Shown here in pieces: positions 1 to 64,000 of a stretch of 64,000 bases of DNA. The stretch comes from Acidimicrobiales bacterium (GTDB lineage: Bacteria; Actinomycetota; Acidimicrobiia; Acidimicrobiales; SHLQ01): contig JAHDEJ010000005.1 in assembly GCA_020628865.1 (NCBI GenBank), positions 124,001-188,000 on the forward strand. The letters are read 5' to 3'. A program made the position numbers and the translations under genes. The first letter of the stretch is position 1; every line of letters begins with the position of its first letter. The notes beneath the pieces are model-generated. The model saw only the letters and a program-made list of their open reading frames with translations, did not search any database and was not told the origin of the DNA.

Positions 1-516
1 GCCGACCCAGAAGCAGCCTTGCGCGACGACGAGCTCCTCGAGCCGATCGCTGTGCTCCTGTTCGAGCAGCAGGAGATGGTCGGGCACGGCCCGTCCGGCG
101 GCGTGCAGGGCGGTGACCATCCGCGTCAGCAGAGGCCCGGTCTCCCACACCCGATCGCGGCGCGGGATGAGGTCGACCCCGACGGCATCGAGGAACCGAA
201 CGACCTGATAGTTCCACGCCGGCTCGCCGTAGCGCGCGAGCACATCAGCGTCGGGGCCTTCGGCGTTGTTGTGGATGAGGAGCGGGATGAACTCCGTCTC
301 GATCACCTCGACGACCAGCGGATCCGAGAGCACGTCGGCGCCGAACTGTTGGCAACCGGCACAGCCGGGCACCTCCTGGAAGAGCGCGAACACGGGTCGA
401 CCCTGCGCTTCGGACTCGGCCAGTGCCGCGTCGAGATCCCGCTGCCAGCGCACCGTGCCGGTCTCGATCGACTGGGTCAGGGGTGGCCGGCGGGAGACGA
501 ACGACGGGAGCTTCAT
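1..516 (-). CDS. Thioredoxin-fold protein with MsrA-like C-terminal part (partial, 3' end outside window)
   Basis: An open frame of 172 codons starts at ATG 516 (complement) and runs off the left edge without a stop. Residues 49-55 read VPGCAGC, a CxxC redox motif in the position of the VPG(U/C)xx(T/C) motif of thioredoxin-like (seleno)proteins. The last visible residues (about 167-172) read GCFWVG, close to the GCFWG active site of methionine sulfoxide reductase A. I infer a fusion or close relative in which a thioredoxin domain may recycle an MsrA-like domain. The first 25 residues show no signal peptide, so it is probably cytoplasmic. It lies 63 nt downstream of the PrsW-type gene on the same strand and may be cotranscribed with it. 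Most of the MsrA-like part is missing, so its completeness cannot be judged. Confidence 0.7.
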   Translation of the reverse strand, partial: MKLPSFVSRRPPLTQSIETGTVRWQRDLDAALAESEAQGRPVFALFQEVPGCAGCQQFGADVLSDPLVVEVIETEFIPLLIHNNAEGPDADVLARYGEPAWNYQVVRFLDAVGVDLIPRRDRVWETGPLLTRMVTALHAAGRAVPDHLLLLEQEHSDRLEELVVAQGCFWVG

Positions 517-579
517 GGTGTGGAGAACCGCCGGCGATCGTCGGCTATTTCCTGGGACTGCGGAACCCCTCGTGAACAC

Positions 580-1776
580 TCAGGCGGAGGCCTCGGCGAG
601 TTGGGCGCGCAGTCGAAGCTCATCCGCCGGGTCCGGCGGCGTCGGATGGTCGTAGAGAGCCGCGAGCCGATGCAGGGCGGCGGCTCGGGCGTCGAACCGT
701 TTGCGGTCGGCCTTCTGCATGGTCCGACGCGCCTGTCGTCGGGCCGGCCATGTGGACAGTGCTGCGAGTTCGTCGGGCGGCAGCCCGTAGCGCTGACCGA
801 GGAACGGCAGGAGCTCGGTGAACCGCTTCTGGTCCCGACCGCGCAGGACCACCACCGCCACACCCGTTCCGAGGAAGAGGGCCACGAAGCCGAGAAGCAC
901 GATGAGGGTGAAGACCATGCCGGTTTCGTCCTCGGCAACGCTGAGTGACCCGTTCCAGGCTGCATGGCTGGCGATGGCCAACGCGAGACCCCACCATGCG
1001 GTGATGAGCGGTGCCTGCCGCCGGACGGCGAGGCCGATGGCCAGACCGGTCCACGCAGTGAAGAGCGGGTGGGCGAAGGGCGTGAGCAGCGCGCGTCCGA
1101 CGAACGTCTGCAGCAGGAGCCCTTCGCCGTCGGCGTTGAAGAAGTAGAGGAAGTCCTCGATCACGGCGAAGCCGATTCCGGCGAAGCCGGCGTAGACGAG
1201 ACCGTCCATCACGCCGTCGACTTCCTTTCGCCGGACCGCCCACACGATGGCGAGGCCCTTCATGATCTCCTCGATGATCGGAGCGGAGACGACGGCGGCG
1301 ATCGTTTCGGTCGTCGCGATGGCCGTGATCGTGTTGACGACCACGGAGACGGCTCCGGCGACGAACGACCCCCACAGGAAGGCGTGGAGGCGGGCCGACC
1401 AGGGCTCGGGTTCGAGTCGGTCCATCCACAACAGCACCGGGACGACGAGCAGGAGTGGAACGAAGCCGAGCAGGATCGCCAGGGGCACGAGTACGGCGCC
1501 GACGCCGATGAGCACCGTCCCGGGGAGGGCGGTGACGATGACGGGAACGCTCAGGAACGAGGGAAGGCGTGGCTTGCGAGCCTCGGCCTGGCCCGGCGGT
1601 GTGGCCACGGTGTGACCGGTCCAGGAGACACCGTCGTACCAACGCCACGGCGCGGCGTTCCACGGGTCGCCGTACCAGCCGGCCGTCATGCCGGTGGGCG
1701 GGGGCGGTGGTGCGGGCGGCGGGGGTTGGGACGCCCAGTCGGGGATGGGTGGTGGGGACGCCGCGGGAGAGGACAC
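580..1776 (-). CDS. PrsW-type intramembrane protease with DUF2510 head
   Basis: 398 residues from a GTG start at 1776. A proline-rich N-terminus leads into a DUF2510 motif at residues 33-57 (AGWYGDP...WRWYDGVSWT), a short module common on actinobacterial membrane proteins. About eight hydrophobic segments follow (72-320). The PrsW signatures are present: EExxK at residues 169-173, FAVIED at 203-208, a membrane-embedded His near 236, and HAAWN near 272. PrsW relatives are membrane metalloproteases (CPBP-like) that cut anti-sigma factors or other membrane proteins. No anti-sigma factor lies next door, so the substrate is unknown. The C-terminal 90 residues are charged and cytoplasmic. The Shine-Dalgarno sequence (GGGG, 3 nt away) is weak. 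Confidence 0.85.
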   Translation of the reverse strand: MSSPAASPPPIPDWASQPPPPAPPPPPTGMTAGWYGDPWNAAPWRWYDGVSWTGHTVATPPGQAEARKPRLPSFLSVPVIVTALPGTVLIGVGAVLVPLAILLGFVPLLLVVPVLLWMDRLEPEPWSARLHAFLWGSFVAGAVSVVVNTITAIATTETIAAVVSAPIIEEIMKGLAIVWAVRRKEVDGVMDGLVYAGFAGIGFAVIEDFLYFFNADGEGLLLQTFVGRALLTPFAHPLFTAWTGLAIGLAVRRQAPLITAWWGLALAIASHAAWNGSLSVAEDETGMVFTLIVLLGFVALFLGTGVAVVVLRGRDQKRFTELLPFLGQRYGLPPDELAALSTWPARRQARRTMQKADRKRFDARAAALHRLAALYDHPTPPDPADELRLRAQLAEASA

Positions 1777-1840
1777 GCCCCAATTCTGCGGGACTGCCCC
1801 GAGTTCCTGCGAATTCAGCCCGCCACGAGTGGCTCCCGGG

Positions 1841-1867
1841 TTGCGTGTCAGACACCCCGGCTAGTGT
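1841..1867 (+). promoter_or_regulatory. Candidate promoter for the rpsF operon
   Basis: TTGCGT (1841-1846) and TAGTGT (1862-1867) are separated by 15 nt, about 160 nt upstream of rpsF. The spacing is short, so this is only a plausible sigma-70-type promoter. A long leader would fit the autoregulated S6 leaders known in many bacteria. Confidence 0.25.
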
Positions 1868-1992
1868 CGAAAGCAGAATTCGATTCGGATTCGCGTCTCG
1901 GCGTTTGTAGGCTTGAGCGTTGGTCCTTGGGGCGCCGTCACGGCAACCCGGAGGCCATGCACAACTGCAAACCCTGCTCCGAAGTCCGGGGC

Positions 1993-2007
1993 CCCGGCCA
2001 CGCCGGG
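1993..2007 (+). promoter_or_regulatory. Hairpin in the rpsF leader just before the ribosome-binding site
   Basis: CCCGGC (1993-1998), loop CAC, GCCGGG (2002-2007) form a perfect 6-bp hairpin ending 5 nt before the purine-rich Shine-Dalgarno sequence at 2012-2020. A self-complementary CCGGGGCCCCGG overlaps its 5' arm and offers an alternative fold. Many bacteria carry an S6:S18-binding element in the rpsF leader. This may be the local equivalent, but I could not place the conserved CCG bulge with confidence. Confidence 0.3.
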
Positions 2008-2030
2008 TCCAGAGGGAGGTGATGCTCGTA

Positions 2031-2369
2031 ATGCGAGCGTACGAATTGATGGTCATTTTTGATGCCGACGTTGCTGATGCCGACGTCCAGAAGCATCTGA
2101 AGGGCCTGATTGCTGAGACAGTCGAAGCCGACGGTGGCTCGATCGCCAAGGTCGACAACTGGGGCAAGCGCCGCTTTGCCTATCGGATCAACCACAAGTG
2201 GGAAGGCACCTACGTGGTGCTCGAGATCCTGCTTCCCGAGGGCAAGAACCTCCACTCCGTGGATCGTGCCCTGCGTCTCGCGGACGATGTCGTCCGCCAA
2301 AAGATCATTCGGCTCCCCGAGCACGAAGCCACCAAGCGTGGTCTGCTCGGCGCCGACGCAACGGCTTAG
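2031..2369 (+). CDS. rpsF: 30S ribosomal protein S6
   Basis: 112 residues with the S6 N-terminus MRAYELMVIFD and the RRFAYRINHKWEG segment of the ferredoxin-like fold. S6 binds 16S rRNA together with S18 in the platform of the small subunit. The start at ATG 2031 is preferred because the AGGGAGGTG sequence (2012-2020) is 10 nt upstream. The in-frame ATG at 2022 is too close to it, and the frame's longer extension back to 1920 lacks S6 similarity. First gene of rpsF-ssb-rpsR-rplI, the usual bacterial order. 20 nt separate it from ssb. Confidence 0.97.
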   Translation: MRAYELMVIFDADVADADVQKHLKGLIAETVEADGGSIAKVDNWGKRRFAYRINHKWEGTYVVLEILLPEGKNLHSVDRALRLADDVVRQKIIRLPEHEATKRGLLGADATA

Positions 2370-2389
2370 AGCCGGAAAGGCGAAACACC

Positions 2390-2854
2390 ATGGCGTACGA
2401 CAACACAGTCACCATCGTTGGCAACCTCACCCGAGATCCCGAACTGCGCTTCACCCCGAGCGGTGCCGCAGTCGCGAACTTCGGCGTTGCCTGGAACCTG
2501 AAGGGTCGCGACGGGCAGGAAGACAAGGTCTCCTACTTCGACGTGACCTGCTGGCGTCAGCTGGCGGAGAACGTGAGCGACTCCCTCACCAAGGGCTCGC
2601 GCGTCGTCGTCCATGGCCGCCTCGACCAGCGGTCCTGGGAAACCCAGGACGGCGATCGCCGCAGCAAGGTCGAGGTCATCGCCGATGACGTCGCACCGAG
2701 CCTCAAGTGGGCGACCGTCGAACTCACCCGCAACGAGTACAAGGGCGACGGCGGTGGCGGCGGCTTCAGTGGAGGCGGCGGCGGTGCACCGCGCGCTGTC
2801 TCGAACGAGCCTGCTCCCGCTCCCCAGTACGACATGAACGAAGAGCCCTTCTAG
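2390..2854 (+). CDS. ssb: Single-stranded DNA-binding protein
   Basis: 154 residues. An OB fold occupies residues 4-108 ([20 protein letters not shown] start, [13 protein letters not shown] core), followed by a glycine-rich linker and the acidic tip NEEPF. That tip resembles the DDDIPF tail through which SSB recruits replication and repair proteins. Start ATG 2390 has GGAAAGG about 10 nt upstream. It sits between the S6 and S18 genes as in most bacteria, so its expression is tied to the ribosomal operon. Confidence 0.97.
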
Positions 2855-2891
2855 GGCCCCACCTCCCAGAACGAACAAGGAACACAGACAC

Positions 2892-3311
2892 ATGGCCAAG
2901 AAGCCAGTTCGCGTCAAGAACAAGGACAATTCACGACGCGCAAAGAAGAAGGTGTCGGTCCTCACGACCGACAAGGTCGAGTACATCGACTACAAGGACG
3001 TCAACCTGCTCAAGCGGTTCGTGTCCGATCGAGCCAAGGTGCGTGCCCGTCGCGTCACCGGCAACGACACGCAGCAGCAGGCTGAGGTCGCACGTGCGAT
3101 CAAGAACGCCCGTGAAATGGCGCTCCTGCCGTACACGACTCGCGTCACCACGCAGCGGAACAACCGCGGCGACCGGGGCGATCGTGGCGACCGCGGCGAT
3201 CGTGGCCCACGTCCGGACCGTCGTGACGACGCCGCCGCCGAGAACAGCGATGCCGCAGAGGCACCGGCAGCCGAAGCAGCTGAGGCTGCAGAGACGACCG
3301 AGGAGGTCTGA
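2892..3311 (+). CDS. rpsR: 30S ribosomal protein S18 with long C-terminal extension
   Basis: 139 residues. The first 88 are a normal S18 of the cysteine-free (zinc-independent) type, with [22 protein letters not shown] and the ending [15 protein letters not shown]. Typical S18 is 75-90 residues. Here about 50 extra residues follow: four consecutive GDR triplets encoded by 9-bp DNA units, a basic RPDRRDD stretch, and an Ala/Glu-rich acidic tail ending TTEEV. The tail is in frame, uninterrupted and followed by the normal rplI overlap, so it is not an assembly artefact of the kind that breaks reading frames. Its role is unknown. An intrinsically disordered surface tail is likely. The stop overlaps the rplI start by one base. 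Confidence 0.95.
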
Positions 3312-3760
3312 TGGACGTCATTCTCAAGTCGAACGTGGACGGCCTCGGCCAGCGAGGCGATGTCGTCTCCGTGTCCAACGGCTACTACCGCAACTACCTC
3401 CTTCCGCAGGGTCTTGGCTACAAGGCCACGAAGGGTGCCCAGGCCGAGGCCGAGGCAATGCGCAAGGCTTCGGCCGCCCGCAATGCCGAAAGCCGCGCCG
3501 ATGCCGATCTCATCGCCACGCAGCTGGTGCCGCAGGTCATCGCCATGTCGGCGAAGTCCGGTGACGGTTCCACGTTGTTCGGCTCGGTTTCCGCTGCCGA
3601 CATCTCGGAAGCGATCGAAGCCCAGACGGGCATCGTGATCGACCGCAAGGCACTGATGCTCGACGCTCCGATCAAGACCGTGGGATCCCACATGGTGATG
3701 ACCAAGATTCATCCCGACGTGCAGTTCCCGGTGTCGATCGAGGTCACGGCAGAAGACTGA
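3311..3760 (+). CDS. rplI: 50S ribosomal protein L9
   Basis: 149 residues, normal length. The N-terminal rRNA-binding domain shows [19 protein letters not shown] and the conserved GYYRNYLLPQGLGY. A charged connecting helix and a C-terminal domain (about residues 75-149, including SGDGSTLFGSVS) follow. L9 sits at the base of the L1 stalk and spans between ribosomes. The ATG overlaps the rpsR TGA (TGATG), implying translational coupling. A strong terminator follows 33 nt after the stop. Confidence 0.97.
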   Translation: MDVILKSNVDGLGQRGDVVSVSNGYYRNYLLPQGLGYKATKGAQAEAEAMRKASAARNAESRADADLIATQLVPQVIAMSAKSGDGSTLFGSVSAADISEAIEAQTGIVIDRKALMLDAPIKTVGSHMVMTKIHPDVQFPVSIEVTAED

Positions 3761-3793
3761 TCGACCGGACCGTCGGTCCAACGATTCGAACAA

Positions 3794-3834
3794 CTGGCCC
3801 CGCCCCGGCAACGGTGGCGGGGCCAGTGTCGTTT
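3794..3834 (+). terminator. Rho-independent terminator after rplI
   Basis: A perfect 11-bp stem, CTGGCCCCGCC (3794-3804) with GGCGGGGCCAG (3816-3826) around an 11-nt loop, is followed by TGTCGTTTT. It closes the ribosomal-protein operon and separates it from dnaB. Confidence 0.8.
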
Positions 3835-3896
3835 TCGGATGCCGGGGGAGCGTGGGACGACAAGTGTCGTTGGGAAGTTGTGACGACGTGGGAGTG

Positions 3897-4010
3897 TGTG
3901 GACAAGCCGGGGTCTGTCCACAGTCCATCCACAGGTGTGGATGGCGCGTGGGGATGAGATTCCCCCGGTTATCCACCGACAATCCCCCGGTTACCCACTT
4001 CTGACCCACA
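3897..4010. other. Cluster of DnaA-box-like 9-mers upstream of dnaB
   Basis: The 359-nt gap between rplI and dnaB holds seven sites resembling the DnaA box TT(A/G)TCCACA. They are a perfect TTGTCCACA on the minus strand (3897-3905), CTGTCCACA (3914-3922), CCATCCACA (3925-3933), the same sequence inverted (3936-3944), TTATCCACC (3969-3977), TTACCCACT (3991-3999) and TGACCCACA (4002-4010). The third and fourth form a 9-bp-arm palindrome with a 2-nt centre. DnaA boxes normally cluster at oriC next to dnaA-dnaN. Neither gene is visible here and no AT-rich unwinding element is evident, so a regulatory or DnaA-titration role for the dnaB promoter is more likely than an origin. Confidence 0.45.
3959..3998 (+). 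repeat. Two 16-bp direct repeats at 22-bp period
   Basis: TCCCCCGGTTATCCAC (3961-3976) and TCCCCCGGTTACCCAC (3983-3998) differ at one base. They repeat at 22 bp, close to two helical turns, so bound proteins would lie on the same DNA face. Each copy contains one of the DnaA-box-like 9-mers. Confidence 0.6.
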
Positions 4011-4119
4011 GGCATTTCACGGCACCATGGGACGGTGCCGATCACCCTGCCTGCCGCCCATCGTTCCGAGATTGTCAGACTCTGTCGGCAGGATGGACTC
4101 GACCAGAAGGTGACCGCTC

Positions 4120-5532
4120 GTGTCTGACGCTCCTCCCGACGACTACTACCCGGACGACTCCTATCCGGACGATCCCGCTCCGCCCCGGGGCGGCGGCTCG
4201 TCCGCTCGTACGCCACCGCACAACGTGCAGGTGGAGCAGTCGTTGCTCGGCGCGATGCTGCTGTCCCGCGAGGCGATCGACACGGCGCTCGAGACCGTCG
4301 AGTCGTCCCACTTCTACCGGCCGTCGCACCAACACATCTTCGATGCGATCTCCACGCTCGCCGCCAGTGGCGACGAAGCCGACGTCGTCACCGTCGGCGA
4401 CCTGCTCGATCGCAGCGGTCTGCTCGAAGGTGTGGGTGGCCCGGCGGCGCTGATGGATCTGCAGTCGCAGGCACCGGCCATCTCCGGCGCTCGCAAGTAC
4501 GCCGAGATCATTCGCGAGAACTCGATGTTGCGTCGGCTCATCACGGTGTCGAACGAGATCGCCGAGATGGCCTACAACCGGCCCGAAGACGTGGTGAAGA
4601 CGGTCGATCAGGCCGAGAACATGGTGTTCGAGATCGCCCAGGGCCGCAGCAGCGACTCCATGGCCGACATGCGCACGCTGATCGAGCAGAACCTCGATCG
4701 CCTCGAGATGCTCTACGAACGGGACGAGCAGATCACGGGTACCCCAACCGGCTTCGTGGACCTCGACGAGCTCACGTCAGGTCTCCAACCGAACGCCCTC
4801 ATCGTGATCGGCGCACGGCCCGCCATGGGCAAGACCTCGTTTGCGCTGAACATCGCCACGCACGCTGCGATCGAGGCGAATCGTCCGGTGCTGCTGTTCT
4901 CGTTGGAGATGGGCAATCTCGAATTGTCCCAGCGCATGCTTTGCTCGGAGTCTCGAGTCGATTCGAAGAACGTCCGAGACGGCAAGCTCGAAGAGAGCGA
5001 CTGGACCAAGATCAGCCAGGGTGTGGGTCGGCTCTCCGAGGCACCGATCTGGATCGACGACAATCCGGGTCTCACCGTGATGGACATTCGTGCCCGGGCC
5101 CGCCGCCTCAAGTCGCAGGTCGGCGATCTCGGTGTCGTGATCGTGGACTACATCCAGCTCATGACCGGTCGAGCGAACGTGGAGAGTCGTCAGGTCGAGA
5201 TCTCGGAGATCTCCCGAAACCTGAAGATCCTCGCCCGTGAGCTCGAGGTGCCGGTGATCGGCCTGTCGCAGCTTTCCCGAACGCTCGAGTCTCGTCAGGA
5301 CAAGCGGCCGATGCTGTCGGACCTTCGTGAGTCCGGCGCAATCGAGCAGGATGCGGACATCGTGATGTTCCTGTACCGCGACGAGGTCTACAACCCGGAG
5401 AGCCCCGACGCCGGTATCGCCGAGGTGATCGTGGCCAAGCACCGTAACGGCCCGACCGACACGATTCGGCTGGCCTTCCTTCCGCAGTACACGCGGTTCG
5501 CGAACATGGCCCGCAACCCGTCGACGATGTGA
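4120..5532 (+). CDS. dnaB: Replicative DNA helicase DnaB
   Basis: 470 residues from GTG 4120, with AGAAGG 9 nt upstream. After an acidic N-terminal stretch (1-30, YYPDDSYPDD), the DnaB N-terminal domain starts at PPHNVQVEQSLLGAML. The RecA-like domain carries Walker A GARPAMGKTS (231-240), the Walker B region VVIVDYIQLM, and the DnaB signatures LSQLSRTLE and DLRESGAIEQDAD. It is the ring helicase that unwinds DNA at the replication fork. There is no intein, although actinobacterial dnaB genes often carry one in these motifs. It is separated from the ribosomal operon by a terminator and by the DnaA-box-like cluster. Confidence 0.97.
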   Translation: MSDAPPDDYYPDDSYPDDPAPPRGGGSSARTPPHNVQVEQSLLGAMLLSREAIDTALETVESSHFYRPSHQHIFDAISTLAASGDEADVVTVGDLLDRSGLLEGVGGPAALMDLQSQAPAISGARKYAEIIRENSMLRRLITVSNEIAEMAYNRPEDVVKTVDQAENMVFEIAQGRSSDSMADMRTLIEQNLDRLEMLYERDEQITGTPTGFVDLDELTSGLQPNALIVIGARPAMGKTSFALNIATHAAIEANRPVLLFSLEMGNLELSQRMLCSESRVDSKNVRDGKLEESDWTKISQGVGRLSEAPIWIDDNPGLTVMDIRARARRLKSQVGDLGVVIVDYIQLMTGRANVESRQVEISEISRNLKILARELEVPVIGLSQLSRTLESRQDKRPMLSDLRESGAIEQDADIVMFLYRDEVYNPESPDAGIAEVIVAKHRNGPTDTIRLAFLPQYTRFANMARNPSTM

Positions 5533-6113
5533 CCACGCCCGGACGGTCACGATGGCAGGCGTCGGACGGCGCCCGTGGCGACGACTACGACCGGAAGTGG
5601 CGCGAGATGGCGGCGGCCGGCCAGGACCCGCACGGTGAGGTCGCGTTCGTGCAGCGGTACGAGCCGACGCAGGTGCTGGACGCCGGCTGCGGCACTGGCC
5701 GCGTGGCCATCGAGCTGGCTCGGCGGGGCGTGCGGGTCGTCGGATTCGACCTGGACCCGGCGATGCTCGACACCGCTCGTGCGAACGCTCCCGACATTCG
5801 GTGGGAACTGGCCGACGCGTCGACCGTTGCGTTGGGCGAACGGTTCGATCTGATCGTCATGGCCGGCAACGTCATGATCTTCGTGGAACCGGGGATCGAA
5901 GCCGACGTGGTGCGGCGCATGTCCGATCATCTGGAGCCGCAGGGCCGATGGGTCACGGGCTTCAGCCTGCTGCCCGACCGCTACGACCTCGGCACCATGG
6001 ATGCTCAGGCGAGTGCCGTCGGCTTCACGCTCGAAGACCGCTTCGCCACATGGGACGGCGATCGCTTTGTCGACGGAGCCGACTACGCCGTGAGCGTCTA
6101 CCGCCTGGGCTGA
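5529..6113 (+). CDS. Class I SAM-dependent methyltransferase
   Basis: 194 residues from GTG 5529, which overlaps the dnaB stop (GTGA). Motif I is VLDAGCGTGRVAIELARRG (about 52-70), followed by an acidic motif II (VVGFDLDPAML) and motif IV around DLIVMAGNVMIFV. The fold binds S-adenosylmethionine and transfers methyl to an unidentified substrate. The overlap with dnaB suggests coupled translation. A substrate connection to replication cannot be shown from sequence. Confidence 0.85.
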   Translation: MTTPGRSRWQASDGARGDDYDRKWREMAAAGQDPHGEVAFVQRYEPTQVLDAGCGTGRVAIELARRGVRVVGFDLDPAMLDTARANAPDIRWELADASTVALGERFDLIVMAGNVMIFVEPGIEADVVRRMSDHLEPQGRWVTGFSLLPDRYDLGTMDAQASAVGFTLEDRFATWDGDRFVDGADYAVSVYRLG

Positions 6114-6142
6114 CCTTCGAACGGCTGGCCGGCGGCGGGAGT

Positions 6143-6233
6143 ACAAGGGAAGGGCAGGAGCCACGGAGGGTGCCAACACCGAAGTGTTGTCGTGATGCGT
6201 GGAGGGAGTCGCGACTCCCGCCCCGTTCCTTGT
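6143..6233 (+). ncRNA. Predicted structured RNA (three-helix fold) upstream of a small membrane gene
   Basis: Complementary segments fold into a compact structure. P1 pairs ACAAGGGA (6143-6150) with TTCCTTGT (6226-6233) and continues as GGGC (6152-6155) with GCCCC (6220-6224). P2 pairs CCACG (6161-6165) with CGTGG (6198-6202), then, after an internal loop, CAACAC (6174-6179) with GTGTTG (6184-6189) around a CGAA tetraloop. P3 is the 16-nt palindrome 6204-6219 (GGGAGT/ACTCCC). The fold lies 30 nt after the methyltransferase stop and about 100 nt before the small membrane gene. It could be a riboswitch-like leader, but I do not recognise it as a known class. The strand is inferred from the downstream gene. 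Confidence 0.4.
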
Positions 6234-6336
6234 TGCATCCGGTGAGGGCGAATCACCAGACACTCAAAGCATCGGTGAGGCCTTCACGAAGCTTGAGGAC
6301 AATCTGAAGATGTCGCGGAACTGTAGGGTGCACGAG

Positions 6337-6558
6337 ATGGTTCTCGGTCAGACGCTGTTCCTTGGCGACAATCTGCTGCCGCTGCTCACGCTCGCGCTCG
6401 GGGGTGCGTTGGTGGCGGGAAACGCCATGGCACTCGTGCGGCCGCCAGAGCATCGACGCGACGCCGGCGACCTGGAACGGCCGCCGTTGATCCGAACGCT
6501 GGTCTTCATCGCCTTTGGTCTGGTGATGACCGTCTGGGCGCTTGCAACGCTGCTCTGA
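6337..6558 (+). CDS. Small two-helix membrane protein
   Basis: 73 residues from ATG 6337 (AGGGTG 7 nt upstream). An in-frame ATG at 6310 would add nine residues. Two hydrophobic segments, about residues 10-30 (LPLLTLALGGALVAGNAMAL) and 52-72 (TLVFIAFGLVMTVWALATLL), flank a charged loop with RPPEHRRDAGDLERPP. I do not recognise the family. The alternating hydrophobic/charged layout and the structured leader argue that it is real. Confidence 0.6.
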   Translation: MVLGQTLFLGDNLLPLLTLALGGALVAGNAMALVRPPEHRRDAGDLERPPLIRTLVFIAFGLVMTVWALATLL

Positions 6559-6562
6559 CACG

Positions 6563-6678
6563 CTGCGTCGAGATTTTGGGCGACGTCAGCGTCCTTGGCC
6601 GAAAAATGAAGCGCCCCCGGTCGCATGGCGGAACGCGACCGGGGACTTCCCAAGTCGAGTCGGCGGATCTCGACGTGG
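6563..6678. repeat. Nested inverted repeats closing a 116-nt foldable element
   Basis: CTGCGTCGAGAT (6563-6574) pairs with ATCTCGACGTGG (6667-6678), ten Watson-Crick pairs and two G-U. Inside are GACG-tcag-CGTC, CTTGG pairing with CCAAG, and a perfect 10-bp stem CCCCGGTCGC (6615-6624) with GCGACCGGGG (6635-6644). The helices are compatible with one branched structure on either strand. Confidence 0.5.
6600..6644 (-). terminator. Candidate terminator reading leftward (ribH direction)
   Basis: On the minus strand the 10-bp stem CCCCGGTCGC/GCGACCGGGG (6615-6644, 10-nt loop) is followed by GCGCTTCATTTTT, a stem plus U-rich tail. It could end the riboflavin transcript about 310 nt after ribH, or a separate leftward small RNA. 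Confidence 0.5.
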
Positions 6679-6958
6679 GCAGGGTGCACCCTAGAGGTTT
6701 TCTTTTCAATTGCATGTGATTTGAAAAGGAGTTTTTCGGGGTGTTTTGCCCACGAGGACAGCGATGCTCGATTTTCGTTGCGTTTTGCACGATATGTCGG
6801 TCGAGTTACAAAGATGTAACCACGCTAAGGAAATCGCCCGATCGGGCCGAATCCTTCTTCATCGAGCGACTCTGGCGGGTTTCGCTTCGGGTGGTGCGAG
6901 GTTTGTTTCGGGCGGGAAGCAAACCTCCACCACCCTCTTTCTCGTTTTGGGGGCCGTT

Positions 6959-7438
6959 TCAGCTGGCCCAGTCGGCGGCCAACGACGCGAGCTCGACCGC
7001 CACGACGGCGGCTTCCTCGCCCACGTTGTGCCCACCGGGTCCTTCCGAGCGTGCGTTGGCCTGGTCGACGTTCTCGACGGTCAGTACACCGAAGCCGACG
7101 GGAACGCCGGTCTCGAGCTGGACGTCCTGGATGCCGCGACCGCATTCGTTGGCGACGAGTTCGTAGTGGGTGGTTTCACCACGGATGACCGCTCCGACGA
7201 CGACGATGCCGTCGATTCGGCCGCTGCCGGCGATGAGGCGGGCCGCCATAGGCAACTCGAATGCGCCGGGAACGCTGACCTGTTCGATGTGGCTCACACC
7301 GAAGGACTCGAGGCCGCGCACGGCGCCGTCGACCAGCCGGTCGACGATCGCGGCGTTCCATCGTGACGCAATGATCGCAATACGGAGACCCGACCCGTCG
7401 AGATCCGGTGTGGAGGCTCGTTCGTCGCCGGATGCCAT
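6959..7438 (-). CDS. ribH: 6,7-dimethyl-8-ribityllumazine synthase
   Basis: 159 residues, typical length. Family motifs are IAIIASRWNAAIVDRLVDGA, the substrate loop VPGAFELPMAA, VVVGAVIRGETTHYE and the catalytic-region GFGVLTVEN. Lumazine synthase condenses 5-amino-6-ribitylamino-uracil with 3,4-dihydroxy-2-butanone 4-phosphate, the penultimate riboflavin step, usually in a cytoplasmic icosahedral or pentameric shell. The ATG overlaps the ribBA stop by one base. Last gene of ribE-ribBA-ribH and under the FMN riboswitch if the transcript is continuous. Confidence 0.97.
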   Translation of the reverse strand: MASGDERASTPDLDGSGLRIAIIASRWNAAIVDRLVDGAVRGLESFGVSHIEQVSVPGAFELPMAARLIAGSGRIDGIVVVGAVIRGETTHYELVANECGRGIQDVQLETGVPVGFGVLTVENVDQANARSEGPGGHNVGEEAAVVAVELASLAADWAS

Positions 7439-8679
7439 CAGTTGTCCTCCCCGAACATGTGGCCCATGCGGTCACGCTTCGTCGTCAGGTACCGCTCGTT
7501 GTTGGCGGTCATCGCCGTCTCGATGGCGACCCGTTCGGTGATTTCGAGGCCGTAGCCTTCGAGGCCGCCGTACTTGGCCGGGTTGTTGGTCATGAGCCGC
7601 ATCGAGCTCACGCCGAGGTCGGCGAGGATGTTGGCGCCGACCCCGTATTCGCGGGAGTCGACGGGGAGACCCTGAGCGGTGTTCGCATCGACGGTGTCCA
7701 TGCCCTCGTCCTGCAGACCGTAGGCACGGATCTTGTGGCCGATACCGATGCCACGACCCTCGTGGCCGCGAAGGTACACGAGCACGCCAGTTCCTTCCTC
7801 GGCGATCATGCGCAACGCCGTCCGCAGCTGTGGTCCACAGTCGCAGCGTTCGGAAGCGAGGATGTCGCCGGTGAGGCATTCCGAGTGCACACGAACGAGC
7901 GGCACGTTTTCGCCGCTCAGATCGCCCATCGTGTAGGCGAGGTGCTCTTCGCCGTCGACGATGCTGCGATAGGCGTGGGCCGTGAACTCACCGAACTCGG
8001 TGGGGATCGCGGCTTCGGCGAAGTGCTCGACCAGCTTCTCGCTCTTGCGGCGGTAGCGGATCAGGTCGGCGATCGAGATGAGCTTCAGGCCGTGCTCGTC
8101 CGCGAACGCCCGACACTCGGGCAGGCGCTTCATCGTGCCGTCGTCGTTGACGATCTCGCACAACGCACCGACCGGTGGAAGGTCGGCCATGCGGCAGAGG
8201 TCGATGGCGGCCTCGGTGTGACCGGCTCGCTTGAGCACACCGGCACCGCGGGCTCGGAGCGGGAAGATGTGCCCCGGTCGGGCCAGGTCGCCGGCGACGG
8301 TGTTCGGATCCGACAGGGCCCGCAGCGTGCGAGCCCGGTCGCCGGCGGAGATACCGGTCGTGCAGCCTTCGATGAGGTCGACGGTGACCGTGAAGGCGGT
8401 GCGGTGCGATTCGGTGTTCTCGGCCACCATCAGCGGCAGACGGAGCCGGTCGGCGAGGTCGTCGAGCATCGGCGCGCAGATCACACCGGAGGTGTGGCGA
8501 ATCATGAACGCCATCTGCTCTTCGGTGAGGTTGGCGCCCGCGATGATGAGGTCACCCTCGTTCTCGCGGTCTTCGTCGTCGACCACCACGACGAACTTTC
8601 CGGCAGCGAAGTCGGCGAGTGCGTCTTCGATCGGGTCGAGCATGGTGTCGGTGGAGGTGGGGGAATCGGTTGTGGTCAT
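7438..8679 (-). CDS. ribBA: Bifunctional DHBP synthase / GTP cyclohydrolase II
   Basis: 413 residues. The N-terminal half (about 15-205) is 3,4-dihydroxy-2-butanone 4-phosphate synthase, with [15 protein letters not shown] and the HTEAAIDL motif. The C-terminal half is GTP cyclohydrolase II, with the zinc-binding [15 protein letters not shown] and the [17 protein letters not shown] loop. The protein therefore supplies both precursors of the riboflavin pathway, from ribulose 5-phosphate and GTP. Both halves retain their key residues. Start ATG 8679 overlaps the ribE stop (ATGA), implying coupled translation. Confidence 0.97.
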
Positions 8680-9281
8680 GAGTTCACCTGTCGGAGGTTC
8701 AGCTGGCGTTCGACGTACTTGGCAAGCACGTCGACTTCAAGGTTGACGAGGTCACCGACGGCCCGTTCGCCGAGCGTGGTGACCGATGCGGTGTGGGGAA
8801 TGACCGCGATGGAGAAGGCGTCGTCGGAGAGGGAGGCCACCGTCAGGCTGATGCCGTCGACGGTGATGGACCCCTTCTCGACCACGTACCGGGCCGTCTG
8901 TTCATCGAGTCCGAAGTGGTACTCGAACGATCCGTCATCGAGGCTGTCGACGCGCGTGATCGTGGTCGTGCCATCGACGTGACCCTGCACGATGTGACCG
9001 CCGAGGCGATCGTGGGCCCGAACCGAACGTTCGAGATTCACCGCGCTTCCCGGCTCGAGCGTGCCGAGACTCGATCGATCCATGGTCTCCGGGACCGCAT
9101 CGATCGCGAACGACTCGTCGTCGAAGTCGACGACGGTCAGGCATACGCCGTTGACCGCGATGGACGCGCCCATCGTGACGTCATCAAGGACGGTGGAGGC
9201 CGCAATGCGCAGCCGTACACCGTCACCAACAGGTTCGAGTGCGAGCACGCGCCCACACTCTTCCACCAATCCGGTGAACAT
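8676..9281 (-). CDS. ribE: Riboflavin synthase alpha subunit
   Basis: 201 residues with the two-lobed repeat of riboflavin synthase: [12 protein letters not shown] at the N-terminus, NGVCLTVVD and [12 protein letters not shown] in the first barrel, and [10 protein letters not shown] in the second. It dismutates two 6,7-dimethyl-8-ribityllumazine molecules to riboflavin. It is the first gene after the FMN riboswitch. A GAGGAG ribosome-binding site 5 nt before ATG 9281 lies at the very end of the riboswitch. Confidence 0.97.
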
Positions 9282-9286
9282 ACAGT

Positions 9287-9430
9287 CTCCTCTCCCATCC
9301 GGACTCTTACCGTCGGCCCAAGGAATCTCACCTGGTCAGCCGCCCGTGGAGTGCACGGAGGCTCGCGGGCTTGTCGCAATCGCTTGCGCATCACCGCCGG
9401 TCGGGACTTACACCCCTACCCCGAGGAATT
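9287..9430 (-). promoter_or_regulatory. FMN riboswitch (RFN element) controlling ribE-ribBA-ribH
   Basis: Read on the minus strand, the segment carries the conserved RFN blocks in order: TAGGGGTGTAAGTCCCGACC then GGCGGT, AGCCCGCGAGC, GGTGAGATTCC, GGCCGACGGT, and AGTCCGGATGGGAGAGGA. Its 3' end runs into the GAGGAG Shine-Dalgarno of ribE. I see no separate U-tract terminator, so control is probably at translation initiation: FMN binding would hide the ribosome-binding site. Confidence 0.95.
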
Positions 9431-9464
9431 ATTCAGTTGTCCACTCAGGGTGCCCCGGTTTCGA

Positions 9465-10685
9465 TCAGGGAGCAACTCGGGTGGGGGAATCCGCGACGAG
9501 GCTCGTATCGATCGTGTCGCCGGCGAGCGCGAGCACGTCTGGCGAGGCGATCACGACGCCGTCCTGGACGAGCGCGTCGTGATTGCCGAGCAGGTCCTCG
9601 CCGGAGTAGCGGTAGTTCACGAGGAGCCCGTGAGACTCCTTCATGCCCTTCGCGGAGATGTCGCCCTGCCAGTTGATTCGATCGACGCGGGCGCCGTTGC
9701 GAAGGTGGAATCGGGCGACCGGGTCCAGTGGGAGCTGGCCGCGGCGCGCTCCCAACAAGTACTGGGCACACCGGCGTTCCATCAGGTCGCGGTCGGTGGT
9801 GTCCGCATCGGGATCTTCGCCCTCGAGCCAGCCGGCGAATCCCGGGATCGGCGAGAGTGTGGCGAAGGTCGTGAGTCCCGGCATCTCGCCGGCGAGCCGC
9901 TCGGTCACCTGCTTGATGAGGAAGCTGCCGAACGAGATGCCCCGAAGGCCCGTCTGGCAGTTCGTGATCGAGTAGAAGATCGCTGCGTCGGCGTCTTCCG
10001 GTGGACCGTCCGGATTGGGAGCGTCGATCACATCCTGAATCGAGCTCGCCATGCCGTTGGTGAGTGCCACTTCGACGAAGATGACCGGCTCGCCGGGCAG
10101 CGCCGGATGGAAGAACCCGAAGGATCGACGGTCGGGCGCGAGGCGGCGGCGAAGGTCGTCCCATCCGCGGATCTCGTGGACGGCCTCGTACTCGATGAGC
10201 TTCTCGAGCACGTGGGCCGGGGTGGTCCAGTCGAGCTGTTCGAGATGGAGGAAGCCGCGGTTGAACCACGAGCGCAGCAGGTGGGACAGATCGTGTTCGA
10301 CCGGACCGAGTTCGGGGTGTGTGCGTCGACGGGCCAGCAGGGCAGTACGCATCTCGAGGAGTGCAGCGATGCCCCCCGGGGCCGTGTTCAAGGCCCGGAA
10401 GAGCGGTTGCCGTTGCGACTCGGCGGCTTCGGACAACTCGAGCATGTGTTGGGGGTTCGAGTCTTCGCGGTAGCGCTCGATCGCACCGTCGATGGCCGCC
10501 GGGTCGGGCCCGAGGTCGGTCAGCAGAAAGGTGAAGAAGGTCGTGCGCTGTTCATCGTCGAGGTCGTCCCAGCGGCGAAGCAGTTGCACTGCGAGGGCCT
10601 GGCCCGCGGTCTCGCCGCGCAGGCGGAGCAGGGCCAGCGCCGTTTGCTGGGTGACGAGGTCGAGTTGCGTCATCGCATCCAGCAT
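9465..10685 (-). CDS. Malonyl-CoA decarboxylase
   Basis: 406 residues with the MCD layout: a helical N-terminal domain (1-150) and a C-terminal acetyltransferase-like catalytic domain. Family motifs include SITNCQTGLRGISFG, FATLSPIPGFAGWL, FHLRNGARVDRINW, and near the C-terminus ISAKGMKESHGLLVNYRY. The enzyme converts malonyl-CoA to acetyl-CoA and CO2. The start is uncertain: ATG 10685 and ATG 10673 (MTQLDLV) are both possible, and neither has a good ribosome-binding site. It ends 35 nt before the FMN riboswitch on the same strand, so readthrough into the rib operon is possible. The two are otherwise unrelated. Confidence 0.9.
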   Translation of the reverse strand: MLDAMTQLDLVTQQTALALLRLRGETAGQALAVQLLRRWDDLDDEQRTTFFTFLLTDLGPDPAAIDGAIERYREDSNPQHMLELSEAAESQRQPLFRALNTAPGGIAALLEMRTALLARRRTHPELGPVEHDLSHLLRSWFNRGFLHLEQLDWTTPAHVLEKLIEYEAVHEIRGWDDLRRRLAPDRRSFGFFHPALPGEPVIFVEVALTNGMASSIQDVIDAPNPDGPPEDADAAIFYSITNCQTGLRGISFGSFLIKQVTERLAGEMPGLTTFATLSPIPGFAGWLEGEDPDADTTDRDLMERRCAQYLLGARRGQLPLDPVARFHLRNGARVDRINWQGDISAKGMKESHGLLVNYRYSGEDLLGNHDALVQDGVVIASPDVLALAGDTIDTSLVADSPTRVAP

Positions 10686-10719
10686 CGGCGGTCGCGGACG
10701 GCGGCTGAGTGATGGTCGT

Positions 10720-10755
10720 CGAAAACGCGAAGAACGGGGTCCGAAGACCCCGTTC
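10720..10755 (-). terminator. Rho-independent terminator after the LysM/BON gene
   Basis: A perfect 10-bp stem (10732-10741 with 10746-10755) has a UUCG tetraloop on the minus strand and is followed by TTCGCGTTTTCG. It lies 20 nt downstream of the Kbp-like gene and separates it from malonyl-CoA decarboxylase. Confidence 0.8.
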
Positions 10756-10775
10756 CGTCACGATTCTCGGATCGA

Positions 10776-11363
10776 TTACTGCGGGATGCGCAGCACCTGG
10801 CCCGGGAAGATTTCGTCGGGGTCCTTGAGCATTGGCTTGTTGGCCTCGAAGATCTCCGGGTAGCGGTTGCCGTCGCCGTAGGCGGCGGTGGCGATTGCCC
10901 AGAGGGTGTCGCCGGACTCGACGACGTACATCTCGGCGTCGCCGCCGTCGTCGGAGGCGACGGTCATCTCTTCGTCGACCTTCTCCACGCCGTAGGCGTT
11001 GCCAACGGCGAGGATGACACGCTCCTTGGTGGCGGAGTCGACGGCTTCACCGTCGATGAAGGCCGTGCCGTCGTCGAAGCGAATGTCGAGACCGACGACC
11101 TCGAGACCCATGTCGCGCACGTACTTCTCGAGCTCGACGGACTTCTTGGCCTCCTCGCGCTTCTCCTTCTGCTCAGCGCTGCGCTTGGCCTCGGCGGCCT
11201 TCCGCATGCGCTCCTTCGCAGCGTTGCGTCGCTTCGCCGTGGCGGCGGCGCGTTCGGCGACCTTTGCGGCCTCCTCGGCAGCTTCCTCTGCGGCAATCTC
11301 GTCGGTGCTCTTGCCGATGCCGATCTTGGCACCTGCATTGCGCACGAAATCAAATACTCCCAT
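10776..11363 (-). CDS. kbp: Kbp/YgaU-like BON-LysM protein with coiled-coil insertion
   Basis: 195 residues. The ends match the K+-binding protein Kbp (YgaU) of E. coli: MGVFDFVRNAGAKIG at the start, a BON-like domain (about 80-135) and a LysM domain (146-195) ending FEANKPMLKDPDEIFPGQV. Kbp is a cytoplasmic potassium sensor of about 149 residues. Between residues 20 and 78 this protein has an Ala/Glu/Lys/Arg-rich heptad-like segment absent from Kbp, probably a coiled coil. There is no signal peptide, so LysM is unlikely to bind exported peptidoglycan. GAGGAGG lies 6 nt upstream. It stands alone, with its own terminator. Confidence 0.8.
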   Translation of the reverse strand: MGVFDFVRNAGAKIGIGKSTDEIAAEEAAEEAAKVAERAAATAKRRNAAKERMRKAAEAKRSAEQKEKREEAKKSVELEKYVRDMGLEVVGLDIRFDDGTAFIDGEAVDSATKERVILAVGNAYGVEKVDEEMTVASDDGGDAEMYVVESGDTLWAIATAAYGDGNRYPEIFEANKPMLKDPDEIFPGQVLRIPQ

Positions 11364-11492
11364 TTTTGTCCTCCTCGGGACTTCGGCCAGCCTCGCCTCC
11401 GGCCTTTATTGCGTAACCCACCGTCAAGCAGGAACAAGGGTTTTAGCAGGTTGATTCCGAGCGTGCCCAGAAATACGGCGCAGGCGCGGTCG

Positions 11493-12998
11493 TTATTGGT
11501 ACGTGATCAGGTCGGGGACGGGGACCGTCGTGAAGTTCAGGACGTCGGCGGGGCGGAAGATGTTGGTGTCTTCGTCGATGAACAGCTTGAACCCGTTCCA
11601 GAAGGGCTCCTGGACCTGGAGAATGCCGTACGTCTGGAGCTTGATGGCCCGCCCACCGAAGCCGTCGGCGTGAATGATGGTGGCGAGACCGGGTCGATCG
11701 ATCAGGTCTTCGCGGTTCTTGATCATCCGGGTCTGGAACTGGTGGACGATGAACATCTTCTCGGGCAGGTCGTTCTGAATGACCAGGTCGGACAGCCATT
11801 CGGACACCTGATTGACTTCAGCGGCGGTGACCGATCCGACGGTCTGGCCCGGTCGTTGGGTCGGACCCATGCGCCATTCGGGGTCGAGCGCGAGCCCGAC
11901 GTGCGGCTCCAGGAGGAGCTCGCGGTACCGGACGCTCTCGGTGAAGAAGTCGCTTCGGCCCGGCTGGATGTCGAGGATGACGTAGAGGCCTTCCTCGCGG
12001 GCGACGTCGATCCATGGGCGGAGGTCGTCGATGTTTGACGGATGGCTGTAGTTGCCGTCGGCTCCTGCCGAGCCCTGGGCGACGGTCACGATCATCTCGA
12101 ATGCGCCGACGGCCGGGCGTCCGGGTTCGGAGAAGGGTGCGGCCGCAGCCTTCACTCGGGCAGCCGCTTGGACCGGTCCGGTTTCACCCAGCACACCGAG
12201 CACCGGCGTGATGTGGTTGCCGTAGTAGGCCACCACCCGAATGTCGGGGAAGAGGGCCTGGTCGGAACGTTGGACGGTCTGTTCGACGTCGGCACGGAAG
12301 GTGCGGTTCGGGCCGGCCAACACGCTGACGAGGGTGTTTCCCCAGGCTGTGGTGGTGTGATCGGGTCGGAGTCGGATGGTCTGGCCGTTGTTCCGAATCT
12401 CGACGCTGCCGGTGATGGCTTCGCCGTCGATGTGTACCTGGACCTCGAGCTGATCGATGAGGACCGGACCGTTGACGTCGATGGTCACCCAGCGGATGGC
12501 GCCGCTGTCGCGTCGCTTGACGTTGAGACGGGTGACGGCGAACCCATCCGGGTCATAGGCGTTGTCTTGCAGGACCTTCGTGGCGACGGCCCGTCGCTTG
12601 TCTCGGGGCTTGCCGTCGGTCTGGTTGTGGAGGCGACGCAGCTCTCGGAACTCCGCACGAGTCGTCGATCGACCGGCGACTTCCCTGCTGACCGTGTTGA
12701 TCCAACGGCGAAGATTCTTGTTCGCGTTCTCGAACGCCTCGCTGGAGCCGAGCACTCGAGCGGACAACTCCTGTTCCGTGAATCGACGGCCGAGCGAGTT
12801 CTCGTAGCGAGCCAACTCGTCGGCGGTGGCAGAACGTTTGAGGAAGTCGAAATGAATGTTGTTGATGTCGATGCGGTTGGCCGCCAAAACCGTGCCCGCG
12901 TCCGCTTGGGCCCCCGCAGGTTGTGCGGTCAGTGCGGCCACAGCGAGTGCTGGTGCGAGGAGGGCAAGGACCAAAAACAGATGAAAATGGCGGCGCAT
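11493..12998 (-). CDS. Secreted protein of unknown function, possible TIM-barrel-like C-terminal domain
   Basis: 501 residues. A signal peptide covers about residues 1-31 (RRHFHLFLVLALLAPALAV then an Ala-rich cleavage region). Residues 45-100 resemble a DUF4214-type helical repeat (FLKRSATADELARYE, SSEAFENANKN). Residues 150-235 are beta-rich. From about 255 (VVAYYGNHITPVLG) to the end the pattern VILDIQPGRSDF, HVGLALDPEWRMG and FIVHQFQTRMI suggests a barrel with acidic residues at strand ends, as in glycosidase-like folds. I do not recognise the family. The GH10 protein at 43892 shares only the short motif DPEWRM with it. It stands alone. Confidence 0.75.
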   Translation of the reverse strand: MRRHFHLFLVLALLAPALAVAALTAQPAGAQADAGTVLAANRIDINNIHFDFLKRSATADELARYENSLGRRFTEQELSARVLGSSEAFENANKNLRRWINTVSREVAGRSTTRAEFRELRRLHNQTDGKPRDKRRAVATKVLQDNAYDPDGFAVTRLNVKRRDSGAIRWVTIDVNGPVLIDQLEVQVHIDGEAITGSVEIRNNGQTIRLRPDHTTTAWGNTLVSVLAGPNRTFRADVEQTVQRSDQALFPDIRVVAYYGNHITPVLGVLGETGPVQAAARVKAAAAPFSEPGRPAVGAFEMIVTVAQGSAGADGNYSHPSNIDDLRPWIDVAREEGLYVILDIQPGRSDFFTESVRYRELLLEPHVGLALDPEWRMGPTQRPGQTVGSVTAAEVNQVSEWLSDLVIQNDLPEKMFIVHQFQTRMIKNREDLIDRPGLATIIHADGFGGRAIKLQTYGILQVQEPFWNGFKLFIDEDTNIFRPADVLNFTTVPVPDLITYQ

Positions 12999-13078
12999 TT
13001 GCGGAACCTATGCGACCGCGTTGGGTGGCCACGAATCCTGAGCCCGCTTTTTGTTGTTCGCCCGTGATTCGGGTCGGA

Positions 13079-13768
13079 TCAGACGAGTCCGCGAACGAAA
13101 ATGGCGATGACGACGTAGTGGCAGGCTGCGCCGCCGACGGTCAACGCGTGGAAGATCTCGTGGTAGCCGAAGTGATTCGGCCAGGGGTTGGGCCTGTGCA
13201 GCGCGTAGATGACCGCACCCAAGGTGTAGAGACCGCCACCCGCGAGCAGGAGGACGAAGCCGGGCACCCCGAGTTCGGTCCAGACGTGGTTGATGACGAA
13301 CAGCGAAGACCATCCGACGACGACGTAGGGGATCGCCACCAGGGCGTACGGTGCGTCGGTGAAGAAGAGCCGTCCCATGATGCCGAGCACGGCGCCGGTC
13401 CACACGATGGTGAAGAGGAACCACCCCGGTCCCCGGGGCAGCGCCAGCAGCGCGATGGGGGTGTGGGTGGCGGCCGTTGCGATGAAGATCATCGAGTGGT
13501 CGATTCGACGGATGATGCCGAGACCCTTCGGTCCCCAGTCGTTGCGGTGATAGAGCGCGCTGACCCCGAACAGGCCGACGATGGCAAGGCCGTAGACGGC
13601 CATGATGAAGCGGGGTGCCACGCCCGGGGTGACGACGATGAGGATCGGCGCCAGCGTCAGCGCTGACGAGAAGGCGAGGAGATGGATGAGCCCGCGGAAG
13701 CGCGGTTTCTCCTCGCCGGCCGCCCGTCGTTCTGCCGTGGATGGTGCGGAGTTGACCGTCGACGTCAT
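13079..13768 (-). CDS. Hemolysin III / PAQR-type membrane protein
   Basis: 229 residues with seven hydrophobic segments. The family histidines and acids are present: SALYHR (about 80), RRIDHSMIFI and the C-terminal HEIFHALTVGGAACHY. This is the hemolysin III/YqfA branch of the PAQR (adiponectin-receptor-like) superfamily, whose conserved His/Asp residues form a metal site. The bacterial function is poorly known, and the haemolysin name does not prove toxicity. No operon partner is evident. Confidence 0.9.
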   Translation of the reverse strand: MTSTVNSAPSTAERRAAGEEKPRFRGLIHLLAFSSALTLAPILIVVTPGVAPRFIMAVYGLAIVGLFGVSALYHRNDWGPKGLGIIRRIDHSMIFIATAATHTPIALLALPRGPGWFLFTIVWTGAVLGIMGRLFFTDAPYALVAIPYVVVGWSSLFVINHVWTELGVPGFVLLLAGGGLYTLGAVIYALHRPNPWPNHFGYHEIFHALTVGGAACHYVVIAIFVRGLV

Positions 13769-13823
13769 GGAGCCGAGTGTAGAACGAACACGCGCAAGTT
13801 ACCCGCCGGTAACCGTGATGCGC

Positions 13824-14345
13824 TCAGATCTTCAGACTGGCCACGGTGTTCTGCTCATGCTGCAGCAGCCACCGCTTCGCATCGAGCCCACCTGCGAACC
13901 CGGTCATGGATCCGTTCGTGCCGATCAGCCGATGGCAGGGAACGATGATCGAGATCGGGTTGAGTCCGGTTGCTGCGCCAACCGCACGAGCCGCCTGGGG
14001 TTTGCCGATCGTGTCGGCGAGCGAGCCGTAGCTTCGCGTCGTGCCGTAGGTGATCGTCGTGAGCGCCCGCCACACGGACCGCTGGAAGTCCGTGCCGACG
14101 ATGTCGACCGGGACCTCGAAACGCGTGCGCGCACCGGTGAAGTACTCGTCGAGCTCGCGACGGGCCTGGTCGATGATCGCGTTCGAGCCGGCATCGACCC
14201 GTTCCTTGATCGTCACCCGGCCCGGTCGTTCGTTCGGCCAGAGCACCGCTCTCACCGCCTCTGCAGACGCGATGATCGTCAACTCACCCACCGGTGAATC
14301 GTGCTCGATCCGCGCCAACGTGCCTGTCGTCGTTGCGTAGTTCAT
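13824..14345 (-). CDS. ogt: Methylated-DNA--protein-cysteine methyltransferase
   Basis: 173 residues from ATG 14345, with AAGAGGAG 6 nt upstream. The frame is open further upstream, but that part lies inside the neighbouring gene. The active-site motif IIVPCHRLIG carries the acceptor cysteine, with the preceding GTDFQRSVWRAL and the GAATGLNP wing. It removes O6-alkylguanine adducts by self-alkylation. The start overlaps the ada-alkA stop (ATGA), so the two repair genes are coupled. Mycobacteria keep a similar alkA-ogt pair. Confidence 0.95.
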   Translation of the reverse strand: MNYATTTGTLARIEHDSPVGELTIIASAEAVRAVLWPNERPGRVTIKERVDAGSNAIIDQARRELDEYFTGARTRFEVPVDIVGTDFQRSVWRALTTITYGTTRSYGSLADTIGKPQAARAVGAATGLNPISIIVPCHRLIGTNGSMTGFAGGLDAKRWLLQHEQNTVASLKI

Positions 14346-15796
14346 GCTCTCCTCTTTCCCACCGTCGCCCAGAGCATCGCCGTGACGTACGAACGCCACG
14401 GGCTCCACTGTGCGTGGCCGTTTTCGGTCGCGCCAATACGCGCGAGCTCTCGGGCGATCACGAGATCGTTGTGCAGCAGGACGTCGGGATCGCCGAGGAC
14501 TCGCATGCGGATGACGTTGACGGTCCACGGACCAACCCCGGGAAGGGCCAACAGCTGACTGGCGGTCCGGTCGCGATCGGCGACGGGATCGAGGTCGATC
14601 TCCTCGCTTGCGATCGCTCTGGCCAGCGCGCCAATCGTTGCGATTCGGCGGTTGGTGAGCCCGAGGCCGTCCAGATCTGCGTCGGCCAGAACCTCGGCTG
14701 TGGGGAACTGTCGGAACGCCGAGTCGAGTGGATGGGTCTCGCCGTGTCGTTCGACGATGCGTCCGAGCAGCGTGCGAGCGCCGGCGACCGATACCTGCTG
14801 GCCGACGATGGTGCCGACGGCACTAGCGAAGCCGTCGGTCGAGCCGGGGATCCGCACGCCCACGCCGGCGCGGAGTTCAGGGGCGAGGAGGGGGTCCGCA
14901 CCGAGGTGTTCGCCCACCCACTCGGGATCGACGTCGAGGTCGAGGAGTCGGCGGGTGCTGGCGATCGCTTCCGCAAGGTCGGCGATCGTGGTCAGCTGGA
15001 AATCGGCCGTCCAGACTTCGTCCTGGACGGACAGCGAGACGAGGCCGGGGCCGCCATGGAGTCGAAGTACTCGTTGGTGATGGTCGGAGTCGCCCGACAT
15101 GGTGCCGGGGGCGCCGTGTCCGTTCAGGAAGCCGAGAAGCCATTCGGCGTCGAGCGGACCGCGGGATGCAAGGCGAACGGACACGGCGATTCCGGTCTCG
15201 GATGCAGACGCCTCCGTGCGTCGCTTGGCCCGAAGCTGGGACGGGGTGCGGTCGTAGATCGAGCGAATGGTGTCGTTGAACTGGCGAACACTGGAGAACC
15301 CGGCAGCCCACGCGACATCGGTGATGGGCATGGAGCTTGTCTCGAGGAGGATGCGGGCGAGGTTGCCCCGGTGGGCCCGAGCGAGCGCGATCGGCGTTGC
15401 GCCCAGGTGCTCGACGAGCAGGCGGTGCAGGTGTCGTTCGCTCACGGCCAACTGGCCGGCCAGGCCGGCCACGCCGATCCGGTCCACGGCGCCCGACTCG
15501 ATCAGCCGCATGGCGCGGCCGACGAGGTCGTCGCGCACGGTCCATTCGGGCGAGCCGGGTGACGCGTCCGGTCGACATCGTTTGCACGAGCGGAAGCCGG
15601 CCGACTGGGCCGCAGCTGCGGTCGGGAAGATGCGAACATTCTCTCGCTTCGGCCGCACGGGTGCCGGACAACTGGGTCGGCAGTAGATGCCGGTCGACGT
15701 GATGCCGGCGATGAACCAGCCGTCGAAACGGGCGTCCCGACTCTGCATGGCCCGGTAGCACCGGTCGTCGTCGATGGGGGTGGCGATCTCGTTCAC
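14342..15796 (-). CDS. alkA: Ada-type regulator fused to AlkA DNA glycosylase
   Basis: 484 residues from GTG 15796, with GGAG 5 nt upstream. The frame also allows TTG 15808. The order is: Ada metal-binding domain with the four cysteines of GIYCRPSCPA and CKRC (about 38-70); AraC-type helix-turn-helix (85-190, ITDVAWAAGFSSVRQFN); AlkA N-terminal domain; and HhH-GPD glycosylase domain (about 300-480, LLALPGVGPWT, with the catalytic-position Asp in LLHNDLV). The zinc-bound cysteine can accept methyl groups and turn on transcription, while the glycosylase excises alkylated bases. This single-chain sensor-glycosylase is known from actinobacteria. Confidence 0.93.
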   Translation of the reverse strand: MNEIATPIDDDRCYRAMQSRDARFDGWFIAGITSTGIYCRPSCPAPVRPKRENVRIFPTAAAAQSAGFRSCKRCRPDASPGSPEWTVRDDLVGRAMRLIESGAVDRIGVAGLAGQLAVSERHLHRLLVEHLGATPIALARAHRGNLARILLETSSMPITDVAWAAGFSSVRQFNDTIRSIYDRTPSQLRAKRRTEASASETGIAVSVRLASRGPLDAEWLLGFLNGHGAPGTMSGDSDHHQRVLRLHGGPGLVSLSVQDEVWTADFQLTTIADLAEAIASTRRLLDLDVDPEWVGEHLGADPLLAPELRAGVGVRIPGSTDGFASAVGTIVGQQVSVAGARTLLGRIVERHGETHPLDSAFRQFPTAEVLADADLDGLGLTNRRIATIGALARAIASEEIDLDPVADRDRTASQLLALPGVGPWTVNVIRMRVLGDPDVLLHNDLVIARELARIGATENGHAQWSPWRSYVTAMLWATVGKRRA

Positions 15797-15851
15797 CTCT
15801 CCATCCAAGCGGACGGAGCCCAGCGGTACTAGCGGTTTTCAGACATCCAGG

Positions 15852-16670
15852 TCAGCCCCGATCGAGGCGTCCCCGCAGTGCGGCCAAGCTCAGTCCCTGG
15901 CTCACCGCAGCGACGATTGCGATCGCAAGCAGCGCCTTGCCGATCGCCCCGAAATCCCAATTGTCGCTCAGCATCGACCGCATCCCCTCGAGCACGTAGG
16001 TGATCGGGTTGTATCGGGCGATGGCACGCATCCAGCCGGTCAGCGCGTCGAGCGGCACGGTCGAGGAGGTCAGGAACGCAAACGGGAAGAACAGCAGGAA
16101 ACTCGAGGCCACGGCACCGGGGTTCGCGGTCTTCAGCGCGATCGCATACGGGAACCCGGTGAATGCCAGGCCCCAGAGGGCACCGATGAGGATGAAGACG
16201 ATCACGCCCAGGAAGCCGGTTCCAAAGCTGACGCCCAGAATCATCCCGAGGATGATCACGGGAATGCACAGCGCCACGACAAGCGCGAAGTCCGCCACCA
16301 TCAGGCCCAGCAGAAGGGGCAGCCGTCGGGCCGGGCTGAGCAGCAGGCGATCGAAGTAGCCGGTCTGCAGGTCCGTGACGAGGCCGGGAGCTCGGGAGAT
16401 TCCCGTGACGGCGAAGATGATGCCTGTGGCGAGCTGGAACTCCCGGTAGTCGAAGCCCTCGACACCCGGGACCGACTCGGTGAGGTCCTCGAGCGCGCCG
16501 ATGTTCACGATGTAGAAGAACGTGGGGATGATGAGCGCCGGGAGAATCGATTCCGGCTCTCGGGGGATGGCCCGTAGGGCACGCTTCGCAACCGTGAGCA
16601 TGTCCTTCAGGAATCCGGAGCGCCGGGCGCGAACATCGGAGCGCGTGATGGTGGGTGTGGTCGTGGTCAT
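15852..16670 (-). CDS. ABC-2 type transporter permease (DrrB-like)
   Basis: 272 residues with six predicted membrane segments and the ABC-2 signature around FPYAIALKTANPGAVASS and the loop RYNPITYVLEGMR. It pairs with the ATP-binding protein encoded immediately upstream (4-nt overlap). DrrAB-type transporters export drugs or lipids. The substrate cannot be told from sequence. The genes downstream on this strand belong to the alkylation-repair pair and are probably independent. Confidence 0.88.
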   Translation of the reverse strand: MTTTTPTITRSDVRARRSGFLKDMLTVAKRALRAIPREPESILPALIIPTFFYIVNIGALEDLTESVPGVEGFDYREFQLATGIIFAVTGISRAPGLVTDLQTGYFDRLLLSPARRLPLLLGLMVADFALVVALCIPVIILGMILGVSFGTGFLGVIVFILIGALWGLAFTGFPYAIALKTANPGAVASSFLLFFPFAFLTSSTVPLDALTGWMRAIARYNPITYVLEGMRSMLSDNWDFGAIGKALLAIAIVAAVSQGLSLAALRGRLDRG

Positions 16671-17608
16671 GCGGACACCTCGATCCGGTCGCCGGTGAGT
16701 TCGAGAAAGACATCGTCGAGCGTCGGCGTGCGCAGCGTGAGCTCCTCGACGGAGGCGCCGATGGCGTCGAGGGCCACGGCAACCGGTGAGACGGTGGCCG
16801 CTCCGTTGCTCACCGAGACGAGCAGAGCGCGGGGTCCCTGTTCCACCTTCTCGACGCCGTCGACCTGATGAAGTGCGGCGATGGCCTCGCCGGCGTCGGA
16901 GGACAGCCGAACCTGCAGCACGTCGGAACCGACGGAACGCTTGAGCTCCTCCGGCGTGCCCTCGCCAGCGATTTCGCCGGCACTGATGATGCCGACGCGG
17001 TCGGCCAACTCGTCGGCCTCCTCGAGGTACTGCGTGGTGAGGAAGATGGTGGTGCCGAACTGCTGGTTCAGCGCCCGGACCTCTTCCCAGACCCGCGAGC
17101 GACTCGTTGGGTCGAGGCCGGTGGTCGGCTCATCCAGGAAGAGGAGATCGGGGTTGTGCATCAAGGATGCGGCCAGGTCGAGGCGGCGCTTCATGCCGCC
17201 GGAGTAGGTGCCGATCCAGCGGTCGATCGCATCCATCTCGATCAAGGTGGAAAGCTCGTCGATTCGGGTTTTCGTTTCCTTCGAGGTGAGGCCGTAGAGG
17301 GCACCCTGGAGCTCGAGGATCTCCCGACCGCTCTGCTTGTCGTCGAGCGACGCATCCTGCAGCGCAGCGCCGATGCGGAGCCGGATGTCTTCCGCCGCGT
17401 CAACGACGTCCATCCCGAAGATCTTCGCCGTGCCGCCACTCGGCGCCAGCAGCGTGGTCAGCATCTTCACCACGGTGGACTTCCCGGCCCCGTTCGGCCC
17501 GAGGAATCCGTAGATCTCCCCGGATTCGATGGTGAGGTCGACGCCCCGAACAGCCTCGACTTCGTCGAAGTTCCGTTTGAGCCCGCGTGCTTCGATGACG
17601 GTGGACAT
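16667..17608 (-). CDS. ABC transporter ATP-binding protein (DrrA-like)
   Basis: 313 residues. Walker A is GPNGAGKST (about 38-46), the Q-loop follows, the signature is YSGGMKRRLDLA, Walker B is LLFLDEPTTGLDP, and the switch region is FLTTQYLEEAD. The C-terminal 90 residues (LQVRLSSDAGEA to the end) are the extension typical of daunorubicin-resistance DrrA proteins. It powers the adjacent DrrB-like permease. It follows the TVP38 gene by 10 nt, so the three genes 18311-15852 may form one transcript. Confidence 0.92.
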   Translation of the reverse strand: MSTVIEARGLKRNFDEVEAVRGVDLTIESGEIYGFLGPNGAGKSTVVKMLTTLLAPSGGTAKIFGMDVVDAAEDIRLRIGAALQDASLDDKQSGREILELQGALYGLTSKETKTRIDELSTLIEMDAIDRWIGTYSGGMKRRLDLAASLMHNPDLLFLDEPTTGLDPTSRSRVWEEVRALNQQFGTTIFLTTQYLEEADELADRVGIISAGEIAGEGTPEELKRSVGSDVLQVRLSSDAGEAIAALHQVDGVEKVEQGPRALLVSVSNGAATVSPVAVALDAIGASVEELTLRTPTLDDVFLELTGDRIEVSA

Positions 17609-17618
17609 GCCTGCGAAT

Positions 17619-18311
17619 CTAGCGGCTTGCTGTGACAGGTTCCTTCGGAAGGGAGGTGGTGCGCGTGCGACGCTTCACGGCACGGCGGGCCCACCAGGAG
17701 CTGCCGGCCACGCTCACTGCAAGAACGAGTGCGGCGGCGATGAACACGGGGTCGGTCGGGTCCTTGGCCCGGGACGCGGCGAGCGTCATCACTGCAGTTC
17801 CCGGCAGCAGGCCGAGGACCGTCGCAGGCACGTAGCGACTGAGCCGAACACAGCTGAGGCCGCTGCCGTAGTTGAGCATGTTGAACGGCATCACCGGCAC
17901 CATCCGCAACAACAGGATCGTGAGGAAATCCCGCTTGCCGAACCAGTGATCGAGCGGGGTCAACCGGCCACCCAGCAACTCCTGGCAGCCCTTGCGCCCC
18001 ATCGATCTGGCGACGATGAAGCTCAGGGTCGCACCAACCGTCTGTGCCGCGATCGCCAAGGGAAACCCAACGGCGAATCCGAAGAGGGCGCCGGTCGTGA
18101 GCGTGCCCACCGTGCCGGGAAGCAACAGGACGATGGCCACCACATAGACGACGAAGAATCCGACGGCGCCCCACCGACTCCCGGCGGTCTGTTCGAGGAG
18201 TTCGGCAACACGGCTCGGCCCGAGCGCGACCAGCACGACGGCGGCCGTACCGAGGAGGAGGCCGAGGATTGCCAATCGCACGAGGGCGATGCTGGGTGAG
18301 GGACGCGACAC
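17619..18311 (-). CDS. TVP38/TMEM64 family membrane protein (VTT domain)
   Basis: 230 residues from GTG 18311. The VTT core is visible: GALFGFAVGFPLAIAAQTVGA, FIVARSMGRKG and the re-entrant-loop motif LRMVPVMPFNMLNYGSGL. Five to six hydrophobic segments are predicted. Members of the DedA/VTT superfamily act in lipid scrambling or transport and membrane homeostasis. The individual role is unknown. It is followed at 10 nt by the DrrAB-like transporter. Confidence 0.88.
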   Translation of the reverse strand: MSRPSPSIALVRLAILGLLLGTAAVVLVALGPSRVAELLEQTAGSRWGAVGFFVVYVVAIVLLLPGTVGTLTTGALFGFAVGFPLAIAAQTVGATLSFIVARSMGRKGCQELLGGRLTPLDHWFGKRDFLTILLLRMVPVMPFNMLNYGSGLSCVRLSRYVPATVLGLLPGTAVMTLAASRAKDPTDPVFIAAALVLAVSVAGSSWWARRAVKRRTRTTSLPKEPVTASR

Positions 18312-18410
18312 GTTCGGGTTGATGAGGTGTTCCGGGAGCGTCCGCCCCCATCCGACGAACCCTTCGTTCTTCGGTCGCTTTCGGGGTCGGCTGGATGCTG
18401 GATCGGACGG

Positions 18411-19436
18411 TCAGATCAACAGCGTTGCAGCAAGGCTCACCCCGGCGACGAGCAGCGAGGCGATTGCTCCGAGGAGCAGCGGCCGCCCGCCGAGCCGACG
18501 CAGCCGGTCGACGCGAACGGCCGCACCCAGTCCGACCAGCGCAATGGTGAGCAGCGTGCCTTCGACCGTTCGGGCGAGGTCCACCGCAGACTCCGGAACC
18601 CAGCCGGTCGACCGCAGCAGGAGGAGGCACAGGAAGCCGACGACGAACGGGGGCAGCAGCGGCGGCCGCTCCACATCGTCGCGTGTCGCTCGGGTTGCGC
18701 TCACTCCCGCCACCAGCGGGGCGAGGAGGATCACCCGGGTCAGCTTGACGACGACGGCGATCGCCAGGACCGACGCGCCTCCGGTCGACGCTGCGGCAAC
18801 GACCTGGGCGACGTCGTGCACGCTGGCACCCACCCAGATGCCGAACTGGTCGTTGCTCAGTCCGAAGACTGCGGCGAGGGGCGGCAGCGCAAACATGGCG
18901 ATCGTGCCGGCCAGCGTCACGAGGCCGATGGCCATCGCCACCTCTTCCTCTTCCGCGTCCGACGTGTCCTCCATTGCGGCGATCGCCGAAGCACCGCAGA
19001 TCGAGTAGCCCGTTGCGATCAGCAGCGAGAGGGGTTCGGACACGCCCAGTCGTTCGCCCAGCCATCGGGTGCCGAAGAAGGTTGCAGCGACGGTGGCAAC
19101 GACGACGGCGAGGGTTGCGATGCCGAGCTCGGTGACCTGGCCGATGGACATCCGGAGGCCGAGGAGCACCACGCCGAGCCGCAGGAGTGTCCGGGCGGCG
19201 AAGCCGAGTCCGGGACGAAGCCGCTCGACGTTCGGCCCGTTGCCGAGGGCGACGCCGGCGGCGACGGCGAAGGTCAGGGACGACACCACCGGAACCAGCG
19301 AGTTGAGACCGATTGCGATGGCGGCGAGCAGGCCTGCGGCGGCGAGCCCGGGAAGGATCGAAGTCGCTGCGGTCCGGGTCGTCGACGGATGATCTGGTGC
19401 GGAGGGGAGGTGCTGAAGCGGGGGGTTCTTCTGCAT
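18411..19436 (-). CDS. YeiH family (UPF0324) putative sulfate exporter
   Basis: 341 residues with about ten membrane segments. Family motifs are ATGYSICGASAIAAM and GASVHDVAQVVAA, and the C-terminal GLGAAVRVDRLRRLGG is also typical. YeiH-type proteins are annotated as putative sulfate or sulfite exporters. The substrate is not proven in most cases. It lies 68 nt downstream of the TetR gene on the same strand and could be its target. Confidence 0.88.
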   Translation of the reverse strand: MQKNPPLQHLPSAPDHPSTTRTAATSILPGLAAAGLLAAIAIGLNSLVPVVSSLTFAVAAGVALGNGPNVERLRPGLGFAARTLLRLGVVLLGLRMSIGQVTELGIATLAVVVATVAATFFGTRWLGERLGVSEPLSLLIATGYSICGASAIAAMEDTSDAEEEEVAMAIGLVTLAGTIAMFALPPLAAVFGLSNDQFGIWVGASVHDVAQVVAAASTGGASVLAIAVVVKLTRVILLAPLVAGVSATRATRDDVERPPLLPPFVVGFLCLLLLRSTGWVPESAVDLARTVEGTLLTIALVGLGAAVRVDRLRRLGGRPLLLGAIASLLVAGVSLAATLLI

Positions 19437-19504
19437 GCATTCACTGTCTGCGCGAGCAGACCGGCCCGGTAGATGGCCCCCATCTTCCAGCTCATAGAGT
19501 TGAT

Positions 19505-20116
19505 CTATGAACGGCGGGCGGGGTCTTCGATCAGTTCGATGACCAGCTCGGCCAGCCGTGTTCGCTGGTCAACACTCGGAGGCGCCAACCCGAAGAGGTC
19601 GATCAACCACAGGCCGTCCCCGACCACCCTGGCAAGAAGGGCAACGGTCGGGTCGAGGCCATCGTCGGCCAGCAGGCGGTTCTGCCATTCGGCGAACTGG
19701 TCCTGGGCTGGGGTGAGGTCGCCGTCTTCCAACGCGGCCGCCGCAAAGATGCCGGCCGCTGCATCGGCTTCGCCGTGCTGTCCCGAGGTCACGTACTCGA
19801 GGTAGGCCCGGGCGAAGGCGCCCGTGGGTTCGGCTGCCGCTGCCGCGAGTGCGTGGAGCGTGTCGTCGGCGTTGGTGAGCGTTCGGCTGAGGAGGCCGAC
19901 GACGAGTTCCTGCTTCGACGCGAAGTGATAGAGGAGGCCACCCTTGCTGACTCCGGCGACGTCGGCGACCCGCTCGAGCGTCAATCCCGAAACGCCGTCC
20001 GTTCGGACGACGTCGGCGGCCGCATCCAGCAGTCGGTGGCGGGTGGCCGCTGCCTTCGCCCGTTGCTTCGATCGCCCGCCGGACGAAGGTTGCGTCGTCT
20101 TCGTTTCGCCTGCCAT
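19505..20116 (-). CDS. TetR family transcriptional regulator
   Basis: 203 residues. The N-terminal DNA-binding domain (about 22-70) shows [20 protein letters not shown] then [22 protein letters not shown]. The remainder is an all-helical ligand domain with TetR_C-like segments. It is transcribed divergently from the choline-dehydrogenase-type gene 59 nt away and lies upstream of YeiH. Both are candidate targets. In the divergent gap, ACCG and CGGT are separated by 6 nt (near 20126-20143), a weak operator candidate. Confidence 0.92.
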
Positions 20117-20175
20117 ACTTTCACTGTACCGGCTGGACGGTTTTTGTCGAGCCGGGTTCCGAAGAGGAGAGTCGC

Positions 20176-22038
20176 ATGGGTGTTCTGGATCGTGTGAAGC
20201 AGCAAGCGTTGGCCCGCAGCGGGGTCCTCAAGCAGCGCGTCGAGGGAGTGTCGGCCGGAAGCGCCGACAAGAAGACCGCGGCCGGAAGCCCGAGTCTCAA
20301 GCAGCGCGTCCAGGGGATGTCGGCCGGAAGCCCGAGTCTCAAGCAGCGTGTCCGGGGGATGTCGGCCGGAAGTGCCGACGAAGATTGGGACTACGTGATC
20401 ATCGGTGGGGGCAGCGCAGGGTGTGCGATGGCGAACCGCCTGAGTGCAGATCCGAACAACCGGGTGCTCGTGTTGGAGGCGGGGCGCAAGGACTGGAAGT
20501 GGGATGTCTTCATCCACATGCCGGCGGCGTTGACGTATCCGATCGGCAGCCGCTTCTACGACTGGAAGTACGAGAGCGAGCCGGAGCCGCACATGAATGG
20601 GCGCAAGGTGTACCACGCCCGGGGCAAGGTGCTCGGCGGGTCATCGAGCATCAACGGCATGATCTTCCAGCGGGGCAACCCGATGGACTACGACAAGTGG
20701 GGGGCAACCGAGGGCTTGGAGCAGTGGGACTACGCCCATTGCCTTCCGTACTTCAAGCGGATGGAGAACCGGCTCATCGGTGGCGACGCCTGGCGTGGCG
20801 ATAACGGTCCGTTGCAGATGGAGACGGGCCCGGCGAGCACGCCGTTGTTCAAGGCCTGGCTCGAGGCGGGCCCGCAGGCGGGCTTTGCGTCGACGACGGA
20901 TGTGAACGGCTTCCGCCAGGAGGGCTTCGCGATCTTCGACAAGAACATGACGCGTGGCCGTCGGATGAGCGCCGCTCGCGCGTATCTGCATCCGGTGCTG
21001 GATCGCCCGAACCTGACGCTGAAGACGCTTGCGCAGGCGAACCGAATTCTGTTCGAGGGCAATCGGGCGGTCGGGGTGGAGTATCGCCGCGGTCGGAAGA
21101 CGCATGTGGCGCGGGCGAAGCATGTCGTGTCGTGTGGTGGCGCGTTCAACACGCCGCAGCTGTTGCAGCTCAGCGGTGTGGGCGACTGGGAGCACCTCAA
21201 GAGCCTCGGCATCGACGTGGTGTCCGACCTTCCGGGTGTGGGCGAGAACCTGCAGGATCATCTCGAGGTGTACATCCAGCACTCCTGCACGAAGCCCGTG
21301 TCGATGCAGCCGTACAACGCCACGTGGCGGATGCCGTTCATCGGGCTGCAGTGGCTCTTCCGGAAAGGTCCGGCAGCCACGAATCACTTCGAGGCGGGCG
21401 CGTTCGTTCGCAGCAATGACGAGGTCGAGTACCCGAATCTGATGTTCCACTTCCTGCCGATCGCGATTCGCTACGACGGGTCGTCGCCGGAGGGTGGCCA
21501 CGGCTACCAGGTGCATGTGGGGCCGATGTACAGCGATGTTCGTGGGTCGGTGAAGATTCGTTCGACCGATCCGCGGGAACATCCGGCGGTGCAGTTCAAC
21601 TACCTCTCGACCGAGAACGATCGCAAGGAGTGGGTGGAGGCGATCCGGACGACGCGTCACATCATGCGTCAGCCGGCGTTCGATCCGTACAACGGCGGCG
21701 AGATCTCGCCTGGTCCCGAGGTGGAGACGGACGAGCAGATCCTGGACTGGATTCGCAAGGATGCCGAGACGGCGTTGCATCCGTCGTGCACCGCGAAGAT
21801 GGGTCCGGCGTCGGATCCGATGGCAGTGGTCGATCCGAACACGATGCAGGTGCATGGTACCGAGGGTCTCTACGTGGTCGATGCGTCGGTGATGCCGGCG
21901 GTGAGCAACGGCAACATCTATGCCCCGACGATGATGATCGCCGAGCGGGCGGCCGACCTGATCCTCGGCAACGAGACGCTGGCGCCCGATCACACCGAGG
22001 TCTACCGCGCCCCCGAAGCCGGCCAGTTCAACGCCTGA
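20176..22038 (+). CDS. betA: GMC-family choline dehydrogenase-like flavoprotein with repeated N-terminal extension
   Basis: 620 residues. The FAD-binding motif [16 protein letters not shown] begins at about 74. The GMC signatures [13 protein letters not shown] and the C-terminal active-site region [10 protein letters not shown] match BetA. The predicted reaction is oxidation of choline to betaine aldehyde and glycine betaine, an osmoprotectant. Substrate assignment by family is likely but unproven. The first 70 residues are not part of the GMC fold. They contain three copies of a (V/S)LKQRVxGxSAGS unit, two of them exact 14-residue tandem repeats. AAGAGGAG precedes ATG 20176 by about 7 nt. 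A TetR gene is divergent, as betI often is. Confidence 0.88.
20281..20364 (+). repeat. 42-bp tandem repeat inside betA
   Basis: Two adjacent 42-nt units (20281-20322 and 20323-20364) differ at only two positions, with a degenerate third copy just upstream (from about 20222). Each encodes [10 protein letters not shown](Q/R)GMS. The unit length keeps the frame, so copy number could vary without breaking the gene. Confidence 0.85.
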
Positions 22039-22067
22039 ACCACCCACCGCGCACACCCCACCACCTC

Positions 22068-22091
22068 TGGGGACAGACCTCGGTGTGGTGG
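22068..22091 (+). repeat. 24-bp direct repeat D, copy 1
   Basis: The 24-nt sequence starting TGGGGACAGACC and ending GTGTGGTGG is identical to 22529-22552. It lies 29 nt after the betA stop and can pair its GTGGTGG end with an upstream CCACCAC, so it may also act as a weak 3' hairpin. Confidence 0.7.
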
Positions 22092-22120
22092 ACCTCGCGC
22101 GCCGCGTGCTCGCCTCACCA

Positions 22121-22161
22121 CTTCCGGGGGCTGCCCCCAAAGGTGGTGGCCTGCGCGCGGT
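22121..22161 (+). repeat. 41-bp palindromic element E, copy 1 (plus orientation)
   Basis: This segment matches the reverse complement of 22440-22480 at 36 of 41 positions. Its core GGGGGCTGCCCCC is itself palindromic. With its partner it brackets the small gene 22206-22430. This is the layout of REP-like or MITE-like intergenic elements. Confidence 0.65.
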
Positions 22162-22205
22162 CGGTGGTCTGGCTGGGTGGTGGGCTCGACGGCTACGTTG
22201 GCCCG

Positions 22206-22430
22206 ATGGACCGCATGTGGAGTGTCGCGAAGGCGTGGCTCGGCCTCGATCGAACCGAGTCGATCGCGCCCTGGACCCACCTGAAATTGGGCGTTCTCGC
22301 CGGTTTGGTGTTCGCGGTGATCGCCGTCATCTGGAAGGGCACGACGCTCGCGCTCGTGATGCTCGTCGGCTGGACACTCGTCGGCGCCTTGAACGAGTGG
22401 TCGAGCCGGCGATCCACCGGACGCCGCTGA
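22206..22430 (+). CDS. Small membrane protein between inverted repeats
   Basis: 74 residues from ATG 22206. A hydrophobic stretch from about residue 27 to 63 (LKLGVLAGLVFAVIAVIWKG, then TLALVMLVGWTLVGAL) makes one long or two short membrane helices. The N-terminus is amphipathic and the C-terminus basic (SSRRSTGRR). No clear ribosome-binding site precedes it and I do not recognise the family. Hydrophobic periodicity and the clean start and stop support it. The flanking inverted repeats make a mobile or recently inserted origin conceivable. Confidence 0.5.
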   Translation: MDRMWSVAKAWLGLDRTESIAPWTHLKLGVLAGLVFAVIAVIWKGTTLALVMLVGWTLVGALNEWSSRRSTGRR

Positions 22431-22439
22431 TTCACACCC

Positions 22440-22480
22440 ACCGCGCGCAGTTCACCACATCTGGGGGCTGCCCCCGGAAG
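22440..22480 (-). repeat. 41-bp palindromic element E, copy 2 (minus orientation)
   Basis: Inverted partner of 22121-22161 (36 of 41 identical). Together the two copies flank the small membrane gene at distances of 44 and 9 nt. Confidence 0.65.
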
Positions 22481-22528
22481 GGTGGAGGACGATCAAAAGG
22501 TGACGGAGCGCGCGCGGACGACCACAGG

Positions 22529-22552
22529 TGGGGACAGACCTCGGTGTGGTGG
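22529..22552 (+). repeat. 24-bp direct repeat D, copy 2
   Basis: Identical over 24 nt to 22068-22091. Here it completes a hairpin, ACCACA (22521-22526) with TGTGGT (22545-22550). Confidence 0.7.
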
Positions 22553-22787
22553 GGTGGGCATGGCCGGTGGGTGAAGGGCGGCACACGTCCCGGGTTTTTG
22601 GGTTGGTGACGGTACGGTTGACGGTGCTTCGCCCGGGATTCACCCGGCGATGGGTTCGCAGACAGGCGTAGGTTCCTCCGGTCATCGTGAGCCACACCTA
22701 CCCCCATCCATCCGCGTGCGATTCCCCGCAGCGGTCCAACGAACCCCCAACCCGCACCCGGTCCCACCGTGCGTGCAGAGGACACCA
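22553..22787 (+). other. Non-coding leader region of the DEAD-box helicase gene
   Basis: No gene is seen between the repeats and the helicase start. The segment holds a GC stem (CGCCCGGG with CCCGGCG, one bulge, near 22629-22650) and a longer-range pair GTAGGT/ACCTAC (22668-22701). The open frame of the helicase continues upstream here but lacks helicase similarity. A long structured 5' leader is known for several cold- or stress-controlled DEAD-box genes. Such control here is only a possibility. Confidence 0.35.
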
Positions 22788-24284
22788 ATGACCACCACCT
22801 TCGCCCAACTGGGCATCCCCGACGCGATCTGCGATGCGCTCGCCGACCGCGGCATCACCGAGCCGTTCGAGATCCAGGCCGCCACGATCGCCGACGCGCT
22901 CGACGGCCGGGACGTGCTCGGCCGAGCCCCGACCGGCTCCGGCAAGACCCTCGCCTTCGGCATTCCGCTCGTCGCCACCGTCGACCGGGCCGAGCCCAAG
23001 TACCCCACCGCACTCGTGCTCGCACCGACCCGCGAACTCGCCGACCAGATCAACGCCGAACTCGGCTCGTTCTCCGGCAAGGTCCGAGTCGGCGTCGTCT
23101 ACGGCGGCGTCGGCTACGGCCCGCAGCTCAAACTCCTGCAGCGCGGGGTCGACATCCTCGTCGCCTGCCCCGGCCGGCTCGAGGACCTCATCGAGCGAGG
23201 CGACGTTCGCCTCGACGACGTCACCCAGGTGGTGCTCGACGAAGCCGACCGCATGGCCGACATGGGCTTCATGCCGGCGGTCCGTCGACTCATCGACCAG
23301 ACGAATCGCGACCGTCAGACCGTGCTCTTCTCGGCCACGCTCGACGGCGACGTCGCCAAGCTCACCCGCGACTACCAGCACGACCCCGTGCGCCATGAGG
23401 TCGGCGAAGAGACGCCCGACATCACCTCCGCCAGCCACGTGTTCTGGAACGCCCGGAAGGAAGATCGACAGGCGCTCACCGCGCAGGCCGTCGACGCTGT
23501 TTGGCCGGCGATCATCTTCACCCGCACCCGTCATGGAGCCGACCGTCTCGCCAAGCAACTCGGTCGAGCCGGCCTGAAGGCGGCGGCCATCCACGGCGGA
23601 CGCAGCCAGAACCAGCGCACCCGAGCGCTGGCCGACTTTGCGGAGAGCCGCGTGCATGCGCTCGTGGCCACCGACGTCGCCGCCCGCGGCATCCACGTCG
23701 ATGGTGTTGCGCTGGTCGTGCACTACGACCCGCCGGAAGACTTCAAGACGTACGTGCATCGCTCCGGTCGAACGGCTCGCGCCGGCGAGGGCGGCGTGGT
23801 CGTCTCGCTGATCCAGCCGGATCAGAAGAAGGACATGCGCAAGATGCAGCGGCAGATCGACCTCGACGAGCCGCTCATCGACCCCGATGTCGATGCCATG
23901 CGGGTACTGTCCCCGGCCGAAGCTCGCACGCTGGCACCGCCCCGGCCCGGACAAGACCAGCCAAAGAAGGGCGGCGGCAACAACCGGAACCGCAACCGAA
24001 ACGGTCAGCCGAAGGGCAAGGGCCGCGGTGGAAACGGCCAGCGCAAGGGCAACGGCGGAGGTCAGAGCCGGCAGCAGGGTGAGTCCCGCAGTGACGGCAA
24101 CGGCCAGCGCAAGGGCAACGGCGGCGGCCAGGCCAAGAGCTCGAACAACAAGAACGGCAAGAACACCGCCAACGGCAACGGCGGGAACCGGCGTCGTCGT
24201 GGTGGCGGTGGCAACTCTGCCGCGAGCACGACGAACCGCAAGGCTCGCCGCGCCCATCTGCAGCAGGGGTCGCGTCCGAGCTGA
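22788..24284 (+). CDS. DEAD-box ATP-dependent RNA helicase with disordered basic tail
   Basis: 498 residues from ATG 22788, with GAGGA 5 nt upstream. The core is complete: Q motif (FAQLGIP...PFEIQ), motif I APTGSGKT, Ia PTREL, Ib PGRL, II DEAD, III SAT, IV IIFTRTRHGAD, V ATDVAARGIH, VI HRSGRTARAG. From about residue 385 the sequence becomes a low-complexity Gly/Asn/Arg/Lys/Gln tail with repeated NGQRKGNGGGQ units, as in RhlE-like proteins that bind RNA non-specifically and form condensates. Probable roles are ribosome assembly or mRNA turnover. It converges with the CBS gene, 6 nt between stops. Confidence 0.93.
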   Translation: MTTTFAQLGIPDAICDALADRGITEPFEIQAATIADALDGRDVLGRAPTGSGKTLAFGIPLVATVDRAEPKYPTALVLAPTRELADQINAELGSFSGKVRVGVVYGGVGYGPQLKLLQRGVDILVACPGRLEDLIERGDVRLDDVTQVVLDEADRMADMGFMPAVRRLIDQTNRDRQTVLFSATLDGDVAKLTRDYQHDPVRHEVGEETPDITSASHVFWNARKEDRQALTAQAVDAVWPAIIFTRTRHGADRLAKQLGRAGLKAAAIHGGRSQNQRTRALADFAESRVHALVATDVAARGIHVDGVALVVHYDPPEDFKTYVHRSGRTARAGEGGVVVSLIQPDQKKDMRKMQRQIDLDEPLIDPDVDAMRVLSPAEARTLAPPRPGQDQPKKGGGNNRNRNRNGQPKGKGRGGNGQRKGNGGGQSRQQGESRSDGNGQRKGNGGGQAKSSNNKNGKNTANGNGGNRRRRGGGGNSAASTTNRKARRAHLQQGSRPS

Positions 24285-24290
24285 ATGTCC

Positions 24291-25142
24291 TCAGGCGGTG
24301 GTGAATGCGGCTTCGAAGTACTCGGCGATGTCGCGGAACGTGACGACGCCGACCGACCGTCCGGTCTCGTTGGTGAGCATCAGGTAGCGGTGCCGCTTGG
24401 CGGCCATCTCGTGGAGCCCGTCGACGATCGACGCTGATGGCAGCGCGCTCGCCCACACGGTGGTCATCCAGTCGCCGACCGGATGATCGTTGAGATCCTC
24501 GACCCGGCACGCGACCTTGCGGAACACATCGTGCTGCGTGAACTCGCCGATGACGACATCGCGGTCGTCGACCACCGAGATGAGCCCGCGGTCCATCCGT
24601 TGCATCAAATCGATGGCTTCGAACAGGGTGGTCTCCGTGGTGACGTCGACGGACACGCGGCTGGGCATGCCGTAGAAGTCCACGTGGCGCAGCGCATGCT
24701 CGGCGCTGAAGGCGTCGTCGTCCTCGGGTTGCTCGGCGAGGAAGTTCGAGGCGAGTCGGATCAGGTCGTAGTGGGTCACGTTGCCGTAGCGGCCGTCGTC
24801 GTCGAGCACGACGGGAAGGTTGCGGAACCCGCCGTCGCCCATCGTGCGGAGCGCCGCCATGGCCGATTCATTGCGGTCGATCAGGTGTGGGTTGGGTGTC
24901 ATGAAGCCTTCGACCGTTTGGTCCCACATGTCGGGTGACTTGACCACCCGATGGGTGACGTCGTGTTCGGTGAAGATGCCGACGATGCGGCCGGCGTCCA
25001 TCACGAACGAGCAGCTCGTGTCGGCGTTCGCCATCGCCATGACGCTGTCGCGGACGGTGGTGCCGGTGTCCAACACGACCTGAGAGGACAACTGCATGTC
25101 CTGCAACGAGGTCTGCTCGAAGTGTTCGACGATGTTGGCCAT
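24291..25142 (-). CDS. Protein with four CBS domains
   Basis: 283 residues made almost entirely of two CBS pairs: about 10-75 and 80-140, then 150-215 and 220-280. Typical motifs are GIFTEHDVTHRVV, GNVTHYDLIRL, GEFTQHDVFRKV and VGVVTFRDIAEYF. CBS pairs bind adenosine ligands (AMP, ATP, SAM, c-di-AMP) and regulate partner proteins. No catalytic domain is attached. It lies 72 nt downstream of mrpG on the same strand, which makes regulation of ion transport a reasonable but untested guess. Confidence 0.85.
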   Translation of the reverse strand: MANIVEHFEQTSLQDMQLSSQVVLDTGTTVRDSVMAMANADTSCSFVMDAGRIVGIFTEHDVTHRVVKSPDMWDQTVEGFMTPNPHLIDRNESAMAALRTMGDGGFRNLPVVLDDDGRYGNVTHYDLIRLASNFLAEQPEDDDAFSAEHALRHVDFYGMPSRVSVDVTTETTLFEAIDLMQRMDRGLISVVDDRDVVIGEFTQHDVFRKVACRVEDLNDHPVGDWMTTVWASALPSASIVDGLHEMAAKRHRYLMLTNETGRSVGVVTFRDIAEYFEAAFTTA

Positions 25143-25214
25143 GGCCTGCTCCCCCTGCTCGGCGTAGCCCGAGGTTAGGGGACGCGCCGGGTGCGACGCC
25201 CGAGAACCCGGCGG

Positions 25215-25553
25215 TCAGTCCTCGTCGGCGGCCGGCGCCGCTTGCTGATCGCGGGTGAGTTCGTCGATGATCAAGTGCGAGTTGTCGCCCGTCCGATGTT
25301 CGGCCTGGAACAGGAGATGCACGCCGAGCGGGAGCGTCAACGACATTGCGAGCACACCGACGAGCAGGAGCGCTCCGGCCGACGTACCGAGCTCGAGGCT
25401 CACTCCGGCGGCTGCGATGATGAAGGCGATCGGGCTGGCCTTGCCGGCGGAATGGAACCGGGCGTAGGCCGTCGAGAACTTGAGCAGGCCGACACCGGCG
25501 AGCACGGCGACGGCGCTCCCGGCGATCATGAGAATTTCGGCGACGATGCTCAT
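25215..25553 (-). CDS. mrpG: Na+/H+ antiporter subunit MrpG (MnhG)
   Basis: 112 residues. Three membrane helices carry the MnhG pattern LLKFSTAYARFHSAGKAS and LTLPLGVHLLF. The C-terminal 30 residues are hydrophilic and acidic. It is the last gene of the seven-gene Mrp operon, and its ATG overlaps the mrpF stop (ATGA). Mrp complexes exchange cytoplasmic Na+ for protons and need all small subunits for assembly. Confidence 0.92.
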   Translation of the reverse strand: MSIVAEILMIAGSAVAVLAGVGLLKFSTAYARFHSAGKASPIAFIIAAAGVSLELGTSAGALLLVGVLAMSLTLPLGVHLLFQAEHRTGDNSHLIIDELTRDQQAAPAADED

Positions 25554-25813
25554 GATGACTCCTCCGTCTGGTCGAGGGTGAGGAACCTGCTCGCGGCAAC
25601 GGTCGCGGTGAAGCCGATGATCGAGAGGACCACGAGCAGCACCAGATTGGCCGGATCGTCGCGGCGGGCGGCGTCGACCGCGATGGCTCCCATCAGCGAG
25701 ACGAGGATGACGTCCATGGCGATGATGCGGTCGGCCAGGTTCGGGCCGCGGACCAGTCGGATGGTGCCCATGAGTCCGGCGATGAGGAATCCGATCAGCG
25801 CGACGACGGTCAT
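25550..25813 (-). CDS. mrpF: Na+/H+ antiporter subunit MrpF (MnhF)
   Basis: 87 residues from ATG 25813. Three helices carry the MnhF core RLVRGPNLADRIIAMDVI, followed by a helix ending in FTATVAASRFL. The frame is open far upstream through mrpE, but only this part is MrpF-like. The start overlaps the mrpE stop by 4 nt. Confidence 0.93.
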   Translation of the reverse strand: MTVVALIGFLIAGLMGTIRLVRGPNLADRIIAMDVILVSLMGAIAVDAARRDDPANLVLLVVLSIIGFTATVAASRFLTLDQTEESS

Positions 25814-26310
25814 GCGTCCACCTTGTCCACTGGAAGGGCTTCGCGTGCGAGGCGAGCGAGCTGCTCGACGTGGGCGACCGTCTCGACCGTGCGGTCGTGG
25901 TGCAGCACGTGGAGGTACAGCGTGCAGGTTTCGGGGTCGGCGTCGACGACGGCGGTGCCGGGTGTGAGCGTGATGGCCACGGTCAGGAGGAGGAGATGGT
26001 TCCGTGTCGACTTCGGGACCTTCACCGCGATGACCGATTCCTCGGTGTAGTCGGTGGGGGTGAGCACCTCGTAGGCGACGGACTTGGTGGACTGGACGAG
26101 GTCGACGATGACCAGCCAGCTGAGCCGCACGAGGGCGCCGAAGTTGACCCCGCCCTGGCCGGCGGTACCGAGGCCGAGGGCCAGGATGAGTGTGGAGAGG
26201 ACGGCACCGGACGCAACGTTGGCGAAGGAGAGGTCGCGCCACAGACCGCACCATGCGGCGGTGAAGACGACGATCATCACGAAGCGGCGAGTGGTCAGCC
26301 AGGGGTTCAC
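25810..26310 (-). CDS. mrpE: Na+/H+ antiporter subunit MrpE (MnhE)
   Basis: 166 residues from GTG 26310. Two N-terminal membrane segments are followed by the MnhE domain with TRNHLLLLTVAITLTPGTAVVD and the cytoplasmic YLHVLHHD segment. The start overlaps mrpD by 4 nt (GTGA). Small structural subunit of the Mrp complex. Confidence 0.93.
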   Translation of the reverse strand: MNPWLTTRRFVMIVVFTAAWCGLWRDLSFANVASGAVLSTLILALGLGTAGQGGVNFGALVRLSWLVIVDLVQSTKSVAYEVLTPTDYTEESVIAVKVPKSTRNHLLLLTVAITLTPGTAVVDADPETCTLYLHVLHHDRTVETVAHVEQLARLAREALPVDKVDA

Positions 26311-27797
26311 GAGAGCACCGCCTCTCGGTAGACCTCGGCGTCTCGGAGGTCGTTGGCAGCTCGTTCACTCATGTCGTAGACGGTTCCGGCGAACACGGAG
26401 ATGAACAGCGAGCCGGCGACGGCGAGTGCGGTTGCGGAGCGCATCATTCGACGGTTGGCCCGCGTTTCGGTGGGGGTGTCGGGCAGGTCGGCCGGGTCGG
26501 GTGCGGGACCCCAGAACACGCCCAGCCAGATCTTCGTCATCGAGAGGAGGGTGAGTGCACCCGCCACGAGGGCGGCGGTGACGACGATCGGTCGGCCGGC
26601 CTCGATGCCGGCGGAGATGACGGACAGCTTGGCGACGAACCCCGAGAAGGGCGGGAGGCCGGCGAGGCTGAGCGCTGGGATGACGAACAGGGCGGCGATG
26701 AGCGGGCGGCGTCGGGCCATGCCACCGCTCTTGTCGAGCGAGCTCGTTCCCTGGTCGTTCTCGATGAGGCCGCCGACGAGGAACAGCACCGTCTTGACCG
26801 GCATGTGGTGGAGGAGGAACAGGATGGCGCCCGTGGTTCCAGCCGCGGTGAACAGGCCGAGCCCCATCAGCATGTAGCCGATCTGGCTGATGATGTGGAA
26901 CGACAGGATCCGCTTCACGTTGCCCTGGGCGAGTGCGCCGACAGCGCCGATGATCATCGTGAGGCCGGCGATGATCAACATGACGGGGCCGAGGTCGTCC
27001 ATGCCCATGAGGGTGTGGAACCGGATCATGGCGTAGATGCCGATCTTCGTGAGCAGACCAGCGAAGATCGCCGTGATCGTGGTGGGGGCCGTCGGGTAGG
27101 AGTCGGGCAGCCACGAGAAGAGCGGGAAGACCGCGGCCTTCGTGCCGAACACGACGAAGAACCAGGCGCCGAGCCCGATTCTCACGCCGGAGGAGAGCTC
27201 GGGAATCCGCTCGGTGAGCAGCGCCATGTTGACGGTACCGGTCGAGGCGTAGACGAAGGCGAGTCCGAAGAGGAACAGGGTGGAGGCCAGCAGGTTCATG
27301 GCCACGTAGGTCATGCCGGATTGGATCTGGCCTCGCTGGCCCTGGTGAGTGAGCAGGACGTAGCTCGAGACGAGGATGAGCTCGAAGGCCACGAACAGCG
27401 TGAAGAGGTCGCCGGTGAGCATGGCGAGGGAGACGCCGGACGCCAGGACGGAGAGGAGCGGTCCGGAGAGTTCCGGGTTTGACCCCCAAGCGGTGCGCCG
27501 CTGACCGATGGCGAACAGCTCGACGATGACGATGAGCGACAGGGCGACGGGAAGGGCGAGCGCGGCGAACATGTCGGCGACCAGCACGATGCCGAGCTCG
27601 GCACTCCAGCCACCGACGTGGACCACATGGGTTCCGTCGTGGTGGACGCCGTTGAGCATGAGCATCGACGACACCGCGGCGATCACGAGGCCGGCGAGGG
27701 TGAAGAAGTCTCGCGCCCGGGGGAGCCGCCTGGTGCCGAGCGCGGCCGCCGCGAGGAACAGTGGCGCCAGGATCGTGAGGCTGACGAGGACGGTCAC
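26307..27797 (-). CDS. mrpD: Na+/H+ antiporter subunit MrpD (complex I NuoN/M-like)
   Basis: 496 residues with about 14 membrane helices of the proton-conducting antiporter family shared with complex I. The key region FFVVFGTKAAVFPLFSWLPDSYPTAP carries the conserved membrane lysine, and GNVKRILSFHIISQIGYMLMG the second one. The acidic helix FVAFELILVSSYVLL supplies the conserved Glu. Start GTG 27797 overlaps the mrpC stop by 4 nt. One of the two large antiporter-like subunits (with MrpA). Confidence 0.95.
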   Translation of the reverse strand: MTVLVSLTILAPLFLAAAALGTRRLPRARDFFTLAGLVIAAVSSMLMLNGVHHDGTHVVHVGGWSAELGIVLVADMFAALALPVALSLIVIVELFAIGQRRTAWGSNPELSGPLLSVLASGVSLAMLTGDLFTLFVAFELILVSSYVLLTHQGQRGQIQSGMTYVAMNLLASTLFLFGLAFVYASTGTVNMALLTERIPELSSGVRIGLGAWFFVVFGTKAAVFPLFSWLPDSYPTAPTTITAIFAGLLTKIGIYAMIRFHTLMGMDDLGPVMLIIAGLTMIIGAVGALAQGNVKRILSFHIISQIGYMLMGLGLFTAAGTTGAILFLLHHMPVKTVLFLVGGLIENDQGTSSLDKSGGMARRRPLIAALFVIPALSLAGLPPFSGFVAKLSVISAGIEAGRPIVVTAALVAGALTLLSMTKIWLGVFWGPAPDPADLPDTPTETRANRRMMRSATALAVAGSLFISVFAGTVYDMSERAANDLRDAEVYREAVLS

Positions 27798-28183
27798 GAT
27801 TCGACCCCCTCGGTCTCGGAGTCATCGTCGTCGGTGGCCATGCGGGCGATCCGGATGTCTTCGAGGTCGTCCTCCACCAGGTCGTCGCCGGTGAGGTTCT
27901 GCTGCCGCTGGGCGAGTGCGAGCATGAAGAGGGTCAGGCCGAAGCTGATGACGATTGCGGTGAGGGCCAGCGCCTGGGGGAGTGGGTTCGCGATGGTGCT
28001 GGGGTCGTTCTGATTTGCGAGTGGTGGTGTGCCGGCCGGGCCTCCGGAGGCCAGGAGCGCGAGCACGGCTGCGTGACCGAGGAGGGAGAACCCGAGGATG
28101 ATCCGGCTCAGTGAGCGGGCGGTGATCATGTACACGCCGACGCCGGTCAGGCCGGCGATTGCAACGAGGAGGGAGACGCTCAC
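27794..28183 (-). CDS. mrpC: Na+/H+ antiporter subunit MrpC (NuoK-like)
   Basis: 129 residues from GTG 28183, which overlaps the mrpB stop (GTGA). Three helices carry the NuoK-like pattern GVYMITARSLSRIILGFSLL and PLPQALALTAIVISFGLTLF. The C-terminal 35 residues are strongly acidic, longer than in many MrpC proteins. Partner of MrpD in the membrane arm. Confidence 0.92.
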   Translation of the reverse strand: MSVSLLVAIAGLTGVGVYMITARSLSRIILGFSLLGHAAVLALLASGGPAGTPPLANQNDPSTIANPLPQALALTAIVISFGLTLFMLALAQRQQNLTGDDLVEDDLEDIRIARMATDDDDSETEGVES

Positions 28184-28635
28184 GAGGCCACCTCCGACGA
28201 GTCCGGTGACTGCGGCCGCTTCGCAGTGATGTCGCCGACGCCGAGTCCGTCGAGCAGTGCGATGATCAGACCGACGACGATGGCGGAGACGCCCAGGTCG
28301 AAGGGGAGGGCGGATCCTGACTTCACCTTGCCGAGGAGTGGGACCTCGATGGAGCCCACTGCCTGGTCGAGGAGCGGCTCGCCGAAGAAGAGCGGAATGG
28401 CGGCGACGACGATGACCATGAGCGTGCCGCCGGAGAGCAGGGTCATGGCGTGGGTGGGCCGCTGGATGCCGGCGATGGCGCGCAGGGTGACCACGGCACC
28501 GAACACGAGGCCGGCGGCGAAGCCACCGCCGGGGGCGTTGTGCCCGGCGAAGAAGAGGTAGACGCCGACGAGAATGGCGAGGGGGGTCGCCGTGCGAACG
28601 CCCAGCTGGAGCACGGGTGAGCTTCCGCCGATCAT
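28180..28635 (-). CDS. mrpB: Na+/H+ antiporter subunit MrpB (MnhB)
   Basis: 151 residues from ATG 28635 (overlapping the mrpA stop). Four helices carry the MnhB signature FFAGHNAPGGGFAAGLVFG. Upstream of the Met the frame is open through mrpA but is not coding there. Structural subunit next to the C-terminal part of MrpA. Confidence 0.93.
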   Translation of the reverse strand: MIGGSSPVLQLGVRTATPLAILVGVYLFFAGHNAPGGGFAAGLVFGAVVTLRAIAGIQRPTHAMTLLSGGTLMVIVVAAIPLFFGEPLLDQAVGSIEVPLLGKVKSGSALPFDLGVSAIVVGLIIALLDGLGVGDITAKRPQSPDSSEVAS

Positions 28636-30914
28636 GCGTTGGCCTCCGTTTCCCGGGTGTTGGCGAGCGCAAGGATGCCGATGGCGACCACGGCGAGCAC
28701 GACGACTTCGCCGAGGGTGTCGAGCGCTCGGAGGTCGGTGAGGATCACGTTGACGATGTTGGCGCCGCCACCTTCGTCGACGGCGGCTTCGGCGAGTTCC
28801 TCGATCGGGGGTGTGCCCGACGGGTTGGAACCTGATGCGGCGAGGGCGAGTGCCACGCCGACGCCGAGGATTGTCGAGACGGCCATGCGAACGGATTTCC
28901 AGGTGGCGTGGGCGGCCGGGAAGCTGCGAGCCAGGTGGCCGAGGCCGAGCACGAATCCGACGACGATCACGGTCTCGACGACGAGCTGTGTGAGGGCGAG
29001 GTCCGGCGCGCCGTGCACGACGAAGATGCCGCTGACGCCGAGGCCCACGGCGCCGAGGGTGAGCGCGGCGCCGAGGCGGGAGCTGACGAATGCGCCCGCA
29101 AGCGCAGCGACGACGATGGCGAGTGCCAGAGCCCCTTGGAAGGGGCTGTCCCACAGCACGAGCGTGTCCACGTCGATGTCACTGGCGAAGGGGATGGTGG
29201 CGGTGAGGGCGACGAGGACCATGGTGGCCAGGTAGACGGGGAGCGAGCCGTGTTGGATGGCGGCGATCGGTTGGGGTGCCCAGGCAAGGAATCGATCGAG
29301 GCCGGAGTCGACCATGTCGGCGCCGCGCGCTTCGGGTGCCGGCTGATCGACCCGGTTGAGGATGAACGCTCCGACGACGACGCCGGCGGCGACGATGCCC
29401 AGCGACACCATGAAGCCGGTGGTCAGCCCGGGCCATCGGTAGAGCAGGTAGACCTCGGCCTTCTTGTCGATCTCGATTGCTGCGGGGCGCACGATGTTGT
29501 TGACGGCACCCATTGCGATGTAGCCGACGATGCTCCCGAGTCCGAGGATCGTGGTGGCGATCGTCATCCCGGGACGTCGTGGTGCGACCGATGTGTCGGG
29601 TCCGGCGCCGAAGGTTCCGAGAAGGAAGCGGGTCGTGTAGGCGACCGTGATGACGGATCCGCCGATGATCGAGGTCGACACGATGAGTGCGTCGATGCCG
29701 CTCAGTTTGAGGGCGGCCTCGACGGCCGCTTCCTTGGCGGCGAAGCCGAGAAGTGGGGGAACGCCGGCCATGGAGAGGCCGGAGACGACGGCGACGGCGG
29801 TGGCGATGGGCATCGTTCGGTGGAGCCCACCGAGCTCCCTGATGTCTCGGGTGCCGGTGCGAATGTCGATCTCGCCGACCACCGCAAAGAGTGCCGCCTT
29901 GAAGATGGCGTGAGCGAAGAGGATGGAGATGGCGGCGAAGGTGGCTTTGGCGGTTCCGACGCTGAGCAGGGTGACGAGGAGGCCGAGCTGGGAGATCGTT
30001 CCCCAGGCGAGGATGAGCTTGGCGTCGCGATGGCGCAGCGAGGTGATGCCGCCCCACAGCATGGAGGTGATGCCGAGGGCGAGGCCGACCCACTTCCAGG
30101 TGGCGACGTCGACGAAGGCGGGACCGGTGATGGCGAGGAGGAGGACGCCGGCCTTCACCATCGTTGCGGAGTGGAGGTAGGCGCTCACGGGAGTGGGTGC
30201 TTTCATTGCCCCGGGCAGCCAGACGTGGAACGGCACCTGCGCAGACTTCGTGGCGACACCGCCGAGAATCAGGAGCGCCGCGATCCACCCTCGACCGCCG
30301 GTGATGGGCTCGAGCTCGCTGAGTGAGGTCGTGCCGGCTTCGGATCCGAGGATGACGAGACCGCCGAGGAGGGAGAGGCCGCCGGCACCGGTGATCATGA
30401 GCGCTCGGCGAGCGGCGTCTCGAACCGATGCATCGACGTCTTTGTGGCCGACCAGCACGAATGACGTGATGGAGGTGAACTCCCAGAAGATGAAGACGGT
30501 CCAGATGGAGTCAGCGAGAACGAGACCGAGCATGGATGTGGAGAACGCAAGAAGGGACGCCGTCATCCGCGGCATCTGGGCGCTGCTGCTCGAGAAGTAG
30601 CCGGTGGCGTAGGTGAGCACGAGGGTTCCGATGCCCGAGACAAGCAGTGTCATCAGCAGTGCGATCGAATCCGTCCGGAAGCTGAAGCCGACGTCGAGGC
30701 CTTCCACCCACAGGAGTTCCGTGGTGAAGGGTTCGGCCGAGCCCGCGAGAAGGATGACTGTCCAGATGGTCGTCAGCAGCGGTGGGATTGCGGCGATGCC
30801 GAGCCCGAGTCGGTGGTCTCGTCGGGCGCCGAGCGCGCTGAGCGGGATCGCAACGACGTGCAGCACGAGGAGGGTCCAGAGGATCCAGGGTTCTGCAAAT
30901 GAATCGACGGTCAC
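28632..30914 (-). CDS. mrpA: Na+/H+ antiporter subunit MrpA (NuoL-like)
   Basis: 760 residues from GTG 30914. The NuoL-like part (1-500) has FIFWEFTSITSFVLVGH, LLILGGVATKSAQVPFHVWL with the conserved lysine and PTPVSAYLHSATMVKAG, and LFAHAIFKAALF. The C-terminal part (from about 580) is the MrpA extension with GIFVVHGAPDLALTQLVVE and NVILTDLRALDTLGE. First gene of a complete mrpABCDEFG set with every junction overlapping, so one transcript is very likely. Excludes Na+ and helps pH control. The ribosome-binding site is weak and distant (GGAG 14 nt away). Confidence 0.95.
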   Translation of the reverse strand: MTVDSFAEPWILWTLLVLHVVAIPLSALGARRDHRLGLGIAAIPPLLTTIWTVILLAGSAEPFTTELLWVEGLDVGFSFRTDSIALLMTLLVSGIGTLVLTYATGYFSSSSAQMPRMTASLLAFSTSMLGLVLADSIWTVFIFWEFTSITSFVLVGHKDVDASVRDAARRALMITGAGGLSLLGGLVILGSEAGTTSLSELEPITGGRGWIAALLILGGVATKSAQVPFHVWLPGAMKAPTPVSAYLHSATMVKAGVLLLAITGPAFVDVATWKWVGLALGITSMLWGGITSLRHRDAKLILAWGTISQLGLLVTLLSVGTAKATFAAISILFAHAIFKAALFAVVGEIDIRTGTRDIRELGGLHRTMPIATAVAVVSGLSMAGVPPLLGFAAKEAAVEAALKLSGIDALIVSTSIIGGSVITVAYTTRFLLGTFGAGPDTSVAPRRPGMTIATTILGLGSIVGYIAMGAVNNIVRPAAIEIDKKAEVYLLYRWPGLTTGFMVSLGIVAAGVVVGAFILNRVDQPAPEARGADMVDSGLDRFLAWAPQPIAAIQHGSLPVYLATMVLVALTATIPFASDIDVDTLVLWDSPFQGALALAIVVAALAGAFVSSRLGAALTLGAVGLGVSGIFVVHGAPDLALTQLVVETVIVVGFVLGLGHLARSFPAAHATWKSVRMAVSTILGVGVALALAASGSNPSGTPPIEELAEAAVDEGGGANIVNVILTDLRALDTLGEVVVLAVVAIGILALANTRETEANA

Positions 30915-31016
30915 GACGAGGCCCGCTCCTTCCTACTCATCGGTGCACCACATGGAACGTAGACGGTCCTGCGTGATGGGTGGGGACAGTTCGAGACGTT
31001 TAATCCTACTTTGAAA

Positions 31017-31034
31017 AGGGATGTTGCGATCCCT
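31017..31034. promoter_or_regulatory. Inverted repeat in the mrpA-sigma factor divergent region
   Basis: AGGGAT (31017-31022) and ATCCCT (31029-31034) are separated by 6 nt. They lie between mrpA and the divergent sigma-factor gene in an unusually AT-rich stretch (30995-31105). An operator for either direction is plausible. No matching regulator is known here. Confidence 0.35.
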
Positions 31035-31072
31035 GTGAATAAGATTCTCCAAAATAAATAACCCTAAAAATA

Positions 31073-31101
31073 TTGACCTTTAAATTGTGGTGTGTTTAAC
31101 T
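31073..31101 (+). promoter_or_regulatory. Candidate promoter giving a leaderless sigma-factor mRNA
   Basis: TTGACC (31073-31078) and TTAACT (31096-31101) are 17 nt apart (16 nt if TTTAAC is used). Transcription would start at about 31107-31108, exactly at the ATG of the sigma factor. No Shine-Dalgarno sequence precedes that ATG. Leaderless mRNAs are common in actinobacteria. Confidence 0.55.
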
Positions 31102-31107
31102 TTGGTC

Positions 31108-31890
31108 ATGAACACACGAACCATTTCCACCACCGGGTTGCTCTCGCCTGCGGAAGAGGTGCGTCTCGCCCGTCTCATGCAGCTCGGCGCCGACGCTGAG
31201 GCAGCCATCACCGATGGTCGCGGCACCGCCGACGACCGGGCCGCGGCCGCACGGGGCCGCCGGGCGCGTCACCGGTTCATCGAGGCCAACCTCGGTCTCG
31301 TGCACTCCATGGCCCGCCGTTTCGGCCGGCCCCGCCACGTCGCACTCGACGATGTGGTGCAGGACGGAATGATCGGCCTCCACGTGGCCGTCGACCGTTT
31401 CGATCCCGACGCCGGATTCCGGTTCTCCACCTACGCAAGCTGGTGGATTCGCCAGACCATGCAGAAGGGTCTCGAGGTTTCGGCCGGCCCGATCCGCATT
31501 CCCCACGCTGTTCGTTCCGCATCGCTGAACGAGCCAGAGGATCCGTCGGATTCGACCTCGCTCGAGGCGATGGCCCGGACCGCCGGTCGGGTGGACAGCA
31601 TCGATGCGGTGCCCGGTTGGTCGGACTCGGTTGCCTGCACGGAGTCTTCGGACCCGGGCATGGAGGCGATCGAGGGTGTGCTCATGGAGCGCATCGGTGA
31701 AGAGCTGGATCAGCTCGACCCGCTGACCCGACGTCAACTCGATCGCTGGTTCGGCATCGATGGTCAGGAGTCCGAGTCGCTGCGCCGGATCGCCGCCAAC
31801 GAAGGCATGTCGGCCACTGCGGTGCGCAAGCGGATCGAGAAGGGGCTGGACCAGCTGCGTCACAGCTGCAACCTGGTGCCTGCCGCCTAG
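31108..31890 (+). CDS. RNA polymerase sigma-70 family factor
   Basis: 260 residues. Region 2 is clear (about 55-115): FIEANLGLVHSMARRFGRPR, DVVQDGMIGLHVAVDRFDP and FSTYASWWIRQTMQKGLE. A region 4 helix-turn-helix lies at 225-255 (SLRRIAANEGMSATAVRKRI). Region 1.1 is absent, and region 3 is replaced by a Ser/Asp/Glu-rich linker (140-195), so it is a small alternative factor rather than the housekeeping one. No anti-sigma gene is adjacent. Placement between the Mrp operon and a Ca2+/Na+ exchanger suggests a link with ion or osmotic stress. The downstream exchanger gene begins 2 nt after the stop. Confidence 0.9.
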   Translation: MNTRTISTTGLLSPAEEVRLARLMQLGADAEAAITDGRGTADDRAAAARGRRARHRFIEANLGLVHSMARRFGRPRHVALDDVVQDGMIGLHVAVDRFDPDAGFRFSTYASWWIRQTMQKGLEVSAGPIRIPHAVRSASLNEPEDPSDSTSLEAMARTAGRVDSIDAVPGWSDSVACTESSDPGMEAIEGVLMERIGEELDQLDPLTRRQLDRWFGIDGQESESLRRIAANEGMSATAVRKRIEKGLDQLRHSCNLVPAA

Positions 31891-31891
31891 C

Positions 31892-32836
31892 GTGGCCCAC
31901 GCGCTGCTCCTGCTCGGTGCAGGTTTGACGGTGCTGGTCATCGGTGGCCGGCTCGTCGTCGACGCCGCATCGGTGGTCGGAACCCGACTGGGCCTTTCCC
32001 CCGGCCTGGTCGGGCTGACGATCGTTGCCGCCGGCACGAGTGCGCCGGAACTGGCGGTCGTGTTGCAGGCGCTCGCTCGAGACGACGAGGAGCTTGCGAT
32101 CGGCAGCATCGTCGGTTCGAACATTGCCAACGTCTGGTTGGTTCTCGGCCTGGCCGCCGTGATCGGTGCGGTCCAGGTCGGCGTGCGGGCCGCCCGGGCC
32201 GACCTTCCGGTGCTCGTCGGAGCATCTGCCCTCACGTTTCTCCTGGCCCGGGATGGTTCGATCAGTCCGATCGACGGTGCGTTGCTGGTGGCCGCTCTGG
32301 CGGTTTTCGTCGGTTGGAGCGTTCGAGCGGGTGGCCTCGACGAGCTGGGTGAGGATCCATCCCCACCGGTCTCCGCGCGTCGGCTGGCGCGGGCTGGTGG
32401 TGAACTCGTCGCCGGATTGGCGCTCTTGGTGGTGAGCGCTCGCTGGGCCGTCAGGGGCGCCGAAGAGATCGCCGTGGCGCTTGGGGTGTCCGAGTTGGTG
32501 ATCGGCCTGACGGTCCTGGCGATCGGCACGTCGCTTCCGGAGATCATCACCACGATCGTGGCCGCAGTGCGCGGGAGCAGTGAGATGGCGCTCGGGAACG
32601 CGGTGGGGTCGAACATCTTCAACCTGCTGCTGGTGCTGGGGGTGGCTGGGATCGTGTCGGGAACGGGTGCCGCCGTGTCCGATGACGTGGCGCTTCGAGC
32701 GATTCCGGTGATGGTCGGCGCGGCTGTGGTCGTGGCGGTGATCGGAATTCGATGGCGCCGTCTGGGCCGTGGTTCCGGCCTGGTGCTGGTTGGTCTCTAC
32801 GGCTCGTATCTCGCAGCACTCGTGGGGATCGAGTAA
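31892..32836 (+). CDS. Calcium/sodium exchanger (YrbG/CaCA family)
   Basis: 314 residues from GTG 31892. Ten helices are arranged as two inverted repeats, each with the alpha-repeat signature: GLTIVAAGTSAPELAV with GSIVGSNIANV, and GLTVLAIGTSLPEIIT with GNAVGSNIFN. The acidic residues of those motifs bind the exchanged cation. It starts 2 nt after the sigma-factor stop with no ribosome-binding site of its own, so translation is probably coupled. Confidence 0.93.
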   Translation: MAHALLLLGAGLTVLVIGGRLVVDAASVVGTRLGLSPGLVGLTIVAAGTSAPELAVVLQALARDDEELAIGSIVGSNIANVWLVLGLAAVIGAVQVGVRAARADLPVLVGASALTFLLARDGSISPIDGALLVAALAVFVGWSVRAGGLDELGEDPSPPVSARRLARAGGELVAGLALLVVSARWAVRGAEEIAVALGVSELVIGLTVLAIGTSLPEIITTIVAAVRGSSEMALGNAVGSNIFNLLLVLGVAGIVSGTGAAVSDDVALRAIPVMVGAAVVVAVIGIRWRRLGRGSGLVLVGLYGSYLAALVGIE

Positions 32837-32855
32837 CGCCTTTCTAAATAGCATC

Positions 32856-32883
32856 TTTACAAAGTACCTATTTCATGTATAGT
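32856..32883 (+). promoter_or_regulatory. Promoter of the universal stress protein gene
   Basis: TTTACA (32856-32861), a 16-nt spacer and TATAGT (32878-32883) resemble a standard sigma-70-type promoter. Its predicted start (about 32890) gives a short leader containing a perfect AAGGAGG at 32896-32902, 6 nt before ATG 32909. Confidence 0.65.
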
Positions 32884-32908
32884 CTTAATACGACGAAGGA
32901 GGCTCAAC

Positions 32909-33415
32909 ATGAAAAAGGACGCGATTGACGACACTGGCCGGCCTCCCCTGATCGTCGTCGGTTTCGAGGACGCCGCCCGCTCGTCGGCGGCACTTCGGTG
33001 GAGCATCGAACGCAGCCGGATGAACGGCGCATCCATCCGCGTGGTCCACGCCTCGGCCTTTCCAATCACGGCGCATGACGGGCCATCCGCGGCCGTGGCG
33101 CAGCGGCTGAGCAACCCGAGTTGGGCCACGCTTCACTCCACCGTGGCAGCCTTCGATCCCCCGAACGACGTGCACACCGTTGCCGACCAGGGTCGGCCCG
33201 TCGATGTGATTCGCCGTTGGTCGGAGGACGCCACGGTGGTGGTGCTCGGTCGAGCTCGGAAGCGGGGATGGCGCCGTTCGCTGGCCGACCGGGTGCGGCG
33301 GTCGCTCGATGTTCCCGTGCTCGAGATCGACGAAACCGATCTCGGTGTCATCGACCTCGCCCCTGCCCGCGCCCGCCGCGCTCTCTCGAACGACGAAGGA
33401 CGGATCTCCTCATGA
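32909..33415 (+). CDS. Universal stress protein family protein
   Basis: 168 residues. The Usp fold is suggested by PPLIVVGFEDAARSSAALRW at the N-terminus, IRVVHASAFP, and VVVLGRARKRGWRRSLADRV near the nucleotide-loop position. The canonical G-2x-G-9x-G(S/T) loop is only partly kept, so ATP binding is uncertain. It overlaps the antiporter gene start (ATGA) and probably acts with it. The promoter and Shine-Dalgarno are strong. Confidence 0.75.
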   Translation: MKKDAIDDTGRPPLIVVGFEDAARSSAALRWSIERSRMNGASIRVVHASAFPITAHDGPSAAVAQRLSNPSWATLHSTVAAFDPPNDVHTVADQGRPVDVIRRWSEDATVVVLGRARKRGWRRSLADRVRRSLDVPVLEIDETDLGVIDLAPARARRALSNDEGRISS

Positions 33416-35559
33416 ATCTCAATCCCCCCTCCGAACACCAGCTGCTCGTCTTCTGGGTTGGCCTGCTCGTCATCTTCGTGACCGCCAAGCTCTTCGGAAT
33501 GGCGATGAAGCGGATCGGCCAACCCGCCGTCGTCGGCGAACTGGCGGCCGGTCTCGTCCTCGGGCCGTCGATCCTCGGTCGGATCTCCCCGGACATCACT
33601 GGTTGGTTGTTCCCGGATGACGACGCGCAAACGGCGATGCTCTTCACGGTCGGTTGGATCGGCGTGCTGCTGTTGCTCGTGGCCACCGGGTTCGAGACGG
33701 ACCTGGGCCTGATCCGTCGGCTGGGTTCGGCGGCCACCGCAGTGTCGGCCGGTTCGCTGCTCGTGCCGATGGCGGCCGGTCTCGCCGTCGGCTGGTTCAT
33801 TCCGGCCGCGTTCCTCGGGGATGACACGAGTCGTCTCGTGTTTGCACTGTTCATCGCAACCGCGCTCTCGATCTCCTCGCTGCCGGTCATCGCCAAGATC
33901 CTCGGCGAGATGGGGTTGATGCGACGGAACTTCGGGCAGCTGACGCTGGCCGCCGGCATGGCGAACGACGTCATCGGCTGGATCGCCCTCGGGTTCATCG
34001 CCGGCCTCGCCCAGGCGGGCGGCGTGAAGCTCGACAAACTTGCGATCACCCTCGTGGGGCTCACCGCGTTCTTCCTCTTTGCCTTCACGAGTGGTCAGCG
34101 ACTGGTGGATCGTGGTCTCCGATCGGTGCGAGCCGGCGGCGACAACCCGGTTGCCGCGACCGGCGTGATCCTGCTGACGGCACTCTCGTTCGGCGTGGTC
34201 ACCCAGTGGCTCCACGTCGAGGCCGTGCTCGGGGCATTCGTCGCCGGCGTGATCGTCGCCCGTTCGCGGTTCGCCGACCACAAGTTGGTCGAGCCCATCG
34301 AGACGATGACCACGGCGATCTTCGCCCCGGTCTTCTTTGCGACCGCCGGCCTGCGGGTGGACCTCGGCCTGCTCTTCGACGTCGAGACGCTCATCTGGGC
34401 TGTCGTCGTCTTGGTGGCGGCGTCGCTGTCAAAGTTCTTCGGATCGCTCATCGGCGCTGCGGCCGTGGGGCTCAGCAACCGGGAAGGTGCCGCCCTCGGC
34501 GTTGGGTTGAACGCCCGTGGTGCACTGGAGATCGTCATCGCCACGGTGGGGCTCTCGCTCGGCGTGCTGAACGATCGCTCGTACACGGTGATCGTGCTGA
34601 TGGCGATGGCCACGTCCATGTTCGCCCCGCCGATGCTGCGCAAGGTGCTGGCCGGTTGGGAAGGCTCGACCGAGGAGCGCAAGCGCCTCGAGACCGAGAA
34701 GCAGCTGGACACAAACATCGTTGTGCGCGGCGGCGCCGTGTTGCTCCCGACGCGCGGCGGCCTGTCCTCGTTGCTCGCCGCTCAGGTGGTCGACCTGGCC
34801 TGGCCCAAGTCGACGGAGATCACGTTGCTCACCGTGGGCGACGATCGGGGCGTCGATGTCCAGGCGTTCCGAAACGTGTTCCATGGGCGAACCGTTCGCC
34901 ACGAGTTCGTCGGCTCCGACGTCGGGCTGGTCGAGGCTGTGGCCGCGGAAGCCAAGCTCGGCTACGACGCCATCGTTGTCGGGTCGTCGACCCGGGTGGA
35001 AGCCGACCACCTCCTGTCCCCGGCTGTCGATGCGATCATGATGGCGTCGTCCATCCCGACGGTGGTGGTGCGACGGCCGAAGAACCTCGATCAGCTGCCG
35101 TGGGCATTCGGTCGTGCGATCGTGCCGATCTCGGGACGCTCATCGGCTCGGGCTGCCCAGGAGATCGCCGGCTATCTCTCGTCATCCATCGGAACGGATC
35201 TGCAGCAGGTGCACGTCGCTGCGCCGGTGTCGGCGGCCGGCGCGCTCCTGCCCCGCGAATCTGCCCGGACGCGTGAGGTCGTCCAGCGAGCCGAGGCGCT
35301 GGCCACGGTGTTGGGCGCGAATTCGTCGACCTGGGTGGCGCATCATGAGGACACCGCTACGGCGATTGCCGAGGCGGCGACCGAACTCCGGGCGGACATG
35401 GTGGTCGCCGCAGGAACCGTGCGGCGGATCGGCGAGCATCCCTATCTGGGCGACACGGTTCAGGATCTGATCCGCTCCACGACGACCTCGCTGATCATCG
35501 TTGCGACGCCGGACCCGCACCGAGTCGAGCCGTCCGAACACGAGGCGGTGGCCCAGTGA
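33412..35559 (+). CDS. CPA2-type cation:proton antiporter with Usp-like C-terminal domains
   Basis: 715 residues from ATG 33412. The frame is open further upstream inside the Usp gene. Residues 8-410 form a Kef/NapA-like domain with about 12 helices, including GQPAVVGELAAGLVLGPSIL, the ion-site region GMANDVIGWIALG and NARGALEIVIATVGL. Residues 440-700 are soluble and look like two Usp-type modules (YDAIVVGSSTRVEADHLLSP; RADMVVAAGTVRRIGEHPYL). K+ or Na+ efflux in exchange for protons, gated by nucleotides, is likely. Coupled to the upstream usp gene and to the next regulator gene by 4-nt overlaps. Confidence 0.9.
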   Translation: MNLNPPSEHQLLVFWVGLLVIFVTAKLFGMAMKRIGQPAVVGELAAGLVLGPSILGRISPDITGWLFPDDDAQTAMLFTVGWIGVLLLLVATGFETDLGLIRRLGSAATAVSAGSLLVPMAAGLAVGWFIPAAFLGDDTSRLVFALFIATALSISSLPVIAKILGEMGLMRRNFGQLTLAAGMANDVIGWIALGFIAGLAQAGGVKLDKLAITLVGLTAFFLFAFTSGQRLVDRGLRSVRAGGDNPVAATGVILLTALSFGVVTQWLHVEAVLGAFVAGVIVARSRFADHKLVEPIETMTTAIFAPVFFATAGLRVDLGLLFDVETLIWAVVVLVAASLSKFFGSLIGAAAVGLSNREGAALGVGLNARGALEIVIATVGLSLGVLNDRSYTVIVLMAMATSMFAPPMLRKVLAGWEGSTEERKRLETEKQLDTNIVVRGGAVLLPTRGGLSSLLAAQVVDLAWPKSTEITLLTVGDDRGVDVQAFRNVFHGRTVRHEFVGSDVGLVEAVAAEAKLGYDAIVVGSSTRVEADHLLSPAVDAIMMASSIPTVVVRRPKNLDQLPWAFGRAIVPISGRSSARAAQEIAGYLSSSIGTDLQQVHVAAPVSAAGALLPRESARTREVVQRAEALATVLGANSSTWVAHHEDTATAIAEAATELRADMVVAAGTVRRIGEHPYLGDTVQDLIRSTTTSLIIVATPDPHRVEPSEHEAVAQ

Positions 35560-35918
35560 GCACGCTCGCGCAAACATCCCTGTCGAAAAGCAGACATTGG
35601 AACAGGTATGGTCCAGAGATGTCGATGACCGTGCCGACCCCAGAACTGCCCGCATGGACCTTTCTCACGAACCACGCGCACGTGTTGATCGTGATCAGTC
35701 GAGACCCCGATCTTCGTCAGCGCGACATCAGCTATCTGGTGGGCATCACGCCGGGCGCCGTCCAGCGGATCCTGCACGATCTCGAAGAGGGTGGTTACAT
35801 CACCAGTGAACGGATCGGTCGCCGGAATCGGTACAGCGTGATTGGCGAGGGGCCGCTGCGCCACCCGCTCGAGAACGGCCACACGGTCGAGGATCTGCTC
35901 CGTTCGCTCGAGGACTGA
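35556..35918 (+). CDS. Winged-helix transcriptional regulator
   Basis: 120 residues if started at GTG 35556, which overlaps the antiporter stop. An internal ATG at 35619 would give 99 residues and better fits the conserved part starting at PAWTFLTNHAHVLIV. A winged helix follows (LRQRDISYLVGITPGAVQRI then LEEGGYITSERIGRRNRYSV), ending LRHPLE...VEDLL. Similar small MarR/ArsR-like regulators are frequent in actinobacteria. The likely target is this antiporter operon. Confidence 0.82.
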   Translation: MSTLAQTSLSKSRHWNRYGPEMSMTVPTPELPAWTFLTNHAHVLIVISRDPDLRQRDISYLVGITPGAVQRILHDLEEGGYITSERIGRRNRYSVIGEGPLRHPLENGHTVEDLLRSLED

Positions 35919-35932
35919 CCCAAAGGGGGGCG

Positions 35933-37171
35933 ATGGAGCCCCGCATCACCGTGGAGATCGAACTGGCCGAAGACGCCGGTCCGGTCGCGCCGCCAACCGG
36001 CCCGTCCCGACCTCCAGCGCTCGCGGCAATCGGCTTCGCCGTCGTCCTGGTGGTTGCCGGTTTGGTGTTGCTCGGCCGGACGCAAACCGACGGGGGCCTG
36101 CCCGACCCGGCCACGTCGACGCCGCCGGTTGAACGCGCGGACCCGACGTCCGGATCTGCCATCCCGGCTTCGCCGCCCGCGGCGACGTCCACCTCGTCAG
36201 CCGGTGCCGTCGATCCTCGATGGCACCGTGTCTGGGCGGCGCCGGCGCCGGCCGCTGCAGATCCGGTGGTCTTGTTCACTGCGACCCCCTCCAGTCGGCG
36301 CAGCGCTCCGCCCTACGTGCACGTCGTGGCCGACGCAGCCACCACGACGCGGGCACTCGATGGAGCGATGTGGCTGGAGGAGCCGTCGATCGAATGGCCG
36401 GGCGAGGTGCTCAGTCCCTTCGTGCAGACGAGGTCGAGCATCGTCTACTCGAGTGACGGCACGGTGTGGAGCCAGGACCTCGGGTTCGAACGACCGCACA
36501 AGCCGATCGCCGAAGGGGTGCGCGTGCTCGCCGGCGTGGCCGCCGACGACGTGTGGGTGTTCGAATCCGGCGGCGCAGCGGTGACCCATGTGGACCTCGC
36601 TCGAGGGAGCGTCGTGACCCATCCACCGCCGGCCGGCTTTCCCCTCGCGGCGTTCGGCGAGGGCCTCGTCACACGCATTCTGGACGAAGGCCGGCGCTCC
36701 TACGGTGCGTGGACGCCCGGCGGCGGCGAGGTGTTGGTCGATGTTCCCCCGGCGGCCGAGTTCCTCGGTGTCGGCGGCGGCCGGGCGATGTTCCTCGACG
36801 GTGCTCAGCTTCGGTCGTACGACGGGTCGACCGGTGTCGTTGCCACGGCCACGCTCGATCTCGATGTCGAGGTGCGTCGAGCCGCGGTATCGCCGGACGG
36901 TCGATTCGTTGCGTTCGCCTCCCGGCCCGACATCGTCAGCTTCAGCGAGGTTCATGTCGTCGAGGCGAAGACCGGCGCGGTCGTGGACCGATTCGGACCA
37001 GTCATGGATCTCCAACTCCAGTTCATCGATCGCTCCACGATGCAGTTCATTGCGCCCGGCACCGACCTTCCCTGGCAGGTGACACACCGCGACGTGACGC
37101 TCGGGACGGAGCGTGCCGTCGCCGGAGCGGAATCGCCGATGCTGTGGTTCGCCGAGATCGGTGGGCCTTGA
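35933..37171 (+). CDS. Single-pass membrane protein with exported beta-propeller-like domain
   Basis: 412 residues. A short cytoplasmic head (1-28) precedes one membrane helix (29-47, ALAAIGFAVVLVVAGLVLLG), then a Pro/Thr/Ser-rich linker to about 90 and a beta-rich exported domain. Repeating strands such as IVYSSDGTVWSQDL, VRVLAGVAADDVWVFESGG and RAAVSPDGRFVAFASRP suggest a WD40/TolB-like propeller. I do not recognise the family. It follows the winged-helix gene by 14 nt and converges with the potassium channel gene (stops 1 nt apart). Confidence 0.72.
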   Translation: MEPRITVEIELAEDAGPVAPPTGPSRPPALAAIGFAVVLVVAGLVLLGRTQTDGGLPDPATSTPPVERADPTSGSAIPASPPAATSTSSAGAVDPRWHRVWAAPAPAAADPVVLFTATPSSRRSAPPYVHVVADAATTTRALDGAMWLEEPSIEWPGEVLSPFVQTRSSIVYSSDGTVWSQDLGFERPHKPIAEGVRVLAGVAADDVWVFESGGAAVTHVDLARGSVVTHPPPAGFPLAAFGEGLVTRILDEGRRSYGAWTPGGGEVLVDVPPAAEFLGVGGGRAMFLDGAQLRSYDGSTGVVATATLDLDVEVRRAAVSPDGRFVAFASRPDIVSFSEVHVVEAKTGAVVDRFGPVMDLQLQFIDRSTMQFIAPGTDLPWQVTHRDVTLGTERAVAGAESPMLWFAEIGGP

Positions 37172-37172
37172 C

Positions 37173-38186
37173 TCAGCAGAGGCGGTCGCGGAGCGATGCA
37201 AGTTCTTCGCGCGTGCCCATGGCGATCACGATGTCGCCTGCGGCGAGCTGTTGTTCGGCCGGCGGGTTGACGGTGTAGCCGTCCGGGCGGCGCACGGCCA
37301 GAACGAGTGAGCGTTCGCCGGGGGCGTGAATCTCGCGGATGGTCCCGACCGAGCTGCCGAGCTCGAACTCCTGGACGGTGACGCCCGCTTCATCGTTCGC
37401 GATGACCTCGTCGAGAAAGTCGGCGACGTGGGGTTGGAGCGCCAACGCCGCCATTCGGGAACCGCCGATCTCGTGCGGGTTGGCGACGTGGTTGGCGCCG
37501 GCCTGACGGAGTTTGGCCTCGTTCTTGTGGTCGTTGATGCGAGCCACGATCATCAGGTCGGGTCGCATGCTGCGGGCGGACAGGCAGACGAAGAGGTTGT
37601 CGGCGTCGTGGTCGAGCGCAAGGATCAGCGCTCGGGCCCGCTCGATCCCGGCGTCGACGAGTGTGTCGTCGTCGGTCGCCTCGCCGACCACGAGGAGATC
37701 GATGGGCTCGGCCACGGATCCATCGCGGTCGATGAGCACGACGTCGCCCCCGGCGCGCTGCACGGAGCGCGCCACCGAGCGGCCGACCTGCCCCCAGCCG
37801 GCAACGATGGTGTGGTCTGAGATCTTGTCGATGGATCGCACGATACGTCTCCTCCTGAGCTCGGTGTTGAGGCTGCCTTCGATCAGGTTGTCTGCGGCGA
37901 GACCGAGTGTGTAGAGCACACTCGCGACGCCCACGATGATCAGGCCGAGCGTGAAGGCACGGTAAACCTCGAGATCGTCGACGCGCTCACTGCCGATTTC
38001 CGCGAAGCCGACCGTCGTGATGACGACGACGGTCTGGTAGACCGCGTCGAACCACGACAGTCCGAGGATGCGGTAGCCGACCGTTCCGACGAGCACGACG
38101 AGGGCGACGGCCCCGAGGCCCGCTCGCAGGCGGCGCCACGGTTCATCCTCGTGGCGGGCGCGTTGCTCCCGGATCAACTGCATCAT
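37173..38186 (-). CDS. Potassium channel with RCK (TrkA-N/TrkA-C) domains
   Basis: 337 residues. Two membrane helices (about 24-45 and 75-97) flank the pore loop TVVVITTVGFAEIG. The cytoplasmic RCK_N domain has the Rossmann motif GWGQVGRSVARSV, and the RCK_C domain runs from about 250. The selectivity filter reads TVGFAE instead of TVGYGD. Phe for Tyr is known in K+ channels, but the missing filter Gly-Asp is unusual, so ion selectivity is uncertain. Ligand gating by nucleotides or Ca2+ is typical. It closes the ion-homeostasis block. Confidence 0.9.
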   Translation of the reverse strand: MMQLIREQRARHEDEPWRRLRAGLGAVALVVLVGTVGYRILGLSWFDAVYQTVVVITTVGFAEIGSERVDDLEVYRAFTLGLIIVGVASVLYTLGLAADNLIEGSLNTELRRRRIVRSIDKISDHTIVAGWGQVGRSVARSVQRAGGDVVLIDRDGSVAEPIDLLVVGEATDDDTLVDAGIERARALILALDHDADNLFVCLSARSMRPDLMIVARINDHKNEAKLRQAGANHVANPHEIGGSRMAALALQPHVADFLDEVIANDEAGVTVQEFELGSSVGTIREIHAPGERSLVLAVRRPDGYTVNPPAEQQLAAGDIVIAMGTREELASLRDRLC

Positions 38187-38222
38187 CGCGCCAACCTACT
38201 GCTCGCCTTGCGACAGCAGCAG

Positions 38223-38244
38223 TAGAATGACTGGACGAACGTTC
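38223..38244 (+). promoter_or_regulatory. Possible -10 element and palindrome upstream of the DddP-like gene
   Basis: TAGAAT (38223-38228) resembles a -10 hexamer, but no -35 is seen. The palindrome GAACGTTC (38237-38244) lies directly downstream, where a bound repressor would block initiation. The gap to the divergent potassium channel gene is only 80 nt. Confidence 0.3.
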
Positions 38245-38266
38245 AGCTCGCGGCGACGATGGGCGC

Positions 38267-39490
38267 ATGCATCCCGATCAGTTGGTCTTCAACGACCTGT
38301 GGAGCGAGCTTTCTGCGACTCGAGATCTGCCGGAGATCGACCACGAGCGGTTGCACGAGTACCGGATGGGTCGGCTCCGCAGCGAACTCGCCGACCGCGA
38401 CGCCGACATGGTGCTCGTCCACAATCCGGTCTCGCTTCGGTACGCGATGGACTACCGCACCTACACGCTGTTCCAGAGCCGAACGCCGACGACGTATGCG
38501 TACATTGCGCTCGACGGACCGACCATTGCGTACGAGGGCTACGGCGACATGCCGCGGGCGTCGGAGATGCGTCGGGGCCATGCGCTCTCGTACTTCGACG
38601 GCGGCGAGGGCATGGCGGCCGCGTCCGAACGCCTTGCCGACGATGTCGTCCGCTACCTCGACGACATCGGCGCCACACGCCGACGGGTCGCACTCGAGTA
38701 CATCAACCCGTCGGTGGTTCAGGCGTTGGAGCAACGCGGCGTGGAGGTCATCGATGGCATGAACGTCACCGAGCGGGCGCGGCTCATCAAGTCCGAGGAC
38801 GAGGTCGCCTGCATGCGTTGGGCGGTGGCCGTCGCCGAGCATGCGATTGCACACGTGGAGCAGGCCATCCGGCCGGGTGTTTCCGAACTGCAACTGTGGG
38901 GCCTGCTCAACTACACCAACCTGGCCAACGACGGCGACTGGCACGACGGCCGAATGCTCGCCTCCGGCCCGCGCACCAATCCCTGGTTGCAAGAGGCATC
39001 ACCGAGACGACTCGAAGCCGGCGACCTGGTGGCCTTCGACACGGACATGGTCGGGCCGTTCGGCTACTTCGCCGACATCAGTCGCACGATGTTGTGCGGC
39101 CCCGGATCACCGTCGGCCCGCCAGCGCGAGCTGTACGACCACGCTCGCCGCGAGGTCGAACACAACCGTGCCCTGGTCCGGCCGGGCATCACGCTGCTCG
39201 AATTCCAGGAACAGTCCTACGAACAGCTCGAAGAGTTCCACGAGCTCGCCTACCCCTGCATCGTTCACGCCGTCGGAATGTGCGACGAGTACCCACGCAT
39301 CGACCCTCGGCACCGCGGACCGAATCGATACGACGACGTGCTGCAGCCGGGAATGGTGCTGTGCATCGAGAGTTATGTCGGTGCCGTCGGCGAGCGCGAT
39401 GGCGTGAAGCTGGAGGAGCAGGTGCTCGTGACCGAGGACGGCTACGAGCAGCTGACCTCCTACCCGCTCGACGAGCGCCTGCTGGGCTGA
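38267..39490 (+). CDS. dddP: DddP-like M24 family enzyme (candidate DMSP lyase)
   Basis: 407 residues of the M24 (pita-bread) family. An N-terminal creatinase-like domain (1-165) is followed by the catalytic domain. Segments WHDGRMLASGPRTNPWLQE, FDTDMVGPFGYFADISRT and KLEEQVLVTEDGYEQLTSYP resemble DddP DMSP lyases more than aminopeptidases. Metal ligands would be D258, D260, D270, H334, E368 and E383, and D340 corresponds to the catalytic Asp reported for DddP (Asp377). Spacings between these residues match those I recall for DddP almost exactly. DddP cleaves dimethylsulfoniopropionate to dimethyl sulfide and acrylate. A related M24 hydrolase is the alternative. Confidence 0.7.
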   Translation: MHPDQLVFNDLWSELSATRDLPEIDHERLHEYRMGRLRSELADRDADMVLVHNPVSLRYAMDYRTYTLFQSRTPTTYAYIALDGPTIAYEGYGDMPRASEMRRGHALSYFDGGEGMAAASERLADDVVRYLDDIGATRRRVALEYINPSVVQALEQRGVEVIDGMNVTERARLIKSEDEVACMRWAVAVAEHAIAHVEQAIRPGVSELQLWGLLNYTNLANDGDWHDGRMLASGPRTNPWLQEASPRRLEAGDLVAFDTDMVGPFGYFADISRTMLCGPGSPSARQRELYDHARREVEHNRALVRPGITLLEFQEQSYEQLEEFHELAYPCIVHAVGMCDEYPRIDPRHRGPNRYDDVLQPGMVLCIESYVGAVGERDGVKLEEQVLVTEDGYEQLTSYPLDERLLG

Positions 39491-39493
39491 GCT

Positions 39494-41782
39494 TCAGGGC
39501 GCAGAACGCACGAGGTCGCCGCTGGCGCGCTCGTCGGAAACGGAGCCGTCGGAGGTGGAGAGGTCGACGGTTGCAGTCGGACCATCGGACCAGATCGTTG
39601 AACGCCGGAACTCGGCGATCACCGAGTGGCCGCTCATGAACATCACCCATCCGGCCACGAAGGTCATGAAGGCGCCAACCCCGGCAATCGAGTCCAGACC
39701 ATTGGCCACTCGAACCAGGGAGAGGGTGAACCCGGCGGTGAGCACCATGATGCCGACTCCGAGAGCGCAGAGCAGTGCGGACGTCTTCCACCGCAGCTGC
39801 TCATCGCGGGTGGCGACACCCGATGCCGCGATACCGGTCGCGACCGCGGCGGCACTCAGCGCGATCGCCATCCAGCCGAGCGCCGGCCCGTCGGGATCGA
39901 CCCCCGAGTAGACGATGGTGAGCCGGTCGGGGGTGTCTGCAGATCGCTCGACTGACTCGGGTCGGCTGTCGAACAACCAGCCCCACTCGGTTCGCGTCTC
40001 CGCCGTCCCAACGCCGAAGACGGAGCCAATCACGACAAGGAGTGCAAGAACGAGGAGAACGAACTGGCCGGTCGATGCCGTGGCGGCGAGTGGCCGACGG
40101 GTCGCGTACGGAGCGGTGGACATCGCGAGTGCTGCGCCACCGAACATGACGAAGCCACCGCATGCGGCAAGGGGAGCGCCGATGCCGACGGTGTGGTCGA
40201 CGACGAACGCAGATGGCTGGAGGACCAGATAGCCGATGGCTCCACAGATCACCCCGCTGGACGCGATCAGAAGTCCATCCGCGCCGAGCCGGGGGCTCCC
40301 TGCCACGATGCCCTCCGCCATGACCAAGAGGATGCATGTGCCAAACAGTCCGAGACCGATCGTTGAGAGCGGCCCGATTTCAGATCCAACGAAATTGAGC
40401 GCCCACATCACGCCGATGTTGACGACGATGGCCGCCAACAACACGCCCTGCGCACGAGCCAACAACTGGACGATCGCTGGTCGGGGAGGCAGAAGTGGCC
40501 GCAATGCGCAGAGAAGACCGCACGCGGCGCAGACCACGACGAACACACCGAAGAAGGAACCACCGGATGCAGAGACGCCGTTGAAGCTCTGACCCTGGAG
40601 TTCGCCGTTCGCGTTCTCGTCTGCGAATCGGGCCCAGGAGCTGATTCGGCCGGCATTCGTTCCCCATGTCGACACCGCACCGACGAGGGCAAGCACACCA
40701 CCGGCGACGCCAGGCAGCAATCCGATTCGCTCACGGGGCTTCACGTGTGCCGGCGATTCGACCGACAACGGCTCGTCGCCGGCGTCGGCCGCTCGTTCGG
40801 CGAGCAGGCCGGTCGGGCTCTTGCGAAAGCTCCACGCCTGTCGCAAGTGGGTGAACAGGCTGACACCGTCCTGATCCTCCGTCTGCGACATTCGATCGAG
40901 CGCAACCGCCAACATGAAGAAGGCCAGCCCGGCGGATGCGGCGAGTCCGAGGTTCAGGTTGTTGATCGCGCGGTAGAGGAGCCGGCCCAGGCCGCCTGCG
41001 CCCATCAGCGCGGCGATGCCAAGCATGGAGAAGGCAAGGAGCAGGGTCTGATTGAGGCCGGTCATGATCGCAGGCCGTGCGAGCGGAAGCTGGACTCCCG
41101 TGAGCACTTTCCACTCGGTGGCGCCGTAGGCGCGTGATGCCTCGACCACGTCTTCGGGCACCTGCCGGATGCCGAGGTTGGTGAGACGGACGATCGGAGG
41201 CAGAGCGAAGACCATCGTGACCATCGTCGCGGACACGTTCCCGAGTCCGAAGAAGAAGATGAAGGGCAGCATGAAGACGAACGGATGGATCACCTGCATG
41301 GCGTCGAGTGTTGGTCGCACGATGGACCAAACGCCGTCGATGCGACCGGACAGGATGCCCAGCGGTATCCCAACGAGCGCGCACAGGGTGACCGCGACGA
41401 TGATCATGCCGATCGTTCGGGCGGTCTCGCCCCAATACTCGCCGCCAAGGAATCCGCATACGGACAACATCGCGGCGCAGGCCAGACCGACTCTGGTGTT
41501 GCGGACGAAGGAACCGACGAGGAAGAAGCCGACGACCACCCACAACCAGGGGATCGTTTCGATCGAGCTGCGGTCCACTCTTTCGGAGAGGATCAGCTCG
41601 AACAGGAACTCGAAGGGCCACTCGATCGCGTCGCCGATGAATGACGACACCGGATTGTTGACCATCCAGAAGACGAGCTCCTTGATCCACTCACCGAACG
41701 GAAAGCGGAATCCTTCGGGCCATTGGTTATCGAAGAATCCCGGTTCGGTCTGTGCGAGAAGACTGCCGATGCGACTGTTCAT
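39494..41782 (-). CDS. ProW-like ABC permease fused to a large second membrane domain
   Basis: 762 residues from ATG 41782 (GGGGG 7 nt upstream; GTG 41800 is possible). Residues 60-310 are a glycine betaine/proline-type binding-protein-dependent permease with the EAA loop EASRAYGATEWKVLTGVQLP and the GAGGLGRLLYRAINN ending. Residues 360-730 form an unrelated domain with about ten further helices and no recognised motif. Neither the ATPase (ProV) nor the binding protein (ProX) is encoded nearby, so the partner subunits must be elsewhere. It converges with the DddP-like gene (stops 3 nt apart), which makes DMSP or betaine a plausible substrate. Confidence 0.85.
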   Translation of the reverse strand: MNSRIGSLLAQTEPGFFDNQWPEGFRFPFGEWIKELVFWMVNNPVSSFIGDAIEWPFEFLFELILSERVDRSSIETIPWLWVVVGFFLVGSFVRNTRVGLACAAMLSVCGFLGGEYWGETARTIGMIIVAVTLCALVGIPLGILSGRIDGVWSIVRPTLDAMQVIHPFVFMLPFIFFFGLGNVSATMVTMVFALPPIVRLTNLGIRQVPEDVVEASRAYGATEWKVLTGVQLPLARPAIMTGLNQTLLLAFSMLGIAALMGAGGLGRLLYRAINNLNLGLAASAGLAFFMLAVALDRMSQTEDQDGVSLFTHLRQAWSFRKSPTGLLAERAADAGDEPLSVESPAHVKPRERIGLLPGVAGGVLALVGAVSTWGTNAGRISSWARFADENANGELQGQSFNGVSASGGSFFGVFVVVCAACGLLCALRPLLPPRPAIVQLLARAQGVLLAAIVVNIGVMWALNFVGSEIGPLSTIGLGLFGTCILLVMAEGIVAGSPRLGADGLLIASSGVICGAIGYLVLQPSAFVVDHTVGIGAPLAACGGFVMFGGAALAMSTAPYATRRPLAATASTGQFVLLVLALLVVIGSVFGVGTAETRTEWGWLFDSRPESVERSADTPDRLTIVYSGVDPDGPALGWMAIALSAAAVATGIAASGVATRDEQLRWKTSALLCALGVGIMVLTAGFTLSLVRVANGLDSIAGVGAFMTFVAGWVMFMSGHSVIAEFRRSTIWSDGPTATVDLSTSDGSVSDERASGDLVRSAP

Positions 41783-41877
41783 GATCATCCCCCGGGACAC
41801 GATCTGGAGATCGTCGTCTATGGGGTGAGAGCGCGTTCAGCAGAAATTCAGCGACAAGGAATTTCTGCGGCCGATGA

Positions 41878-42768
41878 TCAGGCGGTTCGTTGCCGGTCCG
41901 CAAGGAGCAAGAGAAAGCCAACCTGGAAGAGAATCAGCGCGGCGCCGACGAGTCGAATCGTGAGCACGCCGGATCCGGTGATCGCAAGCTCGGGAACGAC
42001 CGGCTGATCCGGTGTCAGTCCGGGGTCACCAGGGTCACCTCGATCGAGATCGTCCGGGTTGTTCGGGTCTGGGTTGCCGTCGTCGGGGATGGCTCGGTCG
42101 GGGTCGTCGTTGGGGCCGGGTGTGTCGTCGGCGCCGCCGGGGTTGTCGCCGGGCCCGGGGTCATCACCATCGTCGTCGGGGATCGCTCGATCCGGGATGC
42201 CACCGTCGGGGGTGCCCGGGTCGGGGATCGCTCGGGCTGGGTCGTCGTCGGGATCCGGGGTGTCGCCGTTGGGATCGGCGGGATCGCCCGGCAGCTCACC
42301 GGTCTGGGTGAAGCCCACGCACACGGGATTCACCGAGTTGATGCCACCCTGGCCGAGGTGATGAAGCGTGATCGAGGTGCTTGCCGGGATGACCTGACCC
42401 GCCATCGCCGTGACGTTGGCATCGAGCTCGTCCGGGAGGTCGTCGGTGGCGCTCGAGTGCCATCCCGAGTCCAGGGAGAACCACCAGCGTTCGGCTTCCT
42501 GATCGATCTGGCCGTCCTGCGTGCTGTGCGAGTCACTCGACCGCATCACGACGTCGTAGGTGCCCGCCGGCAGGGTGATCGAGAACGGTCCCGCCTGATG
42601 GCTGATGCCGTCGTTCAGGAGTCGGGTGCCCTCGAAGGAGAAGCTGATGGTGCCGCAGTCGGCGTTTGCTCCCGCCGGCCCGACGCCACCGGCGATCGTG
42701 GCCGCGAGCATTGCGGCTCCGAGGAGCGCGCCGGCTCGGCGTTGGTGAACTTGCGATCGTCGTGGCAT
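41878..42768 (-). CDS. LAxTG-type cell-wall-anchored surface protein
   Basis: 296 residues from ATG 42768. A signal peptide of about 36 residues (basic MPRRSQVHQRR then LLGAAMLAATIAGG, cleavage near AGANA-DC) precedes a beta-rich domain (38-165) with ITLPAGTYDVVMRSSDS. Residues 168-255 are a repetitive Asp/Pro/Gly/Asn-rich spacer. The C-terminus has LAITG (about 261-265), a hydrophobic helix and the short tail DRQRTA, the layout of a sortase (class E, LAxTG) substrate. No sortase gene is in the window. The protein is therefore exposed on the cell wall. The ligand of the beta domain is unknown. Confidence 0.8.
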   Translation of the reverse strand: MPRRSQVHQRRAGALLGAAMLAATIAGGVGPAGANADCGTISFSFEGTRLLNDGISHQAGPFSITLPAGTYDVVMRSSDSHSTQDGQIDQEAERWWFSLDSGWHSSATDDLPDELDANVTAMAGQVIPASTSITLHHLGQGGINSVNPVCVGFTQTGELPGDPADPNGDTPDPDDDPARAIPDPGTPDGGIPDRAIPDDDGDDPGPGDNPGGADDTPGPNDDPDRAIPDDGNPDPNNPDDLDRGDPGDPGLTPDQPVVPELAITGSGVLTIRLVGAALILFQVGFLLLLADRQRTA

Positions 42769-42930
42769 TCCGCACCCCACTTCCCTCGCTGCCGCAGCGC
42801 GGCTCGCGCCTGTCCCACCGACGGCGCCCATGAAGTTGGTGTTTGCGAACGTCGCCGGTGTTCGAGCGCGAACCTACCCGCGACGGTGGGGAGAGTGTTA
42901 ATCGATTTCCGGGGGTGGTGCGCCGGGCGT

Positions 42931-43713
42931 TCAGCTGCCGCGCACGCGATGGAGGTATGCGGCTGCGGCGGCCTGGCCTTCGGGATCGTGGAGGCCGGCG
43001 GCGAGCGCGTCGGCGTCGGACCACGCGCCCGTGGTGCCGACCATCCCGGCGGTGACCGCGTTCGTGGCGGCTTTGGTGGTCTGCACGGCGTACGCGGGTT
43101 TGGCGGCGATGGCCGCTGCGATCTCGTCGACGCGTGCGGTGAGGTCGCCGTCGACCACGTCGTTGAGGAACCCGGCCGCCTTGGCCTCGTCGGCGCCGAA
43201 GGGCCGACAGGTCATCACGAGTTCCTTCGTGAGGGCCGGGCCGATCTCCCGGACGAGTCGGGGGATGCCGCCCCAGGCCAGGGGGATGCCGAGGTCGATC
43301 TCGGGGATCGAGAAGCGCGTATCGGGGGCTGCGTATCGGAGGTCGCAGGCGGCGGCGAGCACCAGGCCGCCGCCCACACAATGACCATGGACCTGCGCGA
43401 TGGCGATGGCGCGCATCGCCTCGAGGGCGTCGGCCATTCGCCGGCCCGCGTCGCCGGCATCGTGGGCGGTGTAGTCGCCCCGTCCGTCGTCGGTGAATGA
43501 GGACAGGTCGGCGCCGCTGGAGAACGCGCGGCCCTCGCCCCGCACGACGACCACCCGTACCTCTCGCTGACTGTCGAACCATCGGGCGGCCGCTTCCAGA
43601 TCCAGGAGGGTCTGGGTCGTGAGCGAGTTCAACCGGTCGGGTCGGTTGAGCACGATGTCGCCCCGATCACCGGTGGCGGAAACAGCGAATCCTTCGAAGG
43701 TGGGAACGGTCAT
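42931..43713 (-). CDS. Enoyl-CoA hydratase/isomerase family protein
   Basis: 260 residues of crotonase fold. NRPDRLNSLTTQTLLDL, the oxyanion-hole segment GRAFSSGADLSSF and AQVHGHCVGGGLVLAAACDLR are typical. The region RFSIPEIDLGIPLAWGGIPRL carries one Glu in the catalytic region, while the second catalytic Glu position seems altered, so it could be an isomerase or hydrolase instead of a classical hydratase. No other fatty-acid degradation gene is adjacent. Confidence 0.88.
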   Translation of the reverse strand: MTVPTFEGFAVSATGDRGDIVLNRPDRLNSLTTQTLLDLEAAARWFDSQREVRVVVVRGEGRAFSSGADLSSFTDDGRGDYTAHDAGDAGRRMADALEAMRAIAIAQVHGHCVGGGLVLAAACDLRYAAPDTRFSIPEIDLGIPLAWGGIPRLVREIGPALTKELVMTCRPFGADEAKAAGFLNDVVDGDLTARVDEIAAAIAAKPAYAVQTTKAATNAVTAGMVGTTGAWSDADALAAGLHDPEGQAAAAAYLHRVRGS

Positions 43714-43891
43714 CTGGGCATCTCCTGTGCGGGCGGCGGTGACCAGCCTGTCAGACCGCGCGCTCCGTCGTCGGAGTCAAGAAGTCGACAAGAAGGACTG
43801 AAGTTGCCGGGCGTGGTGCGCCGTCACCTCCTACGTTCGAGGCGTGTGCCGGATGGGCACGCCGGCCGGGGGCGGTGGAAGGAGCGGACCG

Positions 43892-45538
43892 ATGGTCCGG
43901 GTCCACGGAAGAATCATCCCGCTTGTCGCCGCCCTCCTCGGGTTGCTCGGTCTCGTGTCGCTCGACGCAATGCGGGGAGCCGATGCGCAACCCCTGCACG
44001 CGGCCGATTTGACCGACGAGGTCCTCCGTGACCGGGCGCGCCCGGGGCTCGCCGTCGGAGCTGTCGTTCATGGGTACGACCCGGAATGGCGGATGGACCC
44101 AGGACGGACCGTCATCGAGGACGAGATGACGGCCCTGACCGCAACCGCCTATCTGCCGTGGGGAGGTTGGCCGGACCCCGCCGCGGCTCCCGACACCTCC
44201 GGATTCACCGACGTGGTCGACTGGGCCCGGGAGCGCAACCTGGCCGTGCACGGCCACACGCTCGTGTACCCGCGGGCGAATGCGGCGTCGCCGTGGTTCG
44301 CAGATCTCGAGACCGGACACGAGGCCCGGTTGGAGCAGTGGGTTCGCTCGCTGGCCGGCGCTCGAGCCGGCGAGGTGTGGGTGTGGGACGTGGTGAACGA
44401 GGTGATGGCGGATCCGGGCGATCCGGCGGTCGACGGGTGGGGGTTGAAGACCGATTGGCTCGAGTACGAACACATCGGATCGGACTACGTGGACCGGGCG
44501 TTCCGTTGGGCGGCCGACGCCGACCCCAACGCCAAGCTGATCCTCAACGACTACGGCGCCGAGGAGCTCAACGAGAAGTCTGATCGGTTGCTGGCCTACG
44601 TGATCGAGCTCCGTGACCGAGGCGTGCCCATCGACGGCGTCGGTTTTCAGATGCACCTCTGGTCGATCGGGGCCGAGCCGGACTGGCCGAGCATCCGTGC
44701 CAACTTCCAACGCTTCGCTGATGCCGGGTTCGAGCTCTACATCACCGAGTTGGATGTGCCGATCGTGCGGACGACGAACGCAACCGATCGGCCCACGGCA
44801 GCGCAGATGTCCGTCCAGCGAAGCGTCTTCGAGGAGGCGGCCCGGCTCGCCACCGAACAGTCGGCCGTGCAGTCACTGCTGTTGTGGGATCTGACGGACG
44901 ATCGGTCCTGGTTGCATCCCACCCGCACCGATCTCGGACCCGAAACACCCGTCGGAACGTTCACGTTCCCGACGCCGTTCACCGGTGGACGCATCGGCGC
45001 TCCCGCCGAACCGAAGCCGGCGTGGTGGGGCCTCCACGAGGGACTCTCGACCGACGCGGGGGTGGCCGGCGGCGGCTCCTGGGAGCTGACGTCGATCCAT
45101 CGTCCACGAAACTCGCTGCTGACTCGGCGAGGCGTTTCGGATGACGGTGCAACCTGGTGGCCGACCGAGGTGATCGACCGCAGCCGGTCCACCGTCGAGT
45201 CGAGGAGCTGGTCGAGCACGAAATGGATGATCGATCCGCAGACCGACGGTTCGGTCATCATCGTGAACGCCTGGGAGCCGGAGACCGGCGCGTTGACCCG
45301 TGTGGGCGGCGGGGTCGAATTGCGTCCGCCAGACGGTTCGGCCGCGCAGCGGTGGCGAATCGAGCGAGCGGATCGCTCGGTTCGCATCGTGAGCCTGGAC
45401 GGGCCGGAGCGAGGCGTGTTGACGAGCGGCAGCGGCGGGATCGGCGTTCGTCTCGACGTGGATCGGGGCGTCGTCGCCACCGACCCGGGAACGTCTGCGG
45501 TCTCCCGCCAGCGCTGGATCCTCAGCCCTGCGGACTGA
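43892..45538 (+). CDS. Secreted GH10 glycoside hydrolase with ricin-like C-terminal domain
   Basis: 548 residues from ATG 43892, with AAGGAG 7 nt upstream. A signal peptide (RIIPLVAALLGLLGLVSL) precedes a GH10 barrel (about 40-370). The acid/base Glu lies in VWDVVNEVM and the nucleophile Glu in LYITELDVP. GNDYGAEE-like features around ILNDYGAEELNEKSD also fit. The usual HTLVWH loop reads HTLVYP, so subsite contacts differ from classical xylanases. Residues 390-548 look like a ricin-type beta-trefoil (AQRWRIE, RQRWIL), a possible carbohydrate-binding module. Xylan or a related beta-glycan is the likely substrate. Confidence 0.85.
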   Translation: MVRVHGRIIPLVAALLGLLGLVSLDAMRGADAQPLHAADLTDEVLRDRARPGLAVGAVVHGYDPEWRMDPGRTVIEDEMTALTATAYLPWGGWPDPAAAPDTSGFTDVVDWARERNLAVHGHTLVYPRANAASPWFADLETGHEARLEQWVRSLAGARAGEVWVWDVVNEVMADPGDPAVDGWGLKTDWLEYEHIGSDYVDRAFRWAADADPNAKLILNDYGAEELNEKSDRLLAYVIELRDRGVPIDGVGFQMHLWSIGAEPDWPSIRANFQRFADAGFELYITELDVPIVRTTNATDRPTAAQMSVQRSVFEEAARLATEQSAVQSLLLWDLTDDRSWLHPTRTDLGPETPVGTFTFPTPFTGGRIGAPAEPKPAWWGLHEGLSTDAGVAGGGSWELTSIHRPRNSLLTRRGVSDDGATWWPTEVIDRSRSTVESRSWSSTKWMIDPQTDGSVIIVNAWEPETGALTRVGGGVELRPPDGSAAQRWRIERADRSVRIVSLDGPERGVLTSGSGGIGVRLDVDRGVVATDPGTSAVSRQRWILSPAD

Positions 45539-45581
45539 GGCCAAGCGGGGCCCTGTCAGCGCGCGGCCCTAACGTGGCGCC

Positions 45582-47699
45582 ATGTCGCCGAATGGGCTCG
45601 TCGAGCCGTCCCGCCCCACCGCTGCCGAGGTCGAAGCCGAGTTGGCCGAGCACGTCCGGACGCTGGCGGGCCCGGACGCAACGCCGCGCCCAGAGCAACT
45701 CGCTGCGGTCACGGCGGTGGTGGCGGAGCGACGCCGGACGCTGCTCGTCGCCCGGACCGGGTTCGGCAAGTCCGCCGTCTACTTCTCGGCCACCCGGATG
45801 CTCCGAGATCGTGGGTGGGGGCCAACCATCGTCGTGTCGCCGTTGCTTGCGCTCATGCGAGATCAGGTGGCTGCGGCCACGCGCCTGGGCCTGGCGGCGT
45901 TCACGATCAACTCGTCGAATCTGAACGATTGGGACGAGATCGAAGACCGGATCGCGCAGGACCAGGTCGATCTTCTGCTCATTGCGCCCGAACGGCTGGC
46001 GAACCCCGGCTTTCGGGAGCGGGTGTTCGGGTTGATGTTGTCCCGTCCCTTCGCGCTGGTGTGCGACGAGGCGCACTGCATCTCCGACTGGGGCCATGAT
46101 TTCCGGCCGGACTATCTGCGTCTGCGGTCCGTCATCGACGAGCTCCCGGCGTGGGCGCCGGTGTTGGCGACCACGGCCACGGCCAACCAGCGGGTCACGG
46201 ACGACGTGGCCACCCAGCTCGGGGCCGACACGCTGGCGCTGCGAACCACGCTGGACCGCGAGTCGCTGCACTGTTCGGTGGTGGAGCTCGGTTCCGACGC
46301 CGAACGCCTCGCGTGGCTGGCCGACAATCTCGACGGCCTTCCCGGGTCCGGGATCATCTACACGCTCACGGTGGACCAGGCCACCGCCACCGCTGAATGG
46401 CTCGTCTCGCAGGGGCACCGCGTGGCGGCCTATTCGGGTTCGACTGCGCCGGAAGATCGGGAACAGCTGGAAGATCGCCTTCGCCGGAACGAACTCAAAG
46501 CACTCGTGGCCACGTCGGCGCTTGGCATGGGGTACGACAAGCCGGACCTGGCCTTCTGTGTGCATCTTGGCCTTCCACCAACGCCCGTTGCGTACTACCA
46601 GCAGATCGGTCGTGCCGGTCGTGCGATCGACCGGGCGGTGGTGGTGGCGCTGCCGCGTCCGGTCGAAGACGAGCGGATCTGGCGATGGTTCGACTCGGTC
46701 AGTCTGCCGTCCGAAGCCATCTGTAACGAGGTGCTCGCGCAGCTCAGCGAGTCGTCGGCCATGTCGCTCACCCGGCTCGAAGCGAACGTGAACATGGGTC
46801 GGTCCCGGCTCACGACGCTGCTCAGCATCCTGGATGTGCAAGGGGCGATTCGGAAGGTGAAGGGCGGCTGGGTCCGGTCGTCGAACGCATGGCAGTACGA
46901 CTCGGAACTCGCCGAGCGGCTTCGTGCCCTGCGCAGCGAAGAAGCGGAACAGATGCGTCGCTACGTCGATCTGCCGGGCTGTCGGTTGCGCTATCTGCGG
47001 GAGCTGCTCGACGACGCCGGCGCCGACGACTGTGGGCGCTGCGATCGTTGCGGCGACGGCCCCGGCTTCGTTCCTCCGTCGCCGGCTCGGGCGGCCGAAG
47101 CACAGGCCTTGCTTCGTGGCGCCGACATCGGCATCGAACCGCGCCGGCAATGGGCTCCGGGTCTGGACGAACCGAAGGGTCGGCTCGCGCCCGAGGTGCA
47201 GGCGCAATGGGGTCGGGCACTGGCTCGCCTCGGCGATGGCGGGTGGGATCCGATCGTCGCTGACCTTCTCGATGGAACCACCAGAGAAGTCCCGGCGGAC
47301 CTGGTGCAGGCGATCGTCGGCATTCTGAAACGGTGGGACTGGGCGGCGAGGCCCACGTGGATCGCTGCGCTGCCGTCCCGCCGAAATGCCACGCTCATCG
47401 ACGCAATCGCGGCGGAGATCGGCCGGCTCGGGAAGCTGCCGGTATTCCACCCGTTCGTGCACGACGTCGCCGGTGCAGGATTCCAGAGCGAACAGGCCAA
47501 CAGTGCCTTTCAGCTCGCCAACGTGTGGGGCCGATTGTCCATCGACTCTGCCGGCATGCCAGATGCGGAGGCGCGTCGAGGTCCCGTCCTTCTGGTCGAC
47601 GACAGCGCCGACAGCCGGTGGACCTTGACGGTGGCCGCCCACCTGCTCGCGACGTCCGGTTCGGGGGCGGTACTGCCGTTCGTGCTTCGGGCCCGCTGA
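45582..47699 (+). CDS. RecQ-family DNA helicase with C-terminal PRTase-like domain
   Basis: 705 residues. Helicase motifs: ARTGFGKSA (57-65), PLLALMRDQ, CDEAHCISDWGHDFRP, TATAN, and the second-domain motifs ATSALGMGYDKPDL and QQIGRAGR. A cysteine cluster (CRLRYLRELLDD then CGRCDRC) matches the RecQ zinc site. The usual HRDC domain is not evident. Instead the last 130 residues end with VLLVDDSADSRWTLT, a phosphoribosyltransferase-type PRPP loop pattern, as in RecQ-PRTase fusions seen in other bacteria. DNA repair is likely. The role of the PRTase-like part is unknown. Confidence 0.88.
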   Translation: MSPNGLVEPSRPTAAEVEAELAEHVRTLAGPDATPRPEQLAAVTAVVAERRRTLLVARTGFGKSAVYFSATRMLRDRGWGPTIVVSPLLALMRDQVAAATRLGLAAFTINSSNLNDWDEIEDRIAQDQVDLLLIAPERLANPGFRERVFGLMLSRPFALVCDEAHCISDWGHDFRPDYLRLRSVIDELPAWAPVLATTATANQRVTDDVATQLGADTLALRTTLDRESLHCSVVELGSDAERLAWLADNLDGLPGSGIIYTLTVDQATATAEWLVSQGHRVAAYSGSTAPEDREQLEDRLRRNELKALVATSALGMGYDKPDLAFCVHLGLPPTPVAYYQQIGRAGRAIDRAVVVALPRPVEDERIWRWFDSVSLPSEAICNEVLAQLSESSAMSLTRLEANVNMGRSRLTTLLSILDVQGAIRKVKGGWVRSSNAWQYDSELAERLRALRSEEAEQMRRYVDLPGCRLRYLRELLDDAGADDCGRCDRCGDGPGFVPPSPARAAEAQALLRGADIGIEPRRQWAPGLDEPKGRLAPEVQAQWGRALARLGDGGWDPIVADLLDGTTREVPADLVQAIVGILKRWDWAARPTWIAALPSRRNATLIDAIAAEIGRLGKLPVFHPFVHDVAGAGFQSEQANSAFQLANVWGRLSIDSAGMPDAEARRGPVLLVDDSADSRWTLTVAAHLLATSGSGAVLPFVLRAR

Positions 47700-47775
47700 C
47701 TGCTCACGCGCATCGCAACAGGACCGCAACACGGCAGCCATCAAGAGGTTTCTTCGATGGTCCGAATGAACCGAC

Positions 47776-49335
47776 ATGGTGAAAAGTGTGGCGGAGCGGC
47801 CGTCACAGGCGGCGACGCCTCGCGTTGGGCGATCGGCGAGCTTCAACGCGCTCGCGCTCATCGTGTTCTTCGGCTTCACCGGCACGTTGATCTTCGCCAT
47901 CTTCGAGCAGCGTTCCGCGGTTCGTGAGCAACGAATCGTGTTCGAGCAGCGGGCCGATTCGCTGGTGGGTTCGGCCCGGCGGGGCGCCGACGCTCGAGTG
48001 AACGAACTGTCGACCGCTGCAAACTTCGTGCGAGAGGCCGGACCGGTTTCGCAGTCCGTCTTTGAGCAGTTCCTGCTCGCCGAGGGTCAGTACACGGCCG
48101 ACAACCAGACCGACCCCGGCGTCTTGTTGCTCGAGCCGATGGTGCGGGCGGACCTTGAAACCCGGGTGGAGGCAGAACGAGCTGCGGGCAACGACGACTT
48201 TGCCATCACGAGCTTTGCCAGCCGGGCAGATGCCGAACTGCTGGTGGTGACACGATCGGTCGTCGATTCGATCGTGCAGGGCGTCCGGGTGCGCGGTTTG
48301 GACATCACACCCTTCCGAGCCGACATGCTCGGACCGGCCGACCTGCCCATCTTCGGCGAGACGGTGAACTGGATCGAGCCCGTTGAGCTGGTGAGTTCGG
48401 TGACCGGCGTCGACGAATCCGAGCTCGAAGGTCGAGACACGGAGATCTTCGACGTCACGGCGGTCTTGATCCGCCCGGTTGCACCAGGCGACCCGGACCG
48501 TGGATGGGTTGTTCGCTTCGTGAACAGCCAGGACCTGCTCGGGCAAACGTTGGATGCGCTTCCGCCGGGAATGAACGCCCGACTCACCGTCGACCACATC
48601 GACCAGGCCGTCGCCGAATTTCGCACGCACGGCGAGCTCGAGTGGGCAGACGCCAACCTTCGTACGGACGCGTACGTCGAGTTCTCCACGGCGGGTTGGA
48701 CGATCGAGGTGTGGGCGGACGACGACTACCTGCACCCGACCGGCATCTTCGACCAAGCGTTCCCGTGGGCGTTCGGAGCGGCGCTGACCGCTCTCGCGCT
48801 GCTCATCGACATGTTCATTCGTCGAGGCCGTCGCCGGCTGTCGACGGCAGAGTTCGAACTGGATCACGCCCTCACTCTTGCGTCCACGGATCCGTTGACG
48901 GGGCTGCTCAACCGGCAGGGTCTGATCGACTCTTCTCGTCGGGTCGATGAGTCGGTGCCGGCGGCGCTCTACTTCGTGGATCTCGACGGGTTCAAACAGG
49001 TGAACGACAGCGACGGGCACGACGCCGGGGATCGGTTGCTCCAGGAAGTGGCTCGTTCCATCAGTGCACAGTTCCGAGCCGACGACATCGTCGCTCGTCT
49101 CGGCGGCGACGAATTCGTGGTGTTCGTGCCGGGCAACAGCAATCCGTTGCTGCTTCGGACGACATCGGAGCGGATCGTTCGGGCCGTGTCGTCGGTGGAC
49201 GATCGAGTCACCTGCTCTCTCGGCGTGGCCACGAGGACCGACGAAGGAGCCGATGTGAAGGCGCTGCTCCGTGCGGCGGACTCGGCGATGTACGAGGCCA
49301 AACGGGCGGGTGGCGACCGGTTCGTCCACGTCTGA
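47776..49335 (+). CDS. CHASE-domain diguanylate cyclase
   Basis: 519 residues. An N-terminal membrane helix (about 24-43), an extracytoplasmic CHASE-type sensor domain (60-320) and a second helix (333-352) lead to a GGDEF domain (about 370-519). The active site GGDEF is at 443-447, and RADD at 434-437 is an RxxD inhibitory site, so product inhibition by c-di-GMP is expected. It senses an unknown small molecule outside and makes c-di-GMP inside. It converges with the YceI gene. Confidence 0.92.
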   Translation: MVKSVAERPSQAATPRVGRSASFNALALIVFFGFTGTLIFAIFEQRSAVREQRIVFEQRADSLVGSARRGADARVNELSTAANFVREAGPVSQSVFEQFLLAEGQYTADNQTDPGVLLLEPMVRADLETRVEAERAAGNDDFAITSFASRADAELLVVTRSVVDSIVQGVRVRGLDITPFRADMLGPADLPIFGETVNWIEPVELVSSVTGVDESELEGRDTEIFDVTAVLIRPVAPGDPDRGWVVRFVNSQDLLGQTLDALPPGMNARLTVDHIDQAVAEFRTHGELEWADANLRTDAYVEFSTAGWTIEVWADDDYLHPTGIFDQAFPWAFGAALTALALLIDMFIRRGRRRLSTAEFELDHALTLASTDPLTGLLNRQGLIDSSRRVDESVPAALYFVDLDGFKQVNDSDGHDAGDRLLQEVARSISAQFRADDIVARLGGDEFVVFVPGNSNPLLLRTTSERIVRAVSSVDDRVTCSLGVATRTDEGADVKALLRAADSAMYEAKRAGGDRFVHV

Positions 49336-49360
49336 GGTCGGCCGCTGCGGCGGTGGCCGG

Positions 49361-50218
49361 TCAGCGTTGCAGGACGAGTGAGAGTTCGATCGTCGCCGTG
49401 TCGCTGACACCGGCGACGGCTGGCGCACTGGGAGTGTCGATGTCGAAGTCGGCAAGGGTGACCGTGGTGGAGCCGACGATCACCAGACGGTCGCCGATGA
49501 TCGTGGCATCGAGAAGGAGCTCGTGCGGCTGGACGACGCCGTGGATCACGAACTCGCCGGTTGCTGGCAGCGTGACCGCTTGGCCTTCAGCGGGGAGTGC
49601 GGGCAGCGGGATCGGTTCGGTGAGGTCGAAGCAGGCGGCGGGGAAGCGGGCCGTCTGCAGCGCCTGCGTCTTCATCTGGTCGTCGCGGATGCGGCTGTCG
49701 CTCGTGAGCCAGCTGAGGTTGGCGACGATCGAGGCGTCGGTGAGCGTGGCGTCCTCGATGGTGATCGCGCCGGCGACACCGGAGGATCTGCCGACGGCCG
49801 TGAAGTCGACGCCGCTGAGGATCTCGTCGATTCGATAGCCGATGAAGGTTTGGTCGCCGGTTTCGACCACCCAGGTGCCGTCGAGTGCGTCGGTGGTCGT
49901 CGGAACGACACCGTCTCCGGTGGCAGCGGGGAAGGTCGTGTCCAACACACAACGGGTGTCGGCTTCGTTCTCGGTATCGGTGCTGGCTTGGGTGTCGGTT
50001 TCGGCGGTGGCTGCGGCCGCGGTGGTGGCCGTCGTCTCGGCCGTGCCTCGTGCGGCGGTGTCGCCGTCCTGCAGCTCGGCTTCTTCGCGGGCGATCGCGG
50101 CGACGGTTTCGGCGAGGCTGACCTCGGCCGGATCGCTGGAGAACAGCCCGAGCTGCCACGCAGCAATGCCGAGCAGGATCAGGACTGCACCGCCGCCAAG
50201 GAGAAGTGTCCGCCGCAT
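49361..50218 (-). CDS. Membrane-anchored YceI family protein
   Basis: 285 residues. One N-terminal helix (4-26, TLLLGGGAVLILLGIAAWQLG) is followed by an acidic, Thr/Ala-rich linker (30-95). The YceI lipocalin-like domain spans about 110-285: GTWVVETGDQTFIGYRIDE, AVGRSSGVAGAITIED and DDQMKTQALQTARFPAACF. YceI proteins bind isoprenoid-type lipids in a beta-barrel. The anchor places the domain outside the membrane. It lies downstream of lon but is separated by a probable terminator. Confidence 0.88.
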   Translation of the reverse strand: MRRTLLLGGGAVLILLGIAAWQLGLFSSDPAEVSLAETVAAIAREEAELQDGDTAARGTAETTATTAAAATAETDTQASTDTENEADTRCVLDTTFPAATGDGVVPTTTDALDGTWVVETGDQTFIGYRIDEILSGVDFTAVGRSSGVAGAITIEDATLTDASIVANLSWLTSDSRIRDDQMKTQALQTARFPAACFDLTEPIPLPALPAEGQAVTLPATGEFVIHGVVQPHELLLDATIIGDRLVIVGSTTVTLADFDIDTPSAPAVAGVSDTATIELSLVLQR

Positions 50219-50258
50219 GGCTCCACCGTAGGTGCCGCGACGCGTTCGAGCAGGGCAA

Positions 50259-50296
50259 CCCCCGACCGCTGCGTTGGAGGCCGCAACGGCCGGGGG
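50259..50296 (-). terminator. Candidate terminator after lon
   Basis: The segment folds into a hairpin with 13 pairs and two mismatches (CCCCCG/CGGGGG outer, TGCG/CGCA inner). On the minus strand only TTGCCC follows, so the U-tract is weak and termination may be partial. Confidence 0.4.
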
Positions 50297-50308
50297 ACCG
50301 CGGGAGGC

Positions 50309-52675
50309 TCAGGCGGCGAGGTGAGCCTCCGTGGCGAAGGCGTGGGACAGCACGTCCTCCACCGTGGTTGCGAAGTGCAGCTCGAGATCGGCGAGCACGT
50401 GCTCGGGTACGTCGTCGGCATCTTCTCGGTTGCCCTCGGGCAGAATCACGTGGCGCACTCCGGCGCGGTGGGCGGCCAGCACCTTCTCCTTCACACCACC
50501 GATCGGCAGCACCCGTCCGTGGAGAGTCACTTCGCCAGTCATGGCGACGTCGTTTCGCATGGGCGTGCCCCGGAGGAGGCTGACGAACGCGGTCGTCATC
50601 GTGACGCCGGCGCTGGGGCCATCCTTCGGAACGGCACCGGCCGGGAAGTGCACGTGCCAACGGCGGTCGAGCGATTCCGGGTCGAGGCCGAGGGTGTCGG
50701 CATTGGCCCGGAGGTACGAGAGCACGATCTGTGCAGATTCCTTCATCACGTCGCCCAGCTGACCGGTCAGGGTCAGGCCACTCTCGCCGTCGGACGACGA
50801 AACCTCGACGAAGAGCACGTCGCCGCCGGCACCGGTGACGGCAAGACCGGTGGCGATGCCGGGCAGCACAGTCCGTTCGACCGGATCTTCACGCATGGCC
50901 GTGCGGCCGAGCGCCGGACGGAGGTCGTCGGATTCGATGGTGACGACGGACTCGTCCGGGTTGCGGACGAGCTGGCTGGCGGCCCGTCGGATGAGTCGAT
51001 CGAGTCGCTGTTCGAGGCGACGCACGCCGGCTTCCCGCGTGTAGTCGCCGACGACCGTGCGAATGAGGTCGTCGGTGATCACGACTTCGTCGGCGTTCAC
51101 ACCGTTGCGTTCGTGCAGTCGGGGAAGGAGGTGATCTCGGGCGATGGCGACCTTCTCGTCCTCGGTGTAGCCCTCGACGGAGATGATCTCCATGCGGTCG
51201 AGCAGTGGTGCCGGGATCGTGTCGAGCACGTTTGCGGTGGCAATGAAGACGACCTGGCTCAGGTCGAGCTCGGTCTCCAGATAGTGGTCGCGGAACGTGC
51301 CGTTCTGGGCGGGGTCGAGTACCTCGAGCAGCGCCGAGGAGGGGTCGCCGCGCCAGTCGGCTCCGACCTTGTCGATCTCGTCGAGCAGGATGACGGGGTT
51401 CATGGTGCCGGCGTCGATCATGGCGCGAACCACGCGACCCGGACGCGCACCCACGTAGGTGCGTCGATGACCGCGAATTTCGGCTTCGTCTCGAACGCCG
51501 CCGAGCGACATGCGGACGAACTCGCGGCCCATGGTGGCGGCGATCGACTCGCCGAGGCTGGTCTTGCCGACACCGGGCGGTCCGACGAGGGCGAGGATGG
51601 CGCCGTCGCCGCGGCGTGGGGTGTCGACATCCTCGGGTTCACGTTCCTGACGGAGCTTGCGAACGGCGAGGAACTCGATGATGCGTTCCTTCACCTTGTC
51701 GAGGCCGGTGTGGTCGGCGTCGAGCTGGGTCTGGGCGGCGTCGAGGTCCAGGTTGTCGGCGGTGGTCTCGCCCCACGGCACGTCGAACACCGTCTCCAGC
51801 CAGGTCCGGACCCAGCCGGCTTCGGTGGACTGGTCGCCCATCCGTTCGAGCTTGTCGAGTTCCTTGGTGATGGCGGTGGCCGTCGCTTCGGCAATGGCGC
51901 CGTCTTCGATGAGCGCAGCGAGCTTGGTGCGGTAGTTCTCGATGTCGTCGTCGCTGGACTCGCCGAGTTCCTCGCGAATCGACTGCATCTGCCGGCGAAG
52001 GATGGCCTCACGCTGGTCCTTTTCGAACCCGTCGCGGACCGAGCTGTTGATGTCGTTGGACACCTCGGCTTCGGACAGGGCGGCGGCGGCCCAGTCCCGC
52101 GCCTTCACGATGCGATCGTTCGGATCGATGGTCTCGAAGAGTTCCCGACGACGATCGTCCTCGAGTTCGGGCCAGTAGGCGAACGTGTCGGCGAGCGCGC
52201 CCGGTTCGTCGATGTCGTCGAGCAGGCCGGTGAGCTGGTTGCCGCTGATCAGCCCGAGGAGTCGGTTGGCGTTGACCTTGTAGTCCTCGGCGGCGGCGCG
52301 GGCTTCGGCGGTGGGCTCCGGCTGGGGGAGTTCGGTGATGGCGACGCGCAGGACGCCGTCGGGGCCGGTCTCGCCCTGGCCGATGCGGACGCGGCGCAAG
52401 CCGCGCAGGACGGCCCCACGGGTGCCGTTGGGAAGCTGGCCCTGCTGTTCGATTCGGGCCACGAGCCCGATCGGGCTGAAGTCGTCGTCGTGTTGGGGTA
52501 CGGCCACGACCTCGGCGGTGTCGCCGGAGTCGGTCGCCGTTCGGGCGGCGGCGTCGAAGGCGTTTCGGGCCCCCGGGCTTTCGGCCGCAATGGTCACGAC
52601 CATGTCGGGAAAGATCACGCCGTTGGGCAGGGGAAGAATGGGGAGTGTGACGCTGTTGATGGTGGACACGGGCAC
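50309..52675 (-). CDS. lon: ATP-dependent protease Lon
   Basis: 788 residues from GTG 52675. The order is: N-terminal substrate-binding domain (LPILPLPNGVIFPDMV), long coiled coil (about 180-290), AAA+ domain with Walker A GPPGVGKTS and LLDEIDKVG, and C-terminal protease domain with the catalytic Ser in PKDGPSAGV (about 688) and Lys in GGVKEK (about 729). It degrades misfolded and regulatory proteins in the cytoplasm. Normal length. No HspR-type HAIR repeat is visible upstream. Confidence 0.97.
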   Translation of the reverse strand: MPVSTINSVTLPILPLPNGVIFPDMVVTIAAESPGARNAFDAAARTATDSGDTAEVVAVPQHDDDFSPIGLVARIEQQGQLPNGTRGAVLRGLRRVRIGQGETGPDGVLRVAITELPQPEPTAEARAAAEDYKVNANRLLGLISGNQLTGLLDDIDEPGALADTFAYWPELEDDRRRELFETIDPNDRIVKARDWAAAALSEAEVSNDINSSVRDGFEKDQREAILRRQMQSIREELGESSDDDIENYRTKLAALIEDGAIAEATATAITKELDKLERMGDQSTEAGWVRTWLETVFDVPWGETTADNLDLDAAQTQLDADHTGLDKVKERIIEFLAVRKLRQEREPEDVDTPRRGDGAILALVGPPGVGKTSLGESIAATMGREFVRMSLGGVRDEAEIRGHRRTYVGARPGRVVRAMIDAGTMNPVILLDEIDKVGADWRGDPSSALLEVLDPAQNGTFRDHYLETELDLSQVVFIATANVLDTIPAPLLDRMEIISVEGYTEDEKVAIARDHLLPRLHERNGVNADEVVITDDLIRTVVGDYTREAGVRRLEQRLDRLIRRAASQLVRNPDESVVTIESDDLRPALGRTAMREDPVERTVLPGIATGLAVTGAGGDVLFVEVSSSDGESGLTLTGQLGDVMKESAQIVLSYLRANADTLGLDPESLDRRWHVHFPAGAVPKDGPSAGVTMTTAFVSLLRGTPMRNDVAMTGEVTLHGRVLPIGGVKEKVLAAHRAGVRHVILPEGNREDADDVPEHVLADLELHFATTVEDVLSHAFATEAHLAA

Positions 52676-52697
52676 CTCGAATCATGAATCGCTGTGT

Positions 52698-52713
52698 TGA
52701 TTACATGATTACA
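52698..52713. repeat. Tandem TGATTACA pair upstream of lon
   Basis: TGATTACA occurs twice head to tail (52698-52705 and 52706-52713), 23-38 nt upstream of the lon start, in an AT-rich patch. The position suits a promoter element or regulator site for lon. No regulator is assigned. Confidence 0.4.
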
Positions 52714-52730
52714 ACGGCGAGAGCGCTGGC

Positions 52731-53381
52731 CTATTCCCGGTCGTTCTCCGATGATCCGGCGATCCATCGGAGGATGTCGTAGAGGGCTCCGATGGCCGGG
52801 GCGTCGAGGTTCTCCGCGTCGGCGAGCGGCAGGTCGAAGACGAGCACTTCGTGGTCCGTGAGGGCCCGGTTTCGGACGGCGCCGAGCTCGGTGAGCATGG
52901 CCCGCATTCGTCGATTCTCGGCGAGGGTTTCGAACCGGAGGAACTCGACTCCGGTGTCGATCGCCGTGTGCACGAGCAGGTCGAGGAGCAGCTTGCCGAA
53001 GCCGTGACCCTGCATGTCGTCGACCACGGCGACGGCACCTTCGGCCACCTTCGGGTCGTCCTCGACGACGGCCAATCGGGCGACGGCGATGCCCCGGCCC
53101 TCGTTCGTTCCGACGTCGCTGTCGCTGGTTGGGTCCGCGACCACCCAGGCGCGATGTCGATCGTGATCGATGTCGGTGAGTGAGGACACGAGATACTGGC
53201 CGAGCCGCTGGCGCACGGTGAAGAAGCGAAGGTAGCGAGAGCGCGGCGACATCTGGCTGAAGGCGGCTTCGAGCCCGGGTCCGTCGGTCGTCCGGATCGG
53301 TCGGATGACGAACGGGGTGCCGTCGTCGAGTTCGCCAGCCACACCGTCGGGGGAGAGGGGGAGGTCCCAGGTCAGGCGCAT
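52731..53381 (-). CDS. GNAT family N-acetyltransferase
   Basis: 216 residues from ATG 53381, with GAAGGT just upstream. The frame is open beyond it, but the conserved part starts here. GNAT features are FVIRPIRTTDGPGLEAAF, YLRFFTVRQRL, the acetyl-CoA loop VVDDMQGHGFGKLLLDLL and FLRFETLAENRRMRAML. Similar domains occur in protein acetyltransferases of the Pat type, but the cNMP-binding domain of those is absent. The substrate is unknown. It is 55 nt upstream of lon on the same strand. Confidence 0.85.
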   Translation of the reverse strand: MRLTWDLPLSPDGVAGELDDGTPFVIRPIRTTDGPGLEAAFSQMSPRSRYLRFFTVRQRLGQYLVSSLTDIDHDRHRAWVVADPTSDSDVGTNEGRGIAVARLAVVEDDPKVAEGAVAVVDDMQGHGFGKLLLDLLVHTAIDTGVEFLRFETLAENRRMRAMLTELGAVRNRALTDHEVLVFDLPLADAENLDAPAIGALYDILRWIAGSSENDRE

Positions 53382-53407
53382 ACCTTCGACCCTAGATGCC
53401 GGGTGGG

Positions 53408-54172
53408 TCAACCGGGGAGCGAACGGCGTCGTCCGCCCATTCGGGTGGTGCCGATGTCGGCGCGTTGGCCGGCGTCGTGCCCGGCGAGCACGCCGTCGTG
53501 GTTGGAGACCGATGTGCGAAGCGACGTGACGTTGGGGAAGCGTTCGCTCACGTCCTGGTCGACGGCTTCGTCGCGCCGCACGAGCACGGGGAGTGCGGAG
53601 TCGCCGCTGGGCGTGGTGGCAACGTCTCGAGCGGTGTCTCGGGCGGCTTCGAGCCGTTCCCGGATCGTCCAGGCGAACTGGTTGAGGAACGACCTCCGGA
53701 AGCTCTTCGTTCGGTTCTCGCCCCAGGCGTTCATCTGCGTGCCATGGGCCAGCATCACGTTGACGGCTTGAACGAGGAGTGACGTGAACAGGATCTCGAC
53801 GAGGTCGAGGTCGGACTCGTGGCCGACGACCGTGGCCCACTTGCCGTCGCCGTCGAAGAGCGACCCATCGTCGGCCATTCGCATGACGGTCTCTCGCTCC
53901 AGACCGAGGATGGCTCGACAGTTGTTGGCCCGGGCGACGCCGCCGAGGAGCAGGAACTTCTCCTTTGGGTATGGGCTGGGAATCTGGATGAGTCGGGTGA
54001 CGATTCGGCCCCGGCCCTCGCGCTCCTCCAGCAGTGCCATGTCGATGGCGTGCGAGGCGATGAGTTCCTGGGCTTTGGCGGTGTAGAGGGCTGCTTCCTC
54101 GGCGAACTGGGTGGACTCCGCCTTGGCGAGCAGCGCACGAACCTTCTCAAGAATGCGGTCTCGTTCTTCCAT
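53408..54172 (-). CDS. DUF2786 domain protein
   Basis: 254 residues from ATG 54172. The N-terminal 40 residues are the DUF2786 motif: ERDRILEKVRALLAKAESTQ then FAEEAALYTAKAQELIASHAID. The rest is a mixed alpha/beta region (VGHESDLDLVEILFTSLLVQ) with a basic C-terminus ending in GGRRRSLPG. No enzymatic motif is recognised and the function is unknown. It is divergent from the PPOX gene. Confidence 0.78.
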   Translation of the reverse strand: MEERDRILEKVRALLAKAESTQFAEEAALYTAKAQELIASHAIDMALLEEREGRGRIVTRLIQIPSPYPKEKFLLLGGVARANNCRAILGLERETVMRMADDGSLFDGDGKWATVVGHESDLDLVEILFTSLLVQAVNVMLAHGTQMNAWGENRTKSFRRSFLNQFAWTIRERLEAARDTARDVATTPSGDSALPVLVRRDEAVDQDVSERFPNVTSLRTSVSNHDGVLAGHDAGQRADIGTTRMGGRRRSLPG

Positions 54173-54238
54173 GTCTTCAGCCTCGCGCGGGGGTCTGACA
54201 CGGAACTCTACGACGATGGATCGGATACGGTTCCGGCC

Positions 54239-54682
54239 ATGACCGATCTGGAAGCGATTCGTTCTCTGGTGACCGGCGACAGCGGCTTGGCGATGGTGTC
54301 GGTGCCTCGGCCGGACGGGTCGGTCCACACGTCGCTCGTGAACCCCGGCGTCTCGGCACACCCGGCGACCGGTGAAGACGTGGTCGCGTTCGTGGTTCGT
54401 GGCGATGCGTACAAGCTGCGGCTGATGCTTCGTGATGGCCGATGCACGGTGGCCTGGCGCAACGGCTGGCGGTGGGGCTCGGTGGACGGCCCGGTCGAGG
54501 TGTGCGGTCCGGACCATGCGCTTGTCGGGGTCGATGCTGCGACCGTGCCCGAACTGCTGCGCCAGGTGTTTCGTGATGCCGGCGGAACCCACGACGACTG
54601 GGACGAGTACGACCGCGTCATGGCGGAGGAGCGCCGCACCGCGGTGTTCGTTCGACCCGACCGCTTCCTCGGTCGCCCCTGA
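54239..54682 (+). CDS. Pyridoxamine 5'-phosphate oxidase-like (PPOX) flavin/F420-binding protein
   Basis: 147 residues from ATG 54239. The split-barrel pattern is visible: LAMVSVPRPDGSVHTSLVNP, FVVRGDAYKLRLMLRDGRCT and VDGPVEVCGPDHA, ending in a RTAVFVRPDRF strand. Actinobacterial proteins of this size often use coenzyme F420 rather than FMN. Which one applies here cannot be decided from sequence. Confidence 0.82.
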   Translation: MTDLEAIRSLVTGDSGLAMVSVPRPDGSVHTSLVNPGVSAHPATGEDVVAFVVRGDAYKLRLMLRDGRCTVAWRNGWRWGSVDGPVEVCGPDHALVGVDAATVPELLRQVFRDAGGTHDDWDEYDRVMAEERRTAVFVRPDRFLGRP

Positions 54683-54728
54683 CTGACTCGTCGACCGCAC
54701 CCTGCCGCTGGGTGGAACGCGCCGATGC

Positions 54729-54752
54729 CCCACCAAGGGACTCCTTGGTGGG
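54729..54752. terminator. Bidirectional terminator-like hairpin between convergent genes
   Basis: A perfect 10-bp stem CCCACCAAGG/CCTTGGTGGG with the 4-nt loop GACT lies between the PPOX gene and the HNH gene, which converge here. There is little U-tract on either side, so strength is uncertain. Confidence 0.55.
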
Positions 54753-54781
54753 TTCGGCGGATGCGATGGAGTGCGAGCGGT

Positions 54782-56095
54782 TCAGAAGAGGGCGCCCGTG
54801 AGGTGCTGCTTCCGGCGTTGATCGAGCCGGGGTTTCGACCGGGCCGATGCCGGATGTTTGGTTCGCCGTCGGCGTCTGCCCGGCGGCGCATCTGCCGGCA
54901 ACTCATGTGTGGTTGCCGGGCGAGTCTCCCAATTTCGGGTTTCGATGTTTCGAACCAGGGTGAGCTTCTGGGCGTGGAGCCGACTGTGGCAGGCCTCGCA
55001 CAGGAGGACGAGATTGTCGATGTTGGTTTCCCCGGCGAGGGGTGCGCTCCACGGAATGATGTGGTGGGCGACGCAGTGTTCGTGGGACTTCGAGCATTGC
55101 TGACAGCCGCCATCTCGTGCGACCAGTGCCGTCCACTGCGCCCGAGTGACCGTTCGATGCCGGCGCCCTTCCCACAGCGTCTCGCCGATCTCCGAGTAGA
55201 TGTGGCCGATGAACTCGCTTCGACAGCAGAGCTCCTCCACGACGGTGCGCGGCAGCGCCTTGCCATCTGCCGTGCGGATCACCGTGCTGTCTGCACCGGT
55301 CAGTTGATCGACGGTGACCGTGACGTGAATGATCCCGGCCGGGCGCTTCCGGGCTGTTGTACCGGTTCGCTCGGTGGTGAAGATCTTCTGCACGGCATCG
55401 AACTGACGCTGCCGATGGGTTCGGGGATGTTCGGAGCTGCTTCGCTCCCGCCCGCCGTCTGCTTCGAACTCGGCATCGGCACCGGCGTTGATCTTGCCCT
55501 CCATCCGATCGATGGAGGTTTCGTCGGCCTCGATCACCAGTCGATGGAGGCCGTTGCGACTGCGGGTGCGGTACACGTTGCGCAGCCGGTGATGACGTTG
55601 ATGTTCGGTTTCGGCCTCGGTGTTGGACTTGCGCTTGGTGATCCAATCGTTGGTCTTCTTGCGGCCCTGCTCCGGTGTGGACTGTTCAATGCTCTCGATG
55701 AGCTCCTCATCGCACGCCGCGGCGCCGTCGGTGTCTGACGCAGCATCGGCCAGGACGTCTGCCTGGTCGGTGGAGAGGCTGCCGGTTCGCATCTTGGTGG
55801 CGATGTTCGGGTTGGCGTTGACCGCCTTGCCCCGGGACGCCCGCTTCTTCGCTTCGTTGCGGGAGGTTTGCCCGTCCTCGGTGAAGAGGCCTTCGACCTG
55901 CGTGTCCGAGTCGCCCGCCTCGTAGCGGTCGGCGACCGTTTCGGCTTCGACCGTGGTGAGCTGCCGGCGACTCCACTCGATCATCTGCAGCCGGGCGCGG
56001 GGATCGTCGACCCGCTGCAGTGCATGCACAGCAGACATGACGTGGTTCACCACGTGCTGTTCTTGCTGGGAGTCGCTGGGTGCCATGGGAATCAT
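54782..56095 (-). CDS. DUF222/13E12-type HNH endonuclease
   Basis: 437 residues from ATG 56095 (ATG 56086 would give 434). The helical DUF222-like N-terminal part spans about 10-290. The HNH domain near 350-400 has CQQCSKSHEHCVAHHIIPWS and NLVLLCEACHSRLHAQ, with both zinc cysteine pairs and the catalytic His residues. A basic tail follows. Proteins of this type belong to the 13E12-like family abundant in actinobacteria. The cellular role is unclear, although mobile-element links are known. The SOS box starts 1 nt upstream of the ATG, so induction by DNA damage is very likely. Confidence 0.87.
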   Translation of the reverse strand: MIPMAPSDSQQEQHVVNHVMSAVHALQRVDDPRARLQMIEWSRRQLTTVEAETVADRYEAGDSDTQVEGLFTEDGQTSRNEAKKRASRGKAVNANPNIATKMRTGSLSTDQADVLADAASDTDGAAACDEELIESIEQSTPEQGRKKTNDWITKRKSNTEAETEHQRHHRLRNVYRTRSRNGLHRLVIEADETSIDRMEGKINAGADAEFEADGGRERSSSEHPRTHRQRQFDAVQKIFTTERTGTTARKRPAGIIHVTVTVDQLTGADSTVIRTADGKALPRTVVEELCCRSEFIGHIYSEIGETLWEGRRHRTVTRAQWTALVARDGGCQQCSKSHEHCVAHHIIPWSAPLAGETNIDNLVLLCEACHSRLHAQKLTLVRNIETRNWETRPATTHELPADAPPGRRRRRTKHPASARSKPRLDQRRKQHLTGALF

Positions 56096-56096
56096 C

Positions 56097-56118
56097 GTAT
56101 CGAACAGATGTTCGATAC
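56097..56118. promoter_or_regulatory. LexA SOS box of the HNH gene
   Basis: The 22-bp sequence is a perfect palindrome (GTATCGAACA, GA, TGTTCGATAC) containing TCGAAC-AGAT-GTTCGA. It matches the mycobacterial SOS consensus TCGAAC-N4-GTTCGA. It ends next to the HNH start codon. Mycobacterial 13E12 genes are known LexA targets, which agrees with this arrangement. Confidence 0.85.
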
Positions 56119-56237
56119 GCAAGTCGAAACGTGATCTCGTTGCGGCCACGCCCAGTCGACAAAGGCCATTTCCCGTGGCGCGCCACTTCTCGCCGGGGAG
56201 CGCCGTTCCCAACGTGTGGTTGTGGGAGGCTCGTCGC

Positions 56238-56636
56238 ATGGACGCATGGCATCGCGAGATTGTTGAACTGCACGACTTCTTCGAGGCGTACTTCCTCGGG
56301 ACCCTGCCGGCTGATGAAGTGCATCGGCTCGACGTGTTGGCCGACGACTTCACGTTCGTGGGTCCGGACGGGAGTCGGTCGACTCGTGAGCAGACGGTCG
56401 GGGCGATCACGGCGGGGCATGCGCACACCGAGTCGCTTCGGATCACCGTCACCGATGCGGAGTTGCTCGTCGACGGGGGCGACACGGTTGTGGCTCGGTA
56501 CGTGGAGAACCACGAGTTGTCGAGCGGCTCGAACCACCGGGTGAGCACGGTGGTGTTCGGTCGTGATGATGCGGCGCCGAATGGATTGTCCTGGCGCACG
56601 GTGCATGAGACGTGGCTCGAAGGGACTCGGGAGTAG
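56238..56636 (+). CDS. NTF2-like (SnoaL/DUF4440-type) protein
   Basis: 132 residues from ATG 56238. The pattern VELHDFFEAYFLGTL, FTFVGPDGSRSTREQTVGAI, VTDAELLVDGGDTVVARYVE and a final TWLEG fits the cone-shaped NTF2-like fold. Such small proteins serve as enzymes or binding domains of many kinds. The function is unknown. It lies just upstream of the siderophore-interacting protein gene on the same strand. Confidence 0.75.
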   Translation: MDAWHREIVELHDFFEAYFLGTLPADEVHRLDVLADDFTFVGPDGSRSTREQTVGAITAGHAHTESLRITVTDAELLVDGGDTVVARYVENHELSSGSNHRVSTVVFGRDDAAPNGLSWRTVHETWLEGTRE

Positions 56637-56673
56637 CCGATAGAAGATCTGGGAATAAGCTCTGCCTACATAT

Positions 56674-56692
56674 GGTTGTTAGGCTGACCTTA
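56674..56692 (+). promoter_or_regulatory. Possible iron box (IdeR/DtxR-type) before the siderophore-interacting gene
   Basis: GGTTGTTAGGCTGACCTTA matches the actinobacterial consensus TTAGGTTAGGCTAACCTAA at 13 of 19 positions, with the central TTAGGCT and ACCT best kept. It lies 18 nt upstream of ATG 56711, where an iron-dependent repressor would be expected. Confidence 0.5.
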
Positions 56693-56710
56693 CAAGCCGA
56701 TCGGAGTCCC

Positions 56711-57505
56711 ATGTACGCAGAAGTACAAGAAGTACAACAACTCAGCCCCACGCTCCTTCGCGTGGTGCTCGGCGGCGGAACGCTCGATGCGTTCGAGACG
56801 CCCACGGCGACCGACGCCTACATCAATGCACAGTTCATTCCCGTCGATTCACCGGTGACGGTGCCGTTCGGTCCCGAAGACCTCGAGGGTCTCTCCGCCG
56901 AGCTCCGGCCGAAGCCGCGCCGCTTCACCATCCGCGAGTGGAACCCGACGCACCGAACCCTGTCGATCGACTTCGTCGCCCACGGTGACACCGGCTTCGC
57001 CGGCAGCTGGGCCCAGCGGGCGAAGCCGGGCGACCGGCTGCAGTTCAAGGGCCCGGGTGGCTCGTACCGTCCGTCCCCGAACGTCGATTGGCATCTGCTC
57101 GTTGGCGACGAGAGCGCGCTCGGTGCGATCGGCGCAAGTCTCGACAGTCTTTCGCCTGCCGCACGGGCGCTGGTGTTCGTCGTGGTCGACGGACCGGAGC
57201 ACGAAATCGAGCTTCCGTCTGCGGCCGACGTCGACGTTCACTGGCTGCATCGCAACGGTTCGGCCGACCCGGAAGCGCTGCTGGCGACAGCAGTCGCGGC
57301 GGCCGACTTCCCGTCGGGAACCTTCGATGTGTTCGTGCACGGTGAAGCCGCCGAGACGCGGGCGGTCCGCCGCCACCTCCTGGCCGAGCGAGGGGTCGAC
57401 CCGAGTGGAGCGTCGATCTCGCCGTATTGGCGCCGGCAGCACACCGATGAGGACTGGCGGGCCGTCAAGCGACAGTTCCTGGCCGAACAGGCGGCCGACG
57501 TCTGA
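56711..57505 (+). CDS. Siderophore-interacting protein (FAD-binding ferric reductase family)
   Basis: 264 residues from ATG 56711 (the frame extends upstream to 56612). The FAD-binding 9 domain has PRRFTIREWNPTHRTLSIDF and GDTGFAGSWAQRAKPGDRLQ. The NAD(P)H-binding SIP domain has LLVGDESALGAIGASLDSL, FVHGEAAETRAVRRHLL and the ending SGASISPYWRRQHTDEDWR. Family members reduce ferric siderophores in the cytoplasm to release iron. A possible iron box upstream supports iron regulation. No siderophore synthesis or uptake genes are nearby. Confidence 0.92.
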   Translation: MYAEVQEVQQLSPTLLRVVLGGGTLDAFETPTATDAYINAQFIPVDSPVTVPFGPEDLEGLSAELRPKPRRFTIREWNPTHRTLSIDFVAHGDTGFAGSWAQRAKPGDRLQFKGPGGSYRPSPNVDWHLLVGDESALGAIGASLDSLSPAARALVFVVVDGPEHEIELPSAADVDVHWLHRNGSADPEALLATAVAAADFPSGTFDVFVHGEAAETRAVRRHLLAERGVDPSGASISPYWRRQHTDEDWRAVKRQFLAEQAADV

Positions 57506-57532
57506 AGGTCGACGGCCAGGAGGAATTCGCAT

Positions 57533-57592
57533 ATGAGCGGATTCCGGTTTGGTCTGATCCGTTCGTTGACACTCGGTCGCCACCGCGAATAG
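57533..57592 (+). CDS. Putative 19-residue peptide with perfect Shine-Dalgarno sequence
   Basis: ATG 57533 to TAG 57592 encodes 19 residues beginning MSGFRFGLIRS and ending GRHRE. AGGAGG (57518-57523) lies 9 nt upstream, the best ribosome-binding site in this part of the window. The gene is too short for family assignment. It sits 27 nt after the siderophore-interacting gene and about 30 nt before the oxidase gene, and the -35 of the oxidase promoter lies inside it. A regulatory leader peptide or a small membrane-active peptide are options. Confidence 0.45.
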   Translation: MSGFRFGLIRSLTLGRHRE

Positions 57593-57595
57593 GTT
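57566..57595 (+). promoter_or_regulatory. Promoter of the DAO-family oxidase gene
   Basis: TTGACA (57566-57571), an 18-nt spacer and TAGGTT (57590-57595) form a good sigma-70-type promoter. Transcription would start near 57602, leaving a leader of about 25 nt with GGGGG 6 nt before ATG 57627. Confidence 0.6.
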
Positions 57596-57626
57596 GCGCG
57601 CCTGCTCGACCGTATGGGGGATGACC

Positions 57627-58943
57627 ATGACCGATACGACTCACGATGCCGACGTCATCATCATTGGGGCCGGCGTGCTCGGCTGCGCCATTGCGCTCGA
57701 GATGTCGAGGCGCGGGATACGCACGATCAATGTGGACAAGGCATCGGCGGCCGGCGCCGGTTCGACGATCAACTCGTGCGCCATCATCCGCTTCACGTAC
57801 TCCACGCATGTGGGTGTGGCGATGTCGTGGGAGGGCGGCCAGTACTGGAAGAACTGGGCCGACTACATCGGAGCCGAAGACGAGAAGGGTCTCATTGAGT
57901 TCCACGACGTCGGTCAGCTCAACGTGTTCGCGGACGAAGCTGAGCGGCTCGATCGGGTGCAGCAGCTGTGGGACGAGATGGACATCCCTTACGAGCAGCT
58001 CGACGCCGACGAGTTGGCCGAGCGGTTCCCGTTCATGGACTTCGGTTGGTACGGCCCACCGACCCGTCCCGACGATCCGGCCTTCTGGAAGGAGGCCGAG
58101 CAGCAGGTGAGGGGTGCCCTCTGGAGCCCGGACGCCGGATACATCTCCGACCCACAACTGTCGTGTCACAACCTGCAGCGCGGGGCTGAGGCCGAGGGTG
58201 GCGAGTTCCGGTTCAACACCGAGGTCACGGCGATCCTTCAGGAAGCTGGTCGGGCAGCCGGCGTGGAGTTGGCCGACGGATCTTCGCTTCGGGCGCCCGT
58301 CGTGATCAACGTGGCCGGCCCACACAGCTCGATCATCAACAAGATGGCGGGTGTCTACGACGAGATGAACATCAAGACGAATGCCCTGCGCCATGAGGTG
58401 CATCACGTGCCGTCGCCCGAGGGGGTCGACTTCATGAACGCCGGCACGGTCGGCGCCGACGACGACATCGGCTTCTACTTCCGGCCCGAAGTCGGCAACA
58501 ACGTGCTGCTCGGCAGCGTCGACCTCGAGTGCGACGGCCGTGAGTACGTCGACCCCGACGACTACGACACGACGATCGATCGAGACCAGTGGCACGCCCA
58601 GGTCCTGCGAGCGCAGCGGCGCATGCCCGAGCTCGGTATGCCGCACGAGGCTCGAGGCATCGTCGATCTGTACGACCAGAGCGACGACTGGCTGCCCATC
58701 TACGACCGCACCGCTCTCGATGGCTTCTACGTTGCGATCGGTACGAGCGGCAACCAGTACAAGAACGCCGGCTCGGTCGGCCAGGCGATGGCCGACCTGA
58801 TCGATGCGGTCGAAGCCGGCCATGACCACGACGCCGAGCCCGTCCAGGTCACCGGCCGGTACACCGGTCTGACCATCGACCTCGGCGCCTACAGCCGCAA
58901 TCGCGATATCAACGCCGACTCATCGATGTCCGTCCACGGCTGA
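57627..58943 (+). CDS. FAD-dependent oxidoreductase, DAO family (sarcosine oxidase beta-like)
   Basis: 438 residues from ATG 57627 (ATG 57621 is too close to the G-rich ribosome-binding site). The N-terminal dinucleotide motif is VIIIGAGVLGCAIALEMSRRG. The DAO fold continues with AEGGEFRFNTEVTAI, VVINVAGPHSSIINKMAG and a C-terminal FYVAIGTSGNQYKNAGSVG segment. Relatives oxidise N-methylated amino acids such as sarcosine or dimethylglycine. With betA elsewhere in the window, a role in betaine breakdown is possible but not shown. It has its own promoter. Confidence 0.88.
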   Translation: MTDTTHDADVIIIGAGVLGCAIALEMSRRGIRTINVDKASAAGAGSTINSCAIIRFTYSTHVGVAMSWEGGQYWKNWADYIGAEDEKGLIEFHDVGQLNVFADEAERLDRVQQLWDEMDIPYEQLDADELAERFPFMDFGWYGPPTRPDDPAFWKEAEQQVRGALWSPDAGYISDPQLSCHNLQRGAEAEGGEFRFNTEVTAILQEAGRAAGVELADGSSLRAPVVINVAGPHSSIINKMAGVYDEMNIKTNALRHEVHHVPSPEGVDFMNAGTVGADDDIGFYFRPEVGNNVLLGSVDLECDGREYVDPDDYDTTIDRDQWHAQVLRAQRRMPELGMPHEARGIVDLYDQSDDWLPIYDRTALDGFYVAIGTSGNQYKNAGSVGQAMADLIDAVEAGHDHDAEPVQVTGRYTGLTIDLGAYSRNRDINADSSMSVHG

Positions 58944-58960
58944 ACCTGGGCGTCGACGCA

Positions 58961-59758
58961 CTACATGACTCGCTGTAGTCGTCGACTCCCGCGGATGGTG
59001 AGGAGCGTGGCGACAGCGGTGACCGTGACGATGGTGCCGAAGATGAGGGCGAGGTCGCCGGGGGAGTGCTGGCTGTACGCCTCGAACGTTGCGACAATGA
59101 TCAGCAGCGACGACACGGCCACGCATCCCAGAACGCGGGGTTCCAGGTGGAAGGTGAACAGACCGACAACGAGCAGCACGATCGGCAGGAATCCGAACAG
59201 GTAGACGTCCACTAGGAGCGCGGCGGTATGAACTGCGGCGAGCAGCAGCATCGTGGGCGCGGAGAGGGGGCGGCGGCCCTCACTCTTCCACGCAGCCCAG
59301 GCGCAGAGCGCCGTGAGGCCGGCCAGTCGCATCCAACTCAATGATGTGGTGTTCGTCGCCACCACGAGGCTGACGAGCCACACGACCGGAAGGGCGGCGA
59401 TCCATCGACTCGAACGACTGAGTAGCACGAGAAGAACGACGCCGAGGATCGCGGTGCTGCTGCGGGTTCCTTCGAGCTCTATCGATACGAGACCGAATTG
59501 ATCGGCGACGGCGGTGGTGGTCCATGCGAGTGTGCTGATCGTAAGGACGAGGATGGTGCACTGGATCCACATTTGGCGCAGGCTCCCGCCGGTCGCAGCG
59601 AGACTTCGGGTGCGGAGGCCGTGGGCCAGCAGCGAGCGGGATTCGCGGGCTGACCAGTTGCCGTCGTGGAGCTCGTTGGCGGTGTCGAGGATTTCGTCGC
59701 CATGCGCCGTCCAGTAGTCGGCCGGAAAGGCGCGGGTGACGATGCCGTAGTTGCTCAT
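58961..59758 (-). CDS. Multi-spanning membrane protein of unknown function
   Basis: 265 residues from ATG 59758. A soluble head (1-70, MSNYGIVTRAFPADYWTAHG then ELHDGNWSARESRSLLAHGL) precedes six to seven hydrophobic segments. The head resembles the short motif found before permease-like domains in genes paired with PadR regulators. Its start overlaps the PadR stop (ATGA), so the two are cotranscribed and probably functionally linked. The family is not recognised. Confidence 0.75.
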   Translation of the reverse strand: MSNYGIVTRAFPADYWTAHGDEILDTANELHDGNWSARESRSLLAHGLRTRSLAATGGSLRQMWIQCTILVLTISTLAWTTTAVADQFGLVSIELEGTRSSTAILGVVLLVLLSRSSRWIAALPVVWLVSLVVATNTTSLSWMRLAGLTALCAWAAWKSEGRRPLSAPTMLLLAAVHTAALLVDVYLFGFLPIVLLVVGLFTFHLEPRVLGCVAVSSLLIIVATFEAYSQHSPGDLALIFGTIVTVTAVATLLTIRGSRRLQRVM

Positions 59759-60078
59759 GCGGTGGCCGCCTTCGGAAGGGGGCCGATGGTGGCCGCGGCC
59801 GCTTCGAGTGCCTGCCGCAGCCGCAACGCCTCTGCCTGGGTGGCGTGCTCGCCGGCCTCGGTGATGCGGTAGTACCGGCGCTTGCGGCCGTTCACCTTCT
59901 CTTCGCGGTCGACGACAAGCTGCCCCTCGTCGACCAGCCGGTCGAGCGCCCCGTACAGGGTGCCAGCGGTGAGTTCGACCCGACCGTCGGACAGTTCCTT
60001 GGCCCGGCTGGCGACGGCGTAGCCGTGGAGCGGCTCGGCATGAAGCGCAAGAAGGATGAAGTAGGTGGGTTCTCGCAT
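59755..60078 (-). CDS. PadR family transcriptional regulator
   Basis: 107 residues from ATG 60078, with GGTGG 7 nt upstream. ATG 60090 is also in frame. The PadR winged helix is complete: REPTYFILLALHAEPLHGYA, VELTAGTLYGALDRLVDEGQ and the wing KVNGRKRRYYRITEAGEHA. PadR proteins usually repress an adjacent transporter or membrane gene in response to a small molecule. Here the coupled membrane protein is the likely target. Confidence 0.92.
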   Translation of the reverse strand: MREPTYFILLALHAEPLHGYAVASRAKELSDGRVELTAGTLYGALDRLVDEGQLVVDREEKVNGRKRRYYRITEAGEHATQAEALRLRQALEAAAATIGPLPKAATA

Positions 60079-60198
60079 GTCTTCCACCATAGTACGGTCG
60101 CCGATGTATAAGCAACCGATGCATTTGTCGTTGCAATTCGCCTTCCTCCGACGGAAAAGCGTCCGGCCCTACGATGTGCTCGGCGAAGGAGGTGCTCC

Positions 60199-60861
60199 AT
60201 GCGACCGGTGCTGCAGCGCCAGGCGACAAAGCAGGACGACTGGCGATACCAGCGTCTCGACCAGACGGCGGCGGCCGCGTGCGCGTTCGCTCCTGCGATC
60301 ATGTGGGTCGCCGAGATGGTGCACCTGCGCGAGTGGGGCTGGTTTCGCGGGAGCATCAGCTCTTACCACGACGTCGTTCCGCCCGGCGCCTTCTTCATCC
60401 CGTTGACAGTGGCCGTGATGATCTTCATCACGAACGGTGTGGTGGTCGAGAATCATCAGGTCCACGTGATGATGGGTCTCTATCTGCTCGGCGTCATCCT
60501 CTTCGACCACGACGGCGCAACGACCATCCCGCACTTCTTCTTCGCCGGCTACTTCTTCGTTACAGCCTCACTGCTCGACCTCACCAGAGACGACGAGATC
60601 AACTGGAGCTGGCGCCGATGGCTGGGCGAGTGGCTCACGCTTCCGTGGGTCCTGCTCTGGAAAAACATGAAGCACTTTCGAACCCAGTGGCCCCGTGTGG
60701 CCATCGTGCTGCTGCCGTTCATCGTGCTCGGCGGAATCGCGTGGCTCGTGCCTGACTTCCGTGAGCGCTGGCTGTTCATCGCCGAGTGGCTCGCACTGGT
60801 CGCTGTCGTCGCCCAGTATCTGGCGCACGCGGCCGATCATGAGCACCACGCGGCGCACTGA
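60199..60861 (+). CDS. Histidine-rich multi-spanning membrane protein
   Basis: 220 residues from ATG 60199, with AAGGAGG 6 nt upstream. Six or seven hydrophobic segments. Polar and charged residues sit in or near the membrane parts: SSYHDVVPPGAFF, VVENHQVHVMMG, LFDHDGATTIPHFFFAG and the tail HAADHEHHAAH. The His/Asp pattern could bind a metal or haem, but no family is recognised. Confidence 0.72.
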   Translation: MRPVLQRQATKQDDWRYQRLDQTAAAACAFAPAIMWVAEMVHLREWGWFRGSISSYHDVVPPGAFFIPLTVAVMIFITNGVVVENHQVHVMMGLYLLGVILFDHDGATTIPHFFFAGYFFVTASLLDLTRDDEINWSWRRWLGEWLTLPWVLLWKNMKHFRTQWPRVAIVLLPFIVLGGIAWLVPDFRERWLFIAEWLALVAVVAQYLAHAADHEHHAAH

Positions 60862-60885
60862 GGTTTCCGCCGAGGGCGCACAAGC

Positions 60886-61161
60886 TCACCGAATCGTGAA
60901 GCTGGACTCTCCGACTGGCGTTTCTGCGACCCGGTCGACCTGACGAACCGACGCGAACTGCGGTCCGTCGGCGCACCAGGCAGCCAGCGCATCGAGCTGT
61001 TCGCGGGTGCCTTCAGCGATGACTTCGACTCGACCATCGGAGAGGTTGCGAACCGAACCGTCGACGCCGATGGCCTTGGCCTCGTGCGCGCACGACATGC
61101 GATAGCCGACCCCCTGCACCCGTCCCATCACGGTCAATCGCACCCGTTCGATCACGCCCAT
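60886..61161 (-). CDS. acyP: Acylphosphatase
   Basis: 91 residues from ATG 61161, typical size. The phosphate-binding loop GRVQGVGYR (about 13-21) contains the catalytic Arg, and VRNLSDGRVEVIAEG carries the catalytic Asn. It hydrolyses acyl phosphates such as 1,3-bisphosphoglycerate and carbamoyl phosphate. Upstream residues of the same open frame lie over the divergent gene and are not part of it. Confidence 0.93.
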   Translation of the reverse strand: MGVIERVRLTVMGRVQGVGYRMSCAHEAKAIGVDGSVRNLSDGRVEVIAEGTREQLDALAAWCADGPQFASVRQVDRVAETPVGESSFTIR

Positions 61162-61200
61162 CAATCTAGATCGCACCCGTGGTGGCCTACTGTCCGAGAC

Positions 61201-61590
61201 GTGAATCGCCTGGACCTCGCCGCGCGCTATCTCATCGCCCAAGGGGTCATGGGGCTGGTGTGGTGGGCGTTCCTGCTGGCCGATACGCCGGTGCGTGGGT
61301 GGTTCGTTCCCGATGAAACTGCCTGGCCGGCGGCGAGGTCGCTCGCAATCGCCGACATGGTGATGTTCTGCGGTGGCTCGATCGCCGCTGGAGTCTTGGC
61401 GTTGCGGAGGCATCGATGGGTAGGACCAGCCGGATGGATCGCCCTCGGCTCCGCGGCCTACGCAACGCTCGTTGCCGTCGGTTGGTTGCTTGATCCGGTG
61501 AACCACTGGTTGGGGTTGGCGGCGATGGCTCCCACGTTGGCGATGACGGGACTGGCCGTGGCTGCGGTGGCGAAGGAACCACGCACATGA
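61201..61590 (+). CDS. Small four-helix membrane protein
   Basis: 129 residues from GTG 61201. Four hydrophobic segments: RYLIAQGVMGLVWWAFLLAD, SLAIADMVMFCGGSIAAGV, PAGWIALGSAAYATLVAVGW, and a C-terminal one ending GLAVAAVAKE. The family is not recognised with certainty. It overlaps the isoprenylcysteine methyltransferase-like gene by 4 nt and is probably the first gene of a three-gene operon. Confidence 0.72.
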   Translation: MNRLDLAARYLIAQGVMGLVWWAFLLADTPVRGWFVPDETAWPAARSLAIADMVMFCGGSIAAGVLALRRHRWVGPAGWIALGSAAYATLVAVGWLLDPVNHWLGLAAMAPTLAMTGLAVAAVAKEPRT

Positions 61591-62135
61591 GGTTGTTTCG
61601 GGTCGCGGAGGTGGCGTCCTTCCGACGGAACTATGCGAAGACGCTCCTCCAGACGGCGGTCATGTGGACCATCTTTCTTGTGGTGGGCCCGATCCTGGTC
61701 GCGGAGTTGGAAGGAAGGATCGGACTGCCCACGTTCACGGGCCGTGTCGGCTTGGGGGTCGTCCTCTTCATCCTCGGCGGGAGCCTCGGTTTGCGGTCGG
61801 GCTACGTGATGACTCGGGCGGGTGAGGGGACACCGCTCCCGATGGACACGGCACGCAACCTAGTCATCGCCGGCCCCTATCGGCGTGTGCGAAACCCGAT
61901 GGCTGTGGCTGGGACCGTGCAGTCGATGGCGGTTGGTGTTGCCTTGGGGTCGCCAGCTGTGTTCGCAGCCACTGTGTTCAGTGCGCTGCTCTGGAACTAC
62001 GGGGTGCGGCCGACCGAAGAAGCCGACCTGCTCGAACGATTCGGAGAACCGTTCGAGAGGTACACCCGGAACGTTCCGTGCTGGATACCGAGACTTGACC
62101 CATGGACCATCGCATCACCGGAGGGCGATCGATGA
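61587..62135 (+). CDS. Isoprenylcysteine carboxyl methyltransferase-like membrane protein
   Basis: 182 residues. Four or five helices carry the ICMT/PEMT C-terminal motif GPYRRVRNPMAVAG, then EEADLLERFGEPFERYTRNV. Such proteins use SAM to methylate small hydrophobic or lipid-like substrates in the membrane. Bacterial substrates are seldom known. Its ATG and stop each overlap the neighbouring genes (ATGA), so three genes 61201-62794 appear coupled. Confidence 0.85.
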   Translation: MRLFRVAEVASFRRNYAKTLLQTAVMWTIFLVVGPILVAELEGRIGLPTFTGRVGLGVVLFILGGSLGLRSGYVMTRAGEGTPLPMDTARNLVIAGPYRRVRNPMAVAGTVQSMAVGVALGSPAVFAATVFSALLWNYGVRPTEEADLLERFGEPFERYTRNVPCWIPRLDPWTIASPEGDR

Positions 62136-62794
62136 CCGCACTCGGCGACCGGGGAGGCGAGCCAGTCGATCCGGCGACGGCGCAGTACTACGAGCAGTTC
62201 GGCGCCGACTCCGTGGATCGGTGGGAGTCCATCTCGCCCGACGCCGGCCTCACTCCGTTCTTCCCGACGGCGTTCCGTCCGGGATCGACGGTGCTCGATG
62301 TCGGCTGCGGGTCGGGCCGTGACCTGGCCCGGCTGCGCGCTGCCGGCCATGTGGTCCATGGCGTCGAGCCGAGCTCATCGCTCCGCCAGCGATGCGTGGA
62401 GGTGCATCCCGAGCTTGCGGGTCGGGTGATGGCCGGCGGCCTTCCGGACCGGCTCGAGCTTCCGGAGGATTGGCCGCGTTCGTTCGACGGAATCGTGTGC
62501 TCGGCGATCCTCATGCACATTCCGACGTCGGAGTTGCCCGCCACTGCTCGAGCACTCCGAGCGCTGATGCATCCGGGGGCTCGGCTGTTGGTTTCCCTTC
62601 CCGCTCGTCGCGCGAAGATCGTGGACCAGCGCGATCCGCTCGGACGGCTCTTCAGCGGTGTCACGGTGGAGCAGTTGGAATCGGTGGTGGCGACGGTCGG
62701 GCTGGAGCTTCACACCGCCTGGCTCGGTCGACCCGATGCGCAGGGCCGGACCGGGAACTCGTGGGATGTGGCGATGTTCGAGGTGACCGGCTGA
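62132..62794 (+). CDS. Class I SAM-dependent methyltransferase
   Basis: 220 residues from ATG 62132. Motif I is VLDVGCGSGRDLARLRAAGH and the post-I acidic segment is VHGVEPSSSLRQ. The motif IV region is FDGIVCSAILMHIP. The substrate is unknown. The coupling to a membrane methyltransferase-like gene suggests a common pathway. The last 30 residues end WDVAMFEVTG, typical of the terminal strand. Confidence 0.85.
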   Translation: MTALGDRGGEPVDPATAQYYEQFGADSVDRWESISPDAGLTPFFPTAFRPGSTVLDVGCGSGRDLARLRAAGHVVHGVEPSSSLRQRCVEVHPELAGRVMAGGLPDRLELPEDWPRSFDGIVCSAILMHIPTSELPATARALRALMHPGARLLVSLPARRAKIVDQRDPLGRLFSGVTVEQLESVVATVGLELHTAWLGRPDAQGRTGNSWDVAMFEVTG

Positions 62795-62861
62795 GGGTTT
62801 CCCGACGCTCTCGTCACGCAATTCGCTCAACTTGTTCGGCCATCGCTCCGATCACTCGGCC

Positions 62862-63281
62862 ATGTCCCCGCCACAACCCGCCACGTTCGTGCCGTCCGCG
62901 GCATCGACCGGCCATGCTCCAAAGCGTCCGGCGTCTGTTGTGTCCACCCGATTGCAGCCGCCCGTCGGTCAGAGCCGGCTGGCGTCGAAGGTGGGCGCGA
63001 ATCGCATCGCCATCGAGGCCGGGCCGAGTCGAGCCGTCTGTCTGACTGCGGGCGCGGTCGGCCTCACCATGGTCTTCCTCGGCTTCGTGGCCGGGTTGAT
63101 TCGTGACGGTTCGTTGGTCACGGCGATCGGTCAGGGCGTGTTCACCCCTGTGCTTCCCACGGCGCTTGCCGCGTTGATCGGCTGGGGAAACGAACACCGC
63201 GCTCGCATTGCGTTCAGTCTGATCGGCGCCGCAGTGATTCCCGTGGTGCTGCTGCAGATTCTCGGCTCGCTCGCCGTCTGA
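62862..63281 (+). CDS. Small two-helix membrane protein
   Basis: 139 residues from ATG 62862 (ATG 62832 is also in frame). A Pro/Ala-rich soluble head of about 65 residues precedes two or three hydrophobic segments (AVCLTAGAVGLTMVFLGFVAG, VLPTALAALIGWG and IAFSLIGAAVIPVVLLQILG). No clear ribosome-binding site and no family match. A long open frame on the opposite strand covers it, but the hydrophobic pattern supports this strand. Confidence 0.5.
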   Translation: MSPPQPATFVPSAASTGHAPKRPASVVSTRLQPPVGQSRLASKVGANRIAIEAGPSRAVCLTAGAVGLTMVFLGFVAGLIRDGSLVTAIGQGVFTPVLPTALAALIGWGNEHRARIAFSLIGAAVIPVVLLQILGSLAV

Positions 63282-63344
63282 CCCTCGGGTAGCCGCAAGC
63301 CAGACATCCAAGCTCAGACGGCCATCGGCTGCGACAATCGCCCG

Positions 63345-64000
63345 ATGCTGCATCTCCCTGAACTGCTGCCGGTCGTGCTCGTGCATGGCGGCCTGCACGA
63401 CGATCCGCCGATGACGGGTGCCCGGTTCTGGGAGACGAGTGGTGTGGTTCGCGGCCTTCGCGGCAGGAACGTCGAGGTGGTCGTTCACGAGCGACCGCCG
63501 CAGCCGAGCTCGTGGCACGAAGAGGCGGACGCGCTGGTGGCGACGATCGAAGCGTCGGGTCACGACCGGGTGGCGCTGGTGGCAGGTTCGAACGGTTGCA
63601 GCGTTGCGTTGCGCGTGTTGCTGGACCGACCGGAACTCGTGGCGCGAACCATGTTGTGCTGGCCGGCAACCGCCGGCGACCAGGTCATCGACGAACTTGC
63701 ACGCATCATCATCACGGACGTGCACGGCGCCACGGCGGCCGACGAACTGCTTGCGGGCCGTCCAATCCGCGGCGTCGACGCGAAGGAGCTGGCGACCCTG
63801 AACGGCGAGCTCGTCATCTATCCGTCGATGCCGGAGAACAAGGCCCATCAGCGGTCGACGGTGATGGAGCTGCTCGCCGCCGTGCCCGGGTCGATGATGG
63901 TCGGCGGCAGCCCGGAGCCGATCGACGACGACTTCTTCGATCACTGCGAGTCGTTCGTGCCGACGGTCGAGGCGTTCTCGAAGGTCGTGCACGACGACTG
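63345..64000 (+). CDS. Alpha/beta-hydrolase-like protein (partial, 3' end outside window)
   Basis: 218 codons are visible from ATG 63345 to the right edge with no stop. LLPVVLVHGGLHDD is the oxyanion-hole strand-loop. VALVAGSNGCSVALRVLLDR is the nucleophile elbow (G-S-N-G with the Ser at about residue 85), slightly degenerate because the first Gly of GxSxG is Ala. Residues 170-185 (LVIYPSMPENKAHQRSTVME) resemble the strand before the catalytic acid. The catalytic His lies at or beyond the edge. The substrate is unknown. Confidence 0.75.
   Translation, partial: MLHLPELLPVVLVHGGLHDDPPMTGARFWETSGVVRGLRGRNVEVVVHERPPQPSSWHEEADALVATIEASGHDRVALVAGSNGCSVALRVLLDRPELVARTMLCWPATAGDQVIDELARIIITDVHGATAADELLAGRPIRGVDAKELATLNGELVIYPSMPENKAHQRSTVMELLAAVPGSMMVGGSPEPIDDDFFDHCESFVPTVEAFSKVVHDD

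Follow-up and report, generated by a model that had tools for sequence, protein, structure and literature searches.

The window, the whole 64,000-nucleotide stretch of DNA analyzed here, carries a structured RNA in the gap beyond dnaB that, judging from the sequence, is encoded on the minus strand at about 6264 to 6143. We consider it probable that this RNA is a stand-alone, trans-acting small RNA (sRNA), transcribed by an alternative sigma factor of the FliA/WhiG family (hereafter sigma B), which pairs with the start of the sigma-B mRNA and lowers its translation. In the proposed mechanism, sigma B would transcribe the minus-strand gene from a flagellar/WhiG-type promoter; the transcript would fold into a hairpin (H1), a long helix (P1), and an inner hairpin (P2), leaving UCGCCC in the H1 loop and CUCCCUCC exposed; these two segments would pair with the sigma-B mRNA at its ribosome-binding site or start codon; and the pairing would reduce sigma-B translation, such that an autoactivating sigma factor limits itself. 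Pairing over the Shine-Dalgarno (SD) sequence or the start codon would block ribosome binding, making repression the likeliest effect, and repression would join autoactivation at the promoter to self-limitation at the mRNA. Trans-acting sRNAs are poorly mapped in Actinomycetota, and a structured family with both a predicted inducer and a predicted target would be directly testable on either side. The relevant features are the following:

6143 to 6264, minus strand: putative sRNA body (covariance model match at 6146–6263 minus; fold z = −5.22)
6292 to 6297, minus strand: predicted −35 element CTCAAG, FliA/WhiG (flagellar) type (motif conserved in 59/70 homologous loci)
6271 to 6275, minus strand: predicted −10 element CCGAT, after a 16-nt spacer (same promoter motif; likeness to the flagellar consensus)
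6235 to 6263, minus strand: hairpin H1, 11 bp (11/11 pairs with two-sided changes in 70 sequences)
6246 to 6252, minus strand: H1 loop UUCGCCC, proposed seed against GGGCGAA of the sigma mRNA (UCGCCC in 62/70 homologues)
6210 to 6223, minus strand: 5' arm of P1, GGGCGGGAGUCGCG (14/14 pairing with 6152–6165)
6201 to 6208, minus strand: conserved unpaired CUCCCUCC, anti-Shine-Dalgarno-like, in the loop enclosed by P1 (conservation in 70 homologues)
6174 to 6189, minus strand: inner hairpin P2 with a cUUCGg tetraloop (6/6 pairs with two-sided changes)
6152 to 6165, minus strand: 3' arm of P1, CGUGGCUCCUGCCC (wobble counts, two-sided changes, pairing in relatives)
6310 to 6558, plus strand: small membrane protein gene, start at 6310 or 6337 (divergent neighbor, not part of the RNA)

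A sequence-only reading had described a three-helix RNA fold on the plus strand at 6143–6233, and folding of that segment reproduces it: the 12-bp outer stem (8+4, with minor bulges), the hairpin with the CGAA loop, and, at 6204–6219, the perfectly palindromic GGGAGTCGCGACTCCC are all present, and the order of dnaB, methyltransferase, gap, and small membrane protein is as described. The plus-strand fold reaches −40.2 kcal/mol with z = −2.41 (4/200 shuffles fold equally well), and a wider plus-strand stretch is no better than chance (z = −0.14). The minus strand, which that reading had passed over, folds far better, with −58.5 kcal/mol and z = −5.22 for 6263–6139 and none of 200 shuffles as good. 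Also missed was the extent of the element, which reaches ~6297 and takes in a second conserved hairpin (6263–6235) and a promoter; DNA similarity shows this gap to be shared by seven further genomes within the genus and by one further family, with conservation up to ~6298. Thus, the claim of a structured RNA stands, backed by compensatory changes, but its strand and helices have to be reassigned to the minus strand.

Several observations place the RNA on the minus strand, namely the wobble pairs, the tetraloop, the z-score, the conserved promoter, and terminator hairpins in some relatives. On this strand, GGGCGGGAGUCGCG pairs at 14 of 14 positions with CGUGGCUCCUGCCC to form P1, several of whose pairs are G-U and would turn into A-C mismatches if read on the plus strand, which favors the minus strand. 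Across 29 homologues, P1 contains 58 minus-strand G-U cells versus five plus-strand ones (A-C on the minus strand), and all helices together contain 102 minus-strand wobble cells versus 20. The CGAA loop, when read on the minus strand, becomes a cUUCGg tetraloop. The palindrome was rejected as a functional hairpin, since P1 on the minus strand gives its left arm the better pairing; in relatives, the palindrome is paired in 79% of cells on the plus strand, versus 95% for the 14-bp minus-strand helix using the same left arm.

Folding of 15 homologues gave one architecture, with H1, P1, and P2 in each. The sequence-only reading had proposed aligning the same gap in relatives, and the compensatory changes it anticipated were found, in the minus-strand helices. 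In an alignment of 70 sequences, each of the 31 modelled pairs varies at both of its positions and 91.6% of cells are standard pairs, compared with at most 51% for control versions in which the pairing was slid; these counts lean towards the model because the alignment was fitted to a covariance model. In a structure-blind alignment of 11 sequences, P1 was paired in 98% of cells, a result that is weak by itself since H1 and P2 were misaligned. Among the 70 homologues, the exposed CUCCCUCC is kept in 51 and its CCCUCC in 62. The transcript would start about 6–8 nt past the −10 element and would be about 120–150 nt long. A clear hairpin followed by a T-run lies just after P1 in some homologous loci (L194, L203, L156, L202, and L191) and is absent in the window; across copies overall, downstream hairpin strength is close to that of shuffles.

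The motif CTCAAG-N15/16-CCGAT lies at a fixed distance, 6–10 nt, upstream of H1. It matches at least 9/11 positions in 59 of 70 loci, a score reached by about 1.5% of shuffles, and is perfect in 30, with no perfect score in 3500 shuffles. The motif resembles the flagellar consensus (−35 TAAA, −10 GCCGATAA), which WhiG shares (PMC8325347). For several copies in family f20, the sequence found there is instead a sigma70-like TTGGCA-N17-GATAAT or similar, and P1 is followed by hairpins and T-runs. The presence of another promoter class at the same position is hard to explain unless minus-strand transcription starts there. Thus, the RNA has a conserved predicted promoter of its own, as expected of a stand-alone bacterial sRNA gene, which argues against a leader of the 73-residue membrane protein.

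Of two covariance models, the one used for genome counts (R2) finds the RNA in 77/397 genomes of Acidimicrobiales, practically always as a single copy; in a phylum sample of 396 genomes, covariance matches were confined to this order. An exception to the single copy is genome G321, where two tandem sRNA copies lie ~0.4 kb apart (L225, 518–638 and 1002–1125).

G000, the genome to which the window belongs, encodes two sigma factors of the FliA/WhiG family. One, sigma A, is a WhiG equivalog (369.6 bits, cut-off 343) whose gene adjoins a tyrosine-recombinase-like ORF. The other, sigma B, scores 200.7 bits versus a subfamily cut-off of 189.6, falls below the WhiG equivalog cut-off (187 vs. 343 bits), and is encoded near gyrA (G000:C54). 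Flagellar (FliA) regulation as such was considered and set aside, as no flagellar context was found for either sigma gene. In the sets compared, the promoter motif occurs upstream of sigma-B genes and not of WhiG genes. In a larger set, CT[CA]AAG-N15/16-CCGA, at 9/10 positions or better, precedes the sigma-B gene in 59/73 RNA-positive and 15/30 RNA-negative genomes, versus 1.2–1.7% of shuffles. Sigma B itself is present in 71/77 RNA-positive versus 31/320 RNA-negative genomes (both, 71; RNA only, six; sigma B only, 31; neither, 289), a comparison that ignores phylogeny. Three of the six RNA-only genomes are incomplete or give weak hits, and the other three (G041, G127, and G207) form one genus that has the RNA and a perfect promoter but, at the threshold applied, no sigma B; the promoter may thus also be read by WhiG or another sigma factor. 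Together, these observations point to a second FliA/WhiG-family sigma factor with autoregulation in Acidimicrobiales, of which no description was found in the open-licence literature. On the larger picture, an order-wide sRNA family and an alternative sigma factor joined in a closed loop whose promoter link was rewired in a sub-clade, our judgment is evenly balanced.

The covariance models and the promoter motif now allow a regulon to be sought. A genome-wide motif search in G000 gave 32 matches versus 75 for a reversed-pattern control, and a second search gave four versus seven; since the matches do not exceed the control, no regulon is claimed. At four loci of this genome (L066, L072, L078, and L163), the motif lies a short distance upstream of ORFs whose products are putative exported or membrane proteins, which are candidate members of a sigma-B regulon.

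The proposed target emerges from the conserved exposed segments. The sigma-B mRNA of G000 has the sequence GAGGGAGCAAGAAACTG-ATGGGCGAAACG, which is complementary to both UCGCCC and CUCCCUCC. In the interval from −35 to +18 around the called start of sigma B, GGGCGA is found in 45/73 RNA-positive versus 4/31 RNA-negative genomes (p = 4e-6), and in 26/46 versus 3/19 when collapsed to genera (p = 0.003); as background, the hexamer occurs in 4% of random tiles, at 14% of SD-filtered ORF starts in the fetched loci, and at 1/12 WhiG starts. The site falls over the start codon of sigma B in the genus of the window and in the SD region in several clades (e.g., GAAGGGCGATA in G013 and G016–G018), so that a Met-Gly-Glu coding constraint is no full explanation. 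Thus, the RNA exposes a conserved putative seed complementary to the start of a target mRNA, as trans-acting sRNAs do. Own-genome partners match over 6.08 nt versus 5.77 nt when permuted (0/200 permutations), where the permutation ignores phylogeny. Co-variation at the one base adjoining the seed was not significant (p = 0.19), nor was the association of promoter type with target site (p = 0.16), and in 28/73 RNA-positive genomes, many in family f20, an exact GGGCGA is missing from the called sigma-B start.

These data also bear on a broader role, in which the C-rich loops would bind the SD regions of numerous mRNAs, from the sigma regulon or from growth genes, the sigma mRNA being one target among them or a coincidence. 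Such a role is the most credible of the alternatives, though we regard it as unlikely. It would account for the strong conservation of the anti-Shine-Dalgarno-like CUCCCUCC, for the match of C-rich loops to many SD sequences, as in the 14% of ORF starts above, and it has a precedent in 6C sRNA, whose C-rich loops act on several mRNAs. However, the enrichment at sigma-B starts is far above both the ORF-start background and the RNA-negative genomes, and the sigma-B site shifts between SD and start codon yet stays complementary.

Known systems offer partial parallels. 6C RNA (RF01066) is an actinobacterial sRNA with exposed C-rich loops suited to SD pairing in several mRNAs; the RNA described here shares its actinobacterial setting and such loops but has another fold, with no RF01066 match at 6143–6264. 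A separate, weak RF01066 match occurs at G000:C113:9028-9107 (L332; 42.3 bits, below the cut-off of 47), and G003 has one above the cut-off. The circuit logic proposed here, with a regulator switching on an sRNA that in turn represses the mRNA of this same regulator, resembles that of the enterobacterial OmrA/OmrB, Hfq-dependent sRNAs that repress their own activator, ompR; there, the activator is a response regulator rather than a sigma factor, and the RNAs are unrelated. Transcription of sRNAs by a FliA-family sigma factor, predicted here, is described for UTR-derived sRNAs of E. coli (PMC10578931) and for FlmR/CJnc170 of Campylobacter jejuni (PMC11187230). No relation to these RNAs in sequence or structure is claimed, and, unlike the E. 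coli examples, the sRNA gene of the window would be stand-alone, with the sigma factor's own mRNA as its proposed target. WhiG, likewise a FliA/WhiG-family sigma factor of Actinomycetota with flagellar-type promoters, is controlled by RsiG, a c-di-GMP-dependent anti-sigma protein (PMC8325347); sigma B is a second paralogue.

The RNA seems to work like known trans-acting sRNAs and, as far as the families tested go, to belong to none of them. The earlier statement that the fold represents no known class holds: a search of the window against Rfam 15 gave a single family match at or above the gathering threshold, an FMN riboswitch at 9283–9432 and none at this RNA; 6100–6345 searched at E up to 10 gave two sub-threshold chance hits only; and 20 homologous loci matched no family. 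The open-licence literature yielded no description of this RNA. The FMN riboswitch (RF00050, minus strand, 95.4 bits) is an ordinary one, upstream of riboflavin genes. An RNA that acts on a protein, for instance by sequestering an RNA-binding protein or, like 6S RNA, RNA polymerase, would be compatible with the large, conserved, asymmetric loop and the long helix around it; the lack of a match to 6S or any other Rfam family and the complementarity of the loop to the mRNA of a linked regulator make this improbable. Least credible by far, despite a gap that precedes the membrane-protein gene and a linkage kept in many genomes, is the cis-regulatory leader or riboswitch of that gene put forward by the sequence-only reading, since wobble pairs favor the minus strand, the promoter on that strand is conserved, with another type in its place in some copies, the searches did not find some copies beside the gene (e.g., in G042, G037, and G089), and many genomes have the membrane protein without the RNA. 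Whereas a riboswitch or leader lies in the 5' UTR, on the strand of the gene it regulates, this RNA points away from the membrane-protein gene and towards the methyltransferase and dnaB, and cannot be the 5' leader of the membrane protein.

The membrane protein itself, of 73–82 residues with two helices, is conserved and was found in 194/297 genomes of the order, without a Pfam match for 6310–6558; in several genomes, its gene directly follows dnaB. At two loci (L048 and L055), CTCAAG-N15-CCGAT beside this gene reads not into the sRNA but into an apparent ORF (MPTPPLAVAHLLRRAGFGG...), which we take to resemble DUF1800. In the window, a strong terminator-like hairpin (14 bp) lies after the small membrane protein gene, at 6646–6613 on the minus strand.
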